Assembly: GCA_005798825.1 (NCBI GenBank)
Contig: SYIL01000004.1
Location: 186,001-250,000 of the forward strand
Source: Bacteroidota bacterium
Lineage (GTDB): Bacteria; Bacteroidota; Bacteroidia; NS11-12g; UBA955
Reading direction: 5' to 3'
Length of the DNA stretch: 64,000 nucleotides
This document shows positions 1 to 64,000 of this stretch, piece after piece (positions within the stretch are counted from its first letter, which is position 1; the number at the start of each line of letters is the position of its first letter). The notes beneath the pieces were generated by a model. The model saw nothing but the letters and a program-made list of their open reading frames with translations, was not told the DNA's origin and ran no database searches. The position numbers and the translations under genes were made by a program.

Positions 1-47
1 CTTGGGTATTAAACCCTTCACAGGATTTGTTATGTGGGTTGCCTTAC

Positions 48-1892
48 TCAATGAATAACCACAATTTTAGCTTTATAAATCTTGGATACATGATCTACGA
101 TATTGGCATAATAAATACCAGGCAATACCAAAGACAAATCAATGACATTGTTGTCGACACAAATATTTTGTTTCTTGCCGTCCATACCCCATAATTCAAC
201 ACTGGTAATATTGTCTATTCCCATTACTTTTACCTGACTTGTTGCAGGATTGGGATAAAAAACCACTGGCTTAGAAAACATATCTTCTGTTGATGCCAAT
301 ACCACTGTAATATAATTTGTTTTTGAAATTTGATCTGTCCCCATTGAATTTGACAAGCTCAGCGAAACAGAATATAATCCCAATGAACCGAATTTGACTT
401 CCGGGTTTCTGGAAAGGTTGTTTGTGGAGTTTACATAGGAAAATGTAGATGGGCTGATGGTCCAATTCCAAGCAGTAGGATTATTTTCTGACAAATCAAC
501 CAAGCGAATGATTTGCGTTACGGTTGGGTTTGTAATATCTGCCATAAAATTGGCTACTGGTTTAAGATTGCTTATATTGGATACGTTGATATAACTGTTT
601 TTGGTTGTCAAACTCTTGTCTGATGAATTACTGCCCTCAAGTGATATAGTATATGATCCAGTTGCGCTAAATGAAAGAAAAATATTTTTATCCGTAAGCT
701 TAGAATTCGCTTGCAAAGAATACGTATTGGGAGTGATAGACCAACTGTATGCCTTCGTGTATTTACAGTTGGATACCAGCGCTACTGTCTGGCCAACGTT
801 AACCGAAGTTTTGTTTGCAGAAAAATCTACAACAGGAGGCGTTTGCAGTGTCAGGCGACGAATTACATTGTTTTTTGTATCACAAATAAAGAAAGCCGAA
901 TCGGCAGGTCGGTAGGTAAACAAGGTCAAATCGCCAAAAATTGCATCCTTTGCCAAGCCATCCTTATATCCGGTTTCTGCATCCTGACCAGCATAAATTT
1001 TGACAGTTGTTCCATCAAATACCTTAATACTGTATTGGTCGGCTATATAAATTAAGCCATTGACAGAAACAACGTCACTAGGCAAATTTAATCCGCTGGA
1101 TATTACTGTTGTAACTTCATTGGTTTTGAGATTTAACCGTTTGATTTTTTTGTTGTTTCGATCGGCGATCAACAGGCTATTGTCGTTTTCTAACCATATA
1201 CCGGAAGGTGCGTAAAACATAGCCTTTGCTCCAATACCATTTGCATCTCCCTTGGTTTTGGGCTGCCCTGCAATGGTGGTCACTTTCCCTGAGGATATTT
1301 TACGAATTACTTCATTGCCAAAATCACAGATATATATTTCTCCACTTGAATTAATCGCTATATCCGAAGGACTCGAAAAATAAGCATCGGCGACCAATCC
1401 GTCCTTGTGATCACCAACAAAAGAATAATTACCCGCAATTGTAGTAAAAACAGTACCATTGGGAGTATTTACGAACTGAGACCCTTTTCGTATCAATGCA
1501 TTGTCTGTATCAACAATGTATACATCGTTGGTCGTTTTATTAATTGCCAATCCTGATGGCATATTGAATCTTGACACTGTGGCTGTTCCATTGTCAATAC
1601 CAATGGCACCAGGCTCATTGGGGTCACCCAAGAAACCACCTCGAATTAGACTGTAAGGCCCGTTTAATATAATAACATTGTGTTGGTCTGTTACCCATAA
1701 GCGGTTGTTGTTATCGGGACAAACGCCCATTGGGATACTAAACAACTCTTCCAACAATAAATTGCTAGAAGTTGAATTAAACTCGCCACTGCCCAGGTAT
1801 TGTTTTCCCGCATAGGTGGTCACATTTTGCGCGTTGGCATTGAACAAAACGCCTATTGTCACTAACAATATTTGTAAATTTTTACTGTTCAT
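48..1892 (-). CDS. Secreted NHL-repeat/PKD protein with T9SS type A sorting domain
   Basis: 614 aa. It has an N-terminal signal peptide ending near NANAQ. About residues 25-350 hold NHL-type beta-propeller repeats (phrases such as PSGIWLENDNSLLIADRNN and LINKT..DVYIVDTDN). Two PKD-like Ig domains follow (about 355-440 and 445-535). The last 75 residues form a Por/T9SS type A sorting domain (NPATSQVKV..., VELWGMDGKK, then a basic tail). This fits an extracellular or cell-surface protein exported by the type IX system; its ligand is unknown. The ATG overlaps the end of purC by 11 bases, so the two are probably co-transcribed, although purine synthesis and a surface protein have no obvious functional link. 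Confidence 0.85.
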   Translation of the reverse strand: MNSKNLQILLVTIGVLFNANAQNVTTYAGKQYLGSGEFNSTSSNLLLEELFSIPMGVCPDNNNRLWVTDQHNVIILNGPYSLIRGGFLGDPNEPGAIGIDNGTATVSRFNMPSGLAINKTTNDVYIVDTDNALIRKGSQFVNTPNGTVFTTIAGNYSFVGDHKDGLVADAYFSSPSDIAINSSGEIYICDFGNEVIRKISSGKVTTIAGQPKTKGDANGIGAKAMFYAPSGIWLENDNSLLIADRNNKKIKRLNLKTNEVTTVISSGLNLPSDVVSVNGLIYIADQYSIKVFDGTTVKIYAGQDAETGYKDGLAKDAIFGDLTLFTYRPADSAFFICDTKNNVIRRLTLQTPPVVDFSANKTSVNVGQTVALVSNCKYTKAYSWSITPNTYSLQANSKLTDKNIFLSFSATGSYTISLEGSNSSDKSLTTKNSYINVSNISNLKPVANFMADITNPTVTQIIRLVDLSENNPTAWNWTISPSTFSYVNSTNNLSRNPEVKFGSLGLYSVSLSLSNSMGTDQISKTNYITVVLASTEDMFSKPVVFYPNPATSQVKVMGIDNITSVELWGMDGKKQNICVDNNVIDLSLVLPGIYYANIVDHVSKIYKAKIVVIH

Positions 1893-2847
1893 CGGAGTGT
1901 TTTATTAATTCGTTGTTAATGTTATTTTCTATTTGCTCAAAAATATTCTCATACGACCTTCGCTTCAATGGGCTACCTGTCATTGCCAAAAACAGTTCTT
2001 CATACCTGTTTGAAATATTGTCTACGAACTCATCGGTCATTAAGGGAATAACTTCACCTTCTTTCCCTTGAAATCCATTTTTTATTAGCCATTCTCGCAC
2101 AAATTCCTTGCTTAATTGACGTTGAGAGAGCCCTTGTTGTTGCAACTCATCATAGGTGTCCAAATAAAAAAACCGACTGCTATCAGGTGTGTGAATTTCA
2201 TCAATTAATACTATGCTATCGTTCTTCAAGCCAAATTCATATTTGGTATCGACAAGAATCAATCCCCTGTCATGGGAAATTTGAGACCCTCTTTCAAACA
2301 GTGCGTAACTGGTTTCATACAATGCATCTAGCGTTACTTGAGGCACAATGCCACTCTCCAATATTTCAATGTAACTGGTATCAACGTCGTGGCCACTGTG
2401 CGCTTTTGTTGAAGGGGTAATAATGCAGTTAGGCAAGGGATCGTTCTCCTTGAGACCTTCCGGCAGTTTATTCCCACAAAGCATTCTCCCACCCTCTCTG
2501 TAAGTTCGCCAAGCATGTCCTGTAAGGTATTTTCGCAAGACAAACTCAATCGGAATCGGTTCACATCGACGACCGATCGTTACATGGGGATCTGGAGTAG
2601 ATATTTTCCAATTGGGAACAATATCTCTTGTTTTGTCGAGAAAAAAACCAGCAATTGCGTTCAAGACTTGTCCTTTGTATGGAATGCTGCGCGGCAAGAC
2701 ATGATCGAAAGCAGAAATCCGATCACAAGCAATCATGACCAACAAATTTGAACCAATGCTGTATACATCTCGGACTTTGCCTCGGTAAAAGTTACTTTGA
2801 TTCGGAAAGAAAAAATTACTGGCAGTAAGAGAATTGGCCTGTATCAT
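1882..2847 (-). CDS. purC: Phosphoribosylaminoimidazole-succinocarboxamide synthase (SAICAR synthetase)
   Basis: 321 aa. It joins CAIR and aspartate using ATP in de novo purine synthesis, in the cytoplasm. The N-terminal motif FYRGKVRDVYSIG, the ACDRISAFDHVLP segment, the GRRCEPIPIEFVLRKYLTG stretch and the LVDTKYEFGL motif near residue 200 are those of PurC. The length matches the longer PurC form (about 300 aa) common in Bacteroidota. The ATG lies 14 bases after a TAnnTTTG promoter element. Other purine genes in the window (purN, guaA) are elsewhere, so the pathway is dispersed. Confidence 0.97.
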   Translation of the reverse strand: MIQANSLTASNFFFPNQSNFYRGKVRDVYSIGSNLLVMIACDRISAFDHVLPRSIPYKGQVLNAIAGFFLDKTRDIVPNWKISTPDPHVTIGRRCEPIPIEFVLRKYLTGHAWRTYREGGRMLCGNKLPEGLKENDPLPNCIITPSTKAHSGHDVDTSYIEILESGIVPQVTLDALYETSYALFERGSQISHDRGLILVDTKYEFGLKNDSIVLIDEIHTPDSSRFFYLDTYDELQQQGLSQRQLSKEFVREWLIKNGFQGKEGEVIPLMTDEFVDNISNRYEELFLAMTGSPLKRRSYENIFEQIENNINNELIKHSDEQ

Positions 2848-2861
2848 AATTGCTATGAATG

Positions 2862-2869
2862 CAAAAATA
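2862..2869 (-). promoter_or_regulatory. Bacteroidota -7 element (TATTTTTG) before purC
   Basis: Exact match to TAnnTTTG on the minus strand, ending 14 bases before the purC ATG. No clear TTTG -33 element at the expected spacing. Confidence 0.5.
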
Positions 2870-2886
2870 AACGGAACTATGCTTTT

Positions 2887-3870
2887 TTATTGTGAATCTT
2901 TTTCACAATCGGGGTCTCGTTCATAGGCGTGTACAATTTCTTTGACGAGTCTATGCCTGACCACATCATCTGTGTCTAGTTCAATTGCGGCGATCCCTTT
3001 GATATTTTTGAGCAATTTCAGTGCCTTCCCCAATCCACTTTGTTGCTTTCGAGGCAGGTCTATTTGTGTCAAATCGCCAGTGATAATTAATTTTGCACTC
3101 GGACCCATGCGGGTAAGAAACATTTTCAATTGAAGGTCAGTAGTATTTTGTGCCTCATCTAATATTACATAACAATTGTCAAGCGTTCTGCCCCTCATAA
3201 ATGCCAATGGTGCTATTTCTACGATCCGACTTTCGATCATACTTTTTAGCTTATCGTTGGGAATCATATCTTCCAGTGCGTCATACAGTGGCCTGAGGTA
3301 TGGATCGATTTTGTCTTTGAGGTCGCCTGGGAGAAATCCCAAACTTTCGCCTGCTTCAACCGCAGGTCGGGTTAATATTATTCTGCGAATTTCTCGCTCT
3401 TTGAGCGCCAAAACAGCTATTGCCACCGCTGTATAGGTTTTTCCTGTTCCAGCTGGGCCGATTGCAAAAATGATGTCATTTTCTCGCGAAGCATTGACCA
3501 TTTTAACTTGGTTGCGTGTTCTCGCCTTGATTTGTTGACCACGGGTACCAATCAACAAAACATCTCCTGTGCTTATAGCAGACACTTTTTCGGACTTTAC
3601 TGCAGGTTCATCAATATTGATTGATTCCATTGCCTCCAAAACGATGTGTTCATTAATATCTTTTGCTTTTGAAAACACATATTCCAGGTGTTTCATTGAT
3701 TTGTGAAAATTATTCATCGATAATTCATCACCCAATATTTTGATTTCATCGCCCCTGGCAACAAACTGCAATTTTGGAAATTTCGCTTTGATAATCGAGA
3801 AATGACTGTTGTTTGGCCCGTAAAATAATTGGGGATCAATTACATCGAGAGTATAAATTTTTTCGGTCAA
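2887..3870 (-). CDS. PhoH family ATPase (YbeZ-like)
   Basis: 327 aa. A PhoH-type P-loop NTPase, a family linked to RNA metabolism and ribosome maturation. The Walker A motif is GPAGTGKT (about residue 139-146) and Walker B is VILDEAQNTT; RPAVEAGESLGFLPGD and the ITGDLTQIDLP motif are diagnostic. The N-terminal third is the RNA-binding-like domain typical of PhoH-like proteins. The only available start is TTG at 3870, because an in-frame TAA lies just upstream. The N-terminal sequence (IYTLDVIDPQLFYG) agrees with what I recall of the family, so TTG is probably real. It is followed 39 bases on by purC, transcribed the same way. Confidence 0.93.
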   Translation of the reverse strand: MTEKIYTLDVIDPQLFYGPNNSHFSIIKAKFPKLQFVARGDEIKILGDELSMNNFHKSMKHLEYVFSKAKDINEHIVLEAMESINIDEPAVKSEKVSAISTGDVLLIGTRGQQIKARTRNQVKMVNASRENDIIFAIGPAGTGKTYTAVAIAVLALKEREIRRIILTRPAVEAGESLGFLPGDLKDKIDPYLRPLYDALEDMIPNDKLKSMIESRIVEIAPLAFMRGRTLDNCYVILDEAQNTTDLQLKMFLTRMGPSAKLIITGDLTQIDLPRKQQSGLGKALKLLKNIKGIAAIELDTDDVVRHRLVKEIVHAYERDPDCEKDSQ

Positions 3871-4118
3871 CGGATTGTATGTAGTGTATTACAAACCTAA
3901 TGAAAAACAAAGTATTGTGCGTATTGAATTATTACGCTTACTTGATTTTGTTGCATATTGTTGCATTTTTAAACAAATATGTTCTACCAATTTTGAAAAT
4001 TATTTGATTATTTGATTATTACATCATTATGCCCTAATGTTGCCGTCCAAATAACGACACACAACCCGAGCGCAAATAATCCTCGACTTTTTTTACTGTT
4101 CAAACATCTCAAACTCAA
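3871..4118. other. Divergent intergenic region between phoH and the FG-GAP lipoprotein
   Basis: 248 bases of AT-rich DNA. It holds a 2.6-copy tandem repeat of the 8-mer TTATTTGA at 4000-4020 and two close copies of GTTGCAT near 3950-3966. No exact TAnnTTTG is seen for either neighbour. A 35-codon hydrophobic reading frame at 3900-4007 has no recognisable relative and is not called. Confidence 0.5.
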
Positions 4119-6401
4119 ATGAATACATTAATACCTACACCCAGCATCGCATTTAGTTTCATTTTAGGACTGACTTTATGTTTCTATTCTTGCAATTCCC
4201 CCAAAAATTATGAAACAGACTCCCGTTTTGATGGCAATCGTAAAATGGCCAAATTGTTGGATAGCCTGAATAACACAGCCGACCCAGATATCAATTATTT
4301 CTTAAGTGGTCCAAGGGCGGCTCGAATGAAATCAAAGGGGCATACGTTTACTGAACCTCAAGACATTATCCTTTGGGAAACGAAATACTGTTTTGAATTA
4401 CTGAATGCGGGCAATACAGAAGATGCCATAAAAAACCTTTTGTTAATGATCAACAACTACAAGGGCGGATTTGAAAAGGCATTGCAAAATCCACAGTTTA
4501 AAAAAGTATTTGATCTGTTGGCAGTTGCTAATTTGCGTTTGGGTGAGTCTGAAAATTGTCTTTCAAACCACAATTCTGCCAGCTGTATTATGCCATTAAA
4601 AGAAAATGCACTCCATCAAATTCCCAAAGGATCAAACAATGCCATTGAACTATATTCTAAAATTTTAAGTAAATATCCCGATGATTTACAGAGTAAATGG
4701 CTTTTAAACATAGCATACATGACGCTCGGCCAATACCCATTAAAGGTTCCAGCCCAGCACCTGATTCCTTTTAACGAATTGGATGAGCCTTGTCCTGGTT
4801 TTGTCCCTTTCAAAAATCTCGCTGTTGAATTGGGGATTGACGTAAACAATTTGGCTGGCGCTTCGATTATAGAAGATTTTAACAATGATGGGTTGATGGA
4901 TATTTTCTGTACTTCCTATGGTTTGTTTGATGAGGTAAAACTTTTCATCGCGGATGGAAAGGGTTCATATTCCAACGAAAGTGGCAAAGCCATGCTCACG
5001 GGAATCGTGGGTGGACTCAATGCCAAACAAGCAGATTTTAACAATGATGGGTTGATGGACATTCTTATTTTGCGAGGCGCATGGCTGGATAAAGGGGGCG
5101 AATGGCCAAATAGTTTGTTGCGAAACAATGGTGATGGAACCTTTAGCGACATTACCATCTCTGCGGGAATGCTCAGTTTTTGCCCAACCGAAACAGCAAC
5201 TTGGGCAGATGTAAACAATGACGGCTTACTTGATGTATTTATTGCCAATGAGAACAATGAGGCCAATGAATTTCCCTGTGAATTATTTATCAATAACGGC
5301 AACGAAACATTTACCAATGTTGCCAAAGATTGGGGTTTAGCCGGAAATTTTGGATGGGCTAAAGCGGCCATTTTTGCAGACTTTAACAACGATGGATTAC
5401 AAGACTTATTTATCTCTTGTTTGAACCAATCCAATAAATTATTTATGAACCGTGGCCAGAGCCAAAAATCCCGGAAAATGGTGTTTGAGAATATAGCCGA
5501 AAAAGCAGGTATCACGCTGCCATTTCAAAGTTTTCCAGCCTTGGTGTTTGACTACAATAATGATGGCTTAGAAGATATTTTCTGCACTTCTTTCCCGATG
5601 GACAAATTGGGCTTGGTTGGAGAAGAGGCGGCAAAAGAATATTTAAGGATCCCCTCGTCTGTAGAAAAAGCCAAACTCTATAAAAACCTAGGGAATGAAA
5701 CCTTCCAAGATGTAAGTAAGTCTATGGGATTGGACAAGATTATTTTTGCCATGGGCTTTAATTTTGGCGATTTAGACAATGATGGCTGGTTAGATGTGTA
5801 TACTGGTACAGGAGCCTTTGAGTTCACTTCGCTTGCGCCGAACCGGGTATTTAAGAACGATAAAGGTACACATTTCTCAGAAATTACGATGGCTTCCGGA
5901 ATGGCCCATTTACAAAAAGGGCATGGGATATCTTTCGGAGATCTTGACAACGATGGCGATCAAGATTTGTATATTACACTGGGAGGTGCTGTAGAAGGAG
6001 ACAATGCACACAATGCTTTATTTGCCAACCCAAATCATAAAAATCATTGGATTACCCTCATACTAGAAGGCGTAGGTTCTGCCAAAGATGGACAAACCAG
6101 CCGGGTAAAAATTGTAAGTTCTGGAACAGAGGGCCGACAAGTTTTTTACCATACAGTCGGGTCCGGTGGATCCTTTGGGGCCAATAGCATTCAATTAGAG
6201 GCTGGCTTGGGCAATTCTAGCACGATTGAATCTGTAGAAATTTTATGGATGGGTGACCCGAAAAAGAAAGAAGTTTTTACAAATCTGCCGATCGACAAGG
6301 TTGTAAAGATTGTCCAAGGATCCAAAAAATTTACTGTGATTCAGCGTTTACCCATTCCACTCAAAGGCAATGGAAATTCGGCCAATTGTTGTAAAAAATA
6401 G
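4119..6401 (+). CDS. CRTAC1-like FG-GAP/VCBS lipoprotein with ASPIC/UnbV domain
   Basis: 760 aa. A lipoprotein-type leader ends at a cysteine near residue 25 (LTLCFYSC). Residues about 60-200 look like a helical, TPR-like region. From about 240 to 640 come at least six FG-GAP/VCBS propeller blades, each with a calcium-loop motif (DFNNDGLMDIF, DVNNDGLLDVF, DFNNDGLQDLF, DYNNDGLEDIF, DLDNDGWLDVY, DLDNDGDQDLY). The C-terminal 110 residues match the ASPIC/UnbV domain found in the CRTAC1 family (NHWITLILEG and a QVFYHTVGSGGSFG stretch). Likely an outer-membrane-anchored, calcium-dependent binding or adhesion protein; substrate unknown. It is monocistronic by position. Confidence 0.88.
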   Translation: MNTLIPTPSIAFSFILGLTLCFYSCNSPKNYETDSRFDGNRKMAKLLDSLNNTADPDINYFLSGPRAARMKSKGHTFTEPQDIILWETKYCFELLNAGNTEDAIKNLLLMINNYKGGFEKALQNPQFKKVFDLLAVANLRLGESENCLSNHNSASCIMPLKENALHQIPKGSNNAIELYSKILSKYPDDLQSKWLLNIAYMTLGQYPLKVPAQHLIPFNELDEPCPGFVPFKNLAVELGIDVNNLAGASIIEDFNNDGLMDIFCTSYGLFDEVKLFIADGKGSYSNESGKAMLTGIVGGLNAKQADFNNDGLMDILILRGAWLDKGGEWPNSLLRNNGDGTFSDITISAGMLSFCPTETATWADVNNDGLLDVFIANENNEANEFPCELFINNGNETFTNVAKDWGLAGNFGWAKAAIFADFNNDGLQDLFISCLNQSNKLFMNRGQSQKSRKMVFENIAEKAGITLPFQSFPALVFDYNNDGLEDIFCTSFPMDKLGLVGEEAAKEYLRIPSSVEKAKLYKNLGNETFQDVSKSMGLDKIIFAMGFNFGDLDNDGWLDVYTGTGAFEFTSLAPNRVFKNDKGTHFSEITMASGMAHLQKGHGISFGDLDNDGDQDLYITLGGAVEGDNAHNALFANPNHKNHWITLILEGVGSAKDGQTSRVKIVSSGTEGRQVFYHTVGSGGSFGANSIQLEAGLGNSSTIESVEILWMGDPKKKEVFTNLPIDKVVKIVQGSKKFTVIQRLPIPLKGNGNSANCCKK

Positions 6402-6462
6402 TTTTCTGCCACTTTCTTGATATCCAATTACAATTCAAATGCAATCGGCGCCGTTGGATTGA

Positions 6463-6470
6463 TATATTTG
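6463..6470 (+). promoter_or_regulatory. Bacteroidota -7 element (TATATTTG) before the SAM-hydrolase-like gene
   Basis: Exact TAnnTTTG, 42 bases before the ATG at 6513. A TTG codon in the same frame lies only 3 bases after it (6474), so the start codon choice is linked to where transcription begins. Confidence 0.45.
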
Positions 6471-6512
6471 TAGTTGGGATTAACCCAGTGGTACTCCCCT
6501 TGCCTATTTATC

Positions 6513-7310
6513 ATGTCGACAACAAATTCGGTCCCAGATCCATTATTGCACTTACTGTGTGATTTTAGTGTTGAATCTCCCGATTTCACTATATCACAAG
6601 CCTTAATGGCAAAACATTTTCCCAAAAACAGATGTGTCGTTAGCCCCCAGAAATTTAAAAAAGGGCATATACTAGCCCAATCCGTATTTTTAAAGTTGGT
6701 GGTTCCCTCATTCCCAGACGGAACGATACATATTTGCAGGGTCGGCACCATGAGCAAACAAGCAGCAAGATTTATCGTGGCAAAAAGCGACGGACATTAT
6801 TTCATGGGGCCCGACAATGGTTTGTTGTCTTTGTGTTTTGAAGATCCTAAGCTCGAATACTTCAATATTACCCCTGAGAATCCCGTTCAAGATCCTTTGA
6901 AACAAGTGTATATTCCTGCAATTGAAAAACTCGTCGCTGCGAACATGACCCTTTCTGGCATATTTGATGTCAAGGAAACCATTGTAAGATCGATGCTTCC
7001 CACCCCAACACTTTCTAATGACACCCTAAATCTTACCGTTATTTATATCGATTATTATGGAAATGTATATTTTAATTTAGACCGAAAGACATTTATAGAA
7101 GTGGGGAAAGGCCGCAACTTTAAATTGCGAATCAACAGTAATATTGTCATTCAAAAACTAAGTAACCAGTACAATGACGTAAATGAAGGGCATGAATTGT
7201 GTATGTTTGGCCACGGAGATATTTTACAAGTAGCCGTCAATAGCGGATCAGCAGAACAATACCTGGGATTGGGTGATGGCAGAAACGTAATTATTCAATT
7301 TGCCGTATGA
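6513..7310 (+). CDS. S-adenosyl-L-methionine hydroxide adenosyltransferase-like protein (DUF62 fold), probably degenerate
   Basis: 265 aa from the ATG at 6513; a TTG start at 6474 would add 13 residues. The overall fold signature of the SAM hydrolase/chlorinase (DUF62) family is visible: LLCDF near residue 17 where relatives have TTDFG, SFPDGTIHI (67-75), GHYFMGPDNGLLS (94-106), and VIYIDYYGNVYFNL in the C-terminal domain. However, the loop that normally reads VDPGVGxxRR is RVGTMSKQAAR here (78-86 region), and the TFHGRDIF-type segment is DPLKQVYI. The Asp, Arg and His that catalyse water attack on SAM in the family therefore appear to be absent. It may bind SAM or another adenosyl compound without hydrolysis. 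It overlaps the next gene by ATGA, suggesting coupled translation. Confidence 0.8.
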   Translation: MSTTNSVPDPLLHLLCDFSVESPDFTISQALMAKHFPKNRCVVSPQKFKKGHILAQSVFLKLVVPSFPDGTIHICRVGTMSKQAARFIVAKSDGHYFMGPDNGLLSLCFEDPKLEYFNITPENPVQDPLKQVYIPAIEKLVAANMTLSGIFDVKETIVRSMLPTPTLSNDTLNLTVIYIDYYGNVYFNLDRKTFIEVGKGRNFKLRINSNIVIQKLSNQYNDVNEGHELCMFGHGDILQVAVNSGSAEQYLGLGDGRNVIIQFAV

Positions 7311-7606
7311 TCGAGAGAATCGTAATTATGACTTTCTTGCCCGAAAAGGTAGAAGAATTTATGGGTATTTTTGATTCGTCTAGTTCCTCAATTCGTCAAT
7401 TTTCGGGCTGTCACGGATTGCGTTTACTCCAAACCAAAGAAAAACCCTTTCAATTCACCACCTACAGTATTTGGGAATCGGACTTGGCCCTCGAAAATTA
7501 CAGAAACTCCGAATTATTTACTTCAACTTGGGCTAAAACAAAAGTATTGTTTATGGATAAGCCCATAGCATTTTCAAGCCTGCTTTCCCGGGAAGTTAAA
7601 GGATGA
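7307..7606 (+). CDS. Small ABM-fold (antibiotic biosynthesis monooxygenase-like) protein
   Basis: 99 aa. The pattern of a beta strand (ERIVIMTF), a helix containing EKVEEFMGIFDSS, GCHGLRLLQTKE, then FTTYSIWESDLALENYRNS with a helix and the hydrophobic end KVLFMDKPIAFSSL matches the dimeric ferredoxin-like ABM fold, which includes heme-degrading and quinol monooxygenases and many proteins of unknown role. No catalytic assignment is possible from the sequence. The ATG overlaps the TGA of the SAM-hydrolase-like gene (ATGA). Its stop directly abuts the stop of the convergent GlcD-like gene with no bases between. Confidence 0.7.
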   Translation: MIERIVIMTFLPEKVEEFMGIFDSSSSSIRQFSGCHGLRLLQTKEKPFQFTTYSIWESDLALENYRNSELFTSTWAKTKVLFMDKPIAFSSLLSREVKG

Positions 7607-9007
7607 TCAGTCTAGCCATTTCCCGGGATTAAGAATATTCATCGGATCAAAGGTTTTTTTAATGCCTCGCATCAGCCGGTAATGGGTTTCATCAAAGACA
7701 ATCGGAAGGTATTCTTTCTGAACAAGCCCAACACCATGTTCACCACTGATGGTTCCTCCCAATGCTTTGCAATGCTCAAATATTTCAACAACTGCTTTGG
7801 GAATCTCTACATTCCATTGGCTCTGTGACAAATTGTTTTTGAGAATATTTATGTGCAAGTTTCCGTCTCCGGCATGCCCATAACAAACCGATTGAAAACC
7901 ATAGCGCAAACCAACCTCTTTTACTTTTCTAACCAAGGAAGGCAAAGATGCCCTGGGAACCACAGTATCTTCTTCTTTGTATGCTGATACTTGCTTTACA
8001 GCCAATCCAATTGCCCTGCGAACCTTCCACCATTCATGGCAAATATCACCATTGGGAGCAGGAATAATTTCTAGCGGATGAAAGGGCTCTAAAATTTTAT
8101 AAATACCCTCTGCTTGGGCAAATAAATCCTCACCATCAAATCCATCAAAGGCAAATAATAGATAGGCCTCCGCTTGCGCATGAATGGGAAAGGAAGCCTG
8201 GGTTGCCTTCATTGATAGTTCGATACCCGATTTTTCCATAAACTCAATGGCACAAGGCTTGAATTTAGAAATTAATACATCATTGACAGCAGCTGCACAA
8301 TTTTCAAGATTATCAAATGCAGCAACCATGAGTAATTCCTGGGTGGGTTTGGGTATTAATTTAAGAACAGCTTTGGTAATGATGCCCAACATTCCCTCGC
8401 TGCCTATCATTAAATGTGTCAGGGAAAATCCCGTGGAATTTTTTAACGTATTCGCTCCCGTCCATACAACCTCCCCACTGGGCAATACAATTTCTAAATT
8501 TAACACATAATCGCGGGTAATTCCATATTTAACAGCACGGGGCCCACCAGCTCCATGGGCTAAATTTCCGCCAATGGTTGATGATTCTTGTGAGGCAGGA
8601 TCGGGAGGATAATAGAGGCCATGCTCTTCAACCGCTTTTTTAATTTCTGCATTAATCACTCCAGTTTCAGCAGTGATGGTTAAATTGTGTGTGTCAATGG
8701 AAATAATTTTATTTAGATTTTTGGTACTCAAAACCAATCCATAACGAACCGGCAAACAAGCACCCGAAAGACCTGTTCCTGCCCCACGTGTGTACACTGG
8801 CAAGGAATGTTGACTGCAAAATCGCAAGATTTCAGACACTTCTTCGACCGAATTGGGAAAACAAACCGCCGCAGGAGGAAAAAACAAATCTTCGGTATAA
8901 TCCGAACCAAAGGGAATTAAATCGACTGGATTAAAAATAAATTCCACCCCCTTTACCTTCATTGCCAAAGGCTTGAGCTTATCGATTGTGGCGTTTTGTA
9001 AGTTCAT
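7607..9007 (-). CDS. FAD-binding oxidoreductase, glycolate oxidase GlcD / D-lactate dehydrogenase family
   Basis: 466 aa from the ATG at 9007; an upstream non-ATG start would add nine unlikely residues. The N-terminal FAD_binding_4 (PCMH) domain shows PVYTRGAGTGLSGAC (about 76-90), DPASQESSTIGGNLAHGAGGP (about 130-150) and YGITRDYVL. The C-terminal FAD-oxidase domain holds CYGHAGDGNLHINIL and GEHGVGLVQKEYL, the His-rich substrate/metal site of the GlcD/D-LDH group. It oxidises a 2-hydroxy acid such as glycolate or D-lactate; which one cannot be told. The Cys-rich GlcF partner is not adjacent, so it may act alone. Confidence 0.92.
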   Translation of the reverse strand: MNLQNATIDKLKPLAMKVKGVEFIFNPVDLIPFGSDYTEDLFFPPAAVCFPNSVEEVSEILRFCSQHSLPVYTRGAGTGLSGACLPVRYGLVLSTKNLNKIISIDTHNLTITAETGVINAEIKKAVEEHGLYYPPDPASQESSTIGGNLAHGAGGPRAVKYGITRDYVLNLEIVLPSGEVVWTGANTLKNSTGFSLTHLMIGSEGMLGIITKAVLKLIPKPTQELLMVAAFDNLENCAAAVNDVLISKFKPCAIEFMEKSGIELSMKATQASFPIHAQAEAYLLFAFDGFDGEDLFAQAEGIYKILEPFHPLEIIPAPNGDICHEWWKVRRAIGLAVKQVSAYKEEDTVVPRASLPSLVRKVKEVGLRYGFQSVCYGHAGDGNLHINILKNNLSQSQWNVEIPKAVVEIFEHCKALGGTISGEHGVGLVQKEYLPIVFDETHYRLMRGIKKTFDPMNILNPGKWLD

Positions 9008-9048
9008 TGTAAAACATTGGCAATTTACACACACTTACCGTTATTAAC

Positions 9049-9082
9049 ACGAACTTCGTATGCCGAATTTATCATAAATTCG
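9049..9082. promoter_or_regulatory. Two adjacent palindromes in front of the two-component system
   Basis: ACGAA-C-TTCGT (9049-9059) is followed by the perfect 19-base palindrome CGAATTTAT-C-ATAAATTCG (9064-9082), ending 12 bases before the histidine kinase ATG. Both share a CGAA/TTCG core. They lie in the 87-base gap between the divergent GlcD-like and kinase genes, so they could be an operator acting on either side, or a hairpin in the kinase leader. Confidence 0.5.
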
Positions 9083-9094
9083 TCACAGTTTAAT

Positions 9095-10273
9095 ATGCTA
9101 GACCAGCGAAAACTATTGAAAGGAATTGCCATTTTTTTGGCCTGCTATATGATTGCGGCCTTAACATGGTGGACTTATTCTTTATTAAAATATAGCCAGC
9201 GAGACTACCAATTGAGTGTTGAAATTTTAGATCTCGAAAGTGAGCTCCTTCTCAAAAAAGTACAAATGCAATTTCAAATAGATTCAGTTGCAGACGATAC
9301 GCTATTTGTTAAGGTAAATCAAATGCAGTGGAACAATATCGACCGTTCTATTCATGATTTCATATCAAAAGAAACCCAAAAATTTGAGGTCTTTTCTGCA
9401 TACAACCCCCAACTTCAAATCCTAAAAATACATTGTAAAATCAAAAACAAATTGTTGGGATCTATAAACGAAAAACTTGAAGCCAAAACCAGGGCCTGGT
9501 TGGGTGAAGGAATAACCATTGGAATTCTCACCTTATTGGTGATTGGCGCAATGTATATTTACATCGATAGAATTATTCAATTTAACCAACAGAAATCAAA
9601 TTTTTTATTGGCTGTTACCCACGAGTTGAAAACGCCTATCGCTGCTACAAAGTTGGCAATTCAAACTTTGGTGCGCAATAAAAATAAAGAGACTCAAGAG
9701 CGAGTTTTGGCAATTTCCGACCAAAATATGGACAGACTTTCAAAACTAATGGAACGCATATTGTTGGCTACCCAATTCGAAAGCACCCTTCCAATAGCCA
9801 ACAAAGAATGGATTTCGGTTTCTAAAGTTGTTGAAATGTCACTCAGTTATACCCAACTCACATCGGACCAAGTCCAGAATATAGTTATTTCCAAGACCCA
9901 CGATTTTGAAATTTTTTGCGATCCCGAATTGCTAAAAACTGCCTTTGCAAATCTTTTATCCAATGGCATAAAGTATTGTGAGAAAGATTCTGAAGCCTTG
10001 AAAATTGAGTCTTTCATCCAAAATGGTCACTATTATACCGTTTTTTCTGACCAAGGTTTTGGTATATCTCCCACTGAACGCCAAAGAATATTCCAAAAGT
10101 TTTACCGTATTGGCAATGAGAAAACACGCAGCAGACAAGGCTCAGGACTTGGACTATATTTGGTGAAGTCTATTTTACAATTGCATAACGCCAATATTCT
10201 CGTAACCAACAACAACCCAAAAGGAAGTAAATTTTCCATTATTTACGATTCTAAACAATGTAAAAAGATATGA
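9095..10273 (+). CDS. Sensor histidine kinase
   Basis: 392 aa from the ATG at 9095. A first membrane helix (about 10-32) and a second (about 140-158) flank a roughly 105-residue periplasmic sensor region that has no domain I recognise. The HisKA box is LLAVTHELKTPIAATK with the phosphorylated His at 176. The HATPase domain has the N box (NLLSNGIKYC), G1 (DQGFGIS), F box (FQKFYRIG) and G2 (GSGLGLYL). There is no HAMP or PAS domain. The stop overlaps the regulator start by ATGA, so the pair is translated together. The signal sensed is unknown; the divergent oxidase gene is a possible target. Confidence 0.95.
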   Translation: MLDQRKLLKGIAIFLACYMIAALTWWTYSLLKYSQRDYQLSVEILDLESELLLKKVQMQFQIDSVADDTLFVKVNQMQWNNIDRSIHDFISKETQKFEVFSAYNPQLQILKIHCKIKNKLLGSINEKLEAKTRAWLGEGITIGILTLLVIGAMYIYIDRIIQFNQQKSNFLLAVTHELKTPIAATKLAIQTLVRNKNKETQERVLAISDQNMDRLSKLMERILLATQFESTLPIANKEWISVSKVVEMSLSYTQLTSDQVQNIVISKTHDFEIFCDPELLKTAFANLLSNGIKYCEKDSEALKIESFIQNGHYYTVFSDQGFGISPTERQRIFQKFYRIGNEKTRSRQGSGLGLYLVKSILQLHNANILVTNNNPKGSKFSIIYDSKQCKKI

Positions 10274-10971
10274 TTCAATACAAAATTTTACTTGTAGAAG
10301 ATGAGTCTGACCTTGCAGAACTTTTACGGATTAATCTTGAAGACGAGGGCTATAAATTGGTATTGGCCGCACATGGTGCAATTGCGATTCAAAAAATAAT
10401 GTCGGAACATTTTGATTTGATAATCATGGATGTGATGATGCCAAATATGGATGGATTAACAACAACGCAACACATAAGACTTTTAAACAACAATGTCCCA
10501 GTATTGATGCTTTCTGCCGGCAATACAAGCCAAGATCGAATTGATGGATTAAAGTCGGGTGCGGATGATTATATGGGAAAACCTTTTGAATTGGAAGAAC
10601 TATTTTTGCGTGTGAAAGGCATATTGTCAAGGGCCAATAGAGATGATCCGAAAATCAATTTGATTGAATTTGCTTTTGGACAAAATTTTATTGATTTTAA
10701 TAGTTATATAGCCAAAGGGGTCAATGGAGAATTCAAGCTCACCAAAAAAGAAGCCCAGCTGCTTCGATTGCTTATTGAAAGAAAAAACCAGGTTGTGACC
10801 CGAGAAGATATCTTGAAAACTGTGTGGGGGTATGTGGCTTTCCCCAACACGAGAACCATAGACAATTTCATACTATCTTTTCGTAAATATTTTGAAAAAG
10901 ACATCAAGCGACCTCAATATTTTTTAAGCCATCGTGGACTGGGTTATAAGTTCAACCACGAAGAAGACTAA
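10270..10971 (+). CDS. OmpR-family response regulator
   Basis: 233 aa. Receiver domain with the acidic pair ED (about 10-11), the phospho-acceptor Asp54 in IIMDVMMPNMDG, Ser/Thr in MLSAGN and Lys in GADDYMGKPFE. The C-terminal winged helix (about 135-230) has KEAQLLRLLIERKNQVVTRE and RTIDNFILSFRKYFE, ending with the wing YFLSHRGLGYKF. It is partner to the kinase encoded immediately upstream. Autoregulation through the palindromes at 9049-9082 is possible but not shown. Confidence 0.96.
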   Translation: MIQYKILLVEDESDLAELLRINLEDEGYKLVLAAHGAIAIQKIMSEHFDLIIMDVMMPNMDGLTTTQHIRLLNNNVPVLMLSAGNTSQDRIDGLKSGADDYMGKPFELEELFLRVKGILSRANRDDPKINLIEFAFGQNFIDFNSYIAKGVNGEFKLTKKEAQLLRLLIERKNQVVTREDILKTVWGYVAFPNTRTIDNFILSFRKYFEKDIKRPQYFLSHRGLGYKFNHEED

Positions 10972-11096
10972 AAGTTTTTGGGGACGCCCGTATGGCTCAA
11001 AAGAGCATATTTTATTGAAGTTTACTTGAGCCTGTGAAATTTCCGACAACAATCGCAGCAAATACAAATTGAAAAAATGATGTGTCGATTACTTCT

Positions 11097-12344
11097 CTAC
11101 GCCCTGTCATTGATTTTTGCAATAGATTCAGAAACAATCGCCGCCGTGGACCAAGCTGCTTGAAAATTATACCCCCCCGTGATTCCATCTATATCGAGTA
11201 TCTCACCAGTCGCAAACAATCCAGGGTGTTTTCTGATTTCCATCGTTTCGGGATTGATTTCAGCCAAGTCAATACCACCAGCAGTAACAAACTCTTCTTT
11301 AAAAGAAGTCTTTCCTTCAATTTCAAAAGGCATTCGCAGCAAATTTTCTATAATTTTATTAAATTCATATTTGCTCAATTCACACGATATTTTGCTACCC
11401 AACACCCCAGCGCGAAAAATAATAAATTCCCATAATCTTCTGGGTATTCCCTCAAGATAAAGGTTCACAAGCATTTTTTTTGTGTTAAGAATGATGGCAT
11501 TTTGCAAAAACGTTCGCATCTCATCTTCTGTTTTGTTGAGCCAAGAAACAAATACCGTGGTTGTATAATGCTTTTCATTCATCCATCGAGCGCCCCAAGC
11601 ACTCGTTTTCAATACTGCTGGCCCACTGATTCCCCAGTGTGTTATTAATAATGGGCCGTTATAAGTTTCATCAAATCCCTGTAGTTTTATCCTGGCGTCA
11701 ATTACAGAAAGTCCGTGCATTTCATGTAAATATTCATCTGAAATATTGAAAGTAAACAATGAAGGAACAGGTTTTATTATATTAATATTCAATTGTTTAA
11801 TCATATTGTATTGTGCTTCTTTTGGGAAGCCCCCAATAGCCAAAACAACTGCATTTGCCATTTCGTTAGTGCCACGATTACAATTCACTTGCCACGCATA
11901 AAATCCATCTTTGGACAAAGGGATAATGGTTACTACCGAAGACAAAAGACGCAAAACCACACCCAGTTTTCGAGCCCGAAATTCCAATGCCTCTGCAACT
12001 GTTTCAGATGAATTTGTAGTGGGGAACATACGTCCATCCTCCTCGGTTTTCAGCGCAACACCATTTGCCAAAAACCAATCGATTGTATGAGATACTGAGA
12101 ATCGCTTGAATACTTTTTTCAGAAAAGAACGCCCACGCGGGTACTGGGTTAACAGAATCGAATTGCTTCTACAGTCATGAGTCACATTGCAACGACCACC
12201 GCCACTAATTCTTAATTTTGCCAGTGTTTTTGCTGTTTTTTCTAACAACACAACTTCAATTGCCGGATTTAATTCTTTTATTCGAATGGCCGAAAAATAA
12301 CCCGAGGCCCCAGCACCAATAATAATTACCCGTTTGTAATTCAT
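11097..12344 (-). CDS. NAD(P)/FAD-dependent oxidoreductase, HI0933/YhiN family
   Basis: 415 aa. An N-terminal dinucleotide-binding motif (RVIIIGAGASGYFSAIRI, about 5-22) is followed by KLRISGGGRCNVTHD (about 46-60), the hallmark of the HI0933-like flavoproteins. The C-terminal FAD contact is GLFATGEILDIDGITGGYNFQAAWST. The physiological substrate of the family is unsettled. The ATG overlaps the stop of the glycosyltransferase gene (ATGA-type overlap). The DNA between its end and the convergent response regulator (10972-11096) holds only a weak hairpin, GCTC-AAAA-GAGC, near 10994-11005. Confidence 0.93.
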   Translation of the reverse strand: MNYKRVIIIGAGASGYFSAIRIKELNPAIEVVLLEKTAKTLAKLRISGGGRCNVTHDCRSNSILLTQYPRGRSFLKKVFKRFSVSHTIDWFLANGVALKTEEDGRMFPTTNSSETVAEALEFRARKLGVVLRLLSSVVTIIPLSKDGFYAWQVNCNRGTNEMANAVVLAIGGFPKEAQYNMIKQLNINIIKPVPSLFTFNISDEYLHEMHGLSVIDARIKLQGFDETYNGPLLITHWGISGPAVLKTSAWGARWMNEKHYTTTVFVSWLNKTEDEMRTFLQNAIILNTKKMLVNLYLEGIPRRLWEFIIFRAGVLGSKISCELSKYEFNKIIENLLRMPFEIEGKTSFKEEFVTAGGIDLAEINPETMEIRKHPGLFATGEILDIDGITGGYNFQAAWSTAAIVSESIAKINDRA

Positions 12345-13216
12345 TGAATAAGTTTGTAATTCTTATACTCCCCCAATCTCCATCCAAATTTTTTCTCAAC
12401 CCAATAAAGAAAATGTGCCTTTAAACCGAAATTCTTGCGGGTTGGATCCATTTCAAACGTCCAGTCAATACTCGAAATTCTGGAATTCATTACAGCGGGG
12501 TGAGTTCCTGTAAAATGCTCTAGTGAATCAATGTTTGAATAATCAAATGCTTCCGTGGGCTTAATATTCTTTTTCATGTATGCGTCATTATGCCAAAGTC
12601 GGTGAAATTGCGATTGTTTTTGTTGTTGAAAGGAAGGGTGTTTAACCCACCCATAATGATACATCGTTGCCCCTGAATGTGCAACATTGAGTTTTTTACC
12701 TTCTGTAGTTCTGAACCCCTGTGCATCTTTCCAACTGCAAATATTTTTTCTATTTCGAATAATCCTGATCTCATTTCGATACCAGCGACGTGAATCTCCA
12801 ACCATGCCATAATTTCCATAAAAATGTTGAAAGTTAAACAGCAATCCTTCAACTTTTTCATTGTCCAAATGCTTTTCCATGGAGGCCCTTACAACCGGAT
12901 AAAATTGTTCATGAAGACACTCATCGGCTTGAATATAAAACAACCAATCTGCATCATTGGAAACCTGCAATTTTGCTTTATTCGTTTCATCAGCCAAAAC
13001 CGAACCTCCTCTGCGTTTATTGTCATCCCAAATGGTATCTATAATGCGAATTTTCGGTTCATTGAGCGATTCAATATATTCTCTGGTTCCATCGCTACTA
13101 TTACCAACAGCAATAACAAGTTCATCAACCATCGGCAAAACGGATAGCAGGGCCTCCTTTAAAGGATAATCTGCCCTAATTATGTTTCTGGCTATTGTAA
13201 AACCGGCGATTTTCAT
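12341..13216 (-). CDS. Glycosyltransferase family 2
   Basis: 291 aa. A GT-A type fold: KIAGFTIARNIIRADYP at the N-terminus, LVIAVGNSSDGTREYI (about 33-48, the nucleotide-sugar site), and the acidic metal-binding cluster near 95-100 (DWLFYIQADECLHE). No membrane helix is seen, so it acts in the cytoplasm or at the membrane face. Acceptor and sugar are unknown. Its ATG lies 41 bases inside the 3' end of dnaE, and its stop overlaps the flavoprotein start, so the three genes form a tight leftward unit. The conserved start of the protein argues that this ATG is correct despite the overlap. Confidence 0.9.
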   Translation of the reverse strand: MKIAGFTIARNIIRADYPLKEALLSVLPMVDELVIAVGNSSDGTREYIESLNEPKIRIIDTIWDDNKRRGGSVLADETNKAKLQVSNDADWLFYIQADECLHEQFYPVVRASMEKHLDNEKVEGLLFNFQHFYGNYGMVGDSRRWYRNEIRIIRNRKNICSWKDAQGFRTTEGKKLNVAHSGATMYHYGWVKHPSFQQQKQSQFHRLWHNDAYMKKNIKPTEAFDYSNIDSLEHFTGTHPAVMNSRISSIDWTFEMDPTRKNFGLKAHFLYWVEKKFGWRLGEYKNYKLIQ

Positions 13217-16200
13217 CTTTTCTTATGGGTATCCATCGATCATTCAATTGAAATGAAAAATCTACTTCCATTTCGTCCAACATCTCTTTAACTTCGGCGT
13301 TGTAATTTATTCCATTGACAGAAATCATAGTAACCTCCATCTTCTCCTCTACATCATTAAAATTAAAATACAAGGGGCATTTTCCAGGAAATTGTTTCAG
13401 TGCCTGAAACACTGTCTCTTGTTTCCCCAAAACCAAATCGTTGGGTGTCATTTTTATTTGAACTGATCGATAAATACTATTTACACTTATGTCAGCACAC
13501 AAATAAATTGCATGGGTAATGATGCGCATTTCATCTTTTACACGATTGTAATCCGTTTGTCCTTGAATAACCAAAATGTAATTTTTGGTCATCAATTGTT
13601 TATTCTGTAAAAAATCTAACTTATACAATCCCATTTCCATTGATCCCGAATAATCCATAAGGGTAAATTTCCCATAAGGACTCCCCGCCTGACTCATCAA
13701 TTCTTTCGCATGTGTTACGATTCCCATTACTTGAAACACATTGGGCACTTTATTTTCTACACTTTCTTTAAGATCCTTAATAGTCTGATTTACAATACTT
13801 TTAAAGATAAACTTAAAGTCATCTAGAGGATGTTTACTCAAGAAAACACCCACCAATTCTTCCTCTTCTTTCAACTCATCAAGAAGTGTCATTTTTTCTA
13901 CAGCGGGCAATTTGGGTTCGATATTGTCTAAATTAGCACCCCCACCAAACAATCCCATTTGTCCACTAAATTTTTCTTGCTGAATACGGGTGCCATATCG
14001 CAATGCCAACTCTATTCCATTGACGCCACTTGCATCCTCCTTAATATACTGGGCACGATGATATCGATTGTCAAAATCAAACACACCTGCTTTTGCCATG
14101 TATTCTACTGTTTTTCTGGTCAAAGCCCTTGGATTGACCCTCGTATATAAGTCAAACAAACTCTTGAACGACCCGTTTTTTAATCGCTCCTGGAGAACCT
14201 CCTCAACCGCAGAATCACCTACTCCTTTCACCGCACTTAACCCAAAACGTATCTGTCCTTGTTGATTAACAGTGAATACATTGTTGCTTTCATTAAGATC
14301 AGGACCCAGGACCTTAATGCCTTGGCGATGACATTCTTCCATATAAAACGTAATTTTTTTTATATCACCCATATTACTTTTTAACACGGAAGCCATGTAT
14401 TGTGCAGGGTAATTGGCTTTTAGGAAAGCTGTTTGAAAGGCGATAACTGCATAACAAGTCGCATGAGATTTATTGAATGCATATTGGGCAAATTCTTCCC
14501 AGTCACTGTATATCTTCTGTAAAATATTCTCAGCATATCCGTTTTCCAATGCACCCGCCATGAAATCACTTTTGAGTTCATTAATGATACTTTTATTCTT
14601 TTTGCCCATAGCTTTCCGCAATTCATCGGCCTTTCCCTTTGAGAATCCTGCCAATTTTTGGCTCAACAACATTACTTGTTCCTGGTAAATGGTAATCCCA
14701 TAACTCTCTTTTAAGTACTCCTGCATCTCGGGCAAATCAAACTCAACAGGCTTTCTACCGTGTTTACGATCGATGAAATCAGGTATGTATTTGAGTGGCC
14801 CTGGTCTAAAAAGTGCATTCATAGCTATTAAATCAGTAAACTGGGTGGGTTTTAACTCACGCAAATATTTTTGCATTCCCGGACTTTCAAATTGAAAAAT
14901 ACCATTGGTTTCTCCCCGTTGAAAAAGTTCGTATGTTTTGAAGTCATCGAGCGGAATGGCATTAATATCCATTTTTATCCCCTCCGTTTCCTGAATAAGT
15001 TTTAGGGTATCCTTCATGATAGTGAGCGTACTAAGACCCAAAAAATCCATTTTTAGTAAGCCCGCTTTTTCAATCTGATTTACATCATATTGAACTTGAA
15101 TCCACTTAGACTCCTTTGAGAGCGCAACAGGAACAATCTCATCTATGTCCTGAGGTGCAATGATAATTCCACATGCGTGAACCCCCGTATTGCGGATACT
15201 CCCTTCCAATTTTTCGGCGTCATGCAATACTTTAGACGCCTCATCATTTCCGTTATAAATAAACTGCAGCTCGCGTATATTCTCAATTTCATCAAATTTT
15301 AGATTTCTTGTTTCATCTTTTGCCAATTCATCTGGATTTGCATGGAGCATTACCTGAAGATTTAGGTTCCCAACGACCAATTTCGACAATTGGTCGGTTA
15401 AGGGCGAAGGATATTGCAAGACCCTTCCAACATCGCGTATGGCGCTTTTTGCAGCCATCGTCCCGTAAGTGATAATTTGGGCAATTCTTCGTTCACCGTA
15501 TTTTTGGGCGACGTATTGAATCACCTTATCCCTGCCCAAATCATCAAAATCAATATCCACATCGGGCATACTCAATCGTTCCAGATTCAGAAACCTTTCA
15601 AAAAGCAGGTCGTATTTGACAGGGTCAACGTTGGTGATACCCACACAATATGCAACCAGACTTCCAGCAGCAGAACCCCTTCCTGGGCCCACCCAAACAT
15701 TCATTTCCCTTGCAGCGGCAGTAACGTCTTGAACAATTAAAAAATACCCCGCAAATTTACTTTCTGTAATGACTGAAAGTTCAAAGTCTAGGCGTTCTTT
15801 TATATACTCAGGAACAACGCCACCATAGCGCTTTTTACATCCATCATACGCAATGTGTTTTAGGTATACATTTTGGTCATCGAATCCGCTTGGCAAAACA
15901 TAATTGGGCAGAACAATGTCACGGGTCAATTTGGGCGGGACAATCGTAGAAATTAGACGATTGGTATTGTCGATTGCTTCGGGTAGGTCCTCAAAGAGTT
16001 TACCCATTTCGGCCTGTGTTTTAAAATAAAATTCATCGTTTGCAAAAGCCCATCGAAAACCCCTTCCACTTTCCTCATTTGTAGCTTTAGGGGTTGATTG
16101 AAATTCGCCCGTATTGATGCACAATAAAATATCGTGGGCATTTGCATCTTTTTTATCAATGTAATGAGAATCATTGGTAGCGATGATGGGCACATCGTAT

Positions 16201-16811
16201 TTTTTACCCCATTTAATCAGAATTTGGTTTATGTCTTCTTGGGAGATTCCGGTTCCATTTATATTTTGAATGTTGTGACGCTGCAATTCTATGTAAAAAT
16301 CATCGCCGAATATTCTGTGCCATTGTTTAAAAACCTTTTCTGCTTCTTCTTCTCCTTTGCTGAGAATAGTTTGTGGAACTTGCGCGCCAATGCAACAAGT
16401 TGTTGCAATGAGCCCCTCACTATACTGCTCTATCAGGGCACAATCAACCCGTGGATATTTACTGTACATCCCTTCTAAATAACCCAAAGAACACAATTTG
16501 CTGAGATTGGAATACCCCTTCTGGTTTTTAGCCAATAAAAGTTGATGGTAGCGTTTGTCTTTGTTAAGTAAAGTAAATGATTTCTGAAACCGGTCTTCAA
16601 CCACATAAAATTCACAACCTATAATCGGCAACATCCCTTCGTCTGTAACAGCTCGGTAAAACTCAAAGGCGCCAAACATATTGCCATGGTCGGTAATGGC
16701 CATCGCTGGCATACCATCTGCTTTGGCTTTTTTTACCAGACTTTTTATGCTTGCCGCCCCGTCGAGCAAAGAATATTGTGTATGGACGTGGAGGTGAGAA
16801 AAGGTTGGCAT
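13176..16811 (-). CDS. dnaE: DNA polymerase III alpha subunit (replicative polymerase, DnaE1 type)
   Basis: 1211 aa from the ATG at 16811, giving MPTFSHLHVHTQYSLLDG. The order is: N-terminal PHP domain (HLHVHT, ITDHGNMFG), the polymerase core with the catalytic acidic motif MPDVDIDFDD (about 425-434) and WVGPGRGSAAGSLVAYC, helix-hairpin-helix region (GLSAVKGVGDSAVEEV), and a C-terminal OB-fold (VFQVMGIVTHAKEL). The length is that of the main replicative DnaE in Bacteroidota. A TACCTTTG -7 element lies 12 bases before the start. The gene is divergent from recF, with a 119-base shared region. Its 3' end overlaps the glycosyltransferase gene by 41 bases. Confidence 0.98.
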   Translation of the reverse strand: MPTFSHLHVHTQYSLLDGAASIKSLVKKAKADGMPAMAITDHGNMFGAFEFYRAVTDEGMLPIIGCEFYVVEDRFQKSFTLLNKDKRYHQLLLAKNQKGYSNLSKLCSLGYLEGMYSKYPRVDCALIEQYSEGLIATTCCIGAQVPQTILSKGEEEAEKVFKQWHRIFGDDFYIELQRHNIQNINGTGISQEDINQILIKWGKKYDVPIIATNDSHYIDKKDANAHDILLCINTGEFQSTPKATNEESGRGFRWAFANDEFYFKTQAEMGKLFEDLPEAIDNTNRLISTIVPPKLTRDIVLPNYVLPSGFDDQNVYLKHIAYDGCKKRYGGVVPEYIKERLDFELSVITESKFAGYFLIVQDVTAAAREMNVWVGPGRGSAAGSLVAYCVGITNVDPVKYDLLFERFLNLERLSMPDVDIDFDDLGRDKVIQYVAQKYGERRIAQIITYGTMAAKSAIRDVGRVLQYPSPLTDQLSKLVVGNLNLQVMLHANPDELAKDETRNLKFDEIENIRELQFIYNGNDEASKVLHDAEKLEGSIRNTGVHACGIIIAPQDIDEIVPVALSKESKWIQVQYDVNQIEKAGLLKMDFLGLSTLTIMKDTLKLIQETEGIKMDINAIPLDDFKTYELFQRGETNGIFQFESPGMQKYLRELKPTQFTDLIAMNALFRPGPLKYIPDFIDRKHGRKPVEFDLPEMQEYLKESYGITIYQEQVMLLSQKLAGFSKGKADELRKAMGKKNKSIINELKSDFMAGALENGYAENILQKIYSDWEEFAQYAFNKSHATCYAVIAFQTAFLKANYPAQYMASVLKSNMGDIKKITFYMEECHRQGIKVLGPDLNESNNVFTVNQQGQIRFGLSAVKGVGDSAVEEVLQERLKNGSFKSLFDLYTRVNPRALTRKTVEYMAKAGVFDFDNRYHRAQYIKEDASGVNGIELALRYGTRIQQEKFSGQMGLFGGGANLDNIEPKLPAVEKMTLLDELKEEEELVGVFLSKHPLDDFKFIFKSIVNQTIKDLKESVENKVPNVFQVMGIVTHAKELMSQAGSPYGKFTLMDYSGSMEMGLYKLDFLQNKQLMTKNYILVIQGQTDYNRVKDEMRIITHAIYLCADISVNSIYRSVQIKMTPNDLVLGKQETVFQALKQFPGKCPLYFNFNDVEEKMEVTMISVNGINYNAEVKEMLDEMEVDFSFQLNDRWIPIRKDENRRFYNSQKHN

Positions 16812-16823
16812 AATAAATCTAAA

Positions 16824-16831
16824 CAAAGGTA
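16824..16831 (-). promoter_or_regulatory. Bacteroidota -7 element (TACCTTTG) before dnaE
   Basis: Exact TAnnTTTG on the minus strand, 12 bases before the dnaE ATG. The predicted leader is under 10 bases. Confidence 0.5.
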
Positions 16832-16918
16832 AAATAAATCCAAAAACCTCCGATTAATGTGGACAATTCGGCAAAACTCTGCAAGCACGAATTGTTTCAC
16901 TACTGATTTCAATTGGCG

Positions 16919-16926
16919 TAAATTTG
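16919..16926 (+). promoter_or_regulatory. Bacteroidota -7 element (TAAATTTG) before recF
   Basis: Exact TAnnTTTG ending 4 bases before the recF GTG codon. A TTTC (16895-16898) lies 20 bases upstream where a TTTG -33 element would be expected. Transcription is predicted to begin at or next to the start codon. Confidence 0.5.
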
Positions 16927-16930
16927 TATT

Positions 16931-18001
16931 GTGTATTTGTCGCGGCTTCAACTGTTTAATTTCAAAAACCACTCCGAACTTTCACTCAATTATTGTGATG
17001 GAATAAATACCATAACTGGGGCTAATGGCATTGGGAAAACAAATATTTTAGATGCAGTTCATTATTTGGCCAATGCAAAGAGTTACTTTAATGGCGTTGA
17101 CAGTCAAATTATTCAACACAACAAAGAATTTTTCTCAATCAAGGGTGTTTTTGAAAATGACCCAGCAACTGAGATTTTGGTTCAGTTTGAAACAGGAAAA
17201 AAAACCCTCAAAAAAAATAATAAGCCCTATAAACGATTGATAGACCATATAGGACTGATTCAAACTGTTTTTATAACCCCTTATGATATCGAATTGGTGT
17301 TGGGAGGTTCGGAAGAACGAAGAAAATTTATCGATTTAACCCTCTGCCAAATTGATAAGAGTTATCTTCACAATTTAAGTATTTACAAAAAGACACTCGA
17401 TCATAGAAATGCCCTATTAAAAGGGCTGCAAGGAAATTCCGTAGACCCAGATTTATTGGATAGTTTCGATGCCAAATTGATTCCTGCAGGGAATTTTATT
17501 TACCACCAGAGAAAATTATTTGTAGACAAACTCATGCAATTTTTTACCCCAGTTTATAATTTTCTAAGCCAAAGCAATGAAAACCCCGTTATTTCTTTTG
17601 AAAGCCAATTAAACAATGATGACTTTGAAGCGTTATTGCACAATTCACACCGTGGCGATATTGCTGCCCAACGAAGTTCTACCGGAATCCATAAAGATGA
17701 CTTGGTTTTTGAATTGGATCATTACTCACTCAAAAAATATGGTTCTCAAGGTCAAATAAAAAGTTTTATCATCGCCTTAAAATTGGCGCAATACCAATTT
17801 TTTCAGTTACTTACCCAAAAAAACCCCATTCTCTTGCTAGACGACATATTTGAAAAAATTGATATTCATCGAGCCCAACGACTTATATCTCTTATCAGCG
17901 ATTCAGGTTATGGCCAAATAATCATCACAGATACCCATGCCAGTCGGGTTGATACTCATTTTAAAGACTTGGATTCGAATACTGTTCATCACCAATTGTA
18001 G
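16931..18001 (+). CDS. recF: DNA replication and repair protein RecF
   Basis: 356 aa. An SMC-like ATPase that, with RecO and RecR, loads RecA at gapped DNA. The N-terminus MYLSRLQLFNFKNHSELSL is typical. Walker A is GANGIGKT (about 31-38); VFITPYDIELVLGGSEERRKFID is a RecF signature. The C-terminal ABC part has the signature region YGSQGQIKSFIIALKLAQ and Walker B PILLLDDIFEKID. The start codon is GTG, preceded at 4 bases by a -7 element. It ends 8 bases before the convergent alanine dehydrogenase gene. No dnaN or gyrB neighbour is present, so this is not the classical origin cluster. Confidence 0.97.
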   Translation: MYLSRLQLFNFKNHSELSLNYCDGINTITGANGIGKTNILDAVHYLANAKSYFNGVDSQIIQHNKEFFSIKGVFENDPATEILVQFETGKKTLKKNNKPYKRLIDHIGLIQTVFITPYDIELVLGGSEERRKFIDLTLCQIDKSYLHNLSIYKKTLDHRNALLKGLQGNSVDPDLLDSFDAKLIPAGNFIYHQRKLFVDKLMQFFTPVYNFLSQSNENPVISFESQLNNDDFEALLHNSHRGDIAAQRSSTGIHKDDLVFELDHYSLKKYGSQGQIKSFIIALKLAQYQFFQLLTQKNPILLLDDIFEKIDIHRAQRLISLISDSGYGQIIITDTHASRVDTHFKDLDSNTVHHQL

Positions 18002-18009
18002 TGTCTGAT

Positions 18010-19224
18010 TTACATAAACAAACCAACCAATAGGTCGATATCATGGCACTTAATACCAAACTTGTCGGCCAAGTTTTTGTTGCATAAATTTCCTCGATAC
18101 AAATATGTGCCTTTTCGAATACCCGATTTCAAACGCAAAAATTCTCCGTATCCGTTTATTTCAGCCATTTCAGTCAGAATGGGTGTAAATACATTGCTGA
18201 GAGCATAACTGGCTGTCCTACTCACCCTGGATGCTATATTGGGAACACAATAATGAAACACACCATGTTTTTTAAACACTGGTTTTTCATGATTTGTCAA
18301 CTCACTGGTTTCAAAATTGCCGCCGCTATCAATTGCAACATCTATAAGAACACTATTTGTGCGCATTCCCAAGACCATATCTTCGCTCACCACAATGGGG
18401 CTTCTGACAGTTTTGCCCGACAAAGCACCAATCACAACATCAGCACTAAGGATTGCCTTTTTTAATACCATGGGTTGAATGGTGCTGGTGTATAAATGAA
18501 ATCCGAATGATTTCTGAATGCGTCGTAAACGATACATATTGTTGTCAAATACTTTAACATTCGCGCCCAATCCCAACGCTGCTTTCGCCGCAAATTCTGC
18601 AACGGCACCTGCTCCTATGATTACAACTTGGGTTGGAGGAACACCCGCAACCCCCCCCAAAAGTTCTCCTTTGCCCGAATGAAAATTATTGAGGTATTCT
18701 GAAGCAATTAATACGCTGGCGGTTCCAGCAATCTCACTCATTGCGCGAATAATTGGTCTGGTTCCGGCGTCATCTTCCAAAAATTCATACGCAATGGCAT
18801 TGATTTTTTTATCCATCAACTTTCGCAATAAAACCGAATCCAACTGATTGATTTGCAATGCAGAAATAAGCAATTGGCCGGGCTTCATTAACTCCACCTC
18901 AGAGAGCGTGGGTGGATCAATCTTTAAAATAGTATCACACGCGTAAACTTCTTTGTTGTTTGAAACGATGCTTGCACCCGCTTCGCTGTATTGCATATCA
19001 CTAAAATTTGCCTTTAATCCCGCATTGGACTCTAAAACTATTTTGTGTCCATTTGAAACAAAATAGGCAACTGCAAATGGAGATAATGGAACCCTGTTTT
19101 CTTGAAAAGTCACTTCTTTGGGTATTCCAATACTAAGAGAACCAGAATTTTTTTTAATCCCCACAGCCTGTGTCAAGGTTTGAGATTCAGTTTCTTGAGA
19201 TTCAATTTCTTTTGACAAAGCCAC
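18010..19224 (-). CDS. ald: Alanine dehydrogenase
   Basis: 404 aa. NAD-dependent interconversion of L-alanine and pyruvate plus ammonia. The N-terminal domain has IGIPKEVTFQENRVPLSP with the substrate-binding Arg. The Rossmann domain holds VVIIGAGAVAEFAAKAALGLGANVKVFD (about 196-223) and VLIDVAIDSGGNFETSE. The start is GTG at 19224; no ATG is available near the conserved N-terminus. A C8/G8 run (near 18651-18658) encodes the GGG GGG part of LLGGVAG. A promoter with both elements is seen 70-100 bases upstream, so unlike many neighbours this mRNA has a real leader. Confidence 0.95.
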   Translation of the reverse strand: MALSKEIESQETESQTLTQAVGIKKNSGSLSIGIPKEVTFQENRVPLSPFAVAYFVSNGHKIVLESNAGLKANFSDMQYSEAGASIVSNNKEVYACDTILKIDPPTLSEVELMKPGQLLISALQINQLDSVLLRKLMDKKINAIAYEFLEDDAGTRPIIRAMSEIAGTASVLIASEYLNNFHSGKGELLGGVAGVPPTQVVIIGAGAVAEFAAKAALGLGANVKVFDNNMYRLRRIQKSFGFHLYTSTIQPMVLKKAILSADVVIGALSGKTVRSPIVVSEDMVLGMRTNSVLIDVAIDSGGNFETSELTNHEKPVFKKHGVFHYCVPNIASRVSRTASYALSNVFTPILTEMAEINGYGEFLRLKSGIRKGTYLYRGNLCNKNLADKFGIKCHDIDLLVGLFM

Positions 19225-19293
19225 GGTGTGTATAGTATTTAGTAATTCCTAACAAAGATTGGGCTTCACCTGAAACAACAACCTAGTTTTACA

Positions 19294-19323
19294 CAAATAT
19301 ACACAATTGTTCGATAGTCAAAA
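19294..19323 (-). promoter_or_regulatory. Bacteroidota promoter for alanine dehydrogenase gene
   Basis: Minus strand: TTTTG (19323-19319), 17 bases, then TATATTTG (19301-19294). Both elements and the spacing fit the described Bacteroides consensus (TTTG, 17-23, TAnnTTTG). The predicted leader is about 65 bases. Confidence 0.6.
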
Positions 19324-19368
19324 TCGTGGCTTAGTCTTTGTACAATAGGTTAGAAATTGTGTCTTTAC

Positions 19369-19376
19369 TATTTTTG
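19369..19376 (+). promoter_or_regulatory. Bacteroidota -7 element (TATTTTTG) before the lytic transglycosylase gene
   Basis: Exact TAnnTTTG, ending 3 bases before the ATG at 19380. This suggests a leaderless transcript. Confidence 0.45.
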
Positions 19377-19379
19377 AAA

Positions 19380-20621
19380 ATGTTGGCAAACAAATATCAT
19401 ATATCTTTTTTAATTGTGATTGCTACAATAGGCAATGCTTTTTCACAGGCTCCATTAAATCCCTATGGCACAAACAATATCCGTCGTATTGATAGCCTCA
19501 CACAGATACTCTTAAGCACAATTCCATCACATTCACCCGTATCTTTTAAAGATCTCAAATACGAAAATACCAAAGAGTTCGAAGACAAAATGAAGCAGTT
19601 GGGCAGCACTATTCCTTTCGAATACAATCGCTTGGTCGAACAACATATCCGATACTTTATGGGTTATGGCAATGCATATTTCAATCAAATTCACGAACGC
19701 ATGAAATTGTATTTCCCAATTTTTGAATCTATTCTCGACAAAAATGGACTGCCAACAGAACTTAAATACATTTCTGTTATTGAATCAAATTTAAACCCCA
19801 GTGCTGTTTCTTGGTGTGGTGCTACCGGCTTGTGGCAATTTATGCCCAATACTGGAAAACTAATGGGAATGCGCATTGGATTTCCCTGTGACGACCGAAA
19901 AAGTATACTTTCTAGTACCCAAAAAGCCTGCGAATATTTTACCAACTCACAATCTATTTTCAATAACTGGCTCTTAAGTATTGCATCCTATAACTGTGGT
20001 CCAGGCAATGTTCAAAAAGCCATCAAACGCTCGGGTGGAAAAACAGATTTCTGGGAGATTTTGCCCTTTTTACCAAAAGAAACACAAAACTATGTCCCCA
20101 AATTTATAGCCGTTGCGTATGTCCTGAATTTTACAGAAAAAGGAAATAATGAATTCTTCAACAAACAAACTACCATCTTGGCGCCCACCAAAATTGATTC
20201 AACACTGCATCTTGGGAAAGTTTCTGAATACTTGGGTAGCCAGTACGATTTACTTGCTCTAAACCAAGAACTCTTGAATAAAAATACCGGCCTGGCAAAC
20301 AACAACATTATTCTGATGCCCTACCCTTCAAGTATGAAATTTATTGATGAATTTGACAGTGCCAATGTCCATTCTCATTTTACAGACATCCCAAACCCTG
20401 GCAATTACAGATCTCCTTATTCGTATCCTAAAACCACTGTTCATGGCTCTAAACATTCGCATCCAAAAGGCCACAGGTCTATTCATACCGTCAAAAAAGG
20501 CCAAAACCTGGGTGCTATTGCTCGGATGTATGGCGTAAGTGTGGGCCAATTAAAAGCATATAACCATCTTCGTTCTGATAAATTACAAATTGGTCAACGT
20601 CTGATTACCAAAAAGAAATAA
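19380..20621 (+). CDS. Membrane-bound lytic murein transglycosylase with LysM domain (MltD-like)
   Basis: 413 aa from the ATG at 19380, which gives a clean signal peptide (hydrophobic core then NAFSQ). The SLT domain (about 105-245) has the catalytic Glu at about 135 in YISVIESNLNPSAVS, then GATGLWQFMPNTGKLMG and ASYNCGPGNVQKAIKRSGG. A C-terminal LysM repeat (last 45 residues: IHTVKKGQNLGAIARMYGVS...) binds peptidoglycan. It cleaves the glycan backbone to 1,6-anhydro ends in cell-wall turnover. A low-complexity His/Ser-rich linker (YPKTTVHGSKHSHPKGHRS) joins the domains. Confidence 0.94.
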   Translation: MLANKYHISFLIVIATIGNAFSQAPLNPYGTNNIRRIDSLTQILLSTIPSHSPVSFKDLKYENTKEFEDKMKQLGSTIPFEYNRLVEQHIRYFMGYGNAYFNQIHERMKLYFPIFESILDKNGLPTELKYISVIESNLNPSAVSWCGATGLWQFMPNTGKLMGMRIGFPCDDRKSILSSTQKACEYFTNSQSIFNNWLLSIASYNCGPGNVQKAIKRSGGKTDFWEILPFLPKETQNYVPKFIAVAYVLNFTEKGNNEFFNKQTTILAPTKIDSTLHLGKVSEYLGSQYDLLALNQELLNKNTGLANNNIILMPYPSSMKFIDEFDSANVHSHFTDIPNPGNYRSPYSYPKTTVHGSKHSHPKGHRSIHTVKKGQNLGAIARMYGVSVGQLKAYNHLRSDKLQIGQRLITKKK

Positions 20622-20717
20622 TTTTACTTCATCTATCGTCATATTTTGGTTATATATTGATTGTCATTTGATTGGTTTAACAATCTACCCACTAGAAAAA
20701 TCGATCGAAACAACTAT

Positions 20718-21275
20718 ATGAATCTCATAGTATTTGCCTCTCATAATGGATCCAATGCAGAAAATATAGCCCATTATTTCAAAGACAGTATTGTTAATGT
20801 AGTAGCGATTTTAACCAATAACCATAATGCAGGTGTTTTGGAACGCGCAAAAAAATTGGGTATCCCTGCTGTGGTTTTTAACAAAAATGAATGGGAAACT
20901 GGTGATCGTATTGACGGAATTATCGATGCCTATAGGCCCGATCTAATTGTTTTGGCAGGTTTTCTTTGGAAGTTTCCCTCCCGAATACTTCACAAATATC
21001 CCACGATCAACATTCATCCTGCGCTGCTTCCAAAATACGGAGGCAAAGGAATGTATGGACGTCACATTCATGAGGAAATAATTCGTAAAAAAGAAACTGA
21101 ATCGGGAATAACCATTCATTGGGTAAACGAATACTACGATGAAGGAAAACAAATATTTCAGGCCACTTGCACTGTAGATTCTGGTGAAACCCCAGCATCG
21201 CTTGCAAAAAAAATATCTCTTTTAGAATTTGAGCATTTCCCCCGTATTATTGAATCCTTATTGATTAACTCCTAA
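20718..21275 (+). CDS. purN: Phosphoribosylglycinamide formyltransferase (GART)
   Basis: 185 aa from the ATG at 20718; upstream non-ATG codons give no family-like sequence. It transfers a formyl group from 10-formyl-THF to GAR in purine synthesis. Catalytic residues are visible: Asn98 and His100 in TINIHPALLPKYGG, and Asp141 in WVNEYYDEG. The SHNGSN segment (about 8-13) is the phosphate-binding site, where many relatives have SGxGSN. It is separated by only 2 bases from the next gene and is probably co-transcribed with it. Confidence 0.95.
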   Translation: MNLIVFASHNGSNAENIAHYFKDSIVNVVAILTNNHNAGVLERAKKLGIPAVVFNKNEWETGDRIDGIIDAYRPDLIVLAGFLWKFPSRILHKYPTINIHPALLPKYGGKGMYGRHIHEEIIRKKETESGITIHWVNEYYDEGKQIFQATCTVDSGETPASLAKKISLLEFEHFPRIIESLLINS

Positions 21276-21277
21276 CC

Positions 21278-22432
21278 ATGCAGTCCAAAAATATTGAAAC
21301 GCTTGCCCTACATGCAGGGATCGAACCCGACCCAAGCACAGGTGCTATCATGACTCCAATCTACCAAACCAGCACTTACGTCCAATCGGCTCCGGGAGAT
21401 CACAAAGGATATGAATATGGTCGTACACAAAATCCAACACGCCATGCCCTTCAACAAAACCTGGCAGCAATAGAATTTACAACTTTTGGATTGTGTTTTA
21501 GTACTGGAATGGCGGCAATTGACGCCTGTATAAAACTACTTGCTCCTGGCGATGAAGTGGTTTCAACCAATGACTTATACGGAGGTACATACCGCATATT
21601 TACCAAAATTTTTGAACCCTTTGGCATTAAGTTCTCCTTTGTTGACATGTCCGATGAGTCTATCGTTAGGGCGGCAATTACCAAAAAAACAAAAATGATT
21701 TGGGTTGAAACGCCCACCAACCCGCTTTTGCGTATCATCGACATTCAAGGTATGGTTTCCATTGCCCACGAAAATCAATGCATTGCGGTGGTCGATAATA
21801 CATTTGCTTCTCCCTATTTGCAGAATCCCGCAAAAATGGGCGCAGATATCGTAATGCATTCAGCAACAAAGTATATAAACGGTCACAGCGATGTTGTTAT
21901 GGGTGTTTTGTGTACATCCGACCCAAGGCTATGGGAACAATTGTCTTTCATACAAAATGCCTGTGGGGCAACTCCGGGTCCCATGGATTGTTTTCTTACA
22001 CTACGGGGCATTAAAACCCTTCATATTCGAATGCAAAGACATTGTGAAAATGGTTCTAAAATTGCCCATTGGCTAAAAAACCATTCCAAAGTTGGGGAGG
22101 TTTATTGGCCGGGATTCGAAACCCATCCCAACCACGCTGTTGCAAAAAAACAAATGCGGGATTTTGGAGGTATGATCTCTTTTACGCTTAAAGATGATGC
22201 AATAGAAAAAGCCTTGATTTTTCTGAGTGCAACCAAATTATTCGCCTTGGCTGAAAGTTTAGGAGGTGTAGAAAGTTTAATCGGTCACCCTGCAAGTATG
22301 ACACATGCTAGTATTCCGAAAACAGAACGAGAATCCAATGGATTAAAAGATAGTTTAATTCGCCTCAGCGTTGGCATCGAACATGTCGATGATTTGATTG
22401 CCGATTTGGAACGCGCGTTTGCATTGGTCTAA
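21278..22432 (+). CDS. Cystathionine gamma-synthase / beta-lyase family PLP enzyme
   Basis: 384 aa. Cys/Met-metabolism class of PLP enzymes. The lysine forming the Schiff base is Lys198 in HSATKYINGHSDVVMG. YEYGRTQNPTRHALQ (about 46-60), FSTGMAAIDA, and VESLIGHPASMTHASIP near the C-terminus are family marks. The sequence does not decide between gamma-synthase (metB), beta-lyase (metC) and gamma-lyase; in Bacteroidota these are close. The gene starts 2 bases after purN and ends 2 bases before the TIGR02757 gene. Confidence 0.92.
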   Translation: MQSKNIETLALHAGIEPDPSTGAIMTPIYQTSTYVQSAPGDHKGYEYGRTQNPTRHALQQNLAAIEFTTFGLCFSTGMAAIDACIKLLAPGDEVVSTNDLYGGTYRIFTKIFEPFGIKFSFVDMSDESIVRAAITKKTKMIWVETPTNPLLRIIDIQGMVSIAHENQCIAVVDNTFASPYLQNPAKMGADIVMHSATKYINGHSDVVMGVLCTSDPRLWEQLSFIQNACGATPGPMDCFLTLRGIKTLHIRMQRHCENGSKIAHWLKNHSKVGEVYWPGFETHPNHAVAKKQMRDFGGMISFTLKDDAIEKALIFLSATKLFALAESLGGVESLIGHPASMTHASIPKTERESNGLKDSLIRLSVGIEHVDDLIADLERAFALV

Positions 22433-22434
22433 AG

Positions 22435-23208
22435 ATGATCGAAAGCGAAATATCAGAATTGCTTTTTTATTGGGCGAAAGAAGTTGAACAAAACCAATTT
22501 GCAAAGGATGATCCTGTTCAAATTCCCCGACAATATTCTCGAAAAGAAGACGTAGAAATTTCGGGTTTTTTTACAGCCATTATGGCGTGGGGACAGCGAA
22601 AAACAATTATTAATAAATCCCGAGAACTAATGCAGTTATTCGATAATGCACCCCACGATTTTATCATTAACCATACTGCATCTGATTTGGCAAGATTGAA
22701 TACATTTAAACACCGCACCCTTACCCATATTGACGTAATATCATTGATTCAATTTTTTCAATCGCATTATATCGAACACAAATCGCTGGAAACTGCTTTT
22801 TTTTCTGATTCTGTTGTTCTGGAAAAATCTGATTTTGTCTACTACGCGTTGGCGCATTTTTCAGATAAATTTGCCAATTCTCCCCACCCACGAAGAACCG
22901 AAAAGCATATTTCGTCTCCTAAAAAAAACAGTGCATGCAAAAGGCTAAACCTGTATTTGCGCTGGATGATCAGAAAAAATTCACCTGTAGATTTTGGCAT
23001 ATGGAATCGAATAGGGCCAGAGCACCTTATGTGTCCGCTAGACCTTCATGTTCAAAGAGTTGCATTGGAGTTGGGTATACTTGCCAGAGCCACTGCCGAT
23101 TGGAAAGCTTGTGTTGAATTGACAAATTATTTAAAAAAAATATATCCTCAAGACCCAGTTTATTTTGACTATGCTCTGTTTGGTATTGGTGTACTGAGAC
23201 AAAAATAA
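22435..23208 (+). CDS. TIGR02757 family protein
   Basis: 257 aa. Matches, as I recall them, a conserved Bacteroidota/Spirochaetota family of unknown function: a helical N-terminus with DDPVQIPRQYS..., then EDVEISGFFTAIMAWGQRKTIINKS (about 38-62), and in the second half RWMIRKN..VDFGIWNRIGPEHLMCPLDLHVQR and DPVYFDYALFGIG at the end. The arrangement of helices with a final Asp-rich stretch resembles HhH-GPD DNA glycosylase relatives, but no activity can be named. It has a tight spacing with the PLP enzyme upstream. Confidence 0.85.
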   Translation: MIESEISELLFYWAKEVEQNQFAKDDPVQIPRQYSRKEDVEISGFFTAIMAWGQRKTIINKSRELMQLFDNAPHDFIINHTASDLARLNTFKHRTLTHIDVISLIQFFQSHYIEHKSLETAFFSDSVVLEKSDFVYYALAHFSDKFANSPHPRRTEKHISSPKKNSACKRLNLYLRWMIRKNSPVDFGIWNRIGPEHLMCPLDLHVQRVALELGILARATADWKACVELTNYLKKIYPQDPVYFDYALFGIGVLRQK

Positions 23209-23235
23209 ATTTTCTTTCAACCCGACTAATTTTAG

Positions 23236-23243
23236 TAATTTTG
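23236..23243 (+). promoter_or_regulatory. Bacteroidota -7 element (TAATTTTG) before trxA
   Basis: Exact TAnnTTTG, 20 bases before the thioredoxin ATG. Only a TTTC-like sequence sits in the -33 region. Confidence 0.45.
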
Positions 23244-23263
23244 CAGAATAAATATTCACAAAA

Positions 23264-23581
23264 ATGTCAGAAAAATTTACAAGCAGCAACTTTAATGAAA
23301 TCGTATTGCAATCAGACAAACCGGTCCTGGTTGATTTTTGGGCTGAGTGGTGCGGTCCTTGCCGGATGATTGGGCCCATTGTTGATGAATTGGCCAAAGA
23401 TTATGATGGAAAAGCTGTCGTCGGAAAATTAAACGTGGATGAAAATCCAGAGATCTCTTCAAATTATAGTGTTCGGAGTATCCCCACGCTGTTAGTATTT
23501 AAAAACGGCCAACTTGTAGATAAAATTGTAGGCGCAGTTTCAAAACAAACCATTGCCTCAAAAATTGAGGCACAGTTATAA
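23264..23581 (+). CDS. trxA: Thioredoxin
   Basis: 105 aa, the usual length. A cytoplasmic dithiol-disulfide reductant. The active site WCGPC is at 29-33, preceded by the buried Asp in VLVDFWAEW. The cis-proline is in [13 protein letters not shown] (about 70-82). No signal peptide, so cytoplasmic. It has its own -7 element and lies 47 bases before the DUF58 gene. Confidence 0.98.
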
Positions 23582-23628
23582 AGTAATCTCGTTCAAAAGA
23601 TTGTCTACAATCTAAACCTCGTTCATCA

Positions 23629-24537
23629 ATGTTGTTAGAGGAAGTTCAATTCTTTGCCAATTTTCAACTATTGGCCAACAAAGCCAAAGAAGGATTTATG
23701 GCTGGATTACACAGAAGTCCTTTTCGGGGTTTTTCGGTAGAATTTGCCGAGCATCGGCCTTACAATCCAGGTGAAAGTAGCAAACACTTGGATTGGAAAC
23801 TTTTGGCTAGAACCGATAAGAAATATACCAAACAATTTAATGAAGAAACGAATTTAAAAGCCCAAATTTGGATTGATACTTCCAATAGTATGCGCTATCC
23901 AAGTATCGGTGAATTGAAATTGAAATTCTCTGCCTTGGCAGCTGCCGTTATTGCCTCTATTTTACAAAAACAAAAGGATAGCTTTGCGTTGGGTTTTTAC
24001 AACGAAAAAGGGTTTCACCATCGAAGCCCAATCAAAAGCACTCCCTCCCACTGCCAACAAGCCATTGTCAATTTGCTACCCCTTTGGGAAAGCAAGTCAA
24101 TTCCTGTTCCTGAGACCTATTTCAGCCTTGAAGAAGTTGCAATTCAAGTAAGTCGCAGGAGTTTGGTTCTTGTATTTACGGATTTAATCTGGCATCCTTC
24201 AGAACATGAATCCGAAGCATTGTTTTGGAAAACATTGGCGCAATTGCGATTTCATAAATGTGAAATTGTATTGTTTCATATTTCACACCAAGTGCATGAA
24301 TTGTCTTTAGACTTGGGAAATAGACCCCTGAAATTTATTGATCTTGAGACCCAAGAAACTATAAAATTGCAGCCCGATGAAATTCAAGGCTTCTATCAAA
24401 AACAAGTGTTGTCTCAGCAAAAAGAGATTGAAGAACATTGCCTTCAACTGGGTATAGATTATTGTCTTTCAGATGTATCTGAACCTTTGGAGAAACTGTT
24501 AAACGCATTTTTTATCAAGCGAATCCGAATGATGTAA
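23629..24537 (+). CDS. DUF58 domain protein
   Basis: 302 aa. The DUF58 signature is seen near the N-terminus (EFAEHRPYNPGESSKHLDWKLLA, about residue 37-59), followed by a vWA-like Rossmann region: IWIDTSNSMRYP has a MIDAS-like DxSxS pattern, and SLVLVFTDLIW lies later. In Bacteroidota such proteins usually sit in the MoxR-BatA operon linked to aerotolerance and stress. Here no MoxR ATPase, BatA or BatB is adjacent, so this is a stand-alone copy. No membrane helix is seen. Confidence 0.9.
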   Translation: MLLEEVQFFANFQLLANKAKEGFMAGLHRSPFRGFSVEFAEHRPYNPGESSKHLDWKLLARTDKKYTKQFNEETNLKAQIWIDTSNSMRYPSIGELKLKFSALAAAVIASILQKQKDSFALGFYNEKGFHHRSPIKSTPSHCQQAIVNLLPLWESKSIPVPETYFSLEEVAIQVSRRSLVLVFTDLIWHPSEHESEALFWKTLAQLRFHKCEIVLFHISHQVHELSLDLGNRPLKFIDLETQETIKLQPDEIQGFYQKQVLSQQKEIEEHCLQLGIDYCLSDVSEPLEKLLNAFFIKRIRMM

Positions 24538-24575
24538 TTTGTGTAGACAAGTCAAAGTAATTCATTGACACGATA

Positions 24576-24591
24576 CTGTAATTTATTACAG
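24576..24591. terminator. Weak hairpin between convergent DUF58 and dihydroorotase genes
   Basis: CTGTAA-TTTA-TTACAG forms a 6-bp stem followed by a short T-rich stretch (CAATTTTC). It lies in the 182-base convergent gap, which otherwise shows nothing. It is weak and AT-rich, so this is only a candidate terminator. Confidence 0.3.
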
Positions 24592-24719
24592 CAATTTTCA
24601 CAACCATCTGGGAAATCCAACAATCAGGGGCAATTGACTTACCTTAGATTCTGGGTTGTTTAGGAATTTGACAATGAATCTTTAAATACTAGAAATAACC
24701 GCACTGCTGAATCGATTCG

Positions 24720-26057
24720 TTAGCTTTTACGGTCGAATACAAGTCGTTGGGGATTGTATTGACCCGTTAAAACTCCATTCCAACCCAATATCCCATTAAC
24801 CCACACTTTTTGAGGGGTATAAGCAAAAACATGATTTTCAAAGGGCGACCAAGCACATTTTTGTAGCAGTGTATCCCTGGAAACCGCTGTAGAATTTTTT
24901 CCCAAAAGAACCAAATCAGCGGCAAAACCTTCACGAATAAAGCCTCTTTTTTCAACTTGGAAGCAGATTGCTGGGTTGTGACACATTTTTTCCACCAAGG
25001 TTTCGATTTGCATGGCACCGGAAACAACATAATCCATCATTAAACTCAATGAGTGTTGAACCAGTGGAAGGCCAGATGGACTTTGGGTATACAGTTTTTG
25101 CTTCTCAACAAGAGTGTGGGGTGCATGGTCAGTTGCAATAATATCAAGGCGATTGTCTAACAGTGCTTTCCAAAGCCCTTTTTGGTCTTCTAAGGTCTTA
25201 ATTGCTGGATTACATTTAATCAAATTTCCCAAACGGGCGTAATCATTGTCGGTAAAATGCAAATAATGGACGCATACCTCTGCCGTAATCCGCTTGTCCT
25301 TGAGGGGTATGTCGTTCCTAAACAAATGGGTTTCTATTTCAGAGCTAATGTGCAAGATATGCAAACGAGAATCGTATTTTTTTGCCAATTCAATTGCGGA
25401 TGAAGATGACATTATACAGGCTTGCGCATCTCGAATGATTGGATGTTGGTTGGCCGGGATTTGACCAGAAAACAATTCAAATGCGGCATCAAACCTTTGT
25501 TTTACGCGTTCTTCGGATTCACAATGGGTAGCGATTAGAATGGGCGAAACATCGAATATAGACGCTAATGCTTTTTGATTGTCTACGAGCATATCACCTG
25601 TGCTACTCCCCATAAAAATCTTCACTCCACACACCGTTCTTGGATTCACAGACTTGATTTCTTCAGCATTATTATTGGTTGCGCCCAGGTAAAAAGAATA
25701 GTTAACAGCCGATTTAACAGATCCAAGCTTGTATTTTTCCTCAAGAATAGCATTTGTGACGGTTTGGGGAAATACATTGGGCATCTCCATAAATGAAGTT
25801 ACGCCACCCGCCAAGGCAGCCCTACTTTCGGTATAAATATCCCCCTTATGGGTAAAACCCGGTTCACGAAAATGAACTTGATCATCAATAATACCCGGTA
25901 GTAAATAATTTCCATCAGCTTCAATTACTGAAACACCTTGGGAATCTGAAATGCTTCGATCAACACGGGCAATCAGACCATTTTCTATGAGCAAATCACC
26001 CGAGAAAACCTTGGAATCACTCACAATTCTGGCGTTTTTTATGAGTTGGGCAGGCAT
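24720..26057 (-). CDS. pyrC: Dihydroorotase (amidohydrolase family)
   Basis: 445 aa. Class I type dihydroorotase, third step of pyrimidine synthesis. Metal and substrate motifs: GIIDDQVHFREPG (about 55-67), the GGVTSFMEMPN motif, KIFMGSSTGDML (where the carboxylated Lys is expected), IATHCESE, LHILHIS and IATDHAPHT. The first metal-binding His of the usual HxH is Gln here (DQVHF), which I recall also from other Bacteroidota homologues. A non-pyrimidine amidohydrolase role is therefore not fully excluded. No carbamoyl-transferase gene is adjacent. Confidence 0.88.
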   Translation of the reverse strand: MPAQLIKNARIVSDSKVFSGDLLIENGLIARVDRSISDSQGVSVIEADGNYLLPGIIDDQVHFREPGFTHKGDIYTESRAALAGGVTSFMEMPNVFPQTVTNAILEEKYKLGSVKSAVNYSFYLGATNNNAEEIKSVNPRTVCGVKIFMGSSTGDMLVDNQKALASIFDVSPILIATHCESEERVKQRFDAAFELFSGQIPANQHPIIRDAQACIMSSSSAIELAKKYDSRLHILHISSEIETHLFRNDIPLKDKRITAEVCVHYLHFTDNDYARLGNLIKCNPAIKTLEDQKGLWKALLDNRLDIIATDHAPHTLVEKQKLYTQSPSGLPLVQHSLSLMMDYVVSGAMQIETLVEKMCHNPAICFQVEKRGFIREGFAADLVLLGKNSTAVSRDTLLQKCAWSPFENHVFAYTPQKVWVNGILGWNGVLTGQYNPQRLVFDRKS

Positions 26058-26350
26058 GGGGAATTTTTTGTAAAATTACATCAATTATGCCACAACACCA
26101 GCCTGATTTCAACCCACTAAGATAAAAAATTGGGAGCTGAATCCATTAAAGAGAATACAAACCAAGTCTTTTAATGAAAAAACCTTTACATGCAGACTAA
26201 AACCTTAATTTGCCTGTGGGATTGAACTGGGTGAGTTCGTCTCAATGAACATATACTATTTATTTAAGATATAAAAAACACCAAACGGACCGAAATAATG
26301 AAATTGAAACACGTATTGAAGGCTATTTTGAGAGAATCTATTTAAACGAG
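26058..26350. other. Intergenic region upstream of dihydroorotase
   Basis: 293 bases between the stop of the T9SS type B protein gene and the dihydroorotase ATG, both on the minus strand. It is AT-rich, with no recognisable gene, RNA fold or strong terminator. A near match to the -7 element (TAATTTTA, minus strand) lies about 15 bases before the ATG. Confidence 0.4.
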
Positions 26351-28837
26351 CTACCGCAACAAGGTGAAATTTCCCTGCATACTGCGCTTCTCGTTGTCAC
26401 AGCCAATCCAATAGGCAATAAAAACATAAACCCCCTCGGGTGCAGGCTTCCCATTGATATTGCCATCCCAATTTAAATCTGGATGATTGTAGTCTGCCAC
26501 TTTTTCACCCCAACGATTGAAAAGCTTAACATTGTAAAACGACCCTTTTACCTGATACTGATTCAAAGGATAGCGGTCATTGCGCCCATCATCATTGGGT
26601 GTAAATGCTGTGGGCATGAATATAGTTGAGGGCAATAAATCTTTTCTTTTTATCAAATTTAGGGTATCGTAGGAAACACAACCTTCAAAATCTTTCACGC
26701 GAACCCAATACTGTCCTGAATCGTAAGCGATAATCTTCTGCTTGTTTGAACCTGTATTCCAAATATAGGAACTCATTCCAGGTCCAGCATCCAATATAGG
26801 CTTTTCGGACAAACACAAAGCGGTGTCTGCACCCAAATCAAGCAAAGGGTTGGGAAATAATAAAACATTAATTGAATCTTTTTCGGGACAATCTTTAGAA
26901 TTTAATAATGAAACAACCAATTTTCCAGGCTGAAACAAACGGTAAGAAATACCACTGTTTTCATTGTTCCAAATAATGCGTTTGGCGTTGGGTAATGATA
27001 TAGACAATAGCGTATCAATTTTATTGCAGAAGCGTAAATCTTTACCCAATTTGAATTCGTTGGGGTAATTCAAAAGCGTAAATGTATCGCGATTGGAGCA
27101 CAACCCCATGGTTACTTTTACGGAATATATGCCTGGAATTTTTATATCGCAGTATTGATTTATTTCTCCAGTACTCCATGAGGTGAAAAATTTAGGGGCT
27201 GGGTTTTTTGAATCGAATCGAACGGATATACCCGGGCAAACACTGGTGTCATTTATGACAACCTTTACAGGAGAAAATTGAGAAATAATTACAGAATCTC
27301 TCGAAAAACAGCCGTTGTTTGTTTCACCCAATACGTAAAACTTAAACGATTTGTCAACCATAATTTTTTGCGAAGTTTCCCCAGTAGACCAGGTGTATTT
27401 TTTCATTCCCGGATCGGCTCCAATAGGATGTGAAAATCTCTCGTCATGGCAAAAAACGGTGTCGCCATAGGCCCTTACCTTGTTTTTATCAACCACTATT
27501 TTCATTGAGTCGCGCCAAAAACAAATTTTTGAATATACATCCAAATAAACCCAACCTTCAGCCCCAGTTTCAATAGACTTGGTTTTTTCACCTGTACTCC
27601 ATTTATAGGCTTCTGCAATAATATTTGAAGTGAGCGTAACCTTGAATCCTGGGCAAATAATGGTATCGGCTGGCAATTTAGGCTTCAAGGTTTCAACCAC
27701 TATAACCGTGGCAACAAAACTGTCCACACACTTGTTTTTATAGGCAAGTAATTTCACTTTAAACACACCCGCACGGGGAAAAGTAAACGTGGGACTGGCC
27801 ATGTTGGATGTGTCGTTCTTTACACTATCAATTCCAAAATCCCAATGATACCTTTGTGCGCTGGTACTTCTATTTTGAAATTTATAACTAAACCCACAAA
27901 TAAAAGTTGGAACAAAATATGATGCCACGACATCAATTACACAACTTTGCACATTAAATTGATAATCTCGTCGGGTTATAGATATCAAAACCCCGCCACG
28001 GTATTCCTTGACCAGAATTCCCACGACAAACTGGCCAATTTTTGTTGGAGTAAGGGTTAAATATCCTGTTTTGCTGTCAATTTTTAAATACGGATTTCCA
28101 TTGATTTGATTGGTATCTTCATATCCTGTGCCCCACAGTATCTGAGAAAATGGTGGGGTTTGCAAATTTCCATTCGCACCTTGATCGGGCCTTGGATTAC
28201 TGGTATTGCCTCCTGTAAAAGGTCTGTATAATTCATATTCAAGACTATCTCCGTCTGGGTCTGTGGCGCTGTGATCAAATTTTAACGGGGTATTGGTACA
28301 CAAAAAATTGGGGGGTAATTCTTTGAAAAATGCCGAATTATTTTCTTTTTTGTTTGACAAAATTCTAGAATCGGGTATTTGTATCCAGTAGTTGGCACCT
28401 GTACCTCCTGGATCTATCAAATTAGAAATCGACCCGTTTCTACAACAACGCTGAAAAGAAATATAATATCCACCCGTAATGGGAGGAAGAGAAAATGTCA
28501 TCTCATACCAATATTGATCAACACAAGCGTTAGGGGCGACAACAATACAGTTATAATTCGTTTTGACAACCCGTTTTGGACCTTGTCGGGAAATGAGTTT
28601 GGGGTATCCACTCACAAGATTTCGGGTTCGGCCATTAAAAACACCAATATAGGCCGTACCATCAGAAGAAATCGCTGAGGGATTGCCATTGAGGCAATCA
28701 AAATACACATCGTAACGGATCGAATATTGGTTGTTTCCCAAATATTTATATTTCACATCTCCACCAACAATGTGCGTTGCCTTCAGGGAAAAAGCAAAAA
28801 ATAGGCATCCAAAGAAAATAAAACTATATATTTTCAC
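26351..28837 (-). CDS. Large secreted protein with T9SS type B (gliding motility-associated) C-terminal domain
   Basis: 828 aa from the GTG at 28837, which lies 5 bases after a -7 element; the TTG at 28855 overlaps that element. The signal peptide ends near SLKA. The N-terminal 300 residues follow the Bacteroidota pattern THIVGGDVKYKYLG...YDVYFDCLNG seen in large gliding-associated proteins. A PKD-like domain follows (YHWDFGIDSV). Then come five Ig-like repeats of about 70 residues, each with a W(S/N)TG core (YKWSTGEK, YTWSTGET, TSWSTGEI, IIWNNENSG, YIWNTGSN). The last 90 residues are the CHU_C/type B sorting domain (MPTAFTPNDDGRNDRYP, NRWGEKVADY, WDGNINGKPAPEGVYVF). Likely a surface or adhesive protein. 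Confidence 0.9.
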   Translation of the reverse strand: MKIYSFIFFGCLFFAFSLKATHIVGGDVKYKYLGNNQYSIRYDVYFDCLNGNPSAISSDGTAYIGVFNGRTRNLVSGYPKLISRQGPKRVVKTNYNCIVVAPNACVDQYWYEMTFSLPPITGGYYISFQRCCRNGSISNLIDPGGTGANYWIQIPDSRILSNKKENNSAFFKELPPNFLCTNTPLKFDHSATDPDGDSLEYELYRPFTGGNTSNPRPDQGANGNLQTPPFSQILWGTGYEDTNQINGNPYLKIDSKTGYLTLTPTKIGQFVVGILVKEYRGGVLISITRRDYQFNVQSCVIDVVASYFVPTFICGFSYKFQNRSTSAQRYHWDFGIDSVKNDTSNMASPTFTFPRAGVFKVKLLAYKNKCVDSFVATVIVVETLKPKLPADTIICPGFKVTLTSNIIAEAYKWSTGEKTKSIETGAEGWVYLDVYSKICFWRDSMKIVVDKNKVRAYGDTVFCHDERFSHPIGADPGMKKYTWSTGETSQKIMVDKSFKFYVLGETNNGCFSRDSVIISQFSPVKVVINDTSVCPGISVRFDSKNPAPKFFTSWSTGEINQYCDIKIPGIYSVKVTMGLCSNRDTFTLLNYPNEFKLGKDLRFCNKIDTLLSISLPNAKRIIWNNENSGISYRLFQPGKLVVSLLNSKDCPEKDSINVLLFPNPLLDLGADTALCLSEKPILDAGPGMSSYIWNTGSNKQKIIAYDSGQYWVRVKDFEGCVSYDTLNLIKRKDLLPSTIFMPTAFTPNDDGRNDRYPLNQYQVKGSFYNVKLFNRWGEKVADYNHPDLNWDGNINGKPAPEGVYVFIAYWIGCDNEKRSMQGNFTLLR

Positions 28838-28842
28838 CAATA

Positions 28843-28850
28843 CAAATTTA
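28843..28850 (-). promoter_or_regulatory. Bacteroidota -7 element (TAAATTTG) before the T9SS type B protein
   Basis: Exact TAnnTTTG, minus strand, 5 bases before the GTG at 28837. It supports GTG over the upstream TTG as start. Confidence 0.5.
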
Positions 28851-28895
28851 ACCAAATAAGAAGAAAAGAGTTTAAATCCAATAAATAAACTGCTA

Positions 28896-29393
28896 TCAAC
28901 TTAAAAACAAAACCATGTCGCTTGGGTCATCGTTGTTAAAAGAAACGTGCTCTTGCAGTGTAGTGGCAATTGAGACTCCAACAAAATTGGCATGTATTGG
29001 ATAATTTCGGTGCTCTCTTAAGGCCAAAAATGCCGTCCGGATTGTTTCAAATCCATGTTCGTACAAATCCACCAACACCTGCATCGTGGTATTGCCAGAA
29101 TGAATTACATCATCAACTATAATTACAGGGGTTGTTAAATCAAGCATATTGGGTTTAACTCCCACCCACCGAAAATCATCGGATGCATGTACATTCCCCA
29201 AAGAAATTGTACATTCAGGCAATATTCGGTCAAGCTCGCGGTTTAATTCAAGAGCAATGGCCATGCCCCGTGTATTTATGGCAACAAAATACAAATCACT
29301 TGCGTCGGCAAAAGATTCGGCAATTTCATATGCCATCCTCTGGAATATTAAACGAATTTCATCGTGTGATTTTAAAATCGTTCTGTCAGACAT
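28896..29393 (-). CDS. Phosphoribosyltransferase (PyrR-like PRTase fold)
   Basis: 165 aa. A type I phosphoribosyltransferase with the PRPP-binding loop VIIVDDVIHSGNTT (about 89-102), and an INTRGMAIALEL helix early on. The overall layout resembles PyrR and related uracil/hypoxanthine PRTases. Whether it regulates pyrimidine genes, salvages a base, or both cannot be decided. It lies 28 bases downstream of the HscB-like gene on the same strand, so it may be the last gene of the rseP unit. Confidence 0.82.
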   Translation of the reverse strand: MSDRTILKSHDEIRLIFQRMAYEIAESFADASDLYFVAINTRGMAIALELNRELDRILPECTISLGNVHASDDFRWVGVKPNMLDLTTPVIIVDDVIHSGNTTMQVLVDLYEHGFETIRTAFLALREHRNYPIHANFVGVSIATTLQEHVSFNNDDPSDMVLFLS

Positions 29394-29421
29394 TATTGGA
29401 TGTAAAAATACATTGGCGACT

Positions 29422-29940
29422 TTATATCTCCTCTATGCATTCAAAATTTTTGCGCAAACGACTGAGATATTTGTGTTTTTGAAACCACACTAAGAGATCT
29501 ATTCTGTTGGGTATTACTTGCGATTTTAATCTATCTAATACTTCTTCTGACTCTTTTTCAGCTGCAATTAACAGCAATTCTGGAATCGGTTTTGGTATAG
29601 GGGGAGGCTGAAAATCAAATTGTGGTGCCCCTTTATTTGTTCCCAATTTCGTAATTTCATCGTTCAAATCCATCATTTCCATCAAAAAATCTTCTGGTAA
29701 TACATTCTGATTGATGTTTTCAAAACCCATGGCTAGCATATACGCCGCAACAAGGCCTTCATCAGTACGGAGCGATTCATAATGCGCATTGGCCATTGAT
29801 GCCTTGGTCTCAGAAATTGAGTCTACCCCTATGATATTTGGATGTGCGCTGCGTTGAATTGTTAAAAAAATTTGACGAAGAACTTTTCTATCGATGTTAA
29901 TGCTGGGAACAAGACCAAAAAATACAAAAGGATTATTCAT
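29422..29940 (-). CDS. HscB-like J-domain co-chaperone with HPN instead of HPD
   Basis: 172 aa from the ATG at 29940, the usual HscB length. The N-terminus NNPFVFFGLVPSINID and helix RKVLRQIFLTIQRSAHP follow the J domain of Fe-S co-chaperone HscB. The C-terminal half has the HSCB oligomerisation pattern (YMLAMG, LPEDFLMEMMDLNDEI). The J-domain HPD tripeptide reads HPN (residues 33-35, codon AAT for Asn). The Asp is needed in known J-proteins to stimulate Hsp70 ATPase. A proline-rich insert (FDFQPPPIPKPIPE) separates the C-terminal helices. The family call is by pattern; function may be altered. It starts 1 base after the rseP stop. Confidence 0.72.
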   Translation of the reverse strand: MNNPFVFFGLVPSINIDRKVLRQIFLTIQRSAHPNIIGVDSISETKASMANAHYESLRTDEGLVAAYMLAMGFENINQNVLPEDFLMEMMDLNDEITKLGTNKGAPQFDFQPPPIPKPIPELLLIAAEKESEEVLDRLKSQVIPNRIDLLVWFQKHKYLSRLRKNFECIEEI

Positions 29941-29941
29941 G

Positions 29942-31384
29942 TTAAATCCCCAAAGCGCGGGCAATGTCTACCCAGAAAGTAAATGCAACAAGAGAAAGCA
30001 AAAGAACAATTCCAATGACTTGTCCAACATACAAGACCTTTTCAGAAACGGGTCTACCGCTGATAATTTCGTATAACAAAAACATAGAATGGCCCCCATC
30101 CAGTGCAGGAATCGGCAACATATTAAAGAAAGCCAATACCAGGCTAAGCATGGCAGTCAATGTCCAAAAATTTACCCAATCCCATTTACTCCCAAACATT
30201 TGGGCAATTCCAACCGGGCCAGCCAAGGATTTTGAAGCATCCATTTTACCAGTGGCAACCTTTCCGAGTGCTTTGGCATTGGCTGAAATCAAGCCAAATG
30301 AACGAGACACACCCAGATTGACAGATTCTCCAAGACTGTAGTTAATCTTCTTTTCAAGCTTTTCTATACCATAAAACTCGGGTTGAAATCCCAATGTTCC
30401 ATCGTCATAGATACTTGCCATGGTTTTTGATTGCTTTCCATCTGAGGACTTGGTACCAAGTTTCACAGTCTGTCCAGATTTGTTTAGAAGTAGCTCTTTG
30501 AATTCATAAAAAGACAAATTAGAATCATTGTCAATCGTGACAATTTCGTCTCCTTGCTCCAGCCCGGCCTTGTCAGCATTGCTCCCACCAACAACTTTTC
30601 CAATCTTGAATCGAAGTCTGGGAGCAAAAAAGGGCAAATCAGATTTTTTTGACAGCAATGCCTCGAAATTTTTTGGCATGCGTAAAATTGTGTCGTGGTA
30701 TGATGCAATAATGGATGTGGGGTTTGTGGTAATTGCATTCTTACTGCTGTTTTCAGTTAAACCAACCTCATTCCCCCGAAGATGTGGGGGGGGAATTGTC
30801 AAACGCGCAATCGAAACCTCTTTGTTATCTTGCATCAAGAATGATGGATTAAAAAAATCCAAGAATAAATTATCAACCGGTTTTTTGTTTAAGGCAGAAA
30901 TTTTATCACCGACTTGAAAGCCCACAGAACGCGCAACTGGACTGGCATAAATACCCCCCATGGCATTGATAGCAGAATTTGGGATGTACCGCTCACCTTG
31001 GGTAAATGTGAGAACTATCATAATTGTAATGCCCAATATGAGGTTTACGAATACACCACCAACCATCACAATCAATCTTTGCCAAGCAGGTTTGCTTCGA
31101 AACTCCCAGGGCTGCGCTGGCGATTTTAATTGATTGGTGTCTAAACTTTCATCAATCATTCCTGCTATTTTAACATATCCACCCAACGGAAGCCAACCGA
31201 TTCCATATTCTGTATCCCCTCTTTTAAACTTAAAAAACTTGAATCCCCAGGCATCAAAAAACAAATAAAATTTTTCAACGCGAATTCCGAATGCGCGTGC
31301 AGCCCAGAAATGCCCAAATTCATGGAGTGTTACCAGTATAGAAAGTGCTAAAATAAACTGGGCAACTGTAATAAATGTATTCAT
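29942..31384 (-). CDS. rseP: RIP metalloprotease RseP (site-2 protease)
   Basis: 480 aa. An inner-membrane zinc protease that cuts transmembrane segments, e.g. of anti-sigma factors. The zinc motif HEFGH is at about 21-25 in the first helix (TLHEFGHFWAARAFG). Large PDZ-containing periplasmic region (for example VVGGSNADKAGLEQGDEIVTIDNDS). The second active-site motif LDG is in NMLPIPALDGGHSMFLLYE. The C-terminal helix is VIGIVLLLSLVAFTFW. A -7 element lies 13 bases before the ATG. It heads a unit with the HscB-like gene and the phosphoribosyltransferase. No dxr or cdsA neighbour is present. Confidence 0.96.
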   Translation of the reverse strand: MNTFITVAQFILALSILVTLHEFGHFWAARAFGIRVEKFYLFFDAWGFKFFKFKRGDTEYGIGWLPLGGYVKIAGMIDESLDTNQLKSPAQPWEFRSKPAWQRLIVMVGGVFVNLILGITIMIVLTFTQGERYIPNSAINAMGGIYASPVARSVGFQVGDKISALNKKPVDNLFLDFFNPSFLMQDNKEVSIARLTIPPPHLRGNEVGLTENSSKNAITTNPTSIIASYHDTILRMPKNFEALLSKKSDLPFFAPRLRFKIGKVVGGSNADKAGLEQGDEIVTIDNDSNLSFYEFKELLLNKSGQTVKLGTKSSDGKQSKTMASIYDDGTLGFQPEFYGIEKLEKKINYSLGESVNLGVSRSFGLISANAKALGKVATGKMDASKSLAGPVGIAQMFGSKWDWVNFWTLTAMLSLVLAFFNMLPIPALDGGHSMFLLYEIISGRPVSEKVLYVGQVIGIVLLLSLVAFTFWVDIARALGI

Positions 31385-31397
31385 TATATTTTTTTGG

Positions 31398-31405
31398 CAA
31401 AGATA
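31398..31405 (-). promoter_or_regulatory. Bacteroidota -7 element (TATCTTTG) before rseP
   Basis: Exact TAnnTTTG, minus strand, 13 bases before the rseP ATG. Confidence 0.5.
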
Positions 31406-31450
31406 GTTATTAGATTGATAAGGGTATTTAATATCGATTAATTCTGTGTT

Positions 31451-31900
31451 CTAGCGCCCCATCAATTTATACATGGAATAGTGCGGCAACCCAACCTCTT
31501 CGAATTCATCGCCCTCGATGTGATAATTTAATGACAAATAAAACGGAATTGCCGACTGTCGGGCATGCAATACCATCATTGTTTTCCCACAGTCAATTGC
31601 GATTTTTTCTGCATAGGCCACCATTTTTTTCCCCACCCCCTTGCCTTGCCAATCATCAAGAACGGCAACCTGTCTCATTTTAAAACCAACCCTATAATCC
31701 GTCAAAATCAAGCACCCAACCACCCATTCTCCACATTTAACCACAATATGAATATCATTTTTCTCTGCATCAAACCCATTTGAATCAAAAAACATTCCCA
31801 ATGGGCGTCTTAAAACCCCATACCTCAGCGCCAGAGATTGGCAATAATTAAAACTGCCCCACGCGATAATTTCAGGTTCAGATATTGTTGGTGTAATCAT
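31451..31900 (-). CDS. GNAT family N-acetyltransferase
   Basis: 149 aa from the ATG at 31900; upstream reading encodes only the repeat-derived SICILSICIL. It has the GNAT acetyl-CoA motif RQVAVLDDWQGKGVGKKMVAYAEKIA (about 77-102, with the Q/RxxGxG/A loop as QGKGVGKK), followed by the beta5-alpha4 region MVLHARQSAIPFYLSLNYHIEGDEFEEVGLPHYSMYK. The YxxN-like end and the overall shape resemble ElaA/YjcF-like acetyltransferases. Substrate unknown. Upstream there is a 12-base direct repeat and a -7 element. Confidence 0.9.
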   Translation of the reverse strand: MITPTISEPEIIAWGSFNYCQSLALRYGVLRRPLGMFFDSNGFDAEKNDIHIVVKCGEWVVGCLILTDYRVGFKMRQVAVLDDWQGKGVGKKMVAYAEKIAIDCGKTMMVLHARQSAIPFYLSLNYHIEGDEFEEVGLPHYSMYKLMGR

Positions 31901-31919
31901 ATTAACCAAAATAGTACTT

Positions 31920-31948
31920 AGAATACAAATACTCAGAATACAAATATA
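31920..31948 (-). promoter_or_regulatory. 12-base direct repeat overlapping a -7 element upstream of the GNAT gene
   Basis: AGAATACAAATA occurs at 31920-31931 and 31935-31946 (15-base period). On the minus strand the upstream copy creates an exact TATATTTG (31948-31941), about 40 bases before the ATG. Confidence 0.4.
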
Positions 31949-32050
31949 CCAAAGTAGCCCACTTGAATAATTAATCATCTTGGTATATGGCTTGTGAATA
32001 AAGATCGTTAGGTTGTAGAAGTAATCTTACCAAATCTATAATGGGGGTTC

Positions 32051-32058
32051 TATCTTTG
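32051..32058 (+). promoter_or_regulatory. Bacteroidota -7 element (TATCTTTG) before fumC
   Basis: Exact TAnnTTTG, 8 bases before the fumC ATG. The predicted leader is only a few bases long. Confidence 0.5.
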
Positions 32059-32066
32059 TATGTATT

Positions 32067-33479
32067 ATGACACAACACCGAATAGAAATAGACACTATGG
32101 GCGAAGTTCAAGTTCCTGCCAATGCCTTGTGGGGGGCCCAAACAGAGCGAAGCAGAACCAATTTTAAGATTGGTACGGCAGGCAGTATGCCAATAGAAAT
32201 ACTTCGTGCTTTTGGGGTATTAAAAAAGAGTGCTGCCAAAACCAACCGGGATTTGGGTGTTCTTTCGGACGATAAATGTGCATTGATTTGTACGGTATGT
32301 GATGAAATTATTGCTGGAAAACTAGACAATGAATTTCCATTGGTGATCTGGCAAACAGGTAGCGGCACTCAAAGCAATATGAATGTAAACGAAGTAATTG
32401 CCAACCGTGCACACCAGCTTGGTGGGGGAAATTTGGATGATGCTATCAAAACTCTTCACCCCAATGACGATGTTAACAAAAGCCAAAGTAGCAATGATAC
32501 GTTTCCTACCGCAATGAGTATTGCCGTGTTTAAACAAGTCATCGATTATACCCTACCAGGAATTCAGGCACTTAAAACTACCTTAAAGCACAAGTCTCGT
32601 GAATTTGAGGCCATAGTAAAAATTGGCAGGACGCATTTTATGGATGCAACACCTCTAACATTGGGTCAGGAGTTCAGTGCATATGTTCAACAACTAGAAA
32701 ACGGAGTAAACGCCATCAAGCGTTCACTTCCTTCGGTGGCAGAATTGGCTTTGGGTGGAACTGCTGTTGGAACTGGTCTCAATACCCCAAAAGGGTATGC
32801 CGAATTGGTAGCGCAATACATTGCAAAGGAGACAGGATTGCCATTTATTACTGCACCCAATAAATTTGAAGCCCTTTCCGCCCATGATGCGATGGTGGAA
32901 TTACACGGCGCAATTAAACGCACTGCTGTGAGTTGTTTTAAAATTGCCAATGACATTCGTATGCTCAGCTCTGGGCCACGAAGTGGAATCGGTGAACTAT
33001 CAATCCCAGAAAATGAGCCGGGAAGTTCAATCATGCCAGGAAAAGTAAACCCTACACAATCCGAAGCCTTGACCATGGTTTGTGCCCAAATTTTGGGCAA
33101 TGACGTCGCCATTTCGTTTGCTGCATCACAAGGTCATTTTGAGCTCAATGTTTTTAAACCGGTTATTGCCGTGAATATGCTTCAAAGTGCACGACTACTG
33201 GGCCAGGCTTGTCTGAGTTTCAATGATAATTGTGCTGTTGGAATTATTCCCAACTTAAACAATATACAACGTTTGGTCGACCAAAGTTTAATGTTGGTAA
33301 CCGCTTTGAATCCCCATATTGGGTATGAAAATGCTGCAAAAATTGCCAAAAAAGCACATAAAGAAAATATTACGTTAAAAGACGCTGCCTTATCTTTAGG
33401 GCTGGTCAGCGAAGCACAATTTAATGAATGGGTTAAACCTGAAATGATGGTTGGCAATCCAAAAAATGTGATAAAATAA
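32067..33479 (+). CDS. fumC: Class II fumarate hydratase
   Basis: 470 aa. Iron-independent fumarase of the TCA cycle; homotetramer. It shows the three conserved regions of the superfamily: [16 protein letters not shown] (about 93-108), [20 protein letters not shown] (about 188-207, with the catalytic His) and the signature loop [16 protein letters not shown] (about 317-332). Length is normal. folP starts 3 bases after its stop, so these two are co-transcribed. The pairing is not functional in any obvious way. Confidence 0.97.
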
Positions 33480-33482
33480 TCT

Positions 33483-34307
33483 ATGTTTTTGCACTCCAAA
33501 GAAAGAAAACTTTCACTTCTTCAGCCCGCGATTATGGGCATTCTCAATTGCACACCAGATTCTTTTTTGAAAGAAAGTCGCGTTCAATCGTCTCAACATG
33601 CACTCGATATTGTTGGCAAAATGATAGAGGAAGGTGCCGCTATTATTGACATTGGGGGTCAAAGTACACGCCCAGGCAGTAATCGCATTGGTTTTGGTGA
33701 AGAATTAGACCGCGTTGCACCCATTGTAAAAATTATCCGTAAAGCATTTCCTGAGATTTGGCTCTCCGTCGATACGTATCACAGTTCCGTAGCCCTCGCT
33801 TGTATTGGTTTGGGTATTGACATCATCAATGACATTGCTGCTGCAGACAATGATCCAAAAATGTTTAGAACTGTTTATGACAATCAAGTTGCGTACGTGG
33901 CCATGCATAAAAAAGGGACTCCCGAAACCATGCAAGATGATCCTCAATATCAAGACTTACTGGCAGAAATATTGGAGTTCTTTACCCACAAAAAAAATGA
34001 ATATAAAAAAGCAAATTTTGCAAACTGGGTGATTGATCCAGGATTTGGATTTGGTAAAACTACCGAACAAAATTTTGAATTGTTAAAGCAATTGCAGAAA
34101 TTTAAACAATTCAACAAACCTATTTTGGTGGGAATATCCCGCAAGGGAATGGTCTGGAGAACAATCAATGGCCGTCCTGAAACTGCACTAAATGGAAGTA
34201 CCGCCCTGCACATGGCCGCCCTAGATCGGGGCGCCAATATATTGCGGGTTCATGATGTAGCCGAAGCGAGAGAATGCGTTCTTCTCCACCAAGCATTGAA
34301 AGCATGA
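33483..34307 (+). CDS. folP: Dihydropteroate synthase
   Basis: 274 aa. It joins p-aminobenzoate to dihydropterin pyrophosphate in folate synthesis (the sulfonamide target). Motifs: MGILNCTPDSFL (about 18-29), IIDIGGQSTRPGS (about 55-67), DIINDIAAADND, and the pterin-site stretch WVIDPGFGFGKTTEQNFELL (about 181-200) with GISRKGMVW. Standard length. Downstream lies a 103-base gap with a weak CGGA-CGAT-TCCG hairpin near 34318-34329 before rpe. Confidence 0.97.
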   Translation: MFLHSKERKLSLLQPAIMGILNCTPDSFLKESRVQSSQHALDIVGKMIEEGAAIIDIGGQSTRPGSNRIGFGEELDRVAPIVKIIRKAFPEIWLSVDTYHSSVALACIGLGIDIINDIAAADNDPKMFRTVYDNQVAYVAMHKKGTPETMQDDPQYQDLLAEILEFFTHKKNEYKKANFANWVIDPGFGFGKTTEQNFELLKQLQKFKQFNKPILVGISRKGMVWRTINGRPETALNGSTALHMAALDRGANILRVHDVAEARECVLLHQALKA

Positions 34308-34410
34308 ATTTTTGTTTCGGACGATTCCGTTTTGACCAATACAAAATGGCACCCCAAACAATTACTTTGTAAATTTAACTGATTTCGATTTCTCGTTGTA
34401 ACTTCGCAGT

Positions 34411-35067
34411 ATGTCTGGAATGATTGCCCCTTCTATACTTTCTGCCGATTTCGGTAAATTGAATGCAGAAATTGAGATGATTAATCTTAGTCAGGCCCAT
34501 TGGTTTCATGTGGACGTAATGGATGGCGTGTTTGTGCCCAATATTTCTTTTGGCTTTCCAGTAATGAAAACCCTTCAGTCAAAAGCTACGAAGCCCCTCG
34601 ACGTTCATTTGATGATTGTTGATCCAGACCGATATACAGCGGCATTTGCCGATGCGGGTGCCCATGTTTTGACCGTCCACGCCGAAGCTTGCACGCACTT
34701 ACACCGCAGCCTGTCCAATATCAGAAACCACAATATGAAAGCTGGTGTCGCCATTAATCCGCATACTCCCGTTGAATCGTTGAGAGAAATTCTGAATCTC
34801 TGCGATTTGGTGTGTGTGATGAGTGTAAATCCTGGATTTGGTGGTCAATCATTCATAGAGCATACTTATGCAAAAGTTAAAGCATTGAAAAAAATGATTG
34901 TAGAAGCAAAAACATCCACCCTTATTGAAATTGATGGGGGTGTATCATTGTCCAATGCGAAGGCATTGTTGGATGCAGGAGCTGATGTTTTGGTGGCTGG
35001 AAATACTGTTTTTGGATCGCCCAATCCAAGCCAAACCATTCTTGATTTAACATTAATTGCACAATAA
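34411..35067 (+). CDS. rpe: Ribulose-phosphate 3-epimerase
   Basis: 218 aa. It interconverts ribulose-5-P and xylulose-5-P in the pentose phosphate pathway. TIM-barrel motifs: APSILSADFGKL (7-18), HWFHVDVMDGVFVPNISFG (about 30-48, metal His and catalytic Asp), VHLMIVDPDRY, MSVNPGFGGQSFIE (about 138-151) and EIDGGVS (second catalytic Asp). A one-mismatch -7 element (TAACTTCG, 34399-34406) lies 4 bases before the ATG. The receptor gene starts 28 bases after its stop. Confidence 0.97.
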   Translation: MSGMIAPSILSADFGKLNAEIEMINLSQAHWFHVDVMDGVFVPNISFGFPVMKTLQSKATKPLDVHLMIVDPDRYTAAFADAGAHVLTVHAEACTHLHRSLSNIRNHNMKAGVAINPHTPVESLREILNLCDLVCVMSVNPGFGGQSFIEHTYAKVKALKKMIVEAKTSTLIEIDGGVSLSNAKALLDAGADVLVAGNTVFGSPNPSQTILDLTLIAQ

Positions 35068-35095
35068 GATACCTGCAATTGCGTTTAATTATTGC

Positions 35096-37546
35096 GTGAA
35101 AAAATATCTACTGCTTGTATTGTTTGTCTTGGTAAACCATACCATTATTTTTTCTCAGCAATTGTCTCGGGGTAGGTTGCTCAACAAAAATGGGAAACCC
35201 GCTATCGATGCAAATATCAGGCTATCAGATGATGCGCAAATTGGAAAAACTGACTCTTTGGGTTATTTCATAACATCCGAGAAATTGTTTCCGGGCGACG
35301 TCATTTTTGCCTACCAAAAGGGAGAAAAAATATCAGGCCACAAATGGCAGGATTCGCCCGGATTTGATTTGCTATGGGTTGGCGAGGGATTGGATTTAAT
35401 TGGAGAGGTGCGCATAGGCATTTCTCAGGGCGGTCCTTTTTTAGAAGAACTCAAGCCCAAGAAAATACAGCTAAATCCCTCAATTGGAGGTGGAATTGAG
35501 TCCTTGGTCAAAACATTGATTGGGGCATCTTCCGGAAATGAACTTTCTTCTCAATACACAGTACGGGGTGGAAATTACGACGAAAATCTAATCTACGTAA
35601 ATGACATTGAAATTATGAGACCCCAACTCATCAGCAGTGGCCAACAAGAAGGACTTAGTTTTATCAATACCGATCTAGTTCAATCTATAAAATTTAGTGC
35701 CGGAGGTTTTGGAGCACAATATGGCGATAAAATGAGTTCGGTTCTGGATGTTTCATACTTTCAACCCGATTCTTTTCGTGGCGCTTGTTCTCTGGGAACC
35801 ATGATGAATAATGCAATGGTGTCTGGCAAGAAAAATAATTTGTCGGGATTCATTGGTATCCGAAATTTCAACAATTCATTGCTCACGCAATCCTTGAATG
35901 TGCAAGGAAATTATTCGATGCGTTTTACCGATATTCAATCATTAATTACGTATTCATTTAACCGAAAATTGTCTTTAGACTTCTTGGGAAACTTTGCCCA
36001 CAACAATTACACCCTCAATCCAACCAGCAGAACCACTACTTTTGGAACCGTACAAAATGCCTATCAATTGGATGTGGGAATGGATGGACAAGAATCCTTG
36101 AAATACCGCTATATTTTGGGTTCATTTACCCTGCGATACAAACCTTCCGTAGCCAACGAATTTAAATGGATGATCAACCACACAAACATCCAGGAGCAAG
36201 AAGTTTTTGATGTAGAGGGTGCCTATTATCTCAATCAACTCGACCGAGATTTGGGTTCAAAAACCTACGGAAAGCGATTAAAAACATTGGGCTATGGATA
36301 TTATATAGACCACGGTCGCAATAAAATGGAATCTGGAATTACCCAATTAGCGCATTTGGGAAAACTGGGTAAATCGACTGACAAATTTTCATGGCAATAT
36401 GGAGTCCGGGTAAACCGAGAAACCATCAATGATAAAATTCTTGAATGGCTTTACAATGATAGCGCAGAATACAATATCGCCCCTTTCGGAAAAATGGAAG
36501 ACAGTATTCTATTCGACAATTATACCTCCGCCAACAACACCATTTCATCGTGGCGAGGAAAAGCCTATTTGACTTTCCTTTTGCGTCTCAATAAAAGCCA
36601 ACAATTGTGGCTTGCCTCAGGTATTCGCGTAAACTATTCTTCTCTAAACCAAGAATTTATTGCAATGCCCCGCATGAGCATTGGCTGGGAACCCCATAAA
36701 AATTTTAATGCCCGTCAACGAATTGATTCATTAAAAAAACCCGACTTGCTTTTTAAGTTTGCATTGGGTTCATATCATCAGCCTTCATTTTATCGGGAAA
36801 TGCGAAATTTTGAAGGCAGGGTAAATGAAAATCTGTTATCACAAAAAAGTTGGCATGCATTGCTCGGATTCGAGCGTTTGTTTTTTTCTGGAAGTAGAAA
36901 ATTTAAATATACTGCCGAAGCGTATTACAAACATTACGATGCGCTTGTCCCCTATTTATTTGACAATATTCGCATTCGGTATTATGGAAATAATAGTGCC
37001 AAAGGATATGCCTGGGGTATAGACCAACGCATTTATGGCGAGTTTACAAAAGGCCTAGAAAGCTGGTTTACTTTGGGAATTATGCAAAGCAAAGAACAAA
37101 TTGAGTATGTTAGCGCAAATACTGGAAAGCCCACAACTTCAGACTATTTAAGAAGACCAACAGATCGCCGGCTTAATTTGGGGGCTATTTTCCAAGACCA
37201 GATGCCCAACAATCCGAGTTTAAGGGTTAATCTCAGTCTGAATATCGGAACAGGCATACCCTATTACTTGGATGGCGATGCACGTTATTCCAATACCCCC
37301 AATGTAATTTCACCCTATCGAAGGGTAGATATTGGATTTAGCAAATTGTTTGACGCAAAAAAAAATACCGTGATCGACAAATTGGGTTTGACCCAAGCAT
37401 GGTTAAGTTTGGATATTTTCAACATATTGGCCATCAACAATGTGATTGGTTATAGTTGGGTTAAAGACCTACAAAATAATCGATACGGGGTACCTGATTA
37501 TCTTACAGGTCGCCGAATCAATCTTCGGTTATTTGCTAGCTTTTAA
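35096..37546 (+). CDS. TonB-dependent outer-membrane receptor
   Basis: 816 aa. The start is taken as GTG at 35096, which gives a canonical signal peptide (KKYLLLVLFVLVNHTIIFSQ); a TTG at 35057 would lie inside rpe. A carboxypeptidase-regulatory-like domain (QLSRGRLLNKNGKPAIDANIRLS, about 20-90) comes first. It is followed by the plug with SQYTVRGGNYDENLIYVNDIEI (about 157-178) and SAGGFGAQYGDKMSSVLDV, then a large barrel ending in the aromatic residue of RLFASF. The substrate is unknown and no SusD-like partner is adjacent, so it is not a typical polysaccharide-utilisation pair. Confidence 0.93.
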   Translation: MKKYLLLVLFVLVNHTIIFSQQLSRGRLLNKNGKPAIDANIRLSDDAQIGKTDSLGYFITSEKLFPGDVIFAYQKGEKISGHKWQDSPGFDLLWVGEGLDLIGEVRIGISQGGPFLEELKPKKIQLNPSIGGGIESLVKTLIGASSGNELSSQYTVRGGNYDENLIYVNDIEIMRPQLISSGQQEGLSFINTDLVQSIKFSAGGFGAQYGDKMSSVLDVSYFQPDSFRGACSLGTMMNNAMVSGKKNNLSGFIGIRNFNNSLLTQSLNVQGNYSMRFTDIQSLITYSFNRKLSLDFLGNFAHNNYTLNPTSRTTTFGTVQNAYQLDVGMDGQESLKYRYILGSFTLRYKPSVANEFKWMINHTNIQEQEVFDVEGAYYLNQLDRDLGSKTYGKRLKTLGYGYYIDHGRNKMESGITQLAHLGKLGKSTDKFSWQYGVRVNRETINDKILEWLYNDSAEYNIAPFGKMEDSILFDNYTSANNTISSWRGKAYLTFLLRLNKSQQLWLASGIRVNYSSLNQEFIAMPRMSIGWEPHKNFNARQRIDSLKKPDLLFKFALGSYHQPSFYREMRNFEGRVNENLLSQKSWHALLGFERLFFSGSRKFKYTAEAYYKHYDALVPYLFDNIRIRYYGNNSAKGYAWGIDQRIYGEFTKGLESWFTLGIMQSKEQIEYVSANTGKPTTSDYLRRPTDRRLNLGAIFQDQMPNNPSLRVNLSLNIGTGIPYYLDGDARYSNTPNVISPYRRVDIGFSKLFDAKKNTVIDKLGLTQAWLSLDIFNILAINNVIGYSWVKDLQNNRYGVPDYLTGRRINLRLFASF

Positions 37547-37686
37547 AAAACTTTATCCACTGTTCACAAATCAAAATCGATTGTTACCCTTTCTCTAGAT
37601 TTTAAGGAGACACTTTGAACCTGTAAAACTTCATCTTTCTTACCCTCAAATCTGACGAATGATTTTTATCGCTTAACAGTTTCGCT

Positions 37687-37694
37687 TAAATTTG
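37687..37694 (+). promoter_or_regulatory. Bacteroidota -7 element (TAAATTTG) before sppA
   Basis: Exact TAnnTTTG, 11 bases before the sppA ATG. The rest of the 159-base gap shows nothing certain. Confidence 0.5.
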
Positions 37695-37705
37695 TATATT
37701 AATCC

Positions 37706-39475
37706 ATGAAAACATTTTTTAAGTACTTCCTTACCCTACTGAGTGGCTTTGCCCTTGGAATCATAACCATCGCCCTGGTTTTAATTTTTTTCATCTCAAG
37801 CATTGGTGGTTCTTTCGATAAAGATTCTTCGCAAGAGCCAGAAGAATCTACCATGCTCAAACTTGTTTTAAGCGGTGATGTTGCTGAAAGAAATCCCAAT
37901 AGCCCACTAGATGAATTTTTTTTACTTACAAGCAATGCTGAAATTTCTATCGGGCTTAATGAAATAACCAGTGGTTTCAAATTGGCTGGTCGAGACACAA
38001 AAATAAAAGGCGTTTACTTGGATTGCGGTAATTATTTAGGCGGTATGGCAGCGGCTGAGGAAATTCGAAATGCAATTATCGATTTCCAAAAAACAGGCAA
38101 AATGGTGATAGCATATAGTGGTATTTACTCTGAACTTGGCTATTACATTGCCTCTGCATGCAACAAGGTTATCTTAAATCCGCGCGGTATGTTAGAGTTT
38201 GATGGGATTTCTGCAAAATTTGTGATGTATAAAGGATTGTTTGATAAAATGGGCATCGACTTTCAGGTTTTTCGCGCCGGAAAATATAAAAGTGCCGTTG
38301 AGCCTTTCATCCAAAATGCACTGTCAGAAGAAAACCGATTACAGGTTAACCAATATATTTCTTCTCTTTACAAATATCAAATTGGAAATATTGCCACCAG
38401 TAGAAATTTGAATCCCGACAGTGTCTGGTGGATGGCCATGAATGCCACTGCGCAAATGCCAGCAGATGGGTTGCGATTAAAATTAATTGACAACTTAGAA
38501 TATGAGCGCGAAGCAAAAGCATTGGCGGTAAAAACCTGCTCTATTAAACAGGGTAGCGAACATTGGTTTCCATTTTCGAAGTATGCCAAAGACGCTGATC
38601 CTTATGAATATAGTGAAAATAAAATTGCCGTTATTTATGCTGTAGGAGAAATTTTACCAGGCAAACAAAATCCTTTTGAACAAATAGGCAGCACCTCTTT
38701 TATTTCAACTTTGGATGAAGCAAAGAATGACCCCTCTATTAAAGCGATTGTAATTCGAATTAATTCTCCGGGTGGAAGTGCCTATGCCAGCGATGAAATT
38801 GCCCATGAAATTATCGCTTGTAAAAAAATAAAACCCGTAATTGTTTCTTTTGGAAATGTTTCCGCCAGCGGAGGATATTATATGGGTTGTGTTGCCGATA
38901 GTATTTTTGCACTTCCCAATACCATTACAGGTTCAATTGGTGTTTTTGCCCTAATTCCCAATACACAAGATTTGTTTGGCAAAAAAATGGGAATGAATTA
39001 CGAAACTGTAGAATTGGGTAAATTTTCTGCTGGATGGAGGCCGGATCGAAAATTTGGATCTGAAGAACAGGCATTTTTGCAGAAAAGCATTGTAATGATT
39101 TACGATGACTTTATTGGGACAGTTGCCAGTGGACGCAAGATGAGTAAAGAACGGGTTGCTGCCTTGGCTGAAGGTCGGGTATATGCTGCCAACGATGCAT
39201 TGGCTTTAAACTTAATTGATGGATATGGTGGTTTGGATAGGGCCATTCTTTCAGCTGCGCGTAAATCAAAAATAACAGATTATCGCGTCGTCGAATTACC
39301 CAAATCATTGGATTTTTTAAGCCAAATTTTAGAATCCAACGAACTTCAAAATACCAAACTCAATACTTTGGCTAAAACCACTGGTTTGTCCAGACAATCA
39401 ATAAAAGAATTAGACCTATTGGTGAATTTACAAGGACCCCAATACTTGCTTCCTTGGTCTACAAATATGCATTGA
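37706..39475 (+). CDS. sppA: Signal peptide peptidase SppA, 67-kDa type
   Basis: 589 aa. A membrane-anchored protease that degrades cleaved signal peptides. An N-terminal helix (about 5-30) precedes two tandem S49 domains. The catalytic Lys is in RAGKYKSAVEPF (N-terminal domain, about residue 195) and the nucleophile Ser is in NVSASGGYYMGCVAD (C-terminal domain, about 385-399). Both belong to the SppA Ser-Lys dyad split across the two halves. The RINSPGGSAYASDEI segment is also conserved. It stands alone, with its own promoter, before the efflux operon. Confidence 0.96.
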   Translation: MKTFFKYFLTLLSGFALGIITIALVLIFFISSIGGSFDKDSSQEPEESTMLKLVLSGDVAERNPNSPLDEFFLLTSNAEISIGLNEITSGFKLAGRDTKIKGVYLDCGNYLGGMAAAEEIRNAIIDFQKTGKMVIAYSGIYSELGYYIASACNKVILNPRGMLEFDGISAKFVMYKGLFDKMGIDFQVFRAGKYKSAVEPFIQNALSEENRLQVNQYISSLYKYQIGNIATSRNLNPDSVWWMAMNATAQMPADGLRLKLIDNLEYEREAKALAVKTCSIKQGSEHWFPFSKYAKDADPYEYSENKIAVIYAVGEILPGKQNPFEQIGSTSFISTLDEAKNDPSIKAIVIRINSPGGSAYASDEIAHEIIACKKIKPVIVSFGNVSASGGYYMGCVADSIFALPNTITGSIGVFALIPNTQDLFGKKMGMNYETVELGKFSAGWRPDRKFGSEEQAFLQKSIVMIYDDFIGTVASGRKMSKERVAALAEGRVYAANDALALNLIDGYGGLDRAILSAARKSKITDYRVVELPKSLDFLSQILESNELQNTKLNTLAKTTGLSRQSIKELDLLVNLQGPQYLLPWSTNMH

Positions 39476-39493
39476 TTATCGGATTGTTCAAAA

Positions 39494-39540
39494 AATTTGG
39501 AAACCAATAACACAAAAATAGTTTCCTTAGTTTCCAAATT
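39494..39540 (+). promoter_or_regulatory. Putative TetR operator over the efflux operon promoter
   Basis: A perfect 11-base inverted repeat, AATTTGGAAAC (39494-39504) and GTTTCCAAATT (39530-39540), with a third half-site GTTTCC at 39521-39526. The right-hand half-sites lie between the -33 region and the -7 element TATCTTTG at 39545, where bound repressor would block polymerase. The position directly in front of a tetR-efflux operon suggests autoregulation. Confidence 0.65.
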
Positions 39541-39544
39541 GCAT

Positions 39545-39552
39545 TATCTTTG
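39545..39552 (+). promoter_or_regulatory. Bacteroidota -7 element (TATCTTTG) for the efflux operon
   Basis: Exact TAnnTTTG, 9 bases before the tetR ATG at 39562 and directly downstream of the palindromic operator. Confidence 0.55.
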
Positions 39553-39561
39553 CTGCGTTTT

Positions 39562-40182
39562 ATGGAACTTCCTTTAAAAATATCACTTATAGCGGAAGGG
39601 TTATTCAACCGTTTCGGTATTAAAAGCATTTCCATGGATGATGTGTCTAAAGAACTTGGGATATCAAAAAAAACACTCTATAAATATTTTAAAGACAAAG
39701 ACAGCATGGTTCATAGTATCGTTGAATCTCATGTGTTTGAAAATGAAAAATCCATTTTACATATAATCACAAGCGAAAACAATCCGATTAACCAATTTTA
39801 CAAAATTGCCAAGCATGTGATTAACAATCCGCGGAAAATGAATCCAGCGATGATAAACGATCTCAAAAAATACCATTCGGCCAGTTTTGCGCTGTTTGAG
39901 ACGCATCAAAGCACAAATATATTAAATCACCTTAAAGAAAACATTTTCAGCGGCCAACGCTTGGGACTATTTCGCAAGCAAATAAACGCTGAGGTAATTG
40001 CCCATGTTTTTGCAATGGTCTCTTTTAGTGTGTTTGAAAATTTGACATTGAACAATCTGGATATCTCCCAAAATGATATTTTTATGGAAGTTACGCAATA
40101 TCATCTCAGGGCCATCGCTACCGATCAAGGAATCATAGAAATAGACTCAATTAACTGGAAAAATTATAACCCCGAACAATGA
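39562..40182 (+). CDS. TetR/AcrR family transcriptional regulator
   Basis: 206 aa from the ATG at 39562. The N-terminal helix-turn-helix reads FNRFGIKSISMDDVSKELGISKKTLYKYFKDKDSMV (about 15-50). The C-terminal ligand domain is helical and not assignable to a drug class. Its stop overlaps the TolC gene start (ATGA), so it is the first gene of a four-gene efflux operon. It probably represses its own operon through the inverted repeat at 39494-39540. Confidence 0.94.
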   Translation: MELPLKISLIAEGLFNRFGIKSISMDDVSKELGISKKTLYKYFKDKDSMVHSIVESHVFENEKSILHIITSENNPINQFYKIAKHVINNPRKMNPAMINDLKKYHSASFALFETHQSTNILNHLKENIFSGQRLGLFRKQINAEVIAHVFAMVSFSVFENLTLNNLDISQNDIFMEVTQYHLRAIATDQGIIEIDSINWKNYNPEQ

Positions 40183-41534
40183 AAAGGACATATTTACTTA
40201 CTTCACTTTTGTGCACCGTTTTTGTTATTTCAGCACAATCACCCATTAGGATTGGATTAAATGAAGCCCTGTTTTATGCTGATCAACACAATACAAATTT
40301 CAAAAATGCGAAATTGGATATTGACATTGCCAAAGAAACCATCAAACAAACCGCCTCCTATGGTTTACCACAAATTTCACTTTCTGCAAACTATCAGCAT
40401 TTTTTAAAAATTCCAGGGAATTGGTCCAAGAACATGTTCGATAAAAGCCCAGGTGCAAAAGAATTTGTGTTTTTTCAATTTCAGCAAGAATATCAAAGTT
40501 CGGCCTCCTTAAGCGTCAGTCAACTCCTATTTGACGGCACATACCTTGTTGGTTTACAAGCAACAAAAGCCTTTTTAAAACTTAACGAACTGATGAAATT
40601 AAAAACGCAAACAGACATGCATCTCGCGGTTTCTAAATCTTATCTGACAGCACTTTCTACCCAAAAAAATTTGCGTTTAATCGATGCAAATATCCTATTG
40701 CTCGCAAAAAATAGACAAGATATTGTAGAATTATACAAAGAAGGATTTGCAGAAAGCATAGATGTTGATCGTCTAACATTGGCTTTAAATAACTTAAGTC
40801 TACAACGCGATCGTCTTGAAAATTCAATCGAGATTTCAAAAAATGCCCTAAAAATTCAAATGGGCATGCCCGTAGAGTCCTTTATTGAACTAACAGATAG
40901 TATAGAGAATCTCGAAGAATTATTGCTTGTCGAAGAATCAAACCTAGGTGCCTTTAGCCCAAATAATCGTATTGAACACAAACTATTAGATCAAAGCATT
41001 CTCTTAAATAATTTGGATAAAAAAAGATTTAAGGCGAGTGCATTGCCAAGCTTTTTAGCATTTTATCAATTCCAGAAAAATACAAGCCGTTCAGATTTCA
41101 ATTTCTTTCAAGGGAATTTACCAGAAAACAACAATTGGGTTCCTTTCTCATTGTATGGTGCAAGTGTTAAACTTCCAATTTTTGCAGGAGGCTTAACCCG
41201 TTCCAAAATCAAAGAAATTGATGTAAAACTGAACAAGACAAAAAACGAAATGGAGAACTTTGACAGATTTGCAATTTTGGATTATAACAATGCAAAACAA
41301 TCATACGGATTAGCACTAAAAATTGTGGTAAATCAAAAAGAAAATATGGCATTAGCCCAAAGAATTTTTGACAAATCAACGATAAAATACAAAGAGGGTG
41401 TTGGAAGCACGCTCGAAGTAATACAAGCCCAAACAGAATTGCAATCAGCATTTAACAATTATATGAATGCCCTTAATGATCTCGTATTGGCGAAAATTGA
41501 TTACCGCAATGCCTGCGGAAAAACTTTAAACTAG
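40179..41534 (+). CDS. TolC-family outer-membrane efflux protein
   Basis: 451 aa. Signal peptide (LLTSLLCTVFVISAQ, cleaved about residue 20). Two OEP repeats with long helices, for example NAKLDIDIAKETIKQTASYGLPQISL near the N-terminus and YNNAKQSYGLALKIVVNQKENMALAQRIFDKS near the C-terminus; the second repeat has KYKEGVGSTLEVIQAQTELQSA. It forms the outer-membrane channel of the tripartite pump. Translationally coupled to tetR by ATGA and 10 bases from the adaptor gene. Confidence 0.94.
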   Translation: MKRTYLLTSLLCTVFVISAQSPIRIGLNEALFYADQHNTNFKNAKLDIDIAKETIKQTASYGLPQISLSANYQHFLKIPGNWSKNMFDKSPGAKEFVFFQFQQEYQSSASLSVSQLLFDGTYLVGLQATKAFLKLNELMKLKTQTDMHLAVSKSYLTALSTQKNLRLIDANILLLAKNRQDIVELYKEGFAESIDVDRLTLALNNLSLQRDRLENSIEISKNALKIQMGMPVESFIELTDSIENLEELLLVEESNLGAFSPNNRIEHKLLDQSILLNNLDKKRFKASALPSFLAFYQFQKNTSRSDFNFFQGNLPENNNWVPFSLYGASVKLPIFAGGLTRSKIKEIDVKLNKTKNEMENFDRFAILDYNNAKQSYGLALKIVVNQKENMALAQRIFDKSTIKYKEGVGSTLEVIQAQTELQSAFNNYMNALNDLVLAKIDYRNACGKTLN

Positions 41535-41544
41535 AAAACAAATA

Positions 41545-42690
41545 ATGAAACCCAATATACTAAAAATAATATTCATCACTGGCTTGATTGCGGGTGCATG
41601 CGCATCAAACAACGATAAATCAAACGAAGGTAAGAAAACCAAATTAGAAGCGTTGAGAAAAGAAATTTCTGTATTAGAGGCCGAGGCGATTGCTTTGGAA
41701 AAAGAAATAAATTCCGCTGCAAATCCCAAAGGTAAAGGAAAATTGGTTGAATGCGTGTCGATGAAAAAGGGTGGGTTCAAAAGCTATATCCTCATCGAAG
41801 GCAATGTAGACGCGAATGAAAGCACAATCGCCACCCCAAAAATACCAGGGACCATTCTTTTCATTGGTGTTGTCCCTGGCCAAAGAGTAAGTGCTGGTCA
41901 AGTGTTGGCAAATTTAGACAATACAACCATGAAGCAGAGCAAGATTGAACTTCAACAAAAACTCAATTTCTTGGTTACATTGTTTGAAAAACAAAAGCGA
42001 TTGTGGGAAAAAGGTGTGGGAACTGAAATACAGTATTTAACGGCACTTAACCAGAAAGAAGGTCTAGAAAAAAGTCTCAATACCCTGAATGCACAAATGG
42101 ATATGTATACGATAAAAGCCCCTATTTCGGGAACCGTGGAAAGTTTGGATGTAAAAATTGGGCAAGCTGTTGCGCCGGGAATGCCCTTGTTTAGAGTTGT
42201 AAACCTCAGTAAAATAAAAATCAAAGCAGATGTATCAGAATCATATTCTCAAAAAATCCATACAGGTGACCCTGTAATTGTTTTTTTACCTGATTTAAAC
42301 ATTGATATAACAACTCGTATTCAATTTGCTGCTAAGTATATAGATCCTTTAAATCGAACCTTTCGAATTGAAGCCAGTTTGCCAAACCTTGAAAATATCA
42401 AACCCAATATGATTGGCAAATTGAAGATTATTGATTATGAAAACAAGCAAGCACTAACTGTGAATACAAACTGTATCCAGAGTACCGAGGCGGGTTCATT
42501 TGTTGTGGTGGCAAATAAGAAGAATGGCCAATATGTCGCCAAACGACACAGTGTAAAATTGGGTAGAAATAGTGATGGTATTACTGAAATACTAGAGGGT
42601 TTAAGCGAACAAGATAGCGTTATTACTACAGGGTATGAAGACCTAATCGACGATCAAATAATTTCTGTGTCGAAATCCAACCTACATTAA
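41545..42690 (+). CDS. RND efflux periplasmic adaptor (membrane fusion protein)
   Basis: 381 aa. Lipoprotein leader with Cys20 in GLIAGACASN, so it is membrane-anchored. A short coiled coil (LRKEISVLEAEAIALEKEI, about 38-56) is followed by the barrel-sandwich lipoyl half GVVPGQRVSAGQVLANLD (about 110-127), a second helical hairpin, and IKAPISGTVESLDVKIGQAVAPGMPLFRVV (about 190-219). Then come the beta-barrel and membrane-proximal domains. It bridges the RND pump and TolC. It lies 10 bases from both neighbours. Confidence 0.94.
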   Translation: MKPNILKIIFITGLIAGACASNNDKSNEGKKTKLEALRKEISVLEAEAIALEKEINSAANPKGKGKLVECVSMKKGGFKSYILIEGNVDANESTIATPKIPGTILFIGVVPGQRVSAGQVLANLDNTTMKQSKIELQQKLNFLVTLFEKQKRLWEKGVGTEIQYLTALNQKEGLEKSLNTLNAQMDMYTIKAPISGTVESLDVKIGQAVAPGMPLFRVVNLSKIKIKADVSESYSQKIHTGDPVIVFLPDLNIDITTRIQFAAKYIDPLNRTFRIEASLPNLENIKPNMIGKLKIIDYENKQALTVNTNCIQSTEAGSFVVVANKKNGQYVAKRHSVKLGRNSDGITEILEGLSEQDSVITTGYEDLIDDQIISVSKSNLH

Positions 42691-42700
42691 TCGACAAAGG

Positions 42701-45700
42701 ATGAGCAAATTCAATTTTAAGGAGTTTAAGCCAACAAGCTGGAGTATTAACAATAAAACCAGCATTTATATTTTAGCACTATTTATCAGTTTAGCTGGGA
42801 TTTATTCATACAATACCCTACCCAAAGAACAATTCCCGGATATCGTTATTCCTACGATAATCGTTCAAACTGTATATCCCGGATCTTCACCCAAAGACAT
42901 CGAAAACCTCATAACAAAACCCATAGAGAATAAAATAAAGTCTATCAGTGGCGTTAAAAAACTCAGTAGCAATTCCATTCAGGATTTTAGTATCATAACC
43001 GTTGAATTTGATACTGATGTCAAAGTTGATTTGGCCAAACAAAAAGTAAAAGACCAAGTGGACAAGGCAAAAAGTGAACTTCCTAACGATTTAAAAACCG
43101 ATCCTGGTGTACAAGAAATTAATTTTTCGGACAACCCTGTAATGTTTATCAACATCAGTGGTGATTTAGACTTGCAATCATTAAAGCGTTATGCTGAAAT
43201 GGCCAAAGAACGAATAGAAAGTTTGCCCGCAATCACACGTGTTGACATAGTGGGCGCTTTGGATAGAGAATTACAAGTTAACCTTGACCTGGCTGTTATG
43301 GGCAGTGCCGGCCTTACCATAGAAGATGTCACACGCGCCATTCAGTATGAGAATATGCGTATTTCTGGAGGCAATATCGATGTGGACAAGATGCAACGTT
43401 CATTGAGTGTGAGCGGAGAATTTAAAACAAAAGAAGAATTAGAAAACATCGCCATTCGTACTTCTCCAGGTGCGACCATATACCTCAGAGATGTGGCAGA
43501 GATCGTTGATGGATTCAAGGAAAAAGAAAGCTATGCTCGTTTGGAAGGAAAAAATGTAATCACCTTAAATGTTGTGAAACGGGCAGGCGAAAACCTAATT
43601 CAAACCAGTGATAAATGCCATTCAATCATCGAAGAATTGCAAAAAAATGGCTCTTATCCCCAAAAGATGGATATTGTTTTCACCGGCGATCAATCGGTAA
43701 AAACCCGGAGCACTGTCCACGACCTTATCAACACAATCATCATTGGATTTATTTTGGTAACCCTGATTCTCATGTTTTTTATGGGTGCTAAAAATGCAAT
43801 ATTTGTTGGATTGTCTGTTCCGCTTAGTTGTTTTATTGCTTTTTTAATCATGCCAAGCATTGGTTTCAGCCTAAATATGATTGTGCTATTCTCTTTTTTA
43901 TTGGCATTGGGAATAGTGGTTGACGATGCCATCGTTGTTATCGAAAATACCCACAGAATATTTCACAAAGAGCGATTGCCGATTGCCGTTGCAGCAAAAA
44001 AAGCGGCTGGAGAAGTTTTTTTACCCGTCTTGTCTGGAACGCTTACAACCCTATCCCCTTTTATTCCTTTGGCATTTTGGAAAGGTATTGTTGGCAAGTT
44101 TATGTTTTTTTTACCCGTAACGTTGATTATAACTTTATTGGCTTCTTTATTGGTAGCGTATATAATCAATCCTGTTTTTGCAGTAGATTTTATGGATGAC
44201 GAAAATGCTCCATTAGACAAAGCGAAGGAATCTAAATCATTCAGGCGAACCAGCATTGTATTGGGTATGCTTTCTGTATTTGGCTATATAGCAGGTGGTT
44301 TTGGAATGGGGAATCTATTTGTTACTTTTTATGGAGTATACCTCCTACACCACTTCTGGCTCAGGCATATAATTGTGCGTTTCCAAACAAAATTATGGCC
44401 CAACGTACAAAATAAATACAGCGCGTTAATTTCTTGGTTATTGGTAGGCAAACGCCCAATCTATACAATTTTAGCTACGCTTGCTTTGTTGATTTTTTCA
44501 TTTGTTATAACCGCTATTCGCAAACCAGGCATCATTTTCTTTCCGCAAGCAAATCCAAACTTCACCTATGTTTACCTCACACTTCCCAAAGGGTTTTCGG
44601 CCAAACATACCGACAGCATTTTAAAAATTGTCGAAAAAAGGGTATTTATTTCCTTGGGTAAAAACAATCCTTTGGTTGAGAGTGTAATCTCAAATGTCGC
44701 TGTTGGGGCTACCGATCCACAAAGTGGTGATAGAACTATTGCTGGAAACAAAGGAAAAATAACAGTGGCATTCGTAAATTTTGAACAACGAAATGGCCAA
44801 AGCACCGCAGCATTGTTGAAAAAAATTCGAGTAGGAATTGGAACAATTCCTGGGGCAGAAATCGTTGTTGAACAAGAAAGTAATGGTCCTCCAGTTGGAA
44901 AAGCCATCAATATAGAAATACGTGGTGACGAATTTGAAGACCTGGTTACAACAGCGAGTCAACTGAAAAAATACCTCGATAACAAGCACATTGCGGGGAT
45001 TGAAGAATTAAAATCGGATTTTGTTAGTTCAAAACCTGAGATATTAATCAAAATAGACCGCGAACGTGCAAACCGTTTTGGTATCAGTACTGCCCAAATT
45101 GGGATGACTCTCCGCAATAGCATTTATGGCAATGAAGCAAGTAAATTCAAAGACAAGAATGATGACTACCCAATTGTAGTAAGGCTGAAAAAAACTGATG
45201 CCAACAACCTAGATGCATTGTTAAATATGAAAATCGTATATAGAGATATGGCCATGGGTGGTTTAATCAGACAAATACCACTTTCATCGGTCGCCACTGC
45301 TGAATATTCTAATACCTATGGTGGAATTAACCGAATCAACCAAAAACGAGTAATCACTCTTGGAAGTAATGTTCTCCCTGATTATGCCCCCAATGAAGTT
45401 GTTTCAGAAGTTCAAGCAGGGATTGATAATTTCACCGGATCAAATAAAGTTCAGATTGTTATGACTGGCGAACAAGAGAAACAAAAGGAAACCGGAAGTT
45501 TTCTTGGAATGGCAATGCTCGCAAGTATTGGCCTAATAATTATCATTTTGGTTACCCAATTTAATTCTATCAGCAAACCAATCATTATTTTAAGTGAAAT
45601 ATTCTTGTCTGTCATTGGTGTATTGCTGGGATTTGCCATTTTTGATATGGATTTTTCTATCGTCATGACCGGAATTGGCATCGTAGCATTGGTGGGTATC

Positions 45701-46120
45701 GTGGTAAGAAACGGTATCCTTTTGGTTGAATTTACCGATTTATTGCGCGAACAAGGTGCAACCCTGAAAGATGCGATCTCAGAAGCCGGCAAAACACGTA
45801 TGACACCTGTTTTATTAACTGCATCTGCCACAATATTGGGTTTGGTTCCCTTGGCTGTCGGTTTTAATATCGATTTTGAGAAATTGTTTACCGAATTAAA
45901 TCCAGCTATTTATTTGGGGGGTGATAATGTTGCCTTTTGGGGACCACTCAGTTGGACAATGATTTTTGGATTGGGTTTCGCTACTTTTCTTACCCTGATT
46001 TTGGTGCCTTGTATGTATTACCTGAATGAGCGGTTCAAATCGCGGGTATATGGGTATATGGGCAAATCCTACAATCCGGATAAGATTGCAAAAAAAGAAT
46101 CAGCCCATGCTCAGCATTAA
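42701..46120 (+). CDS. RND efflux transporter permease (AcrB/HAE1 family)
   Basis: 1139 aa. Proton-driven inner-membrane pump with two repeats of one plus five membrane helices around large periplasmic loops. N-terminal PKEQFPDIVIPTIIVQTVYPGSSPKDIENLITKPIE is typical of the family. The proton-relay Asp pair is in LALGIVVDDAIVVIENTHR (about 402-420). The C-terminal repeat contains GIGIVALVGIVVRNGILLVEFTD. It is longer than E. coli AcrB (1049 aa), partly from a poorly conserved insert with extra hydrophobic segments around residues 505-570. Substrates unknown. Last gene of the operon; it ends 14 bases before a convergent gene. Confidence 0.95.
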   Translation: MSKFNFKEFKPTSWSINNKTSIYILALFISLAGIYSYNTLPKEQFPDIVIPTIIVQTVYPGSSPKDIENLITKPIENKIKSISGVKKLSSNSIQDFSIITVEFDTDVKVDLAKQKVKDQVDKAKSELPNDLKTDPGVQEINFSDNPVMFINISGDLDLQSLKRYAEMAKERIESLPAITRVDIVGALDRELQVNLDLAVMGSAGLTIEDVTRAIQYENMRISGGNIDVDKMQRSLSVSGEFKTKEELENIAIRTSPGATIYLRDVAEIVDGFKEKESYARLEGKNVITLNVVKRAGENLIQTSDKCHSIIEELQKNGSYPQKMDIVFTGDQSVKTRSTVHDLINTIIIGFILVTLILMFFMGAKNAIFVGLSVPLSCFIAFLIMPSIGFSLNMIVLFSFLLALGIVVDDAIVVIENTHRIFHKERLPIAVAAKKAAGEVFLPVLSGTLTTLSPFIPLAFWKGIVGKFMFFLPVTLIITLLASLLVAYIINPVFAVDFMDDENAPLDKAKESKSFRRTSIVLGMLSVFGYIAGGFGMGNLFVTFYGVYLLHHFWLRHIIVRFQTKLWPNVQNKYSALISWLLVGKRPIYTILATLALLIFSFVITAIRKPGIIFFPQANPNFTYVYLTLPKGFSAKHTDSILKIVEKRVFISLGKNNPLVESVISNVAVGATDPQSGDRTIAGNKGKITVAFVNFEQRNGQSTAALLKKIRVGIGTIPGAEIVVEQESNGPPVGKAINIEIRGDEFEDLVTTASQLKKYLDNKHIAGIEELKSDFVSSKPEILIKIDRERANRFGISTAQIGMTLRNSIYGNEASKFKDKNDDYPIVVRLKKTDANNLDALLNMKIVYRDMAMGGLIRQIPLSSVATAEYSNTYGGINRINQKRVITLGSNVLPDYAPNEVVSEVQAGIDNFTGSNKVQIVMTGEQEKQKETGSFLGMAMLASIGLIIIILVTQFNSISKPIIILSEIFLSVIGVLLGFAIFDMDFSIVMTGIGIVALVGIVVRNGILLVEFTDLLREQGATLKDAISEAGKTRMTPVLLTASATILGLVPLAVGFNIDFEKLFTELNPAIYLGGDNVAFWGPLSWTMIFGLGFATFLTLILVPCMYYLNERFKSRVYGYMGKSYNPDKIAKKESAHAQH

Positions 46121-46134
46121 CAGGAGTTCAATTC

Positions 46135-47211
46135 TCAATTAAGCGTAAAATTGTTCTTTTGGCGCATTAGACCTCTTGTCCAAAGCTCTGCAGTATATTT
46201 TCCCTTTGATAGTTTAACTGTAACAACCCCTTTTTCTGGAAAATTCCATTTTGCTTTTTGTAAAGCACCATCAAAATTTATGGTTTGCTTTAAACTCATA
46301 ACCTTTGACTTGTCGGCCAAACGCGCATTGGTAGTTGACAAAACTCCCCCATTGGGATCGATAATTCGTATCAAAACTTCTTCTTCAACGGGTTGCGTAA
46401 CCATTGCATTTTCCAAAACATCAAACATTACACGAATTTTTTCAATACTAGAGGCCTTAAAAGTTTCCGTCATAATTCCTTTTTTATCAAATAAGCCAAC
46501 AACCAATAATGCACCAAATTGAGGTCTTGCACCCTTTTCCAATCTATCTCTAAAATCGACATTTTCGGCTTCTAGAGTTGCACTTTTCTCTTTTTCTGCA
46601 TTTAGCGTCATTACAAACTCATTCTTTTCATTGGTTAATACTTCGATTTGGGCCATCAATTCTGTAACCTTAAGGGTCAGTGTTTCCAATTGCGAACGCA
46701 GTTCATCCAAATTCCCAAAATCTTTGGACGAGCTTTTAGCATTTGAGGGGGATACTTTTTTGGATTTTTTGGATGAGTTTTTGGCTAACTCAGAAGATTC
46801 AGCATTGTTATTAACCTTATTTGAGACACGTCTTTTTTGCCCATTCATGTCTGAATTGCCACTTGTTGCATTGTTGCCGTCATAATCAACATTAACACCG
46901 CTTGCAAGTTCACGGCGCAAACGGTAAATCTCTTGAAAGGCCTGAATTACGCGAGGATTCTTATCACCCTCCAGCTCTTCTATTTTCAATACCAATGTTT
47001 GATTTTCGTTTTGAAAGGTCTGAATAACCAATTGCAAAGAGTCTTCCATACTATTCAACTTTATTTGCAACATTTCTTTGGCATTCATAATAGCAACTTT
47101 ATCTTGTAGATCTTTATCGCTCTTTAGTTTGTTAAGGTACAAATATGTGTTGCTACCTAGAGAACCCAACAGAAGAACAACCAATGCAATTGTCAATACA
47201 TTTTTATTCAT
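46135..47211 (-). CDS. Membrane-anchored coiled-coil protein of unknown function
   Basis: 358 aa. No family recognised. One N-terminal membrane helix (about 5-27, VLTIALVVLLLGSLGSNTYLYL) is followed by a coiled coil (about 35-100) and a low-complexity linker rich in Asn, Ser and Lys (about 107-165, ELAKNSSKKSKKVSP). A second coiled coil (about 165-225, LRSQLETLTLKVTELMAQIEVL) leads to a C-terminal beta-rich domain (about 230-358, FGALLVVGLFDKKG... VEEEVLIRIIDPNGGVLS... YTAELWTRGLMRQKNNFTL). It probably faces the periplasm. A near -7 element (TAATTTCG) lies just upstream. A structural or scaffold role is only a guess. Confidence 0.7.
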   Translation of the reverse strand: MNKNVLTIALVVLLLGSLGSNTYLYLNKLKSDKDLQDKVAIMNAKEMLQIKLNSMEDSLQLVIQTFQNENQTLVLKIEELEGDKNPRVIQAFQEIYRLRRELASGVNVDYDGNNATSGNSDMNGQKRRVSNKVNNNAESSELAKNSSKKSKKVSPSNAKSSSKDFGNLDELRSQLETLTLKVTELMAQIEVLTNEKNEFVMTLNAEKEKSATLEAENVDFRDRLEKGARPQFGALLVVGLFDKKGIMTETFKASSIEKIRVMFDVLENAMVTQPVEEEVLIRIIDPNGGVLSTTNARLADKSKVMSLKQTINFDGALQKAKWNFPEKGVVTVKLSKGKYTAELWTRGLMRQKNNFTLN

Positions 47212-47285
47212 AATCGCGAAATTATGAGCAACATGGTTTAAGATATTAACAACTTTTGAGCAATTTGAGTTTACAATAAAATTTG

Positions 47286-48668
47286 CTAGTGAATAAAAGT
47301 ATTCAAGGCCAAAAACGACATATTAATTGCAATTAGTTTCTGTTTAGGATTGATTAAAAATGTTTGTGGCAAGGTTTGTAATTTTAATTTTTCGGCGACT
47401 TCTTTGGAACAAAATCCATGATGCATATGCGTTTCATAACGATTGTTATACCTATACACATACTTCCCGCTTCCGCCATGATTAAGCATTAAAATTTGAA
47501 GGGAGTCAGGTAAATTTCGACATAATTGATGCAAGCTTGATGAATCATGAACAAATACGCTATCGTCGGCATTCCAAACAACTATATAGGTATATTTTCC
47601 CTTGAAATGGCGAATAGATTGTCTTTGCACGGTTTTTTTGGGGGGGGGGCCTGGCTTGTATACTCCGGTAATACCGCAAAATGTGAGCCTTGGGATTTTT
47701 TTGCCAATGAGTAAACTTCGTTTTTTTTCATTGTTTATTTTTAGCATTCTGGCAACTGACAATGTCAATTTTTCTGACTCAGGCAGCACCTTATTGACAA
47801 CAAATCTTCGACCCAGCCAATCTATGGTAACTCCAACGTTGTACTTAGTTGCATTGGTAGTATTGAATTCACCAAAACGATTGGATACCATTATAATGTC
47901 CACCCCCACATCATTGTATCTGCCATTGGCATTTACATCTTTTACAGCCCAATACAGGGTGTCATTTTCGGTTACCTGCATACCAAACCAAATGGCCAAT
48001 CTTCGTTCGCGAAAAGATTGTTTCATTCCAGCAAATTCCCTTTTCCCTTGAATGAGTCCAATGGCCTTTGCATACATATTTTGGCATGATTCCAGCTCCT
48101 TCTCACGAAACAAATTAAGTTGAATCACAAGACCAAAGGGAAATAGGTCTAGCTTCAGAAATGAATTGTTAAGATTCAATGACTGTGGCTCCCCGTCATC
48201 GGTTAAATCAAGATTGTGGTTCATATCTACCCAAACCTGCAAACCATTAATTGTATTTGTATTGCCAACTACAACCAATGTGTGGTTTGGAAAATTGCCA
48301 TTCCCATGATGATGATTTACAAAACCGTAGGTGATTGTTCCAGTAACGTCGTTTGCGTATCGGGGAGGAATTATTTTGAAAGTTTTCAATGCCATACCCG
48401 GGTAATCGGCTGCCATGTCAATGGGTTGTATCACCGAATCGGCTTTCAAACGAAACATCCATAACAAAATCAGCTGCCTTTGCTCATTGTCAGAACCACG
48501 GTATGGGAGTTCGACACGAGTGTTGTTTGACAAATTTTTATACTGTATTTCTTGCCCGTAAACAGTCCCACCAACAAAAGAAAATACCAATATACAAAAC
48601 GTAGCTACAAGACTTTTCTGCTGCAAAGCCATAAGTGTTAATTTTTTGAAATATCCATTTAGAATCAT
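47286..48668 (-). CDS. Secreted protein with a thioredoxin-like C-terminal domain lacking CxxC
   Basis: 460 aa. The ATG at 48668 overlaps the TGA of the 52-aa gene (ATGA). The signal peptide has a long basic start and ends near TVYGQ. The N-terminal part (about 40-300) has no family I recognise; it holds two Asp/Asn-rich loops that look calcium-binding (DMNHNLDLTDDGE and DVNANGRYNDVGVD). The C-terminal 140 residues follow the TlpA/AhpC thioredoxin layout (GKKIPRLTFCG at the start, KGKYTYIVVWNADDSVF where WCxxC would fall, then the cis-Pro stretch TLPQTFLINPKQKLIAI), but no CxxC is present. A C10-A7 run lies between the two parts (47633-47649). Confidence 0.7.
   Translation of the reverse strand: MILNGYFKKLTLMALQQKSLVATFCILVFSFVGGTVYGQEIQYKNLSNNTRVELPYRGSDNEQRQLILLWMFRLKADSVIQPIDMAADYPGMALKTFKIIPPRYANDVTGTITYGFVNHHHGNGNFPNHTLVVVGNTNTINGLQVWVDMNHNLDLTDDGEPQSLNLNNSFLKLDLFPFGLVIQLNLFREKELESCQNMYAKAIGLIQGKREFAGMKQSFRERRLAIWFGMQVTENDTLYWAVKDVNANGRYNDVGVDIIMVSNRFGEFNTTNATKYNVGVTIDWLGRRFVVNKVLPESEKLTLSVARMLKINNEKKRSLLIGKKIPRLTFCGITGVYKPGPPPKKTVQRQSIRHFKGKYTYIVVWNADDSVFVHDSSSLHQLCRNLPDSLQILMLNHGGSGKYVYRYNNRYETHMHHGFCSKEVAEKLKLQTLPQTFLINPKQKLIAINMSFLALNTFIH
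47633..47649 (-). repeat. C10-A7 homopolymer pair inside the coding sequence
   Basis: On the coding strand ten C (47649-47640) are followed by seven A (47639-47633), encoding G-P-P-P-K-K-T. It is the longest G/C homopolymer I see in the window. A one-base slip would remove the thioredoxin-like domain from the product. Confidence 0.8.
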
Positions 48669-48823
48669 TTCGCGCAATTGCGTAAAATGATAAAAATAAT
48701 TGCAATGAAAAAAATTAAAATTGAAATACGATTCATACCGTGCATGACTCGTAAATTAAAGTTTCCCTTACTGCCCTCTTGCTTTTTAAAGCTCAAATAC
48801 GAAAGAATTTTTTTGAAAATCAT
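48665..48823 (-). CDS. 52-aa single-pass membrane protein (DUF6728-like)
   Basis: 52 aa. It begins MIFKKILSYLSFKKQE, has NFNLRVMHGMNRIS in the middle (about 21-34), and ends with one membrane helix (ILIFFIAIIFIIL, about 35-47) and a basic tail. The NLR-MHGMN-ISIL arrangement resembles a small family found throughout Bacteroidota that I recall as DUF6728; I could not search to confirm it. Support for it being a gene: a promoter with both elements (TTG, 18 bases, TACTTTTG) ending 5 bases before the ATG, and a stop codon overlapping the next ATG (ATGA). It sits directly downstream of lon, whose last codons contain the -33 element. Confidence 0.75.
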   Translation of the reverse strand: MIFKKILSYLSFKKQEGSKGNFNLRVMHGMNRISILIFFIAIIFIILRNCAK

Positions 48824-48828
48824 CTTAT

Positions 48829-48857
48829 CAAAAGTACAAAAAATAGCGTTTAATCAA
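48829..48857 (-). promoter_or_regulatory. Promoter of the 52-aa gene (TTG-N18-TACTTTTG)
   Basis: Minus strand: TTG (48857-48855), 18 bases, TACTTTTG (48836-48829), then 5 bases to the ATG at 48823. The -33 element lies within the last codons of lon. It is one of the best matches to the Bacteroides consensus in the window. Confidence 0.6.
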
Positions 48858-51339
48858 TTGCTTCTGGCAATTTTAGTTTGAGAACTGCATCAATATCAAT
48901 GGGGTGCTTCACCTTGGTTTTTGTAAGGGCAAAATCTAATACTTCAAGCATATTATTGATGTAAGAAAATTCCAATCCATCCAAATATTGGGAAGGAATA
49001 TCCATTACGTCCTTTCGATTCTGTTCACACAAGATTATTTGTTGGATTCCGGCACGTTTGGCAGCGAGTAATTTCTCTTTGATTCCCCCTACTGGCAAAA
49101 CTTTACCCCTCAGGGTAATTTCGCCTGTCATAGCAATTTTGTTCTTCACCTTATTTTGGGTAAATAAAGATGCGAGAGATGTTAGAATCGCAATGCCAGC
49201 AGAAGGACCATCTTTAGGTATTGACCCAGCTGGAAAATGAACATGAATATCCCAAAAATCAAAAACTTTGTTGTCGATACCAAGGTATTCTGAGTGGGCT
49301 TTCAAATATGACTTGGCCAACATCACACTTTCTTTCATTACATCTCCCAACTGGCCAGTAATTTGAAGCAATCCCTTTCCACGAGAAAGTTTACTTTCTA
49401 CAAACAAAACCGAGCCGCCCATTGGACTCCAAGCCAGGCCTGACACAACACCCGCTGTTTCGTTGTTCTCGTACATTTCTGGTTCTAATTTTTCATAGCC
49501 CAAAATCTTTTCAATTTCATTGATGGATATCTGTTTTACCACCGCTTCATCCAAGGCAATGGTTTTGGCTGTAAAGCGGGCCAATGCGGCAATTCTTTTA
49601 TCCAAAGAGCGAACGCCACTCTCTCGTGTATACTGTTCAATAATCAATTCCAATGCTTTGTCTGAGACTTTAAACTGGCTGGCTTTTAATCCGTGAGCCT
49701 TGCGTTGCTTGGGCACCAAATATTTTTTTCCAATTTGGATTTTTTCTTCGATGCTATACCCGTGAATTTCTATAATTTCCATACGGTCTAATAAAGCGGG
49801 TTGAATTGTATCCAAATTGTTTGCGGTTGCTACAAATAAAACTTTACTCAGATCGTAGTCATACTCTAAATAATTATCATAAAATGTAGAATTTTGCTCT
49901 GGATCAAGTACTTCTAATAAAGCGCTGCTTGGATCACCCCTAAAATCCCTGCCCAGTTTATCAATTTCATCCAGAACATATACTGGATTCGATGTGCCCG
50001 ATTTTTTTAAATTTTGTAAAATTCTTCCGGGCATCGCACCAATATATGTTTTACGATGTCCCCTAATCTCAGATTCATCGTGTAATCCACCTAAACTCAT
50101 ACGCACATATTTGCGATCCAATGCCCTGGCGATACTTTTTCCCAAACTCGTTTTTCCAACACCTGGAGGACCGTAAAGACAGATAATAGGCGAACGCATA
50201 TCTCCCTTCAATTTTAAAACAGCCAAGTATTCCAAAATTCGTTTTTTAACCTTTTCAAGTCCAAAATGGTCCTCATCAAATACCTTGGAGGCGCGTCTTA
50301 TATCAAAATTGTCTTTAGAATAAAAATTCCAAGGCAAGTCAAGCATTAGTTGAACATAATTTAATCCCACAGAATAATCGGGTGAAGCAGGATTGACCCG
50401 CATCAAGCGATCAAGTTCTTTGTTAAAATGCTGCCGAACTTCTTTTGACCACGATTTAAGAATCCCTTTTTCGCGAAGATTTTGAACTTCCTTGTCGGGA
50501 CTATCCCCTCCCAATTCTTCTTGAATCGCACGGATTTGTTGTTGCAAAAAATATTCTTTCTGCTGTTTGTCCATATCCGTTCTTACCTTATTTTGAATTT
50601 GGTCTTTTAACTCAAGCATTTGAAGTTCTTGGGTGACGTGTTTTAAAACCAGGTTGGCACGAAGCTTAGGATCCAAGGTTTCAAGAAGCGTTTGTTTGTC
50701 ATTTTGTGCTATGTTGAGGTTGCTCGACACAAAATGTATCAAGAACACTTTTGAATCAATATTGCGAAGGGCCACTGATGCTTCACTGGGAATTTGGGGC
50801 GACAGATTGATAATATTGTGTGAAATATCTCGAATTGAATCTGTAATGGCTGTATATTCTTTGTCTAACTTGAATGAAATGTCGGGAAGAGGCGAAACTT
50901 TGGCCCTAAAATAGGGGTCTGTTTGGGTGTATTCTAGAATTTTGATTCTTCGCTTTCCTTGTAAAATTACCGTTGAACTCCCATCGGGCATTCGCATCAT
51001 ACGGATGATTTGGGCCAAGGTTCCTACACTATACAAATCATCAACGGTAGGATCTTCTACATTGGGATTTTTTTGCGCAACAACTGCGATAATTTTATCT
51101 TTTTTATTTGAATCTCTTATGAGCCGTATGCTTTTATCTCGGCCAACAGTTATCGGGAAAATAACACCTGGATAAAGAACAGTGTTGCGCATTGTCAATA
51201 CTGATAATTCTTCCGGAACAGTTAATTTATTGCTTTCCTCTTCTTCTTGTTTCGAAAATAAGGGCAGAAATTCCGGTGCATCTTCAAATCCTTCAGAATC
51301 CTGATCGTTGTTAAAAAATGCTTCTTTAATTTTAAACAT
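48850..51339 (-). CDS. lon: ATP-dependent protease Lon
   Basis: 829 aa from the ATG at 51339; an upstream non-ATG start would add 21 residues of poor quality. Order: LON substrate domain (VLTMRNTVLYPGVIFPITVGRDKSI, about 48-72), coiled-coil region, the AAA module with Walker A GPPGVGKTS and Walker B VYVLDEIDK, then the S16 protease domain with the catalytic Ser in PKDGPSAGIAIL (Ser about 708) and Lys in VLPVGGIKEKLLAA. It degrades misfolded and regulatory proteins in the cytoplasm. No CIRCE element is seen upstream, but a GACAA-T-TTGTC palindrome is present at 51413-51423. Confidence 0.98.
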   Translation of the reverse strand: MFKIKEAFFNNDQDSEGFEDAPEFLPLFSKQEEEESNKLTVPEELSVLTMRNTVLYPGVIFPITVGRDKSIRLIRDSNKKDKIIAVVAQKNPNVEDPTVDDLYSVGTLAQIIRMMRMPDGSSTVILQGKRRIKILEYTQTDPYFRAKVSPLPDISFKLDKEYTAITDSIRDISHNIINLSPQIPSEASVALRNIDSKVFLIHFVSSNLNIAQNDKQTLLETLDPKLRANLVLKHVTQELQMLELKDQIQNKVRTDMDKQQKEYFLQQQIRAIQEELGGDSPDKEVQNLREKGILKSWSKEVRQHFNKELDRLMRVNPASPDYSVGLNYVQLMLDLPWNFYSKDNFDIRRASKVFDEDHFGLEKVKKRILEYLAVLKLKGDMRSPIICLYGPPGVGKTSLGKSIARALDRKYVRMSLGGLHDESEIRGHRKTYIGAMPGRILQNLKKSGTSNPVYVLDEIDKLGRDFRGDPSSALLEVLDPEQNSTFYDNYLEYDYDLSKVLFVATANNLDTIQPALLDRMEIIEIHGYSIEEKIQIGKKYLVPKQRKAHGLKASQFKVSDKALELIIEQYTRESGVRSLDKRIAALARFTAKTIALDEAVVKQISINEIEKILGYEKLEPEMYENNETAGVVSGLAWSPMGGSVLFVESKLSRGKGLLQITGQLGDVMKESVMLAKSYLKAHSEYLGIDNKVFDFWDIHVHFPAGSIPKDGPSAGIAILTSLASLFTQNKVKNKIAMTGEITLRGKVLPVGGIKEKLLAAKRAGIQQIILCEQNRKDVMDIPSQYLDGLEFSYINNMLEVLDFALTKTKVKHPIDIDAVLKLKLPEAID

Positions 51340-51566
51340 TATTACGTAATTATCAATGCTTATGCCAAAATCTTTCAATGCGACAAAACGATATACCAAC
51401 AATACGTGTTATGACAATTTGTCGCTAAATACAATTGCCAATGAGATGATAAACAATTGTATCGGTTTTTAGTTTACGATGCGCCCAATATAAAATAAAA
51501 ATATTCGGAAGTTAAAGCCGTGTTTGGAAATTCAAATTTTTTGAACAAACTTGCATTAAAAATATT
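51340..51566. other. Divergent intergenic region between lon and a lipoprotein gene
   Basis: 227 bases. It contains the 11-base palindrome GACAA-T-TTGTC (51413-51423), 74 bases before the lon ATG, and no exact TAnnTTTG on either strand that I can find. Nothing else is recognised. Confidence 0.4.
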
Positions 51567-52415
51567 ATGAAACTAAAACATATTTTATTTGCTCTCGTTT
51601 GCCCATTGGTTACTTTTTTGGGTTCTTGTGGCTCTGAGACCAAGCCCAAGCCTACAATTTCACTGGTTGCCGGAACCAAATATGTTAGTGCGAGTATATC
51701 GGTAATGAGCGACTCCATGCTTACCTTCTCAATAAAAACTGTTGCTGGCTCTGACAATATGGCCAATATTAGTGCATCTTATTCTCTCAATGGTGGTGGT
51801 GCAAAAACCTTTTTTGATAGCAGCGTTGCGGGAAAAGAAGTTGTATGCATCGCTAAAAACAGAATTTCTGCTGGGGTAGATGACATTCTTGATTATACCT
51901 TCACTGCAACCGATGCCAATGGAGAAAAAGCATCCACTTCTATTAAAATATTGGTAATTCCTCCTACTGCCCCCCTCGCCGGCGTTGCAGGTCAGTTGTT
52001 GTACAATGCCAGAAACGTGGGTTTTGACAATGCCTATAATTTGAATACTTCTATCGCATTTAAAGGTACAAATGCGAATTTTGCAGTTAGCGACATTTTA
52101 GACAAAACAGCTTCAGGAGCCGAACAATTTGCGAAGACTTGGGGATCTGGCAATCAATCTAAGTTCGTTCGTGTTACGTCCAATGATTTTACGAATGCTT
52201 CAGCCACAACTTTTTTGTATAATTTATGGAAAGCAAATGGTGCTAAAGCTACACCAGAAATTAGTGCCATTGCCAAAGGAGATATTATTTTGGTCAAATC
52301 CGGACAGGCTATCCCATTCAATTTGTACTTGATTAAAATTGTAAATATCCAAGATTTGCCAGCACTTGGAAATCACAACGACTATATCATGTTCGACTAT
52401 AAAATGATTGATTAA
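51567..52415 (+). CDS. Lipoprotein of unknown function
   Basis: 282 aa. A clear lipoprotein leader: basic start, hydrophobic core and Cys21 in TFLGSCGSE. Residues about 30-135 are beta-rich with an Ig/PKD-like look (SISVMSDSMLTFSIKTVAG, ISASYSLNGGGAKTFFDSS, LDYTFTATDANGEKASTSIKILVIPPT). The second half (about 140-282) is another beta-rich region with no family I recognise (FDNAYNLNTSIAFKG, PFNLYLIKIVNI). It is likely on the outer membrane. It is followed by a strong rho-independent terminator, so it is transcribed alone. Confidence 0.75.
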   Translation: MKLKHILFALVCPLVTFLGSCGSETKPKPTISLVAGTKYVSASISVMSDSMLTFSIKTVAGSDNMANISASYSLNGGGAKTFFDSSVAGKEVVCIAKNRISAGVDDILDYTFTATDANGEKASTSIKILVIPPTAPLAGVAGQLLYNARNVGFDNAYNLNTSIAFKGTNANFAVSDILDKTASGAEQFAKTWGSGNQSKFVRVTSNDFTNASATTFLYNLWKANGAKATPEISAIAKGDIILVKSGQAIPFNLYLIKIVNIQDLPALGNHNDYIMFDYKMID

Positions 52416-52437
52416 TTTAACATCAAATTCTTATTTG

Positions 52438-52466
52438 CAAAAACCCCGCGAATGCGGGGTTTTTTG
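52438..52466 (+). terminator. Rho-independent terminator after the lipoprotein gene
   Basis: AAACCCCGC-GAAT-GCGGGGTTT gives a 9-bp stem with a 4-base loop, preceded by A's and followed by further T's. It separates the lipoprotein gene from pfkA. Confidence 0.9.
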
Positions 52467-52505
52467 TTAATTATCGCATCAAAATATTGCCTTATTTTGT
52501 AAACC

Positions 52506-53474
52506 TTGAAAAAAATAGCGGTTTTTACTTCTGGCGGAGACGCCCCCGGCATGAATGCATGTATACGGGCTGTAATTCGGGCATGTGCCCATTACAATGT
52601 GACGATTTACGGAATCCATCGCGGATTCCAGGGATTAATCGAAAATGACATTCGCTTGATGGATTCGAGCAGTGTTGCAAATATTATTCAACTGGGTGGT
52701 ACCATTCTAAAAACTGCCAGAAGCAAAGATTTTATGACCTTTGAAGGAAGACAATTGGCCCATAAAAATCTCATTCAGTGGGGAATTGAAGGATTGATTT
52801 GTATCGGTGGCGATGGGACCTATACTGGGGCTATGGTCTTTGAGCAAGAATTTGGTTTGCCGAGTATTGGATGTCCAGGAACCATAGACAATGATTTGTC
52901 GGGGACGGATTCCACCATAGGCTACGATACGGCCATTAATACTGCCATGGATGCCATTGATAAAATTCGAGATACTGCTGATGCGCACAACCGTGTATTT
53001 TTTATCGAAGTAATGGGAAGACATTCCGGTCATATTGCACTGCATGCAGGTATTGCTGGTGGAGCCGAAGGCATTTTTATACCCGAGAGAAAGGATGAAT
53101 TTGAAGATATCGTAAAAATGTATAAAAAGAAAATGCGAAAGAAAGAATTTTCTATCTTCATAGTCGCTGAAGGTGATGAAGAAGGATATGCGTATTCAAT
53201 AGCCAAACGCTTTCAAAACATTTATCCCGAAACCGATTGTAAGGTTGCTGTTTTGGGCCATATTCAACGCGGTGGAAAACCATCAGCCAATGACAGAATA
53301 CTTGCCTCTCGACTGGGAGCGCACGCTGTAAAAGCCTTGATTGATGGCAAGCGAAACATGGCCGTAGGTGTAATAAACAATCATATTAATTTTGCCGAAT
53401 TCAAGGATGCAATCGGAAATAAGAAAGATATCGAAGAGAATCTTTGGAATTTAAATACCATTATCACCCGTTAA
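52506..53474 (+). CDS. pfkA: 6-phosphofructokinase
   Basis: 322 aa. ATP-type phosphofructokinase, the committed step of glycolysis. The start is TTG at 52506, giving MKKIAVFTSGGDAPGMNACIR, with the ATP-binding GGD at 10-12. Other motifs: CIGGDGTYTGA (about 100-110), PGTIDNDLSGTDSTIGYDTA (about 124-143, catalytic Asp), VMGRHSGHIAL (about 170-180) and LGHIQRGGKPSANDR near the C-terminus. A one-mismatch -7 element (TTATTTTG, 52492-52499) lies 6 bases upstream. recN follows after 9 bases. Confidence 0.97.
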   Translation: MKKIAVFTSGGDAPGMNACIRAVIRACAHYNVTIYGIHRGFQGLIENDIRLMDSSSVANIIQLGGTILKTARSKDFMTFEGRQLAHKNLIQWGIEGLICIGGDGTYTGAMVFEQEFGLPSIGCPGTIDNDLSGTDSTIGYDTAINTAMDAIDKIRDTADAHNRVFFIEVMGRHSGHIALHAGIAGGAEGIFIPERKDEFEDIVKMYKKKMRKKEFSIFIVAEGDEEGYAYSIAKRFQNIYPETDCKVAVLGHIQRGGKPSANDRILASRLGAHAVKALIDGKRNMAVGVINNHINFAEFKDAIGNKKDIEENLWNLNTIITR

Positions 53475-53483
53475 AACCCTGTA

Positions 53484-55151
53484 ATGCTCACCCACCTGAA
53501 TGTTAAAAACTATGCCCTCATTAAAGGGTTAGACATTGACTTCAGCTCAGGGTATACAAGTATTACTGGGGAAACAGGGGCAGGAAAAAGTATTTTATTG
53601 GGCGCAATTGGCTTAATCATGGGTGATCGTGGTGATAGCACTGCGATTCTCGACCCATCGCAAAAATGCGTCATAGAAGCAATATTTGACATACAGCGAC
53701 TTTCCTTGACAAAAGATTTTGAAGACCGCGATATCGACTATTCTGACCAGACAATTATTCGAAGAGAATGGCTTTCCAATGGCAAAATGCGGTCTTTTAT
53801 CAATGATTCTCAGGTTAGCCTACAATCGCTAAAATGGCTGGGAACTCAATTGTTAGAAATTCACTCCCAACATACTGGCCTTCTGGTAACCCAACACGAA
53901 GAACAATTAAAACTTGTCGATGCATTCTCAAAATCTTCTGAAATTTTGCTTCAGTACCAACAGAGTTATCATGCGTTCAAAGAGACCGAACAACTCCTAT
54001 CCGAGAAAAAGATTCATTTTGAAAATCTCAAAAAGGAAAGTGATTACACCACTTTTATTTTGTCTGAATTACGAGAATTTGCACCCCAACTCAACGAAGA
54101 TGCAGCCCTTGAAACAGAAATTGAATTATTAGAAAAAGCTACCCAACTAGAACAAACCCTTACATCCATAGAATTCGAACTCCAATCGGACGAGCAGTCG
54201 ATAATTGAAAAATTGGGCCGTATCCGCATTGAACTTAAACCCTTTATTAATTTGTCTCCCAAACTGAATGATTTTTTTGAAAGAATCAATGATTTGTTGA
54301 TGGAAAGCAAAGAATTATCACACGATTTAACCACTTCTGCAAGTAATTTTGATTCCAACCCCAACAAACTAGAAAGTTTACTCCAACGTTACTCCAAACT
54401 TCAACTTTTATTGCGCAAACACAATGTAAATAGTGTTGAAGCCCTTATTCACCGGTGTAATGAATTAGAAAATACCCACCTTGCTGAGCATCATTTAGAA
54501 ACTGAAATTACTGAAATCGCCGAAAAACTTTCTGGATTACACAAAGAATTAATACACAATGCCTCAATTCTTGGTAGTGTTCGAAGATCAAAAAAAGACC
54601 TTCTATCAAACCTAGTGGTCGATCAATTGAAACAATTAGACATGCCTTTTGCCCAAACCGAAATCCAAATAGATTCGATGGGTGAACAATTCAATATCAC
54701 AGGAAATGACCGCGTTTCGTTTCTTTTTAGTGCGAATAAGGGTCAATCTATGATGCCAATCGAAAAAATTGCCTCGGGAGGAGAAATTTCAAGACTGAAT
54801 TTCTGTCTAAGAACCATCATTGCAGAGCTTAAGCAATTGCCAACACTAATTTACGATGAAGCAGATACAGGTGTTAGTGGTGAAGTAGCCAGCCGATTGG
54901 GGTTTTTAATGCGAAAACAGGGTAAAAAACAGCAAATTTTTGCCATTACCCATTTACCGCAAGTTGCAGCATCTGGAAATCAACAATTATTTGTCTACAA
55001 ATCAAACGACGAAGCCATAAGCGAAACAAAAATTAAGCATTTGAATAGTACAGAGCGTGGACACGCGTTGGCGGAAATGCTTAGTGGTAAAAACCCTAGC
55101 GACGCGGCGCTACTCAATGCCCAGTCTTTATTAAAGATTCAATCCACCTAA
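53484..55151 (+). CDS. recN: DNA repair protein RecN
   Basis: 555 aa. An SMC-like ATPase acting on DNA double-strand breaks. Walker A is GETGAGKS (about 31-38) after LTHLNVKNYALIKGLDIDFS. The central region (about 150-360) is coiled coil. The ABC signature is KIASGGEISRLNFCLR (about 431-446) and Walker B is LPTLIYDEADTGVSGEVASRLG. The C-terminus is typical (QIFAITHLPQVAASGNQQLFV). It follows pfkA by 9 bases and overlaps the end of the convergent rnhA gene by 21 bases. Confidence 0.97.
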   Translation: MLTHLNVKNYALIKGLDIDFSSGYTSITGETGAGKSILLGAIGLIMGDRGDSTAILDPSQKCVIEAIFDIQRLSLTKDFEDRDIDYSDQTIIRREWLSNGKMRSFINDSQVSLQSLKWLGTQLLEIHSQHTGLLVTQHEEQLKLVDAFSKSSEILLQYQQSYHAFKETEQLLSEKKIHFENLKKESDYTTFILSELREFAPQLNEDAALETEIELLEKATQLEQTLTSIEFELQSDEQSIIEKLGRIRIELKPFINLSPKLNDFFERINDLLMESKELSHDLTTSASNFDSNPNKLESLLQRYSKLQLLLRKHNVNSVEALIHRCNELENTHLAEHHLETEITEIAEKLSGLHKELIHNASILGSVRRSKKDLLSNLVVDQLKQLDMPFAQTEIQIDSMGEQFNITGNDRVSFLFSANKGQSMMPIEKIASGGEISRLNFCLRTIIAELKQLPTLIYDEADTGVSGEVASRLGFLMRKQGKKQQIFAITHLPQVAASGNQQLFVYKSNDEAISETKIKHLNSTERGHALAEMLSGKNPSDAALLNAQSLLKIQST

Positions 55152-55625
55152 CTTCTTTTCAATGGCCTCGTATTTTTCATAATTGTGGTCAATCTCGATT
55201 GGGTTGTTTTGGGCAGCTGTAGTTGCCAATACGTCACAGCATTCATTTTCCGTAATACCAGAATGTCCTTTAACCCAATGAAAATCGGGCTTTAGAAGCT
55301 CATACAGTGGTAGAAATACTTGCCATAGGTCTACATTTTTTATTTTTTTCCACCCTTTTTGTTTCCAAGAAAATACCCATTTTTTATCTATTGCATCAAC
55401 GACATATTTGCTATCTGTATAGACTAGAATCGACATTTGAGTCTTTTTTATCTGCTTTAATGCCATGATAACTGCCAATAATTCCATGCGGTTATTGGTA
55501 GTTCTTCGAAAGCCACCAGAAATTTCTTTACGGTGATGTGCCTGCATTAAAACTGCACCATATCCACCAGGACCTGGATTTCCCAGAGCGGCCCCATCCG
55601 TGTATATGATAATTGGCAAAGACAT
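55131..55625 (-). CDS. rnhA: Ribonuclease HI
   Basis: 164 aa. It removes RNA from RNA-DNA hybrids. Catalytic acidic residues are all visible: Asp10 (IIYTDGAALGNPG), Glu48 (NNRMELLAV), Asp71 (VYTDSKYV) and Asp131 in the NECCDVLA stretch; the flexible-loop His121 is in WVKGHSG. It overlaps the recN 3' end by 21 bases. Its ATG is 4 bases after a -7 element and only 35 bases from the divergent cinA ATG. Confidence 0.97.
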   Translation of the reverse strand: MSLPIIIYTDGAALGNPGPGGYGAVLMQAHHRKEISGGFRRTTNNRMELLAVIMALKQIKKTQMSILVYTDSKYVVDAIDKKWVFSWKQKGWKKIKNVDLWQVFLPLYELLKPDFHWVKGHSGITENECCDVLATTAAQNNPIEIDHNYEKYEAIEKKLGGLNL

Positions 55626-55629
55626 ACTA

Positions 55630-55656
55630 CAAATTTACATGTTACGCGTATTTTTG
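55630..55656. promoter_or_regulatory. Back-to-back promoters for rnhA and cinA
   Basis: TAAATTTG on the minus strand (55637-55630) lies 4 bases before the rnhA ATG. TATTTTTG on the plus strand (55649-55656) lies 4 bases before the cinA ATG. The two -7 elements are separated by 11 bases, so each polymerase footprint must cover the other's promoter. Confidence 0.55.
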
Positions 55657-55660
55657 CTGC

Positions 55661-56902
55661 ATGGAAGCCGAAATCATTACCATTGGGGATGAACTATTGA
55701 TTGGGCAAACCGTCGACACCAACAGCGCTTGGTTGGGAAATGAATTGAGCCTAATTGGAATCACATTAAGCAGAAAAACCAGTATTGCCGACAAAGAATC
55801 TGCCATCATTGATGCCATCAAAGAAGCCCATTCACGCGTCAATCTGGTTATTATAACTGGTGGATTGGGTCCAACCAAAGATGATATAACCAAAAAAGCC
55901 CTCTGTCGTTACTATGATTGTGACTACCGAATCGACGAATCGGTAATCAAACACCTCGAAAAGATTTTTGCCAATCGTAGCCGTAAACTTTTAGAAAGTA
56001 ATCTAACCCAATCTAATTTACCTTCAAAGAGTGAAACATTGCTCAACGAAGTTGGAACAGCTCCAGGGATGTGGTTTCACACAAATGACAAATTCCTAAT
56101 TTCACTTCCTGGGGTCCCAAGCGAAGTCTATCATATTACGAAGGAACGTGTTATTCCCAAACTGTTAGAAACTTTTAAGCTTCCGATTGTTTTACATCGA
56201 ACATTGGTAACCCTTCAAAAACCAGAAAGCTTGCTGTCTGCAGAACTCGAGGAATTTGAAAACGAATTGCCCCCAAGCATCAGCCTCGCCTACCTGCCAA
56301 GTTATAATATGGTAAAACTTCGTTTAACCCAGAAGGTAGAAAAAAAAGAAGCCGTTAGCATTGATCTATACTACAAAAAACTCATCGCTACCATTTCTAA
56401 GGATGTGTTTTGCGCTGGTGACAGAGATCCAGCCAGTCATTTGGCTCAATATTTTATAAAGAATCGCCTGCATTTCACAAGTGCCGAAAGTTGCACTGGG
56501 GGATTAATTGTCCAACGCTTGATGCAAGAGCCCGGTATTTCTTCTGTCTATTCTGGTTCTATTGTCGCATATTCAAACGAAACCAAAATACGTGAATTGG
56601 GTATATCCGCATCTATTATTGAAACCCACGGGGCTGTGAGTGAATCTTGTGCCAGAGCCATGGCAGAATCTGTTCGAAAAAAATTTAATGCAGATATTTC
56701 TATTGCCAGCACCGGTATTGCAGGCCCTACCGGTGGTTCATTGGAAAAACCCATCGGTTTAGTTTTTATTGCAATTTGCAATAAAGATATAACGGTTTGT
56801 GAATCCTTTAAAATGTTTGGGACCCGAACCCAGATAATGCAAAGAACCACCAATGCATCATTTTGGATGTTGAAAAAACTTCTCGCCATCCCGATAGATT
56901 AA
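55661..56902 (+). CDS. cinA: CinA family protein (competence/damage-inducible; nicotinamide mononucleotide deamidase)
   Basis: 413 aa from the ATG at 55661 ([22 protein letters not shown]). The N-terminal MoCF/COG1058 domain has GDELLIGQ and [16 protein letters not shown] (about 65-80). The C-terminal CinA/PncC domain (about 260-413) has [17 protein letters not shown], with SCTGG as the active-site serine motif, and [24 protein letters not shown]. It recycles NMN and possibly ADP-ribose pyrophosphate. Full length with both domains. Confidence 0.96.
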
Positions 56903-56929
56903 CTACCCTTTCACAGAGTGTTTTTTCAA

Positions 56930-56937
56930 TACCTTTG
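56930..56937 (+). promoter_or_regulatory. Bacteroidota -7 element (TACCTTTG) before guaA
   Basis: Exact TAnnTTTG, 9 bases before the guaA ATG. A TTTC sequence (56909-56912 area) sits where a TTTG is expected. Confidence 0.5.
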
Positions 56938-56946
56938 TATTACTTC

Positions 56947-58479
56947 ATGTCTGACAAAATACTCATTCTCGATTTTGGATCCCAGTATACGCAATTAATT
57001 GCCCGAAGACTTCGCGAGTTATTCGTTTATTGTGAAATTCATCCCTACAACCATATTCCCGTTCTAACTTCAGATATCAAAGGCATAATTTTGTCTGGGA
57101 GTCCATGCTCTGTCAATGAAAAAGATGCCCCCACCTTAGATTTAGACTCACTTTTGGCATTTTGTCCAGTTTTGGGAATCTGTTATGGTGCACAATTGCT
57201 TGCCAAAGTATACGGAGGTATAGTTTCACGCAGCGATCACCGCGAATATGGCAGGGCAATAATGCAATTGGGAAATTCGAAGAATGACCTTTTCATTGGA
57301 TTGAATTTGGAAAGTCAAGTTTGGATGAGTCACGGAGATACCATAGCTTCTCTACCACCGAACGCAAGCATTATTGCCCATACAAAATCCATTCCCATTG
57401 CAGCTTTTAGTATGCTGGGGAAGTTTCCCGTTTATGGTATACAATTTCACCCAGAGGTATTCCACAGTACACAAGGCGCTGTATTGTTGCAAAACTTTAC
57501 CCATACAATATGTGGCTGTTTGGGAGATTGGACCCCGAAACATTTTATTGATGAAACCATTCTCTCAATTCGCAATACGGTTGGAAATGATACGGTTATT
57601 TTAGGTCTTTCGGGAGGGGTAGATAGTTCGGTTGCTGCACTTTTACTGCACAAAGCCATCGGCAAAAAACTACACTGCATTTTTATTGACAACGGGCTCC
57701 TTCGAAAAAATGAATTTGAATCAGTCCAAACAATGTATTCTCAATTGGATCTTAATATTAGGGGTGTAAATGCAACCCAAGAATTTTATTCTGCGTTAAA
57801 AGGCTTGACTGATCCAGAAGCAAAAAGAAAGGCCATTGGACGTGTTTTTATCGATGTATTCCAAGTGGAAAGCCTAAAAATTCCAAATGTAAATTGGCTT
57901 GCCCAAGGAACTATTTACCCAGATGTAATTGAGAGCGTAAGTGTAAAAGGTCCTTCCGCAACGATCAAAAGTCACCACAATGTGGGAGGACTTCCAGAAA
58001 AAATGAACCTCAAAATCATAGAACCCCTAAGAAGTCTTTTCAAAGATGAAGTACGACGGGTTGGAAATGCGCTGGGTTTACCTCAAGAAATACTCAATCG
58101 CCACCCATTTCCTGGTCCGGGTCTATCGATTCGTATTCTAGGCGATATTTCTGCCGAAAAAGTACATTTACTGCAAGAAGCCGATTCGATTTATATCCAA
58201 AAATTACACGAATACGGTTGGTACGACAAAATTTGGCAAGCCGGAGCTATTTTATTGCCCATAAGGAGTGTAGGGGTAATGGGCGACGAACGCACATATG
58301 AACAAGTTATTGCACTCAGGGCCGTATCCAGCACAGACGGAATGACCGCCGACTGGGTTCATCTTCCGCACGAAATTCTATCGGATATTAGCAATACTAT
58401 AATCAATAAAGTAAAAGGAATTAACCGTGTAGTGTATGATATCAGTTCCAAACCACCGGCAACAATAGAATGGGAATGA
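56947..58479 (+). CDS. guaA: GMP synthase (glutamine-hydrolysing)
   Basis: 510 aa from the ATG at 56947. It converts XMP to GMP. The class I glutamine amidotransferase half has the triad Cys79 ([11 protein letters not shown]), His168 and Glu170 ([10 protein letters not shown]). The ATP-pyrophosphatase half has the P-loop [14 protein letters not shown] (about 221-234), and the C-terminal dimer domain has [14 protein letters not shown] and the end KPPATIEWE. Full length. The next gene starts within its stop codon (ATGA). Confidence 0.98.
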
Positions 58480-59663
58480 TCAAAAGTTGGTTTCATGGTG
58501 CGATTGTTTTGGCTTTGGGCTTTTGCCCAATCCATCCATCACTTGCGCAAAAAAACAGCATTAAAATTGGTATCGCTTTGCCATTTCATGGGGGTTTGAG
58601 CAAGACGAACAAACTAAGTGATGCCATGCTGGACTATTACGCAGGATTCAAAATAGCCATGTCGGAACTTGAATTAGAGGGTTTGAATGCGGAAGTATCT
58701 GTTTGGGATACTGAACCAAACGACAGTATTCCATTGAACGAATTGGCCTTAGAATCTATTGTTTCTTCACCAAATTTTGCGAATCGAGATGTCGTTATTG
58801 GGCCTGTGTATGGGGAAAATTTCACTGATGTAATTAAAACTATCCATAACAGTTCCACGCCATACCCCAAACTCTGGATTTCTCCTTTAACCTACATAAC
58901 ACCCACTGAAATAAAAGAATCTCATATTGCCGAAAATACCGACTTCAATGAGATAAATACAGATGCAATTCGTTCGTTCTATCCCAATCTTAATTTCTTC
59001 ATTCCCGACTCTCTTAGATTCAGAGCACTCGCAAACGCAGTGGCCAGCCAGTTTTCTACTTATCGAATATGTTTGATCGTGGATGGTAGTAATCCCAGCA
59101 AAGCAAAAAGCACTCTATACAAGTCAATCATTGCTAATACCCATTCCAGCACAGTGAGTATTCACTCATGGATCAATGGAAAACTGACACCTTCGTTGCC
59201 TAACCAAGACAGCCTAGTATTGGCTGTTTGTATTGAAAGTGCCAATGAACGTGTTCCATTGGGGAAATTGCTAAAAAACAGGCTGTCTTCATGGATAATC
59301 GGGGATTTATCTTGGTTTACAGACAAACATTTTTATCCTGGAATCAACGATGAATTCTGCCTTTTCCCAACCGTAAATTTTATCGATTTTCACAATGTCG
59401 ACTGTGTAGATTTTACGCGGAATTATTTCAACATCCAGCATTCCGAACCGAGTAAATACGCATTTATCGGATATGATCACGGTATTTTTTTGGCCTATGC
59501 CGTTATGGCTTTTGGAAACAATTTTATGGAATCACTTCCCGATGCAACCTATGAAGGATTGATTAGCAATATCAATATAAAATCTGGGATAAACGCGTAC
59601 TGTAATTTTGGAATTCGATTTATCAAGATTCCCGATGAAACACCCCATTTATTTGAACAGTGA
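58476..59663 (+). CDS. Periplasmic-binding-protein-like protein
   Basis: 395 aa. The start at 58476 overlaps the guaA TGA; an ATG two codons upstream is also possible. A signal peptide ends near HPSLAQ. The sequence [17 protein letters not shown]...[29 protein letters not shown] is the first strand-helix-strand of a type I periplasmic binding (LivK-like) fold, followed by [20 protein letters not shown]. Toward the C-terminus [19 protein letters not shown] also fits. No ABC permease or ATPase gene is nearby, so it may be an orphan sensor or binding protein. It is coupled to the methyltransferase downstream. Confidence 0.72.
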
Positions 59664-60751
59664 TCAACAGCCTCCCCTATTCCTTTTTTAAAAACTGTTC
59701 CGACATTTTGCTTAACTATGATGGCAAAATACCTTTTCATCTTTATTTAAAAAAATGCTTTAATGCCCATAAAAATTGGGGTAGTAAAGACAGGAAGCGC
59801 TACCGAGATGCAAGCTATGTTTATTGGCGCTTTGCATTTCCAAAAAAGATTTTAGATGCATCAGCTATCATTCAATGGCTTAAGAACCATTATCCCGTTC
59901 CGCAATTACCGGTATATAATCCCTACGAACCCTATGAGACTAATCTTTCTGTCGAAATCAACTACAGTTCATTGCAAACTTGGTTTACCACAGAGCCCAA
60001 TACTTGGATTCGCATCAATCATGGTCATGAAAAGACCGTAAAAAGATTCCTGGAGACCACAGGAATAAAAACAATTGAATCTAAAAAAACATCACTTGCC
60101 TTGCCAAGTCAGTCCAATCTTTTCGAATTGATACAGCGTGGCTCTATTTATATTCAGGATATTTCTTCGCAGCAGGCGATGGATTTTGAGAATACTTTGT
60201 TGCAAGATGCCTTTTACAAAGGAGCTAGCGTTTGGGATTGTTGTTCAGGATCTGGAGGAAAATCGATTACGCTGGCCCTAAATAATGAAGGCATTGATCT
60301 CATTTGCAGCGATATTCGACAATCTATAATAGACAATTTACTGTCGCGATTTACCTTGCTAAAATTAAACCCCCCAGCAATATTTTGTATAGATCTTTCG
60401 ATTCAAAATGAAGGTTTTACCCCCGTTGACATTGCCATTGCTGACTTACCCTGCAGTGGCAGTGGAACCTGGCGAAGAAATCCAGAGAATATTCATTTTT
60501 TTGATTCCAAACGAATTGCTGAATTTTCAAAGCAGCAAATTCTGATGGTTCAAAACATCTTGCCCTACATTAAATCTGGTGGCTTCCTCGTCTACCTCAC
60601 TTGTTCTGTTTTTAAAGAAGAAAATGAAATCAATGTTGGACAATTGGTAGACAATTTCGGACTTGTATTGATAGATTCTTGTATTGTTGGAGGGCACCCA
60701 ATAAATGGCGATTATCTATACCGGGCTATTATGCAAAAACCCTTAGTTTGA
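59660..60751 (+). CDS. RsmB/NOP family RNA cytosine-C5 methyltransferase
   Basis: 363 aa. The GTG at 59660 overlaps the preceding TGA. A short N-terminal NusB-like helical region precedes the methyltransferase. The SAM motif I is VWDCCSGSGGKSI (191-203), then CSDIR and DLPCSGSGTWRRNPE. The two cysteines of the m5C mechanism are Cys265 (in DLPCS) and Cys315 (in LTCSVF). The target (16S or 23S rRNA, or tRNA) is not determined. It is smaller than E. coli RsmB (429 aa), with a reduced N-terminal domain. Its stop overlaps the convergent fabH by 9 bases. Confidence 0.92.
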   Translation: MINSLPYSFFKNCSDILLNYDGKIPFHLYLKKCFNAHKNWGSKDRKRYRDASYVYWRFAFPKKILDASAIIQWLKNHYPVPQLPVYNPYEPYETNLSVEINYSSLQTWFTTEPNTWIRINHGHEKTVKRFLETTGIKTIESKKTSLALPSQSNLFELIQRGSIYIQDISSQQAMDFENTLLQDAFYKGASVWDCCSGSGGKSITLALNNEGIDLICSDIRQSIIDNLLSRFTLLKLNPPAIFCIDLSIQNEGFTPVDIAIADLPCSGSGTWRRNPENIHFFDSKRIAEFSKQQILMVQNILPYIKSGGFLVYLTCSVFKEENEINVGQLVDNFGLVLIDSCIVGGHPINGDYLYRAIMQKPLV

Positions 60752-61738
60752 GTCGTAAGACCACTTAATGTATATGCTACCCCACGTAAATCCACCACCA
60801 AAACAACTTAAAATTATATTATCGCCTTTTTTCAGTTGATTTTCCCATTCCCACAGGCATAAGGGAAGTGTAGCAGATGTTGTATTCCCATATTTTTGAA
60901 TATTAATCATTACCTTACTTTTATCAAGTCCCATGCGTTCGGCTGTTGCATCAATAATACGCATATTGGCTTGGTGCGGAACCAGCCAAGCAATGTCATC
61001 CGAAGACAGGTTATTTCGATTCATGATTTCAAAACTCACATCCGCCATTTTAATAACTGCAAATTTGAAAACCGTTTTACCCTCTTGATACACACTGTGC
61101 AAACGATTGTCTATGGTTTCATGACTGGGGGGAAGCATTGATCCACCTGCTTTTTGAATCAAAAAATCCTTCCCACTTCCATCTACACGCGTAATAGTAT
61201 CAATAATACCCTCGAAGTCGTTTGTAGGTTCAAGCAAAACGCAACCCGCACCATCGCCAAACAAAATACAAGTATTGCGGTCTGTATAATCAGTAATAGC
61301 ACTCATTTTATCAGCGCCTACTACCAAAACTTTTTTGTGGGTTCCGGACTCTATAAATTTAGAACCTGTTACAACTGCAAATAAAAAACCACTGCAAGCT
61401 GCACCGATATCATATCCCCATGCATTTGTAGCACCAATTTTTTCAGCAATCACATTCGCAGTTGCTGGAAAAACATAATCTCCAGTGACCGTAGCACAAA
61501 TAATCAAATCGATTTCTAATGGATCAATTCCTTTTTTAGCGAGCATCGGCAAGATTGCATCTACCGCCATGTCTGATGTGGCTTTCCCAGTTATGTCTAA
61601 AATGCGTCGCTCAATGATTCCGGTCCTACTCCGAATCCATTCGTCATTGGTATCAACCATTTTCTCCAAATCAGAATTTGATAATATTGTAGAAGGCACA
61701 TATCCTCCAACGGCTGTTATAGAAGCCCTAATTTTCAT
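60743..61738 (-). CDS. fabH: 3-oxoacyl-ACP synthase III
   Basis: 331 aa. It starts fatty acid synthesis by condensing acetyl-CoA (or branched primers) with malonyl-ACP. The catalytic triad is seen as Cys115 (GAACSGFLF), His255 (VPHQANMRI) and Asn285 (YGNTTSATLP). Normal length. Its ATG lies 11 bases inside the end of plsX, so the genes are co-transcribed. Confidence 0.98.
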   Translation of the reverse strand: MKIRASITAVGGYVPSTILSNSDLEKMVDTNDEWIRSRTGIIERRILDITGKATSDMAVDAILPMLAKKGIDPLEIDLIICATVTGDYVFPATANVIAEKIGATNAWGYDIGAACSGFLFAVVTGSKFIESGTHKKVLVVGADKMSAITDYTDRNTCILFGDGAGCVLLEPTNDFEGIIDTITRVDGSGKDFLIQKAGGSMLPPSHETIDNRLHSVYQEGKTVFKFAVIKMADVSFEIMNRNNLSSDDIAWLVPHQANMRIIDATAERMGLDKSKVMINIQKYGNTTSATLPLCLWEWENQLKKGDNIILSCFGGGFTWGSIYIKWSYDSN

Positions 61739-62714
61739 GTATTGAATTTAATGTGTCTGATTGACTTGCAATAAAACGAGCCATTGATTTTTGAATTTTT
61801 CCCATTAATTGAGATTTAACAGTTTCGCAGGCGAATTCAATCATTTTTACAAATGTTTTATCTTTTGTAATGCCGTGACCGACAATAACGGGTGCGTTTA
61901 CACCCAATATCAAGCTACCACCATAATGCTTAAAATTAAACTTTTCTAAATACTCATCGTGAATCCCACGCCTGACAAGATTATAGTATAGCCCTTCACA
62001 AACTTTGATGATTAAATTTCCACTAAAGCCGTCACAGACAACAACATCTGCCTTGTCAGAGAAAATATCACGACCCTCGATATTACCAACAAAATGAATT
62101 CCTTGTGTTTGAACAAGCAGTTGATGGGTTGATTTGGATAGTAAATTCCCCTTTTCACACTCCTCACCAATATTTAATAATCCTATTTTGGGGGAATCTA
62201 CTTTATACATCATGGAATACAATAAATTGCCCAACAATGAAAATTTCTCGAGATGTTCAGGTTTACAATCTGCATTGGCACCTACATCCAAAAGAAGACC
62301 CGGATTGCCTTGTATACGTGGGATTACAGAAGTTAAACATGGGCGATCCAAACCATCTACAAGTTTAAGATATTGAATAGACCCTACCAACATAGCCCCT
62401 GTATTGCCCGCACTCAAAAACGCATCAATTTTCCCTTGTGCCAAATACGAAAATCCTTGAGAAATACTTGAATTGGGTTTCGACAACAATGCTTTAACAG
62501 GGTGATCTGACATTTCAATTACATCAGTAGTATCTACAATGGTAAACAAATCCAAACCAATAGACTCCTGTTCACAAATGGCTGTAATATCCTGAAGTGA
62601 TCCAAATAGAACCAATTCAATCAAAGGCATCAAACTCGATGCGATAAAAGCGCCCTTGACTGCCTCTGATGGGGCATAATCCCCACCCATGGCATCAATA
62701 CCTATTTTCATCAA
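61728..62714 (-). CDS. plsX: Phosphate acyltransferase PlsX
   Basis: 328 aa. It makes acyl-phosphate from acyl-ACP for phospholipid synthesis. The N-terminal MKIGIDAMGGDYAPSEAVKGA (about 2-22), the SAGNTGAMLVGSI motif (about 101-113) and the VCDGFSGNLIIKVCEG stretch (about 225-240) are diagnostic. The start overlaps the rpmF stop by ATGA and the end overlaps fabH, the classical cluster in many bacteria. Confidence 0.98.
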   Translation of the reverse strand: MMKIGIDAMGGDYAPSEAVKGAFIASSLMPLIELVLFGSLQDITAICEQESIGLDLFTIVDTTDVIEMSDHPVKALLSKPNSSISQGFSYLAQGKIDAFLSAGNTGAMLVGSIQYLKLVDGLDRPCLTSVIPRIQGNPGLLLDVGANADCKPEHLEKFSLLGNLLYSMMYKVDSPKIGLLNIGEECEKGNLLSKSTHQLLVQTQGIHFVGNIEGRDIFSDKADVVVCDGFSGNLIIKVCEGLYYNLVRRGIHDEYLEKFNFKHYGGSLILGVNAPVIVGHGITKDKTFVKMIEFACETVKSQLMGKIQKSMARFIASQSDTLNSIHEN

Positions 62715-62896
62715 TTATCGTTACGACCTTTCATGACCTTTTGGCCACGGTACATTCCTGTCTCAAGATTAACACGATGATACAAAGAAACATCACCAGT
62801 AATTGGATCTGCAATCAAGGGACGTATTTCAATCTTGTCATGGGTTCGACGCTTATCGCGACGGGTTTTGGATATTTTTCTCTTTGGATGTGCCAT
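62711..62896 (-). CDS. rpmF: 50S ribosomal protein L32
   Basis: 61 aa. MAHPKRKISKTRRDKRRTHDK is the basic L32 start. The Cys pairs of zinc-binding L32 are absent (there is no cysteine in the protein), so this is the zinc-free type. It is followed by plsX through an ATGA overlap and preceded by the DUF177 gene at 8 bases. Confidence 0.97.
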   Translation of the reverse strand: MAHPKRKISKTRRDKRRTHDKIEIRPLIADPITGDVSLYHRVNLETGMYRGQKVMKGRNDN

Positions 62897-62904
62897 TTCC
62901 TGGT

Positions 62905-63444
62905 TTATTTGTTTTTTATTTCTTTGAGTTTATCCCATCTGGAATCTATTTCGTTGGTAGATTCGACAATGAGTGATTGTAATTTTTGTATCATAACTTG
63001 ATTACAGGGTTTTTCAGTTGATTCGTCACAATTTCGCATAATAGGCAAAGACAAAAAAGATGATTCAAAAACGGTCTTGGCTATGGACAATTCAAATTCA
63101 TGGGAATTGAGATATATCAGTTCGGTTCCATCATCAGAATATTCATTATCCAATTTATCGTGACTGTCTAAATGCACAAAAAGCCTGTATTTAGAATCAA
63201 TTTTCAATGGCAAATCAACCAGACAACGATGACATTCAACGGTCATAAATCCGTTCAATCCCAATTGAAGTTGCATTAGGTTAACATTTTTTTCGATGTC
63301 CACCGAAACAAATACATCTGCTTTTAAAACATCTATACTGCCTAACTCTGCAAAGAACGATTCATTGATACGAAACTTCAAAGAGTGTTTGCCAGCTTTA
63401 AACTTGACAAACTCTATTAGAAGATCTTCCGCTTTATCAAACAT
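62905..63444 (-). CDS. DUF177 family protein (YceD-like)
   Basis: 179 aa. The gene before rpmF is usually a DUF177/YceD protein, linked to 23S rRNA accumulation. The conserved CxxC-type stretch is seen as VECHRCLVDLPLKIDS (about 67-82) and LNSHEFELSIAKTVFESSFLSLPIMRNCDES (about 111-141). The length and the order DUF177-rpmF-plsX-fabH agree with the family. A TAAATTTG element lies 17 bases before the ATG. Confidence 0.92.
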   Translation of the reverse strand: MFDKAEDLLIEFVKFKAGKHSLKFRINESFFAELGSIDVLKADVFVSVDIEKNVNLMQLQLGLNGFMTVECHRCLVDLPLKIDSKYRLFVHLDSHDKLDNEYSDDGTELIYLNSHEFELSIAKTVFESSFLSLPIMRNCDESTEKPCNQVMIQKLQSLIVESTNEIDSRWDKLKEIKNK

Positions 63445-63461
63445 AAATCAAAAACGAATTG

Positions 63462-63469
63462 CAAATTTA
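63462..63469 (-). promoter_or_regulatory. Bacteroidota -7 element (TAAATTTG) for the DUF177-rpmF-plsX-fabH operon
   Basis: Exact TAnnTTTG on the minus strand, 17 bases before the DUF177 ATG and about 50 bases downstream of the terminator. Confidence 0.5.
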
Positions 63470-63520
63470 CAAAATTTTACTCACATTTTTATACCTTAGT
63501 CAAAAAACCAATATCGCACA

Positions 63521-63546
63521 AAAAAACCGGCGATGCCGGTTTTTTT
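63521..63546 (-). terminator. Rho-independent terminator after gldN
   Basis: AAAAAACCGGC-GAT-GCCGGTTTTTT, an 11-bp stem whose outer part is A/T pairs, with a 3-base loop. It is symmetric and so works in either direction. It lies between the gldN stop and the DUF177 promoter. Confidence 0.88.
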
Positions 63547-63571
63547 AAAAAAATCATTTAGAAAGCATCGA

Positions 63572-64000
63572 TCAATACTCCCATAAATCATGTTCAAAAA
63601 TAAATAAATCGTTTTTAACCTCTTCAGCACGCAACAAGCTTCCCAAAGGATCCTGCTTATATTCAGGCTTTTGATAGATATATCGATCGTCCATTTCAGA
63701 TATTTTGACAATATAACTGTCGAACAAACGGTGGTGATTGATGTGTTGATCCCAGTTCAAACGCATCGCATCATTGTATCTATTGAATACTTCAGATTTG
63801 GCTAATGTAGGACGGCAATCATCCATTTTCAACCAAAATGGTTTAACATCATAAGACTGACCCATGATCATTTTGGGTTGAATTGGAGCGATACCAATGA
63901 TAATCGGCTTGAATTCACCATGTTTATAGTCAAAAACCCAATCTTCCATTATTTCAAACTTCTGAATCAAATCCCATCTAAAATACTCAGGGAATGACGT
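63572..64000 (-). CDS. gldN: Gliding motility protein GldN, C-terminal part (cut by window edge)
   Basis: About 142 aa of the C-terminus; the frame is open to base 64000, with the 5' end beyond the window. An apparent TTG start at 63970 is internal. The sequence follows GldN: IMEDWVFDYKHGEFKPIIIGIAP, FWLKMDDCRPTLAKSEVFNRYNDAMRLNWDQH and DRYIYQ...DPLGSLLRAEEVKNDLFIFEHDLWEY. GldN is a periplasmic core protein of the type IX secretion system and works with GldK, GldL and GldM, whose genes are expected just to the right. It would serve the T9SS-type cargo proteins elsewhere in the window. Confidence 0.9.
   Translation of the reverse strand, partial: TSFPEYFRWDLIQKFEIMEDWVFDYKHGEFKPIIIGIAPIQPKMIMGQSYDVKPFWLKMDDCRPTLAKSEVFNRYNDAMRLNWDQHINHHRLFDSYIVKISEMDDRYIYQKPEYKQDPLGSLLRAEEVKNDLFIFEHDLWEY

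Follow-up and report, generated by a model that had tools for sequence, protein, structure and literature searches.

A Bacteroidota Lineage of DUF62-Fold Proteins without the Asp-Arg-His Triad and Its Genomic Neighbourhood

The DUF62-Like Gene and Its Locus

The window, i.e., the whole stretch of 64,000 nt that was analysed, belongs to a 1.93 Mb, 91%-complete genome in 45 contigs. Within it, a gene of the SAM_HAT/DUF62 superfamily is followed by an ABM-fold gene and separated by one gene from a divergent phoH (Table 1). In the following, class and order refer to those of the window, and triad-bearing DUF62 proteins are called canonical.

Table 1. Features of the locus, given as positions in the window
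Feature	Position	Strand	Details
purC (SAICAR synthetase), beyond phoH in many loci	1882..2847	-	PF01259, 218.4 bits
phoH, conserved divergent neighbour of the lineage, here with one inserted gene between	2887..3870	-	PF02562, 303.9 bits
FG-GAP/UnbV_ASPIC gene between phoH and the DUF62-like gene	4119..6401		domain match
Triad-less SAM_HAT/DUF62-fold protein	6513..7310	+	265 aa; ORF, Pfam, AF2 pLDDT 91.2, Foldseek and VIA matches
Asp17, equivalent of fluorinase Asp16, kept	6561..6563	+	Asp in 76/76 class and 53/55 order rows
Gly78 replacing catalytic Asp68	6744..6746	+	codon ggc; family and profile alignments
Ala85 replacing catalytic Arg75	6765..6767	+	codon gca; family and profile alignments
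PDNG motif, kept (residues 100-103)	6810..6821	+	translation and class conservation
Pro128 replacing catalytic His127	6894..6896	+	codon cct; family and profile alignments
Asp180-x-x-Gly183-Asn184 (IDxxFGN motif, C-terminal domain), kept	7050..7064	+	alignments
ABM-fold protein	7307..7606	+	99 aa; PF03992, 44.3 bits (cut-off 23.1); start overlaps the DUF62-like stop

The DUF62-like gene, the sole PF01887 match in its genome, begins with ATG and has an intact reading frame. Both domain models of the superfamily score above their gathering thresholds, SAM_HAT_N (PF01887) over residues 13-123 with 63.4 bits (cut-off 26.3) and SAM_HAT_C (PF20257) over residues 175-259 with 64 bits (cut-off 25.5), and the DUF62 fold markers quoted in the first-pass annotation are present in the translation. 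Approximately 43 bases 5' of the start codon, at 6463-6470, TATATTTG is found, which by inspection is similar to TAnnTTTG, the -7 consensus of promoters in Bacteroidota; a clear -33 element could not be made out by eye.

Named relatives of the window protein derive from Bacteroidota MAGs, many of them freshwater. Among these, the closest is a protein of 89% identity from another assembly, “Flavobacteriales bacterium Baikal-G2”, with the identical motif change, which rules out a sequencing error in the window. The outcome that would have undone the first-pass annotation, close relatives with the normal motif and an error here, did not appear, since relatives of the same lineage lack the normal motif as well. 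Compared with its counterpart in genome G008, the DUF62-like gene has a dN/dS of 0.112, and the neighbouring genes in the same comparison have 0.037 (phoH), 0.100 (purC), 0.115 (FG-GAP gene), 0.179 (ABM gene), and 0.083 (FAD oxidase gene); in case of the more distant loci L143 and L058, dS of the DUF62-like gene is saturated and these two comparisons are uninformative. The gene is under ordinary strong purifying constraint. Together with the complete ORF and the motif change shared by the 89%-identical relative, this rules out decay to a pseudogene, which the gene did not look like in the first-pass annotation either.

Superfamily Membership and Predicted Fold

The AlphaFold2 model of the window protein, computed from 32 sequences, has a mean pLDDT of 91.2 and a pTM of 0.86. 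All 40 Foldseek matches in the PDB at E<=0.001 are DUF62 hydrolases, chlorinases, or fluorinases, and none of the chains among the sequence and structure matches is described as originating from the triad-less lineage. In VIA-align, the model superposes on 2zbu with a Z of 23.0, on 2wr8 (PH0463 with SAH) with 21.2, on 1rqp (fluorinase) with 20.3, and on 6ryz (SalL) with 20.1. Superfamily matches extend down to a Z of 19.1 (2f4n) over 228-255 residues and the next fold follows at 6.8; matches with Z<=6.8, among them ribose-binding proteins and the LacI family, were regarded as instances of a common Rossmann-like arrangement. Structure prediction and superposition on DUF62 and fluorinase structures (Z 19-23) agree with the DUF62 assignment made from the translation. 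As far as the model goes, the two-domain PH0463/fluorinase fold is kept and the catalytic set is lost. A separate observation concerns PDB 22uy chain A (MJ1651), titled mutant R89A, in which chain position 89, the Arg75 column, prints Gln as counted by hand.

With the NCBIfam (R)-SAM hydrolase models, the window protein scores 57.1 and 56.5 bits against cut-offs of 350 and 470, which do not discriminate, since the canonical protein of locus L066 also stays below them (223.3 and 188.6). The fluorinase model TIGR04507 gives 17.7 bits, far from its cut-off of 400.

Residues of the Triad and the Pocket

PMC10491745 describes a His-Arg-Asp triad as a strictly conserved feature of DUF62 proteins that is found in no other proteins and activates the water. 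D68-R75-H127, D16, N215, and the IDxxFGN motif are named in PMC4859513, in which D16, N215, and IDxxFGN are described as conserved across halogenases and hydrolases and as part of the binding pocket, and D16 as a conserved residue of the active site.

Profile alignment to PDB chains and family alignments both place Asp68, Arg75, and His127 of PH0463 opposite Gly78, Ala85, and Pro128 of the window protein, which, as a profile with 31 relatives, aligns with PH0463 over the full length at 94 bits. The water-activating triad of the hydrolases is consequently missing, as first read from the translation, and both the VDPGVG and the TFHGRD loops are gone. In case of the TFHGRDIF segment, the replacement stands but its aligned partner is QDPLKQVY instead of DPLKQVYI, so that His127 corresponds to Pro128. 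No substitute His is found at or adjoining the His127 column in the window protein.

At the Arg76 column, next to that of Arg75, the window protein has Arg86; canonical proteins vary there, and 16 of the 41 have Arg. Among 12 aligned sequences of the window's family, Arg86 is invariant and His52 nearly so. The family possesses its own conserved SPQ...KKGH52 stretch (residues 44-52) in addition to Arg86, both absent from the rest of the lineage and both possible candidates for new site residues. Asp21, the Asp and the His of VDITH, and the Lys of KG are all lost from the window protein. On the flanks of the ligand side, Asp17, Asp180, Gly183, Asn184, and Asn188 are invariant or nearly so.

Extent of the Triad Loss among Homologues

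A homologue of the window gene was found in 54 of 58 searched genomes of the order (its own included), and PF01887 matches occur in 148 of 198 genomes of a phylum sample and in 255 of 295 genomes of a class sample, the class being probably Bacteroidia as judged from named hits, which are Bacteroidota. For the class, 88 loci were fetched, 48 from 46 class genomes of the phylum sample and 40 from the class sample; the latter were picked among the higher-scoring matches listed, two-copy genomes first, which favours canonical-like loci. Canonical loci from outside the class are the 30 best-scoring matches (29 distinct proteins) and thus not a random sample.

The full triad is present in 12 of the 88 class loci and absent from 76. 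These 76 class rows contain no His127, five Arg75, and 40 Asp68; the 55 rows of the order contain neither His127 nor Arg75 and 13 Asp68; and the 11 named rows contain no His127 and one each of Arg75 and Asp68. For the lineage as a whole, 142 rows including a contig-end fragment (L055) that falls short of the triad columns, a complete triad was found in 0 of 141 informative rows, His127 in none, Arg75 in six, and Asp68 in 54; at His127, the alignment has no residue in eight rows of the order, one of them L055, and in one class row. All three residues are present in 41 of 41 canonical proteins, 29 from outside and 12 from within the class, the latter being triad-bearing by definition because the class rows of the lineage were separated from canonical ones by the triad itself. 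Independent of this separation are the tree, the linkage to phoH, and the order and named sets, whose 66 rows were gathered by homology only and contain no complete triad.

A window-specific oddity is thereby ruled out, and the question raised by the first-pass annotation, whether the loss is shared across Bacteroidota homologues, is answered in the affirmative for the genomes sampled. Pro occupies the His127 column in 67% of the class lineage, as it does in the window. On these alignments, the loss is complete across the lineage for His127 only, and Asp68 and Arg75 survive in some class rows. The lineage is a large exception to a triad called strictly conserved in DUF62 in PMC10491745. No description of a triad-less DUF62 lineage of Bacteroidota was found in the open-access literature searched.

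In addition to Asp17 (Table 1), the Asp of the IDxxFGN motif is kept in 76/76 class and 54/55 order rows and its Asn in 76/76 and 47/55, respectively. Asp21 is absent from 54/54 informative rows of the order, in which also the VDITH Asp and His are lost in 35/55 and 34/55 rows, each being present in 20/55. Alignment columns thus suggest that the lineage retains most of the ligand side and has lost the side that activates water, with the ligand side further thinned in the order of the window. At the P, G, V, and G positions of the former VDPGVG loop, the commonest residue in the lineage outside the order reaches 29%, 45%, 12%, and 24%, respectively. Other positions have become nearly invariant in the class lineage, namely His73 (100% vs 54% in canonical proteins), Phe232 (97% vs 27%), Arg201 (84% vs 39%), Phe194, Phe203, and Tyr220, which argues for new constraint rather than drift.

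Tree and Genomes with Two Copies

In a tree of 73 proteins, calculated without the motif columns and without halogenases, the 47 triad-less proteins form one side of a single branch with a support of 100/97, and this branch is present in all 200 bootstrap trees examined. An earlier quick tree that included the motif columns had the same split. L179-L182 carried the order label in the tree set, and their names suggest other groups. The topology fits a single, old loss of the triad.

Seven genomes (G156, G183, G255, G261, G428, G432, and G493) contain one copy of each type, and hence allelic variation at a single gene does not account for the two types. For G328, G309, and G367, each with two matches, only the canonical copy was fetched, and G247 and G503 showed the canonical copy only. 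The triad-bearing second copies of the class (L116, L124, L140, L183, L185, L186, L188, L190, L192, L194, L195, and L196) are found without phoH or ABM linkage, and six of them, L116, L124, L140, L190, L192, and L196, form one tight clade. In L142 (G253, outside the class), which was excluded before counting, the DUF62 gene is broken up into two reading frames, with the triad in the first.

Gene Neighbourhood

A divergent phoH is situated next to the triad-less gene in 105 of 127 testable loci (class 66/76, order 39/51) and in 0 of 42 canonical loci. Seen from the other side, none of the 105 loci defined by divergent phoH has the triad, and none of the 42 canonical loci has phoH. The twelve order loci that miss phoH all belong to the genus of the window, and in four of them, with long flanks, phoH is located further out. 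The insertion of the FG-GAP/UnbV_ASPIC gene is restricted to this genus and splits the otherwise deeply conserved divergent phoH/DUF62-like pair. In case of L095, L101, L114, L121, L125, and L131 of the class, the upstream neighbour is a short-chain dehydrogenase gene on the same strand.

Directly downstream of the triad-less gene, an ABM gene is located in 94 of 130 testable loci (class 46/76, order 48/54); the same holds for 1 of 42 canonical loci. Except for L034, L035, L036, L038, L041, and L148, all testable order loci have it. In the window, start and stop overlap in ATGA (7307-7310), and a spacing of at most 12 bases was obtained for 130 of 138 entries, which include duplicate loci and the canonical locus L077 and rely on start codons guessed by script. 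Overlap, neighbourhood counts, and short spacing substantiate the tight coupling noticed in the first-pass annotation. Among 104 distinct ABM homologues, 10 positions show the same residue in every sequence that is not gapped there, and the best PDB match of the coupled protein has an E of 0.015, i.e., it has no close solved relative.

The coupled ABM-fold protein may be a partner of the DUF62-like protein, but an obligate partnership is ruled out. In 30 genomes with a DUF62-like gene and no adjacent ABM gene, an ABM match (E<=0.001) was detected elsewhere in 12 (seven above 100 bits) and none in 18, and in the latter the DUF62-like protein must act without ABM. Of 19 genomes without a PF01887 match, nine have an ABM match.

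Outside the class, the canonical, triad-bearing DUF62 gene of L077 likewise has an ABM-fold gene directly downstream, so that the linkage is not unique to the lineage; the pair may predate the loss of the triad, or it may have moved. In one group of loci (L113:7638-9278, L138:1389-2519), the DUF62-like/ABM pair is followed downstream by the gene of an ABC_transp_aux (PF09822) protein, presumably GldG-like, and by dnaN.

Possible Function

The explanation we consider best, at about an even chance, is that the window protein is a non-hydrolytic member of the DUF62 superfamily which binds an adenosyl ligand. It is favoured by the persistence of the Asp16 equivalent, located on the ribose side in the N-terminal domain, and of the Asp and Asn of IDxxFGN; the loss of Asp21 throughout the order, together with the VDITH losses, weakens the case for binding of the ancestral ligand. 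The protein would still form the trimer of the superfamily, and between the two domains of neighbouring subunits it would bind a ligand that contains adenosine (SAM, SAH, MTA, or adenosine itself), which would be held or sensed and not hydrolysed. In many species, it would act jointly with the ABM-fold protein to which it is translationally coupled. The pocket has changed further in the order of the window, so the ligand itself may differ there.

The main rival, which we regard as unlikely, is an enzyme that still transfers the adenosyl group but uses a nucleophile different from water. Such an enzyme would not need the triad, as no water has to be activated, and according to PMC10491745 the characterised halogenases of the superfamily, fluorinase and chlorinase among them, lack it and are enzymes nonetheless; loss of the triad therefore does not mean loss of catalysis. 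The persistence of Asp17 and of the IDxxFGN Asp and Asn, the strong purifying selection, and the newly fixed positions would be in good agreement with a transferase as well. However, the remains of the VDPGVG loop are variable, unlike a selected halide site, and the hydrolase models give the window protein higher scores than the fluorinase model does.

A structural or scaffold role in which the binding of an adenosyl ligand has been given up, if only in the order of the window, appears quite improbable: the losses of Asp21 and of the VDITH residues in the order, and in the window also of the Lys of KG, would suit this role, but the ligand-side residues Asp17, Asp180, Gly183, Asn184, and Asn188 have stayed invariant or nearly so. 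The least probable reading is a SAM hydrolase that still operates via substitute residues, e.g., Arg86 or, from the KKGH motif specific to the genus, His52, for which the invariance of Arg86 one residue from the Arg75 column, the near-invariance of His52, and the Arg75 and Asp68 residues surviving in class rows can be adduced, but elsewhere in the lineage neither Arg86 nor His52 is conserved, which makes a shared substitute triad unlikely, His127 is found in no row, with Pro prevailing in the class, and the TFHGRD and VDPGVG loops, invariant in canonical proteins, have dissolved.

Beyond the window protein, it is tempting to speculate, though we hold this wider scenario to be possible rather than likely, that one DUF62 gene lost its triad at or near the base of the class and has since persisted next to phoH as a new single-copy gene in nearly the whole class, its product either sensing an adenosyl ligand or catalysing a new kind of adenosyl transfer with a coupled partner of the ABM fold. 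If true, members that now appear in databases as SAM hydrolase or halogenase homologues would have a function of their own. Annotations as SAM hydrolase or halogenase are probably wrong for a very common gene, with PF01887 matches in 255 of the 295 class genomes. The lineage also represents a natural, class-wide experiment, in which a fold under strong selection has been without the triad for very long and some genomes contain a triad-bearing copy in addition. What DUF62 proteins do physiologically is itself not settled, with doubts raised in PMC12120602 as to whether the family member studied there has (R,S)-SAM hydrolysis as its physiological function.

Comparison with Known Systems

With the (R,S)-SAM hydrolases (DUF62; PH0463, TM, MJ1651), the window protein shares the fold, both Pfam domains, PDNG, IDxxFGN, and the Asp16 equivalent. 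It differs from them by Gly-Ala-Pro in place of the triad and by the missing VDPGVG and TFHGRD loops, as well as by the absence of Asp21, the Lys, and the VDITH Asp and His. Coupled to it in the window, the ABM-fold protein resembles the ABM-fold monooxygenases (PF03992) in matching their model above the cut-off, but has no close relative among the solved structures. The halogenases (fluorinase FlA, chlorinase SalL, and ClA1/ClA2) have the fold in common with the window protein (Z ~20) and, according to PMC10491745, are likewise devoid of the Asp-Arg-His triad. Their halide site is given as T80-S158 in fluorinase and Y70-G131 in SalL in PMC4859513. Unlike the halogenases, the lineage has no uniform sequence in place of the lost loop, and the window protein stays far below the fluorinase model.
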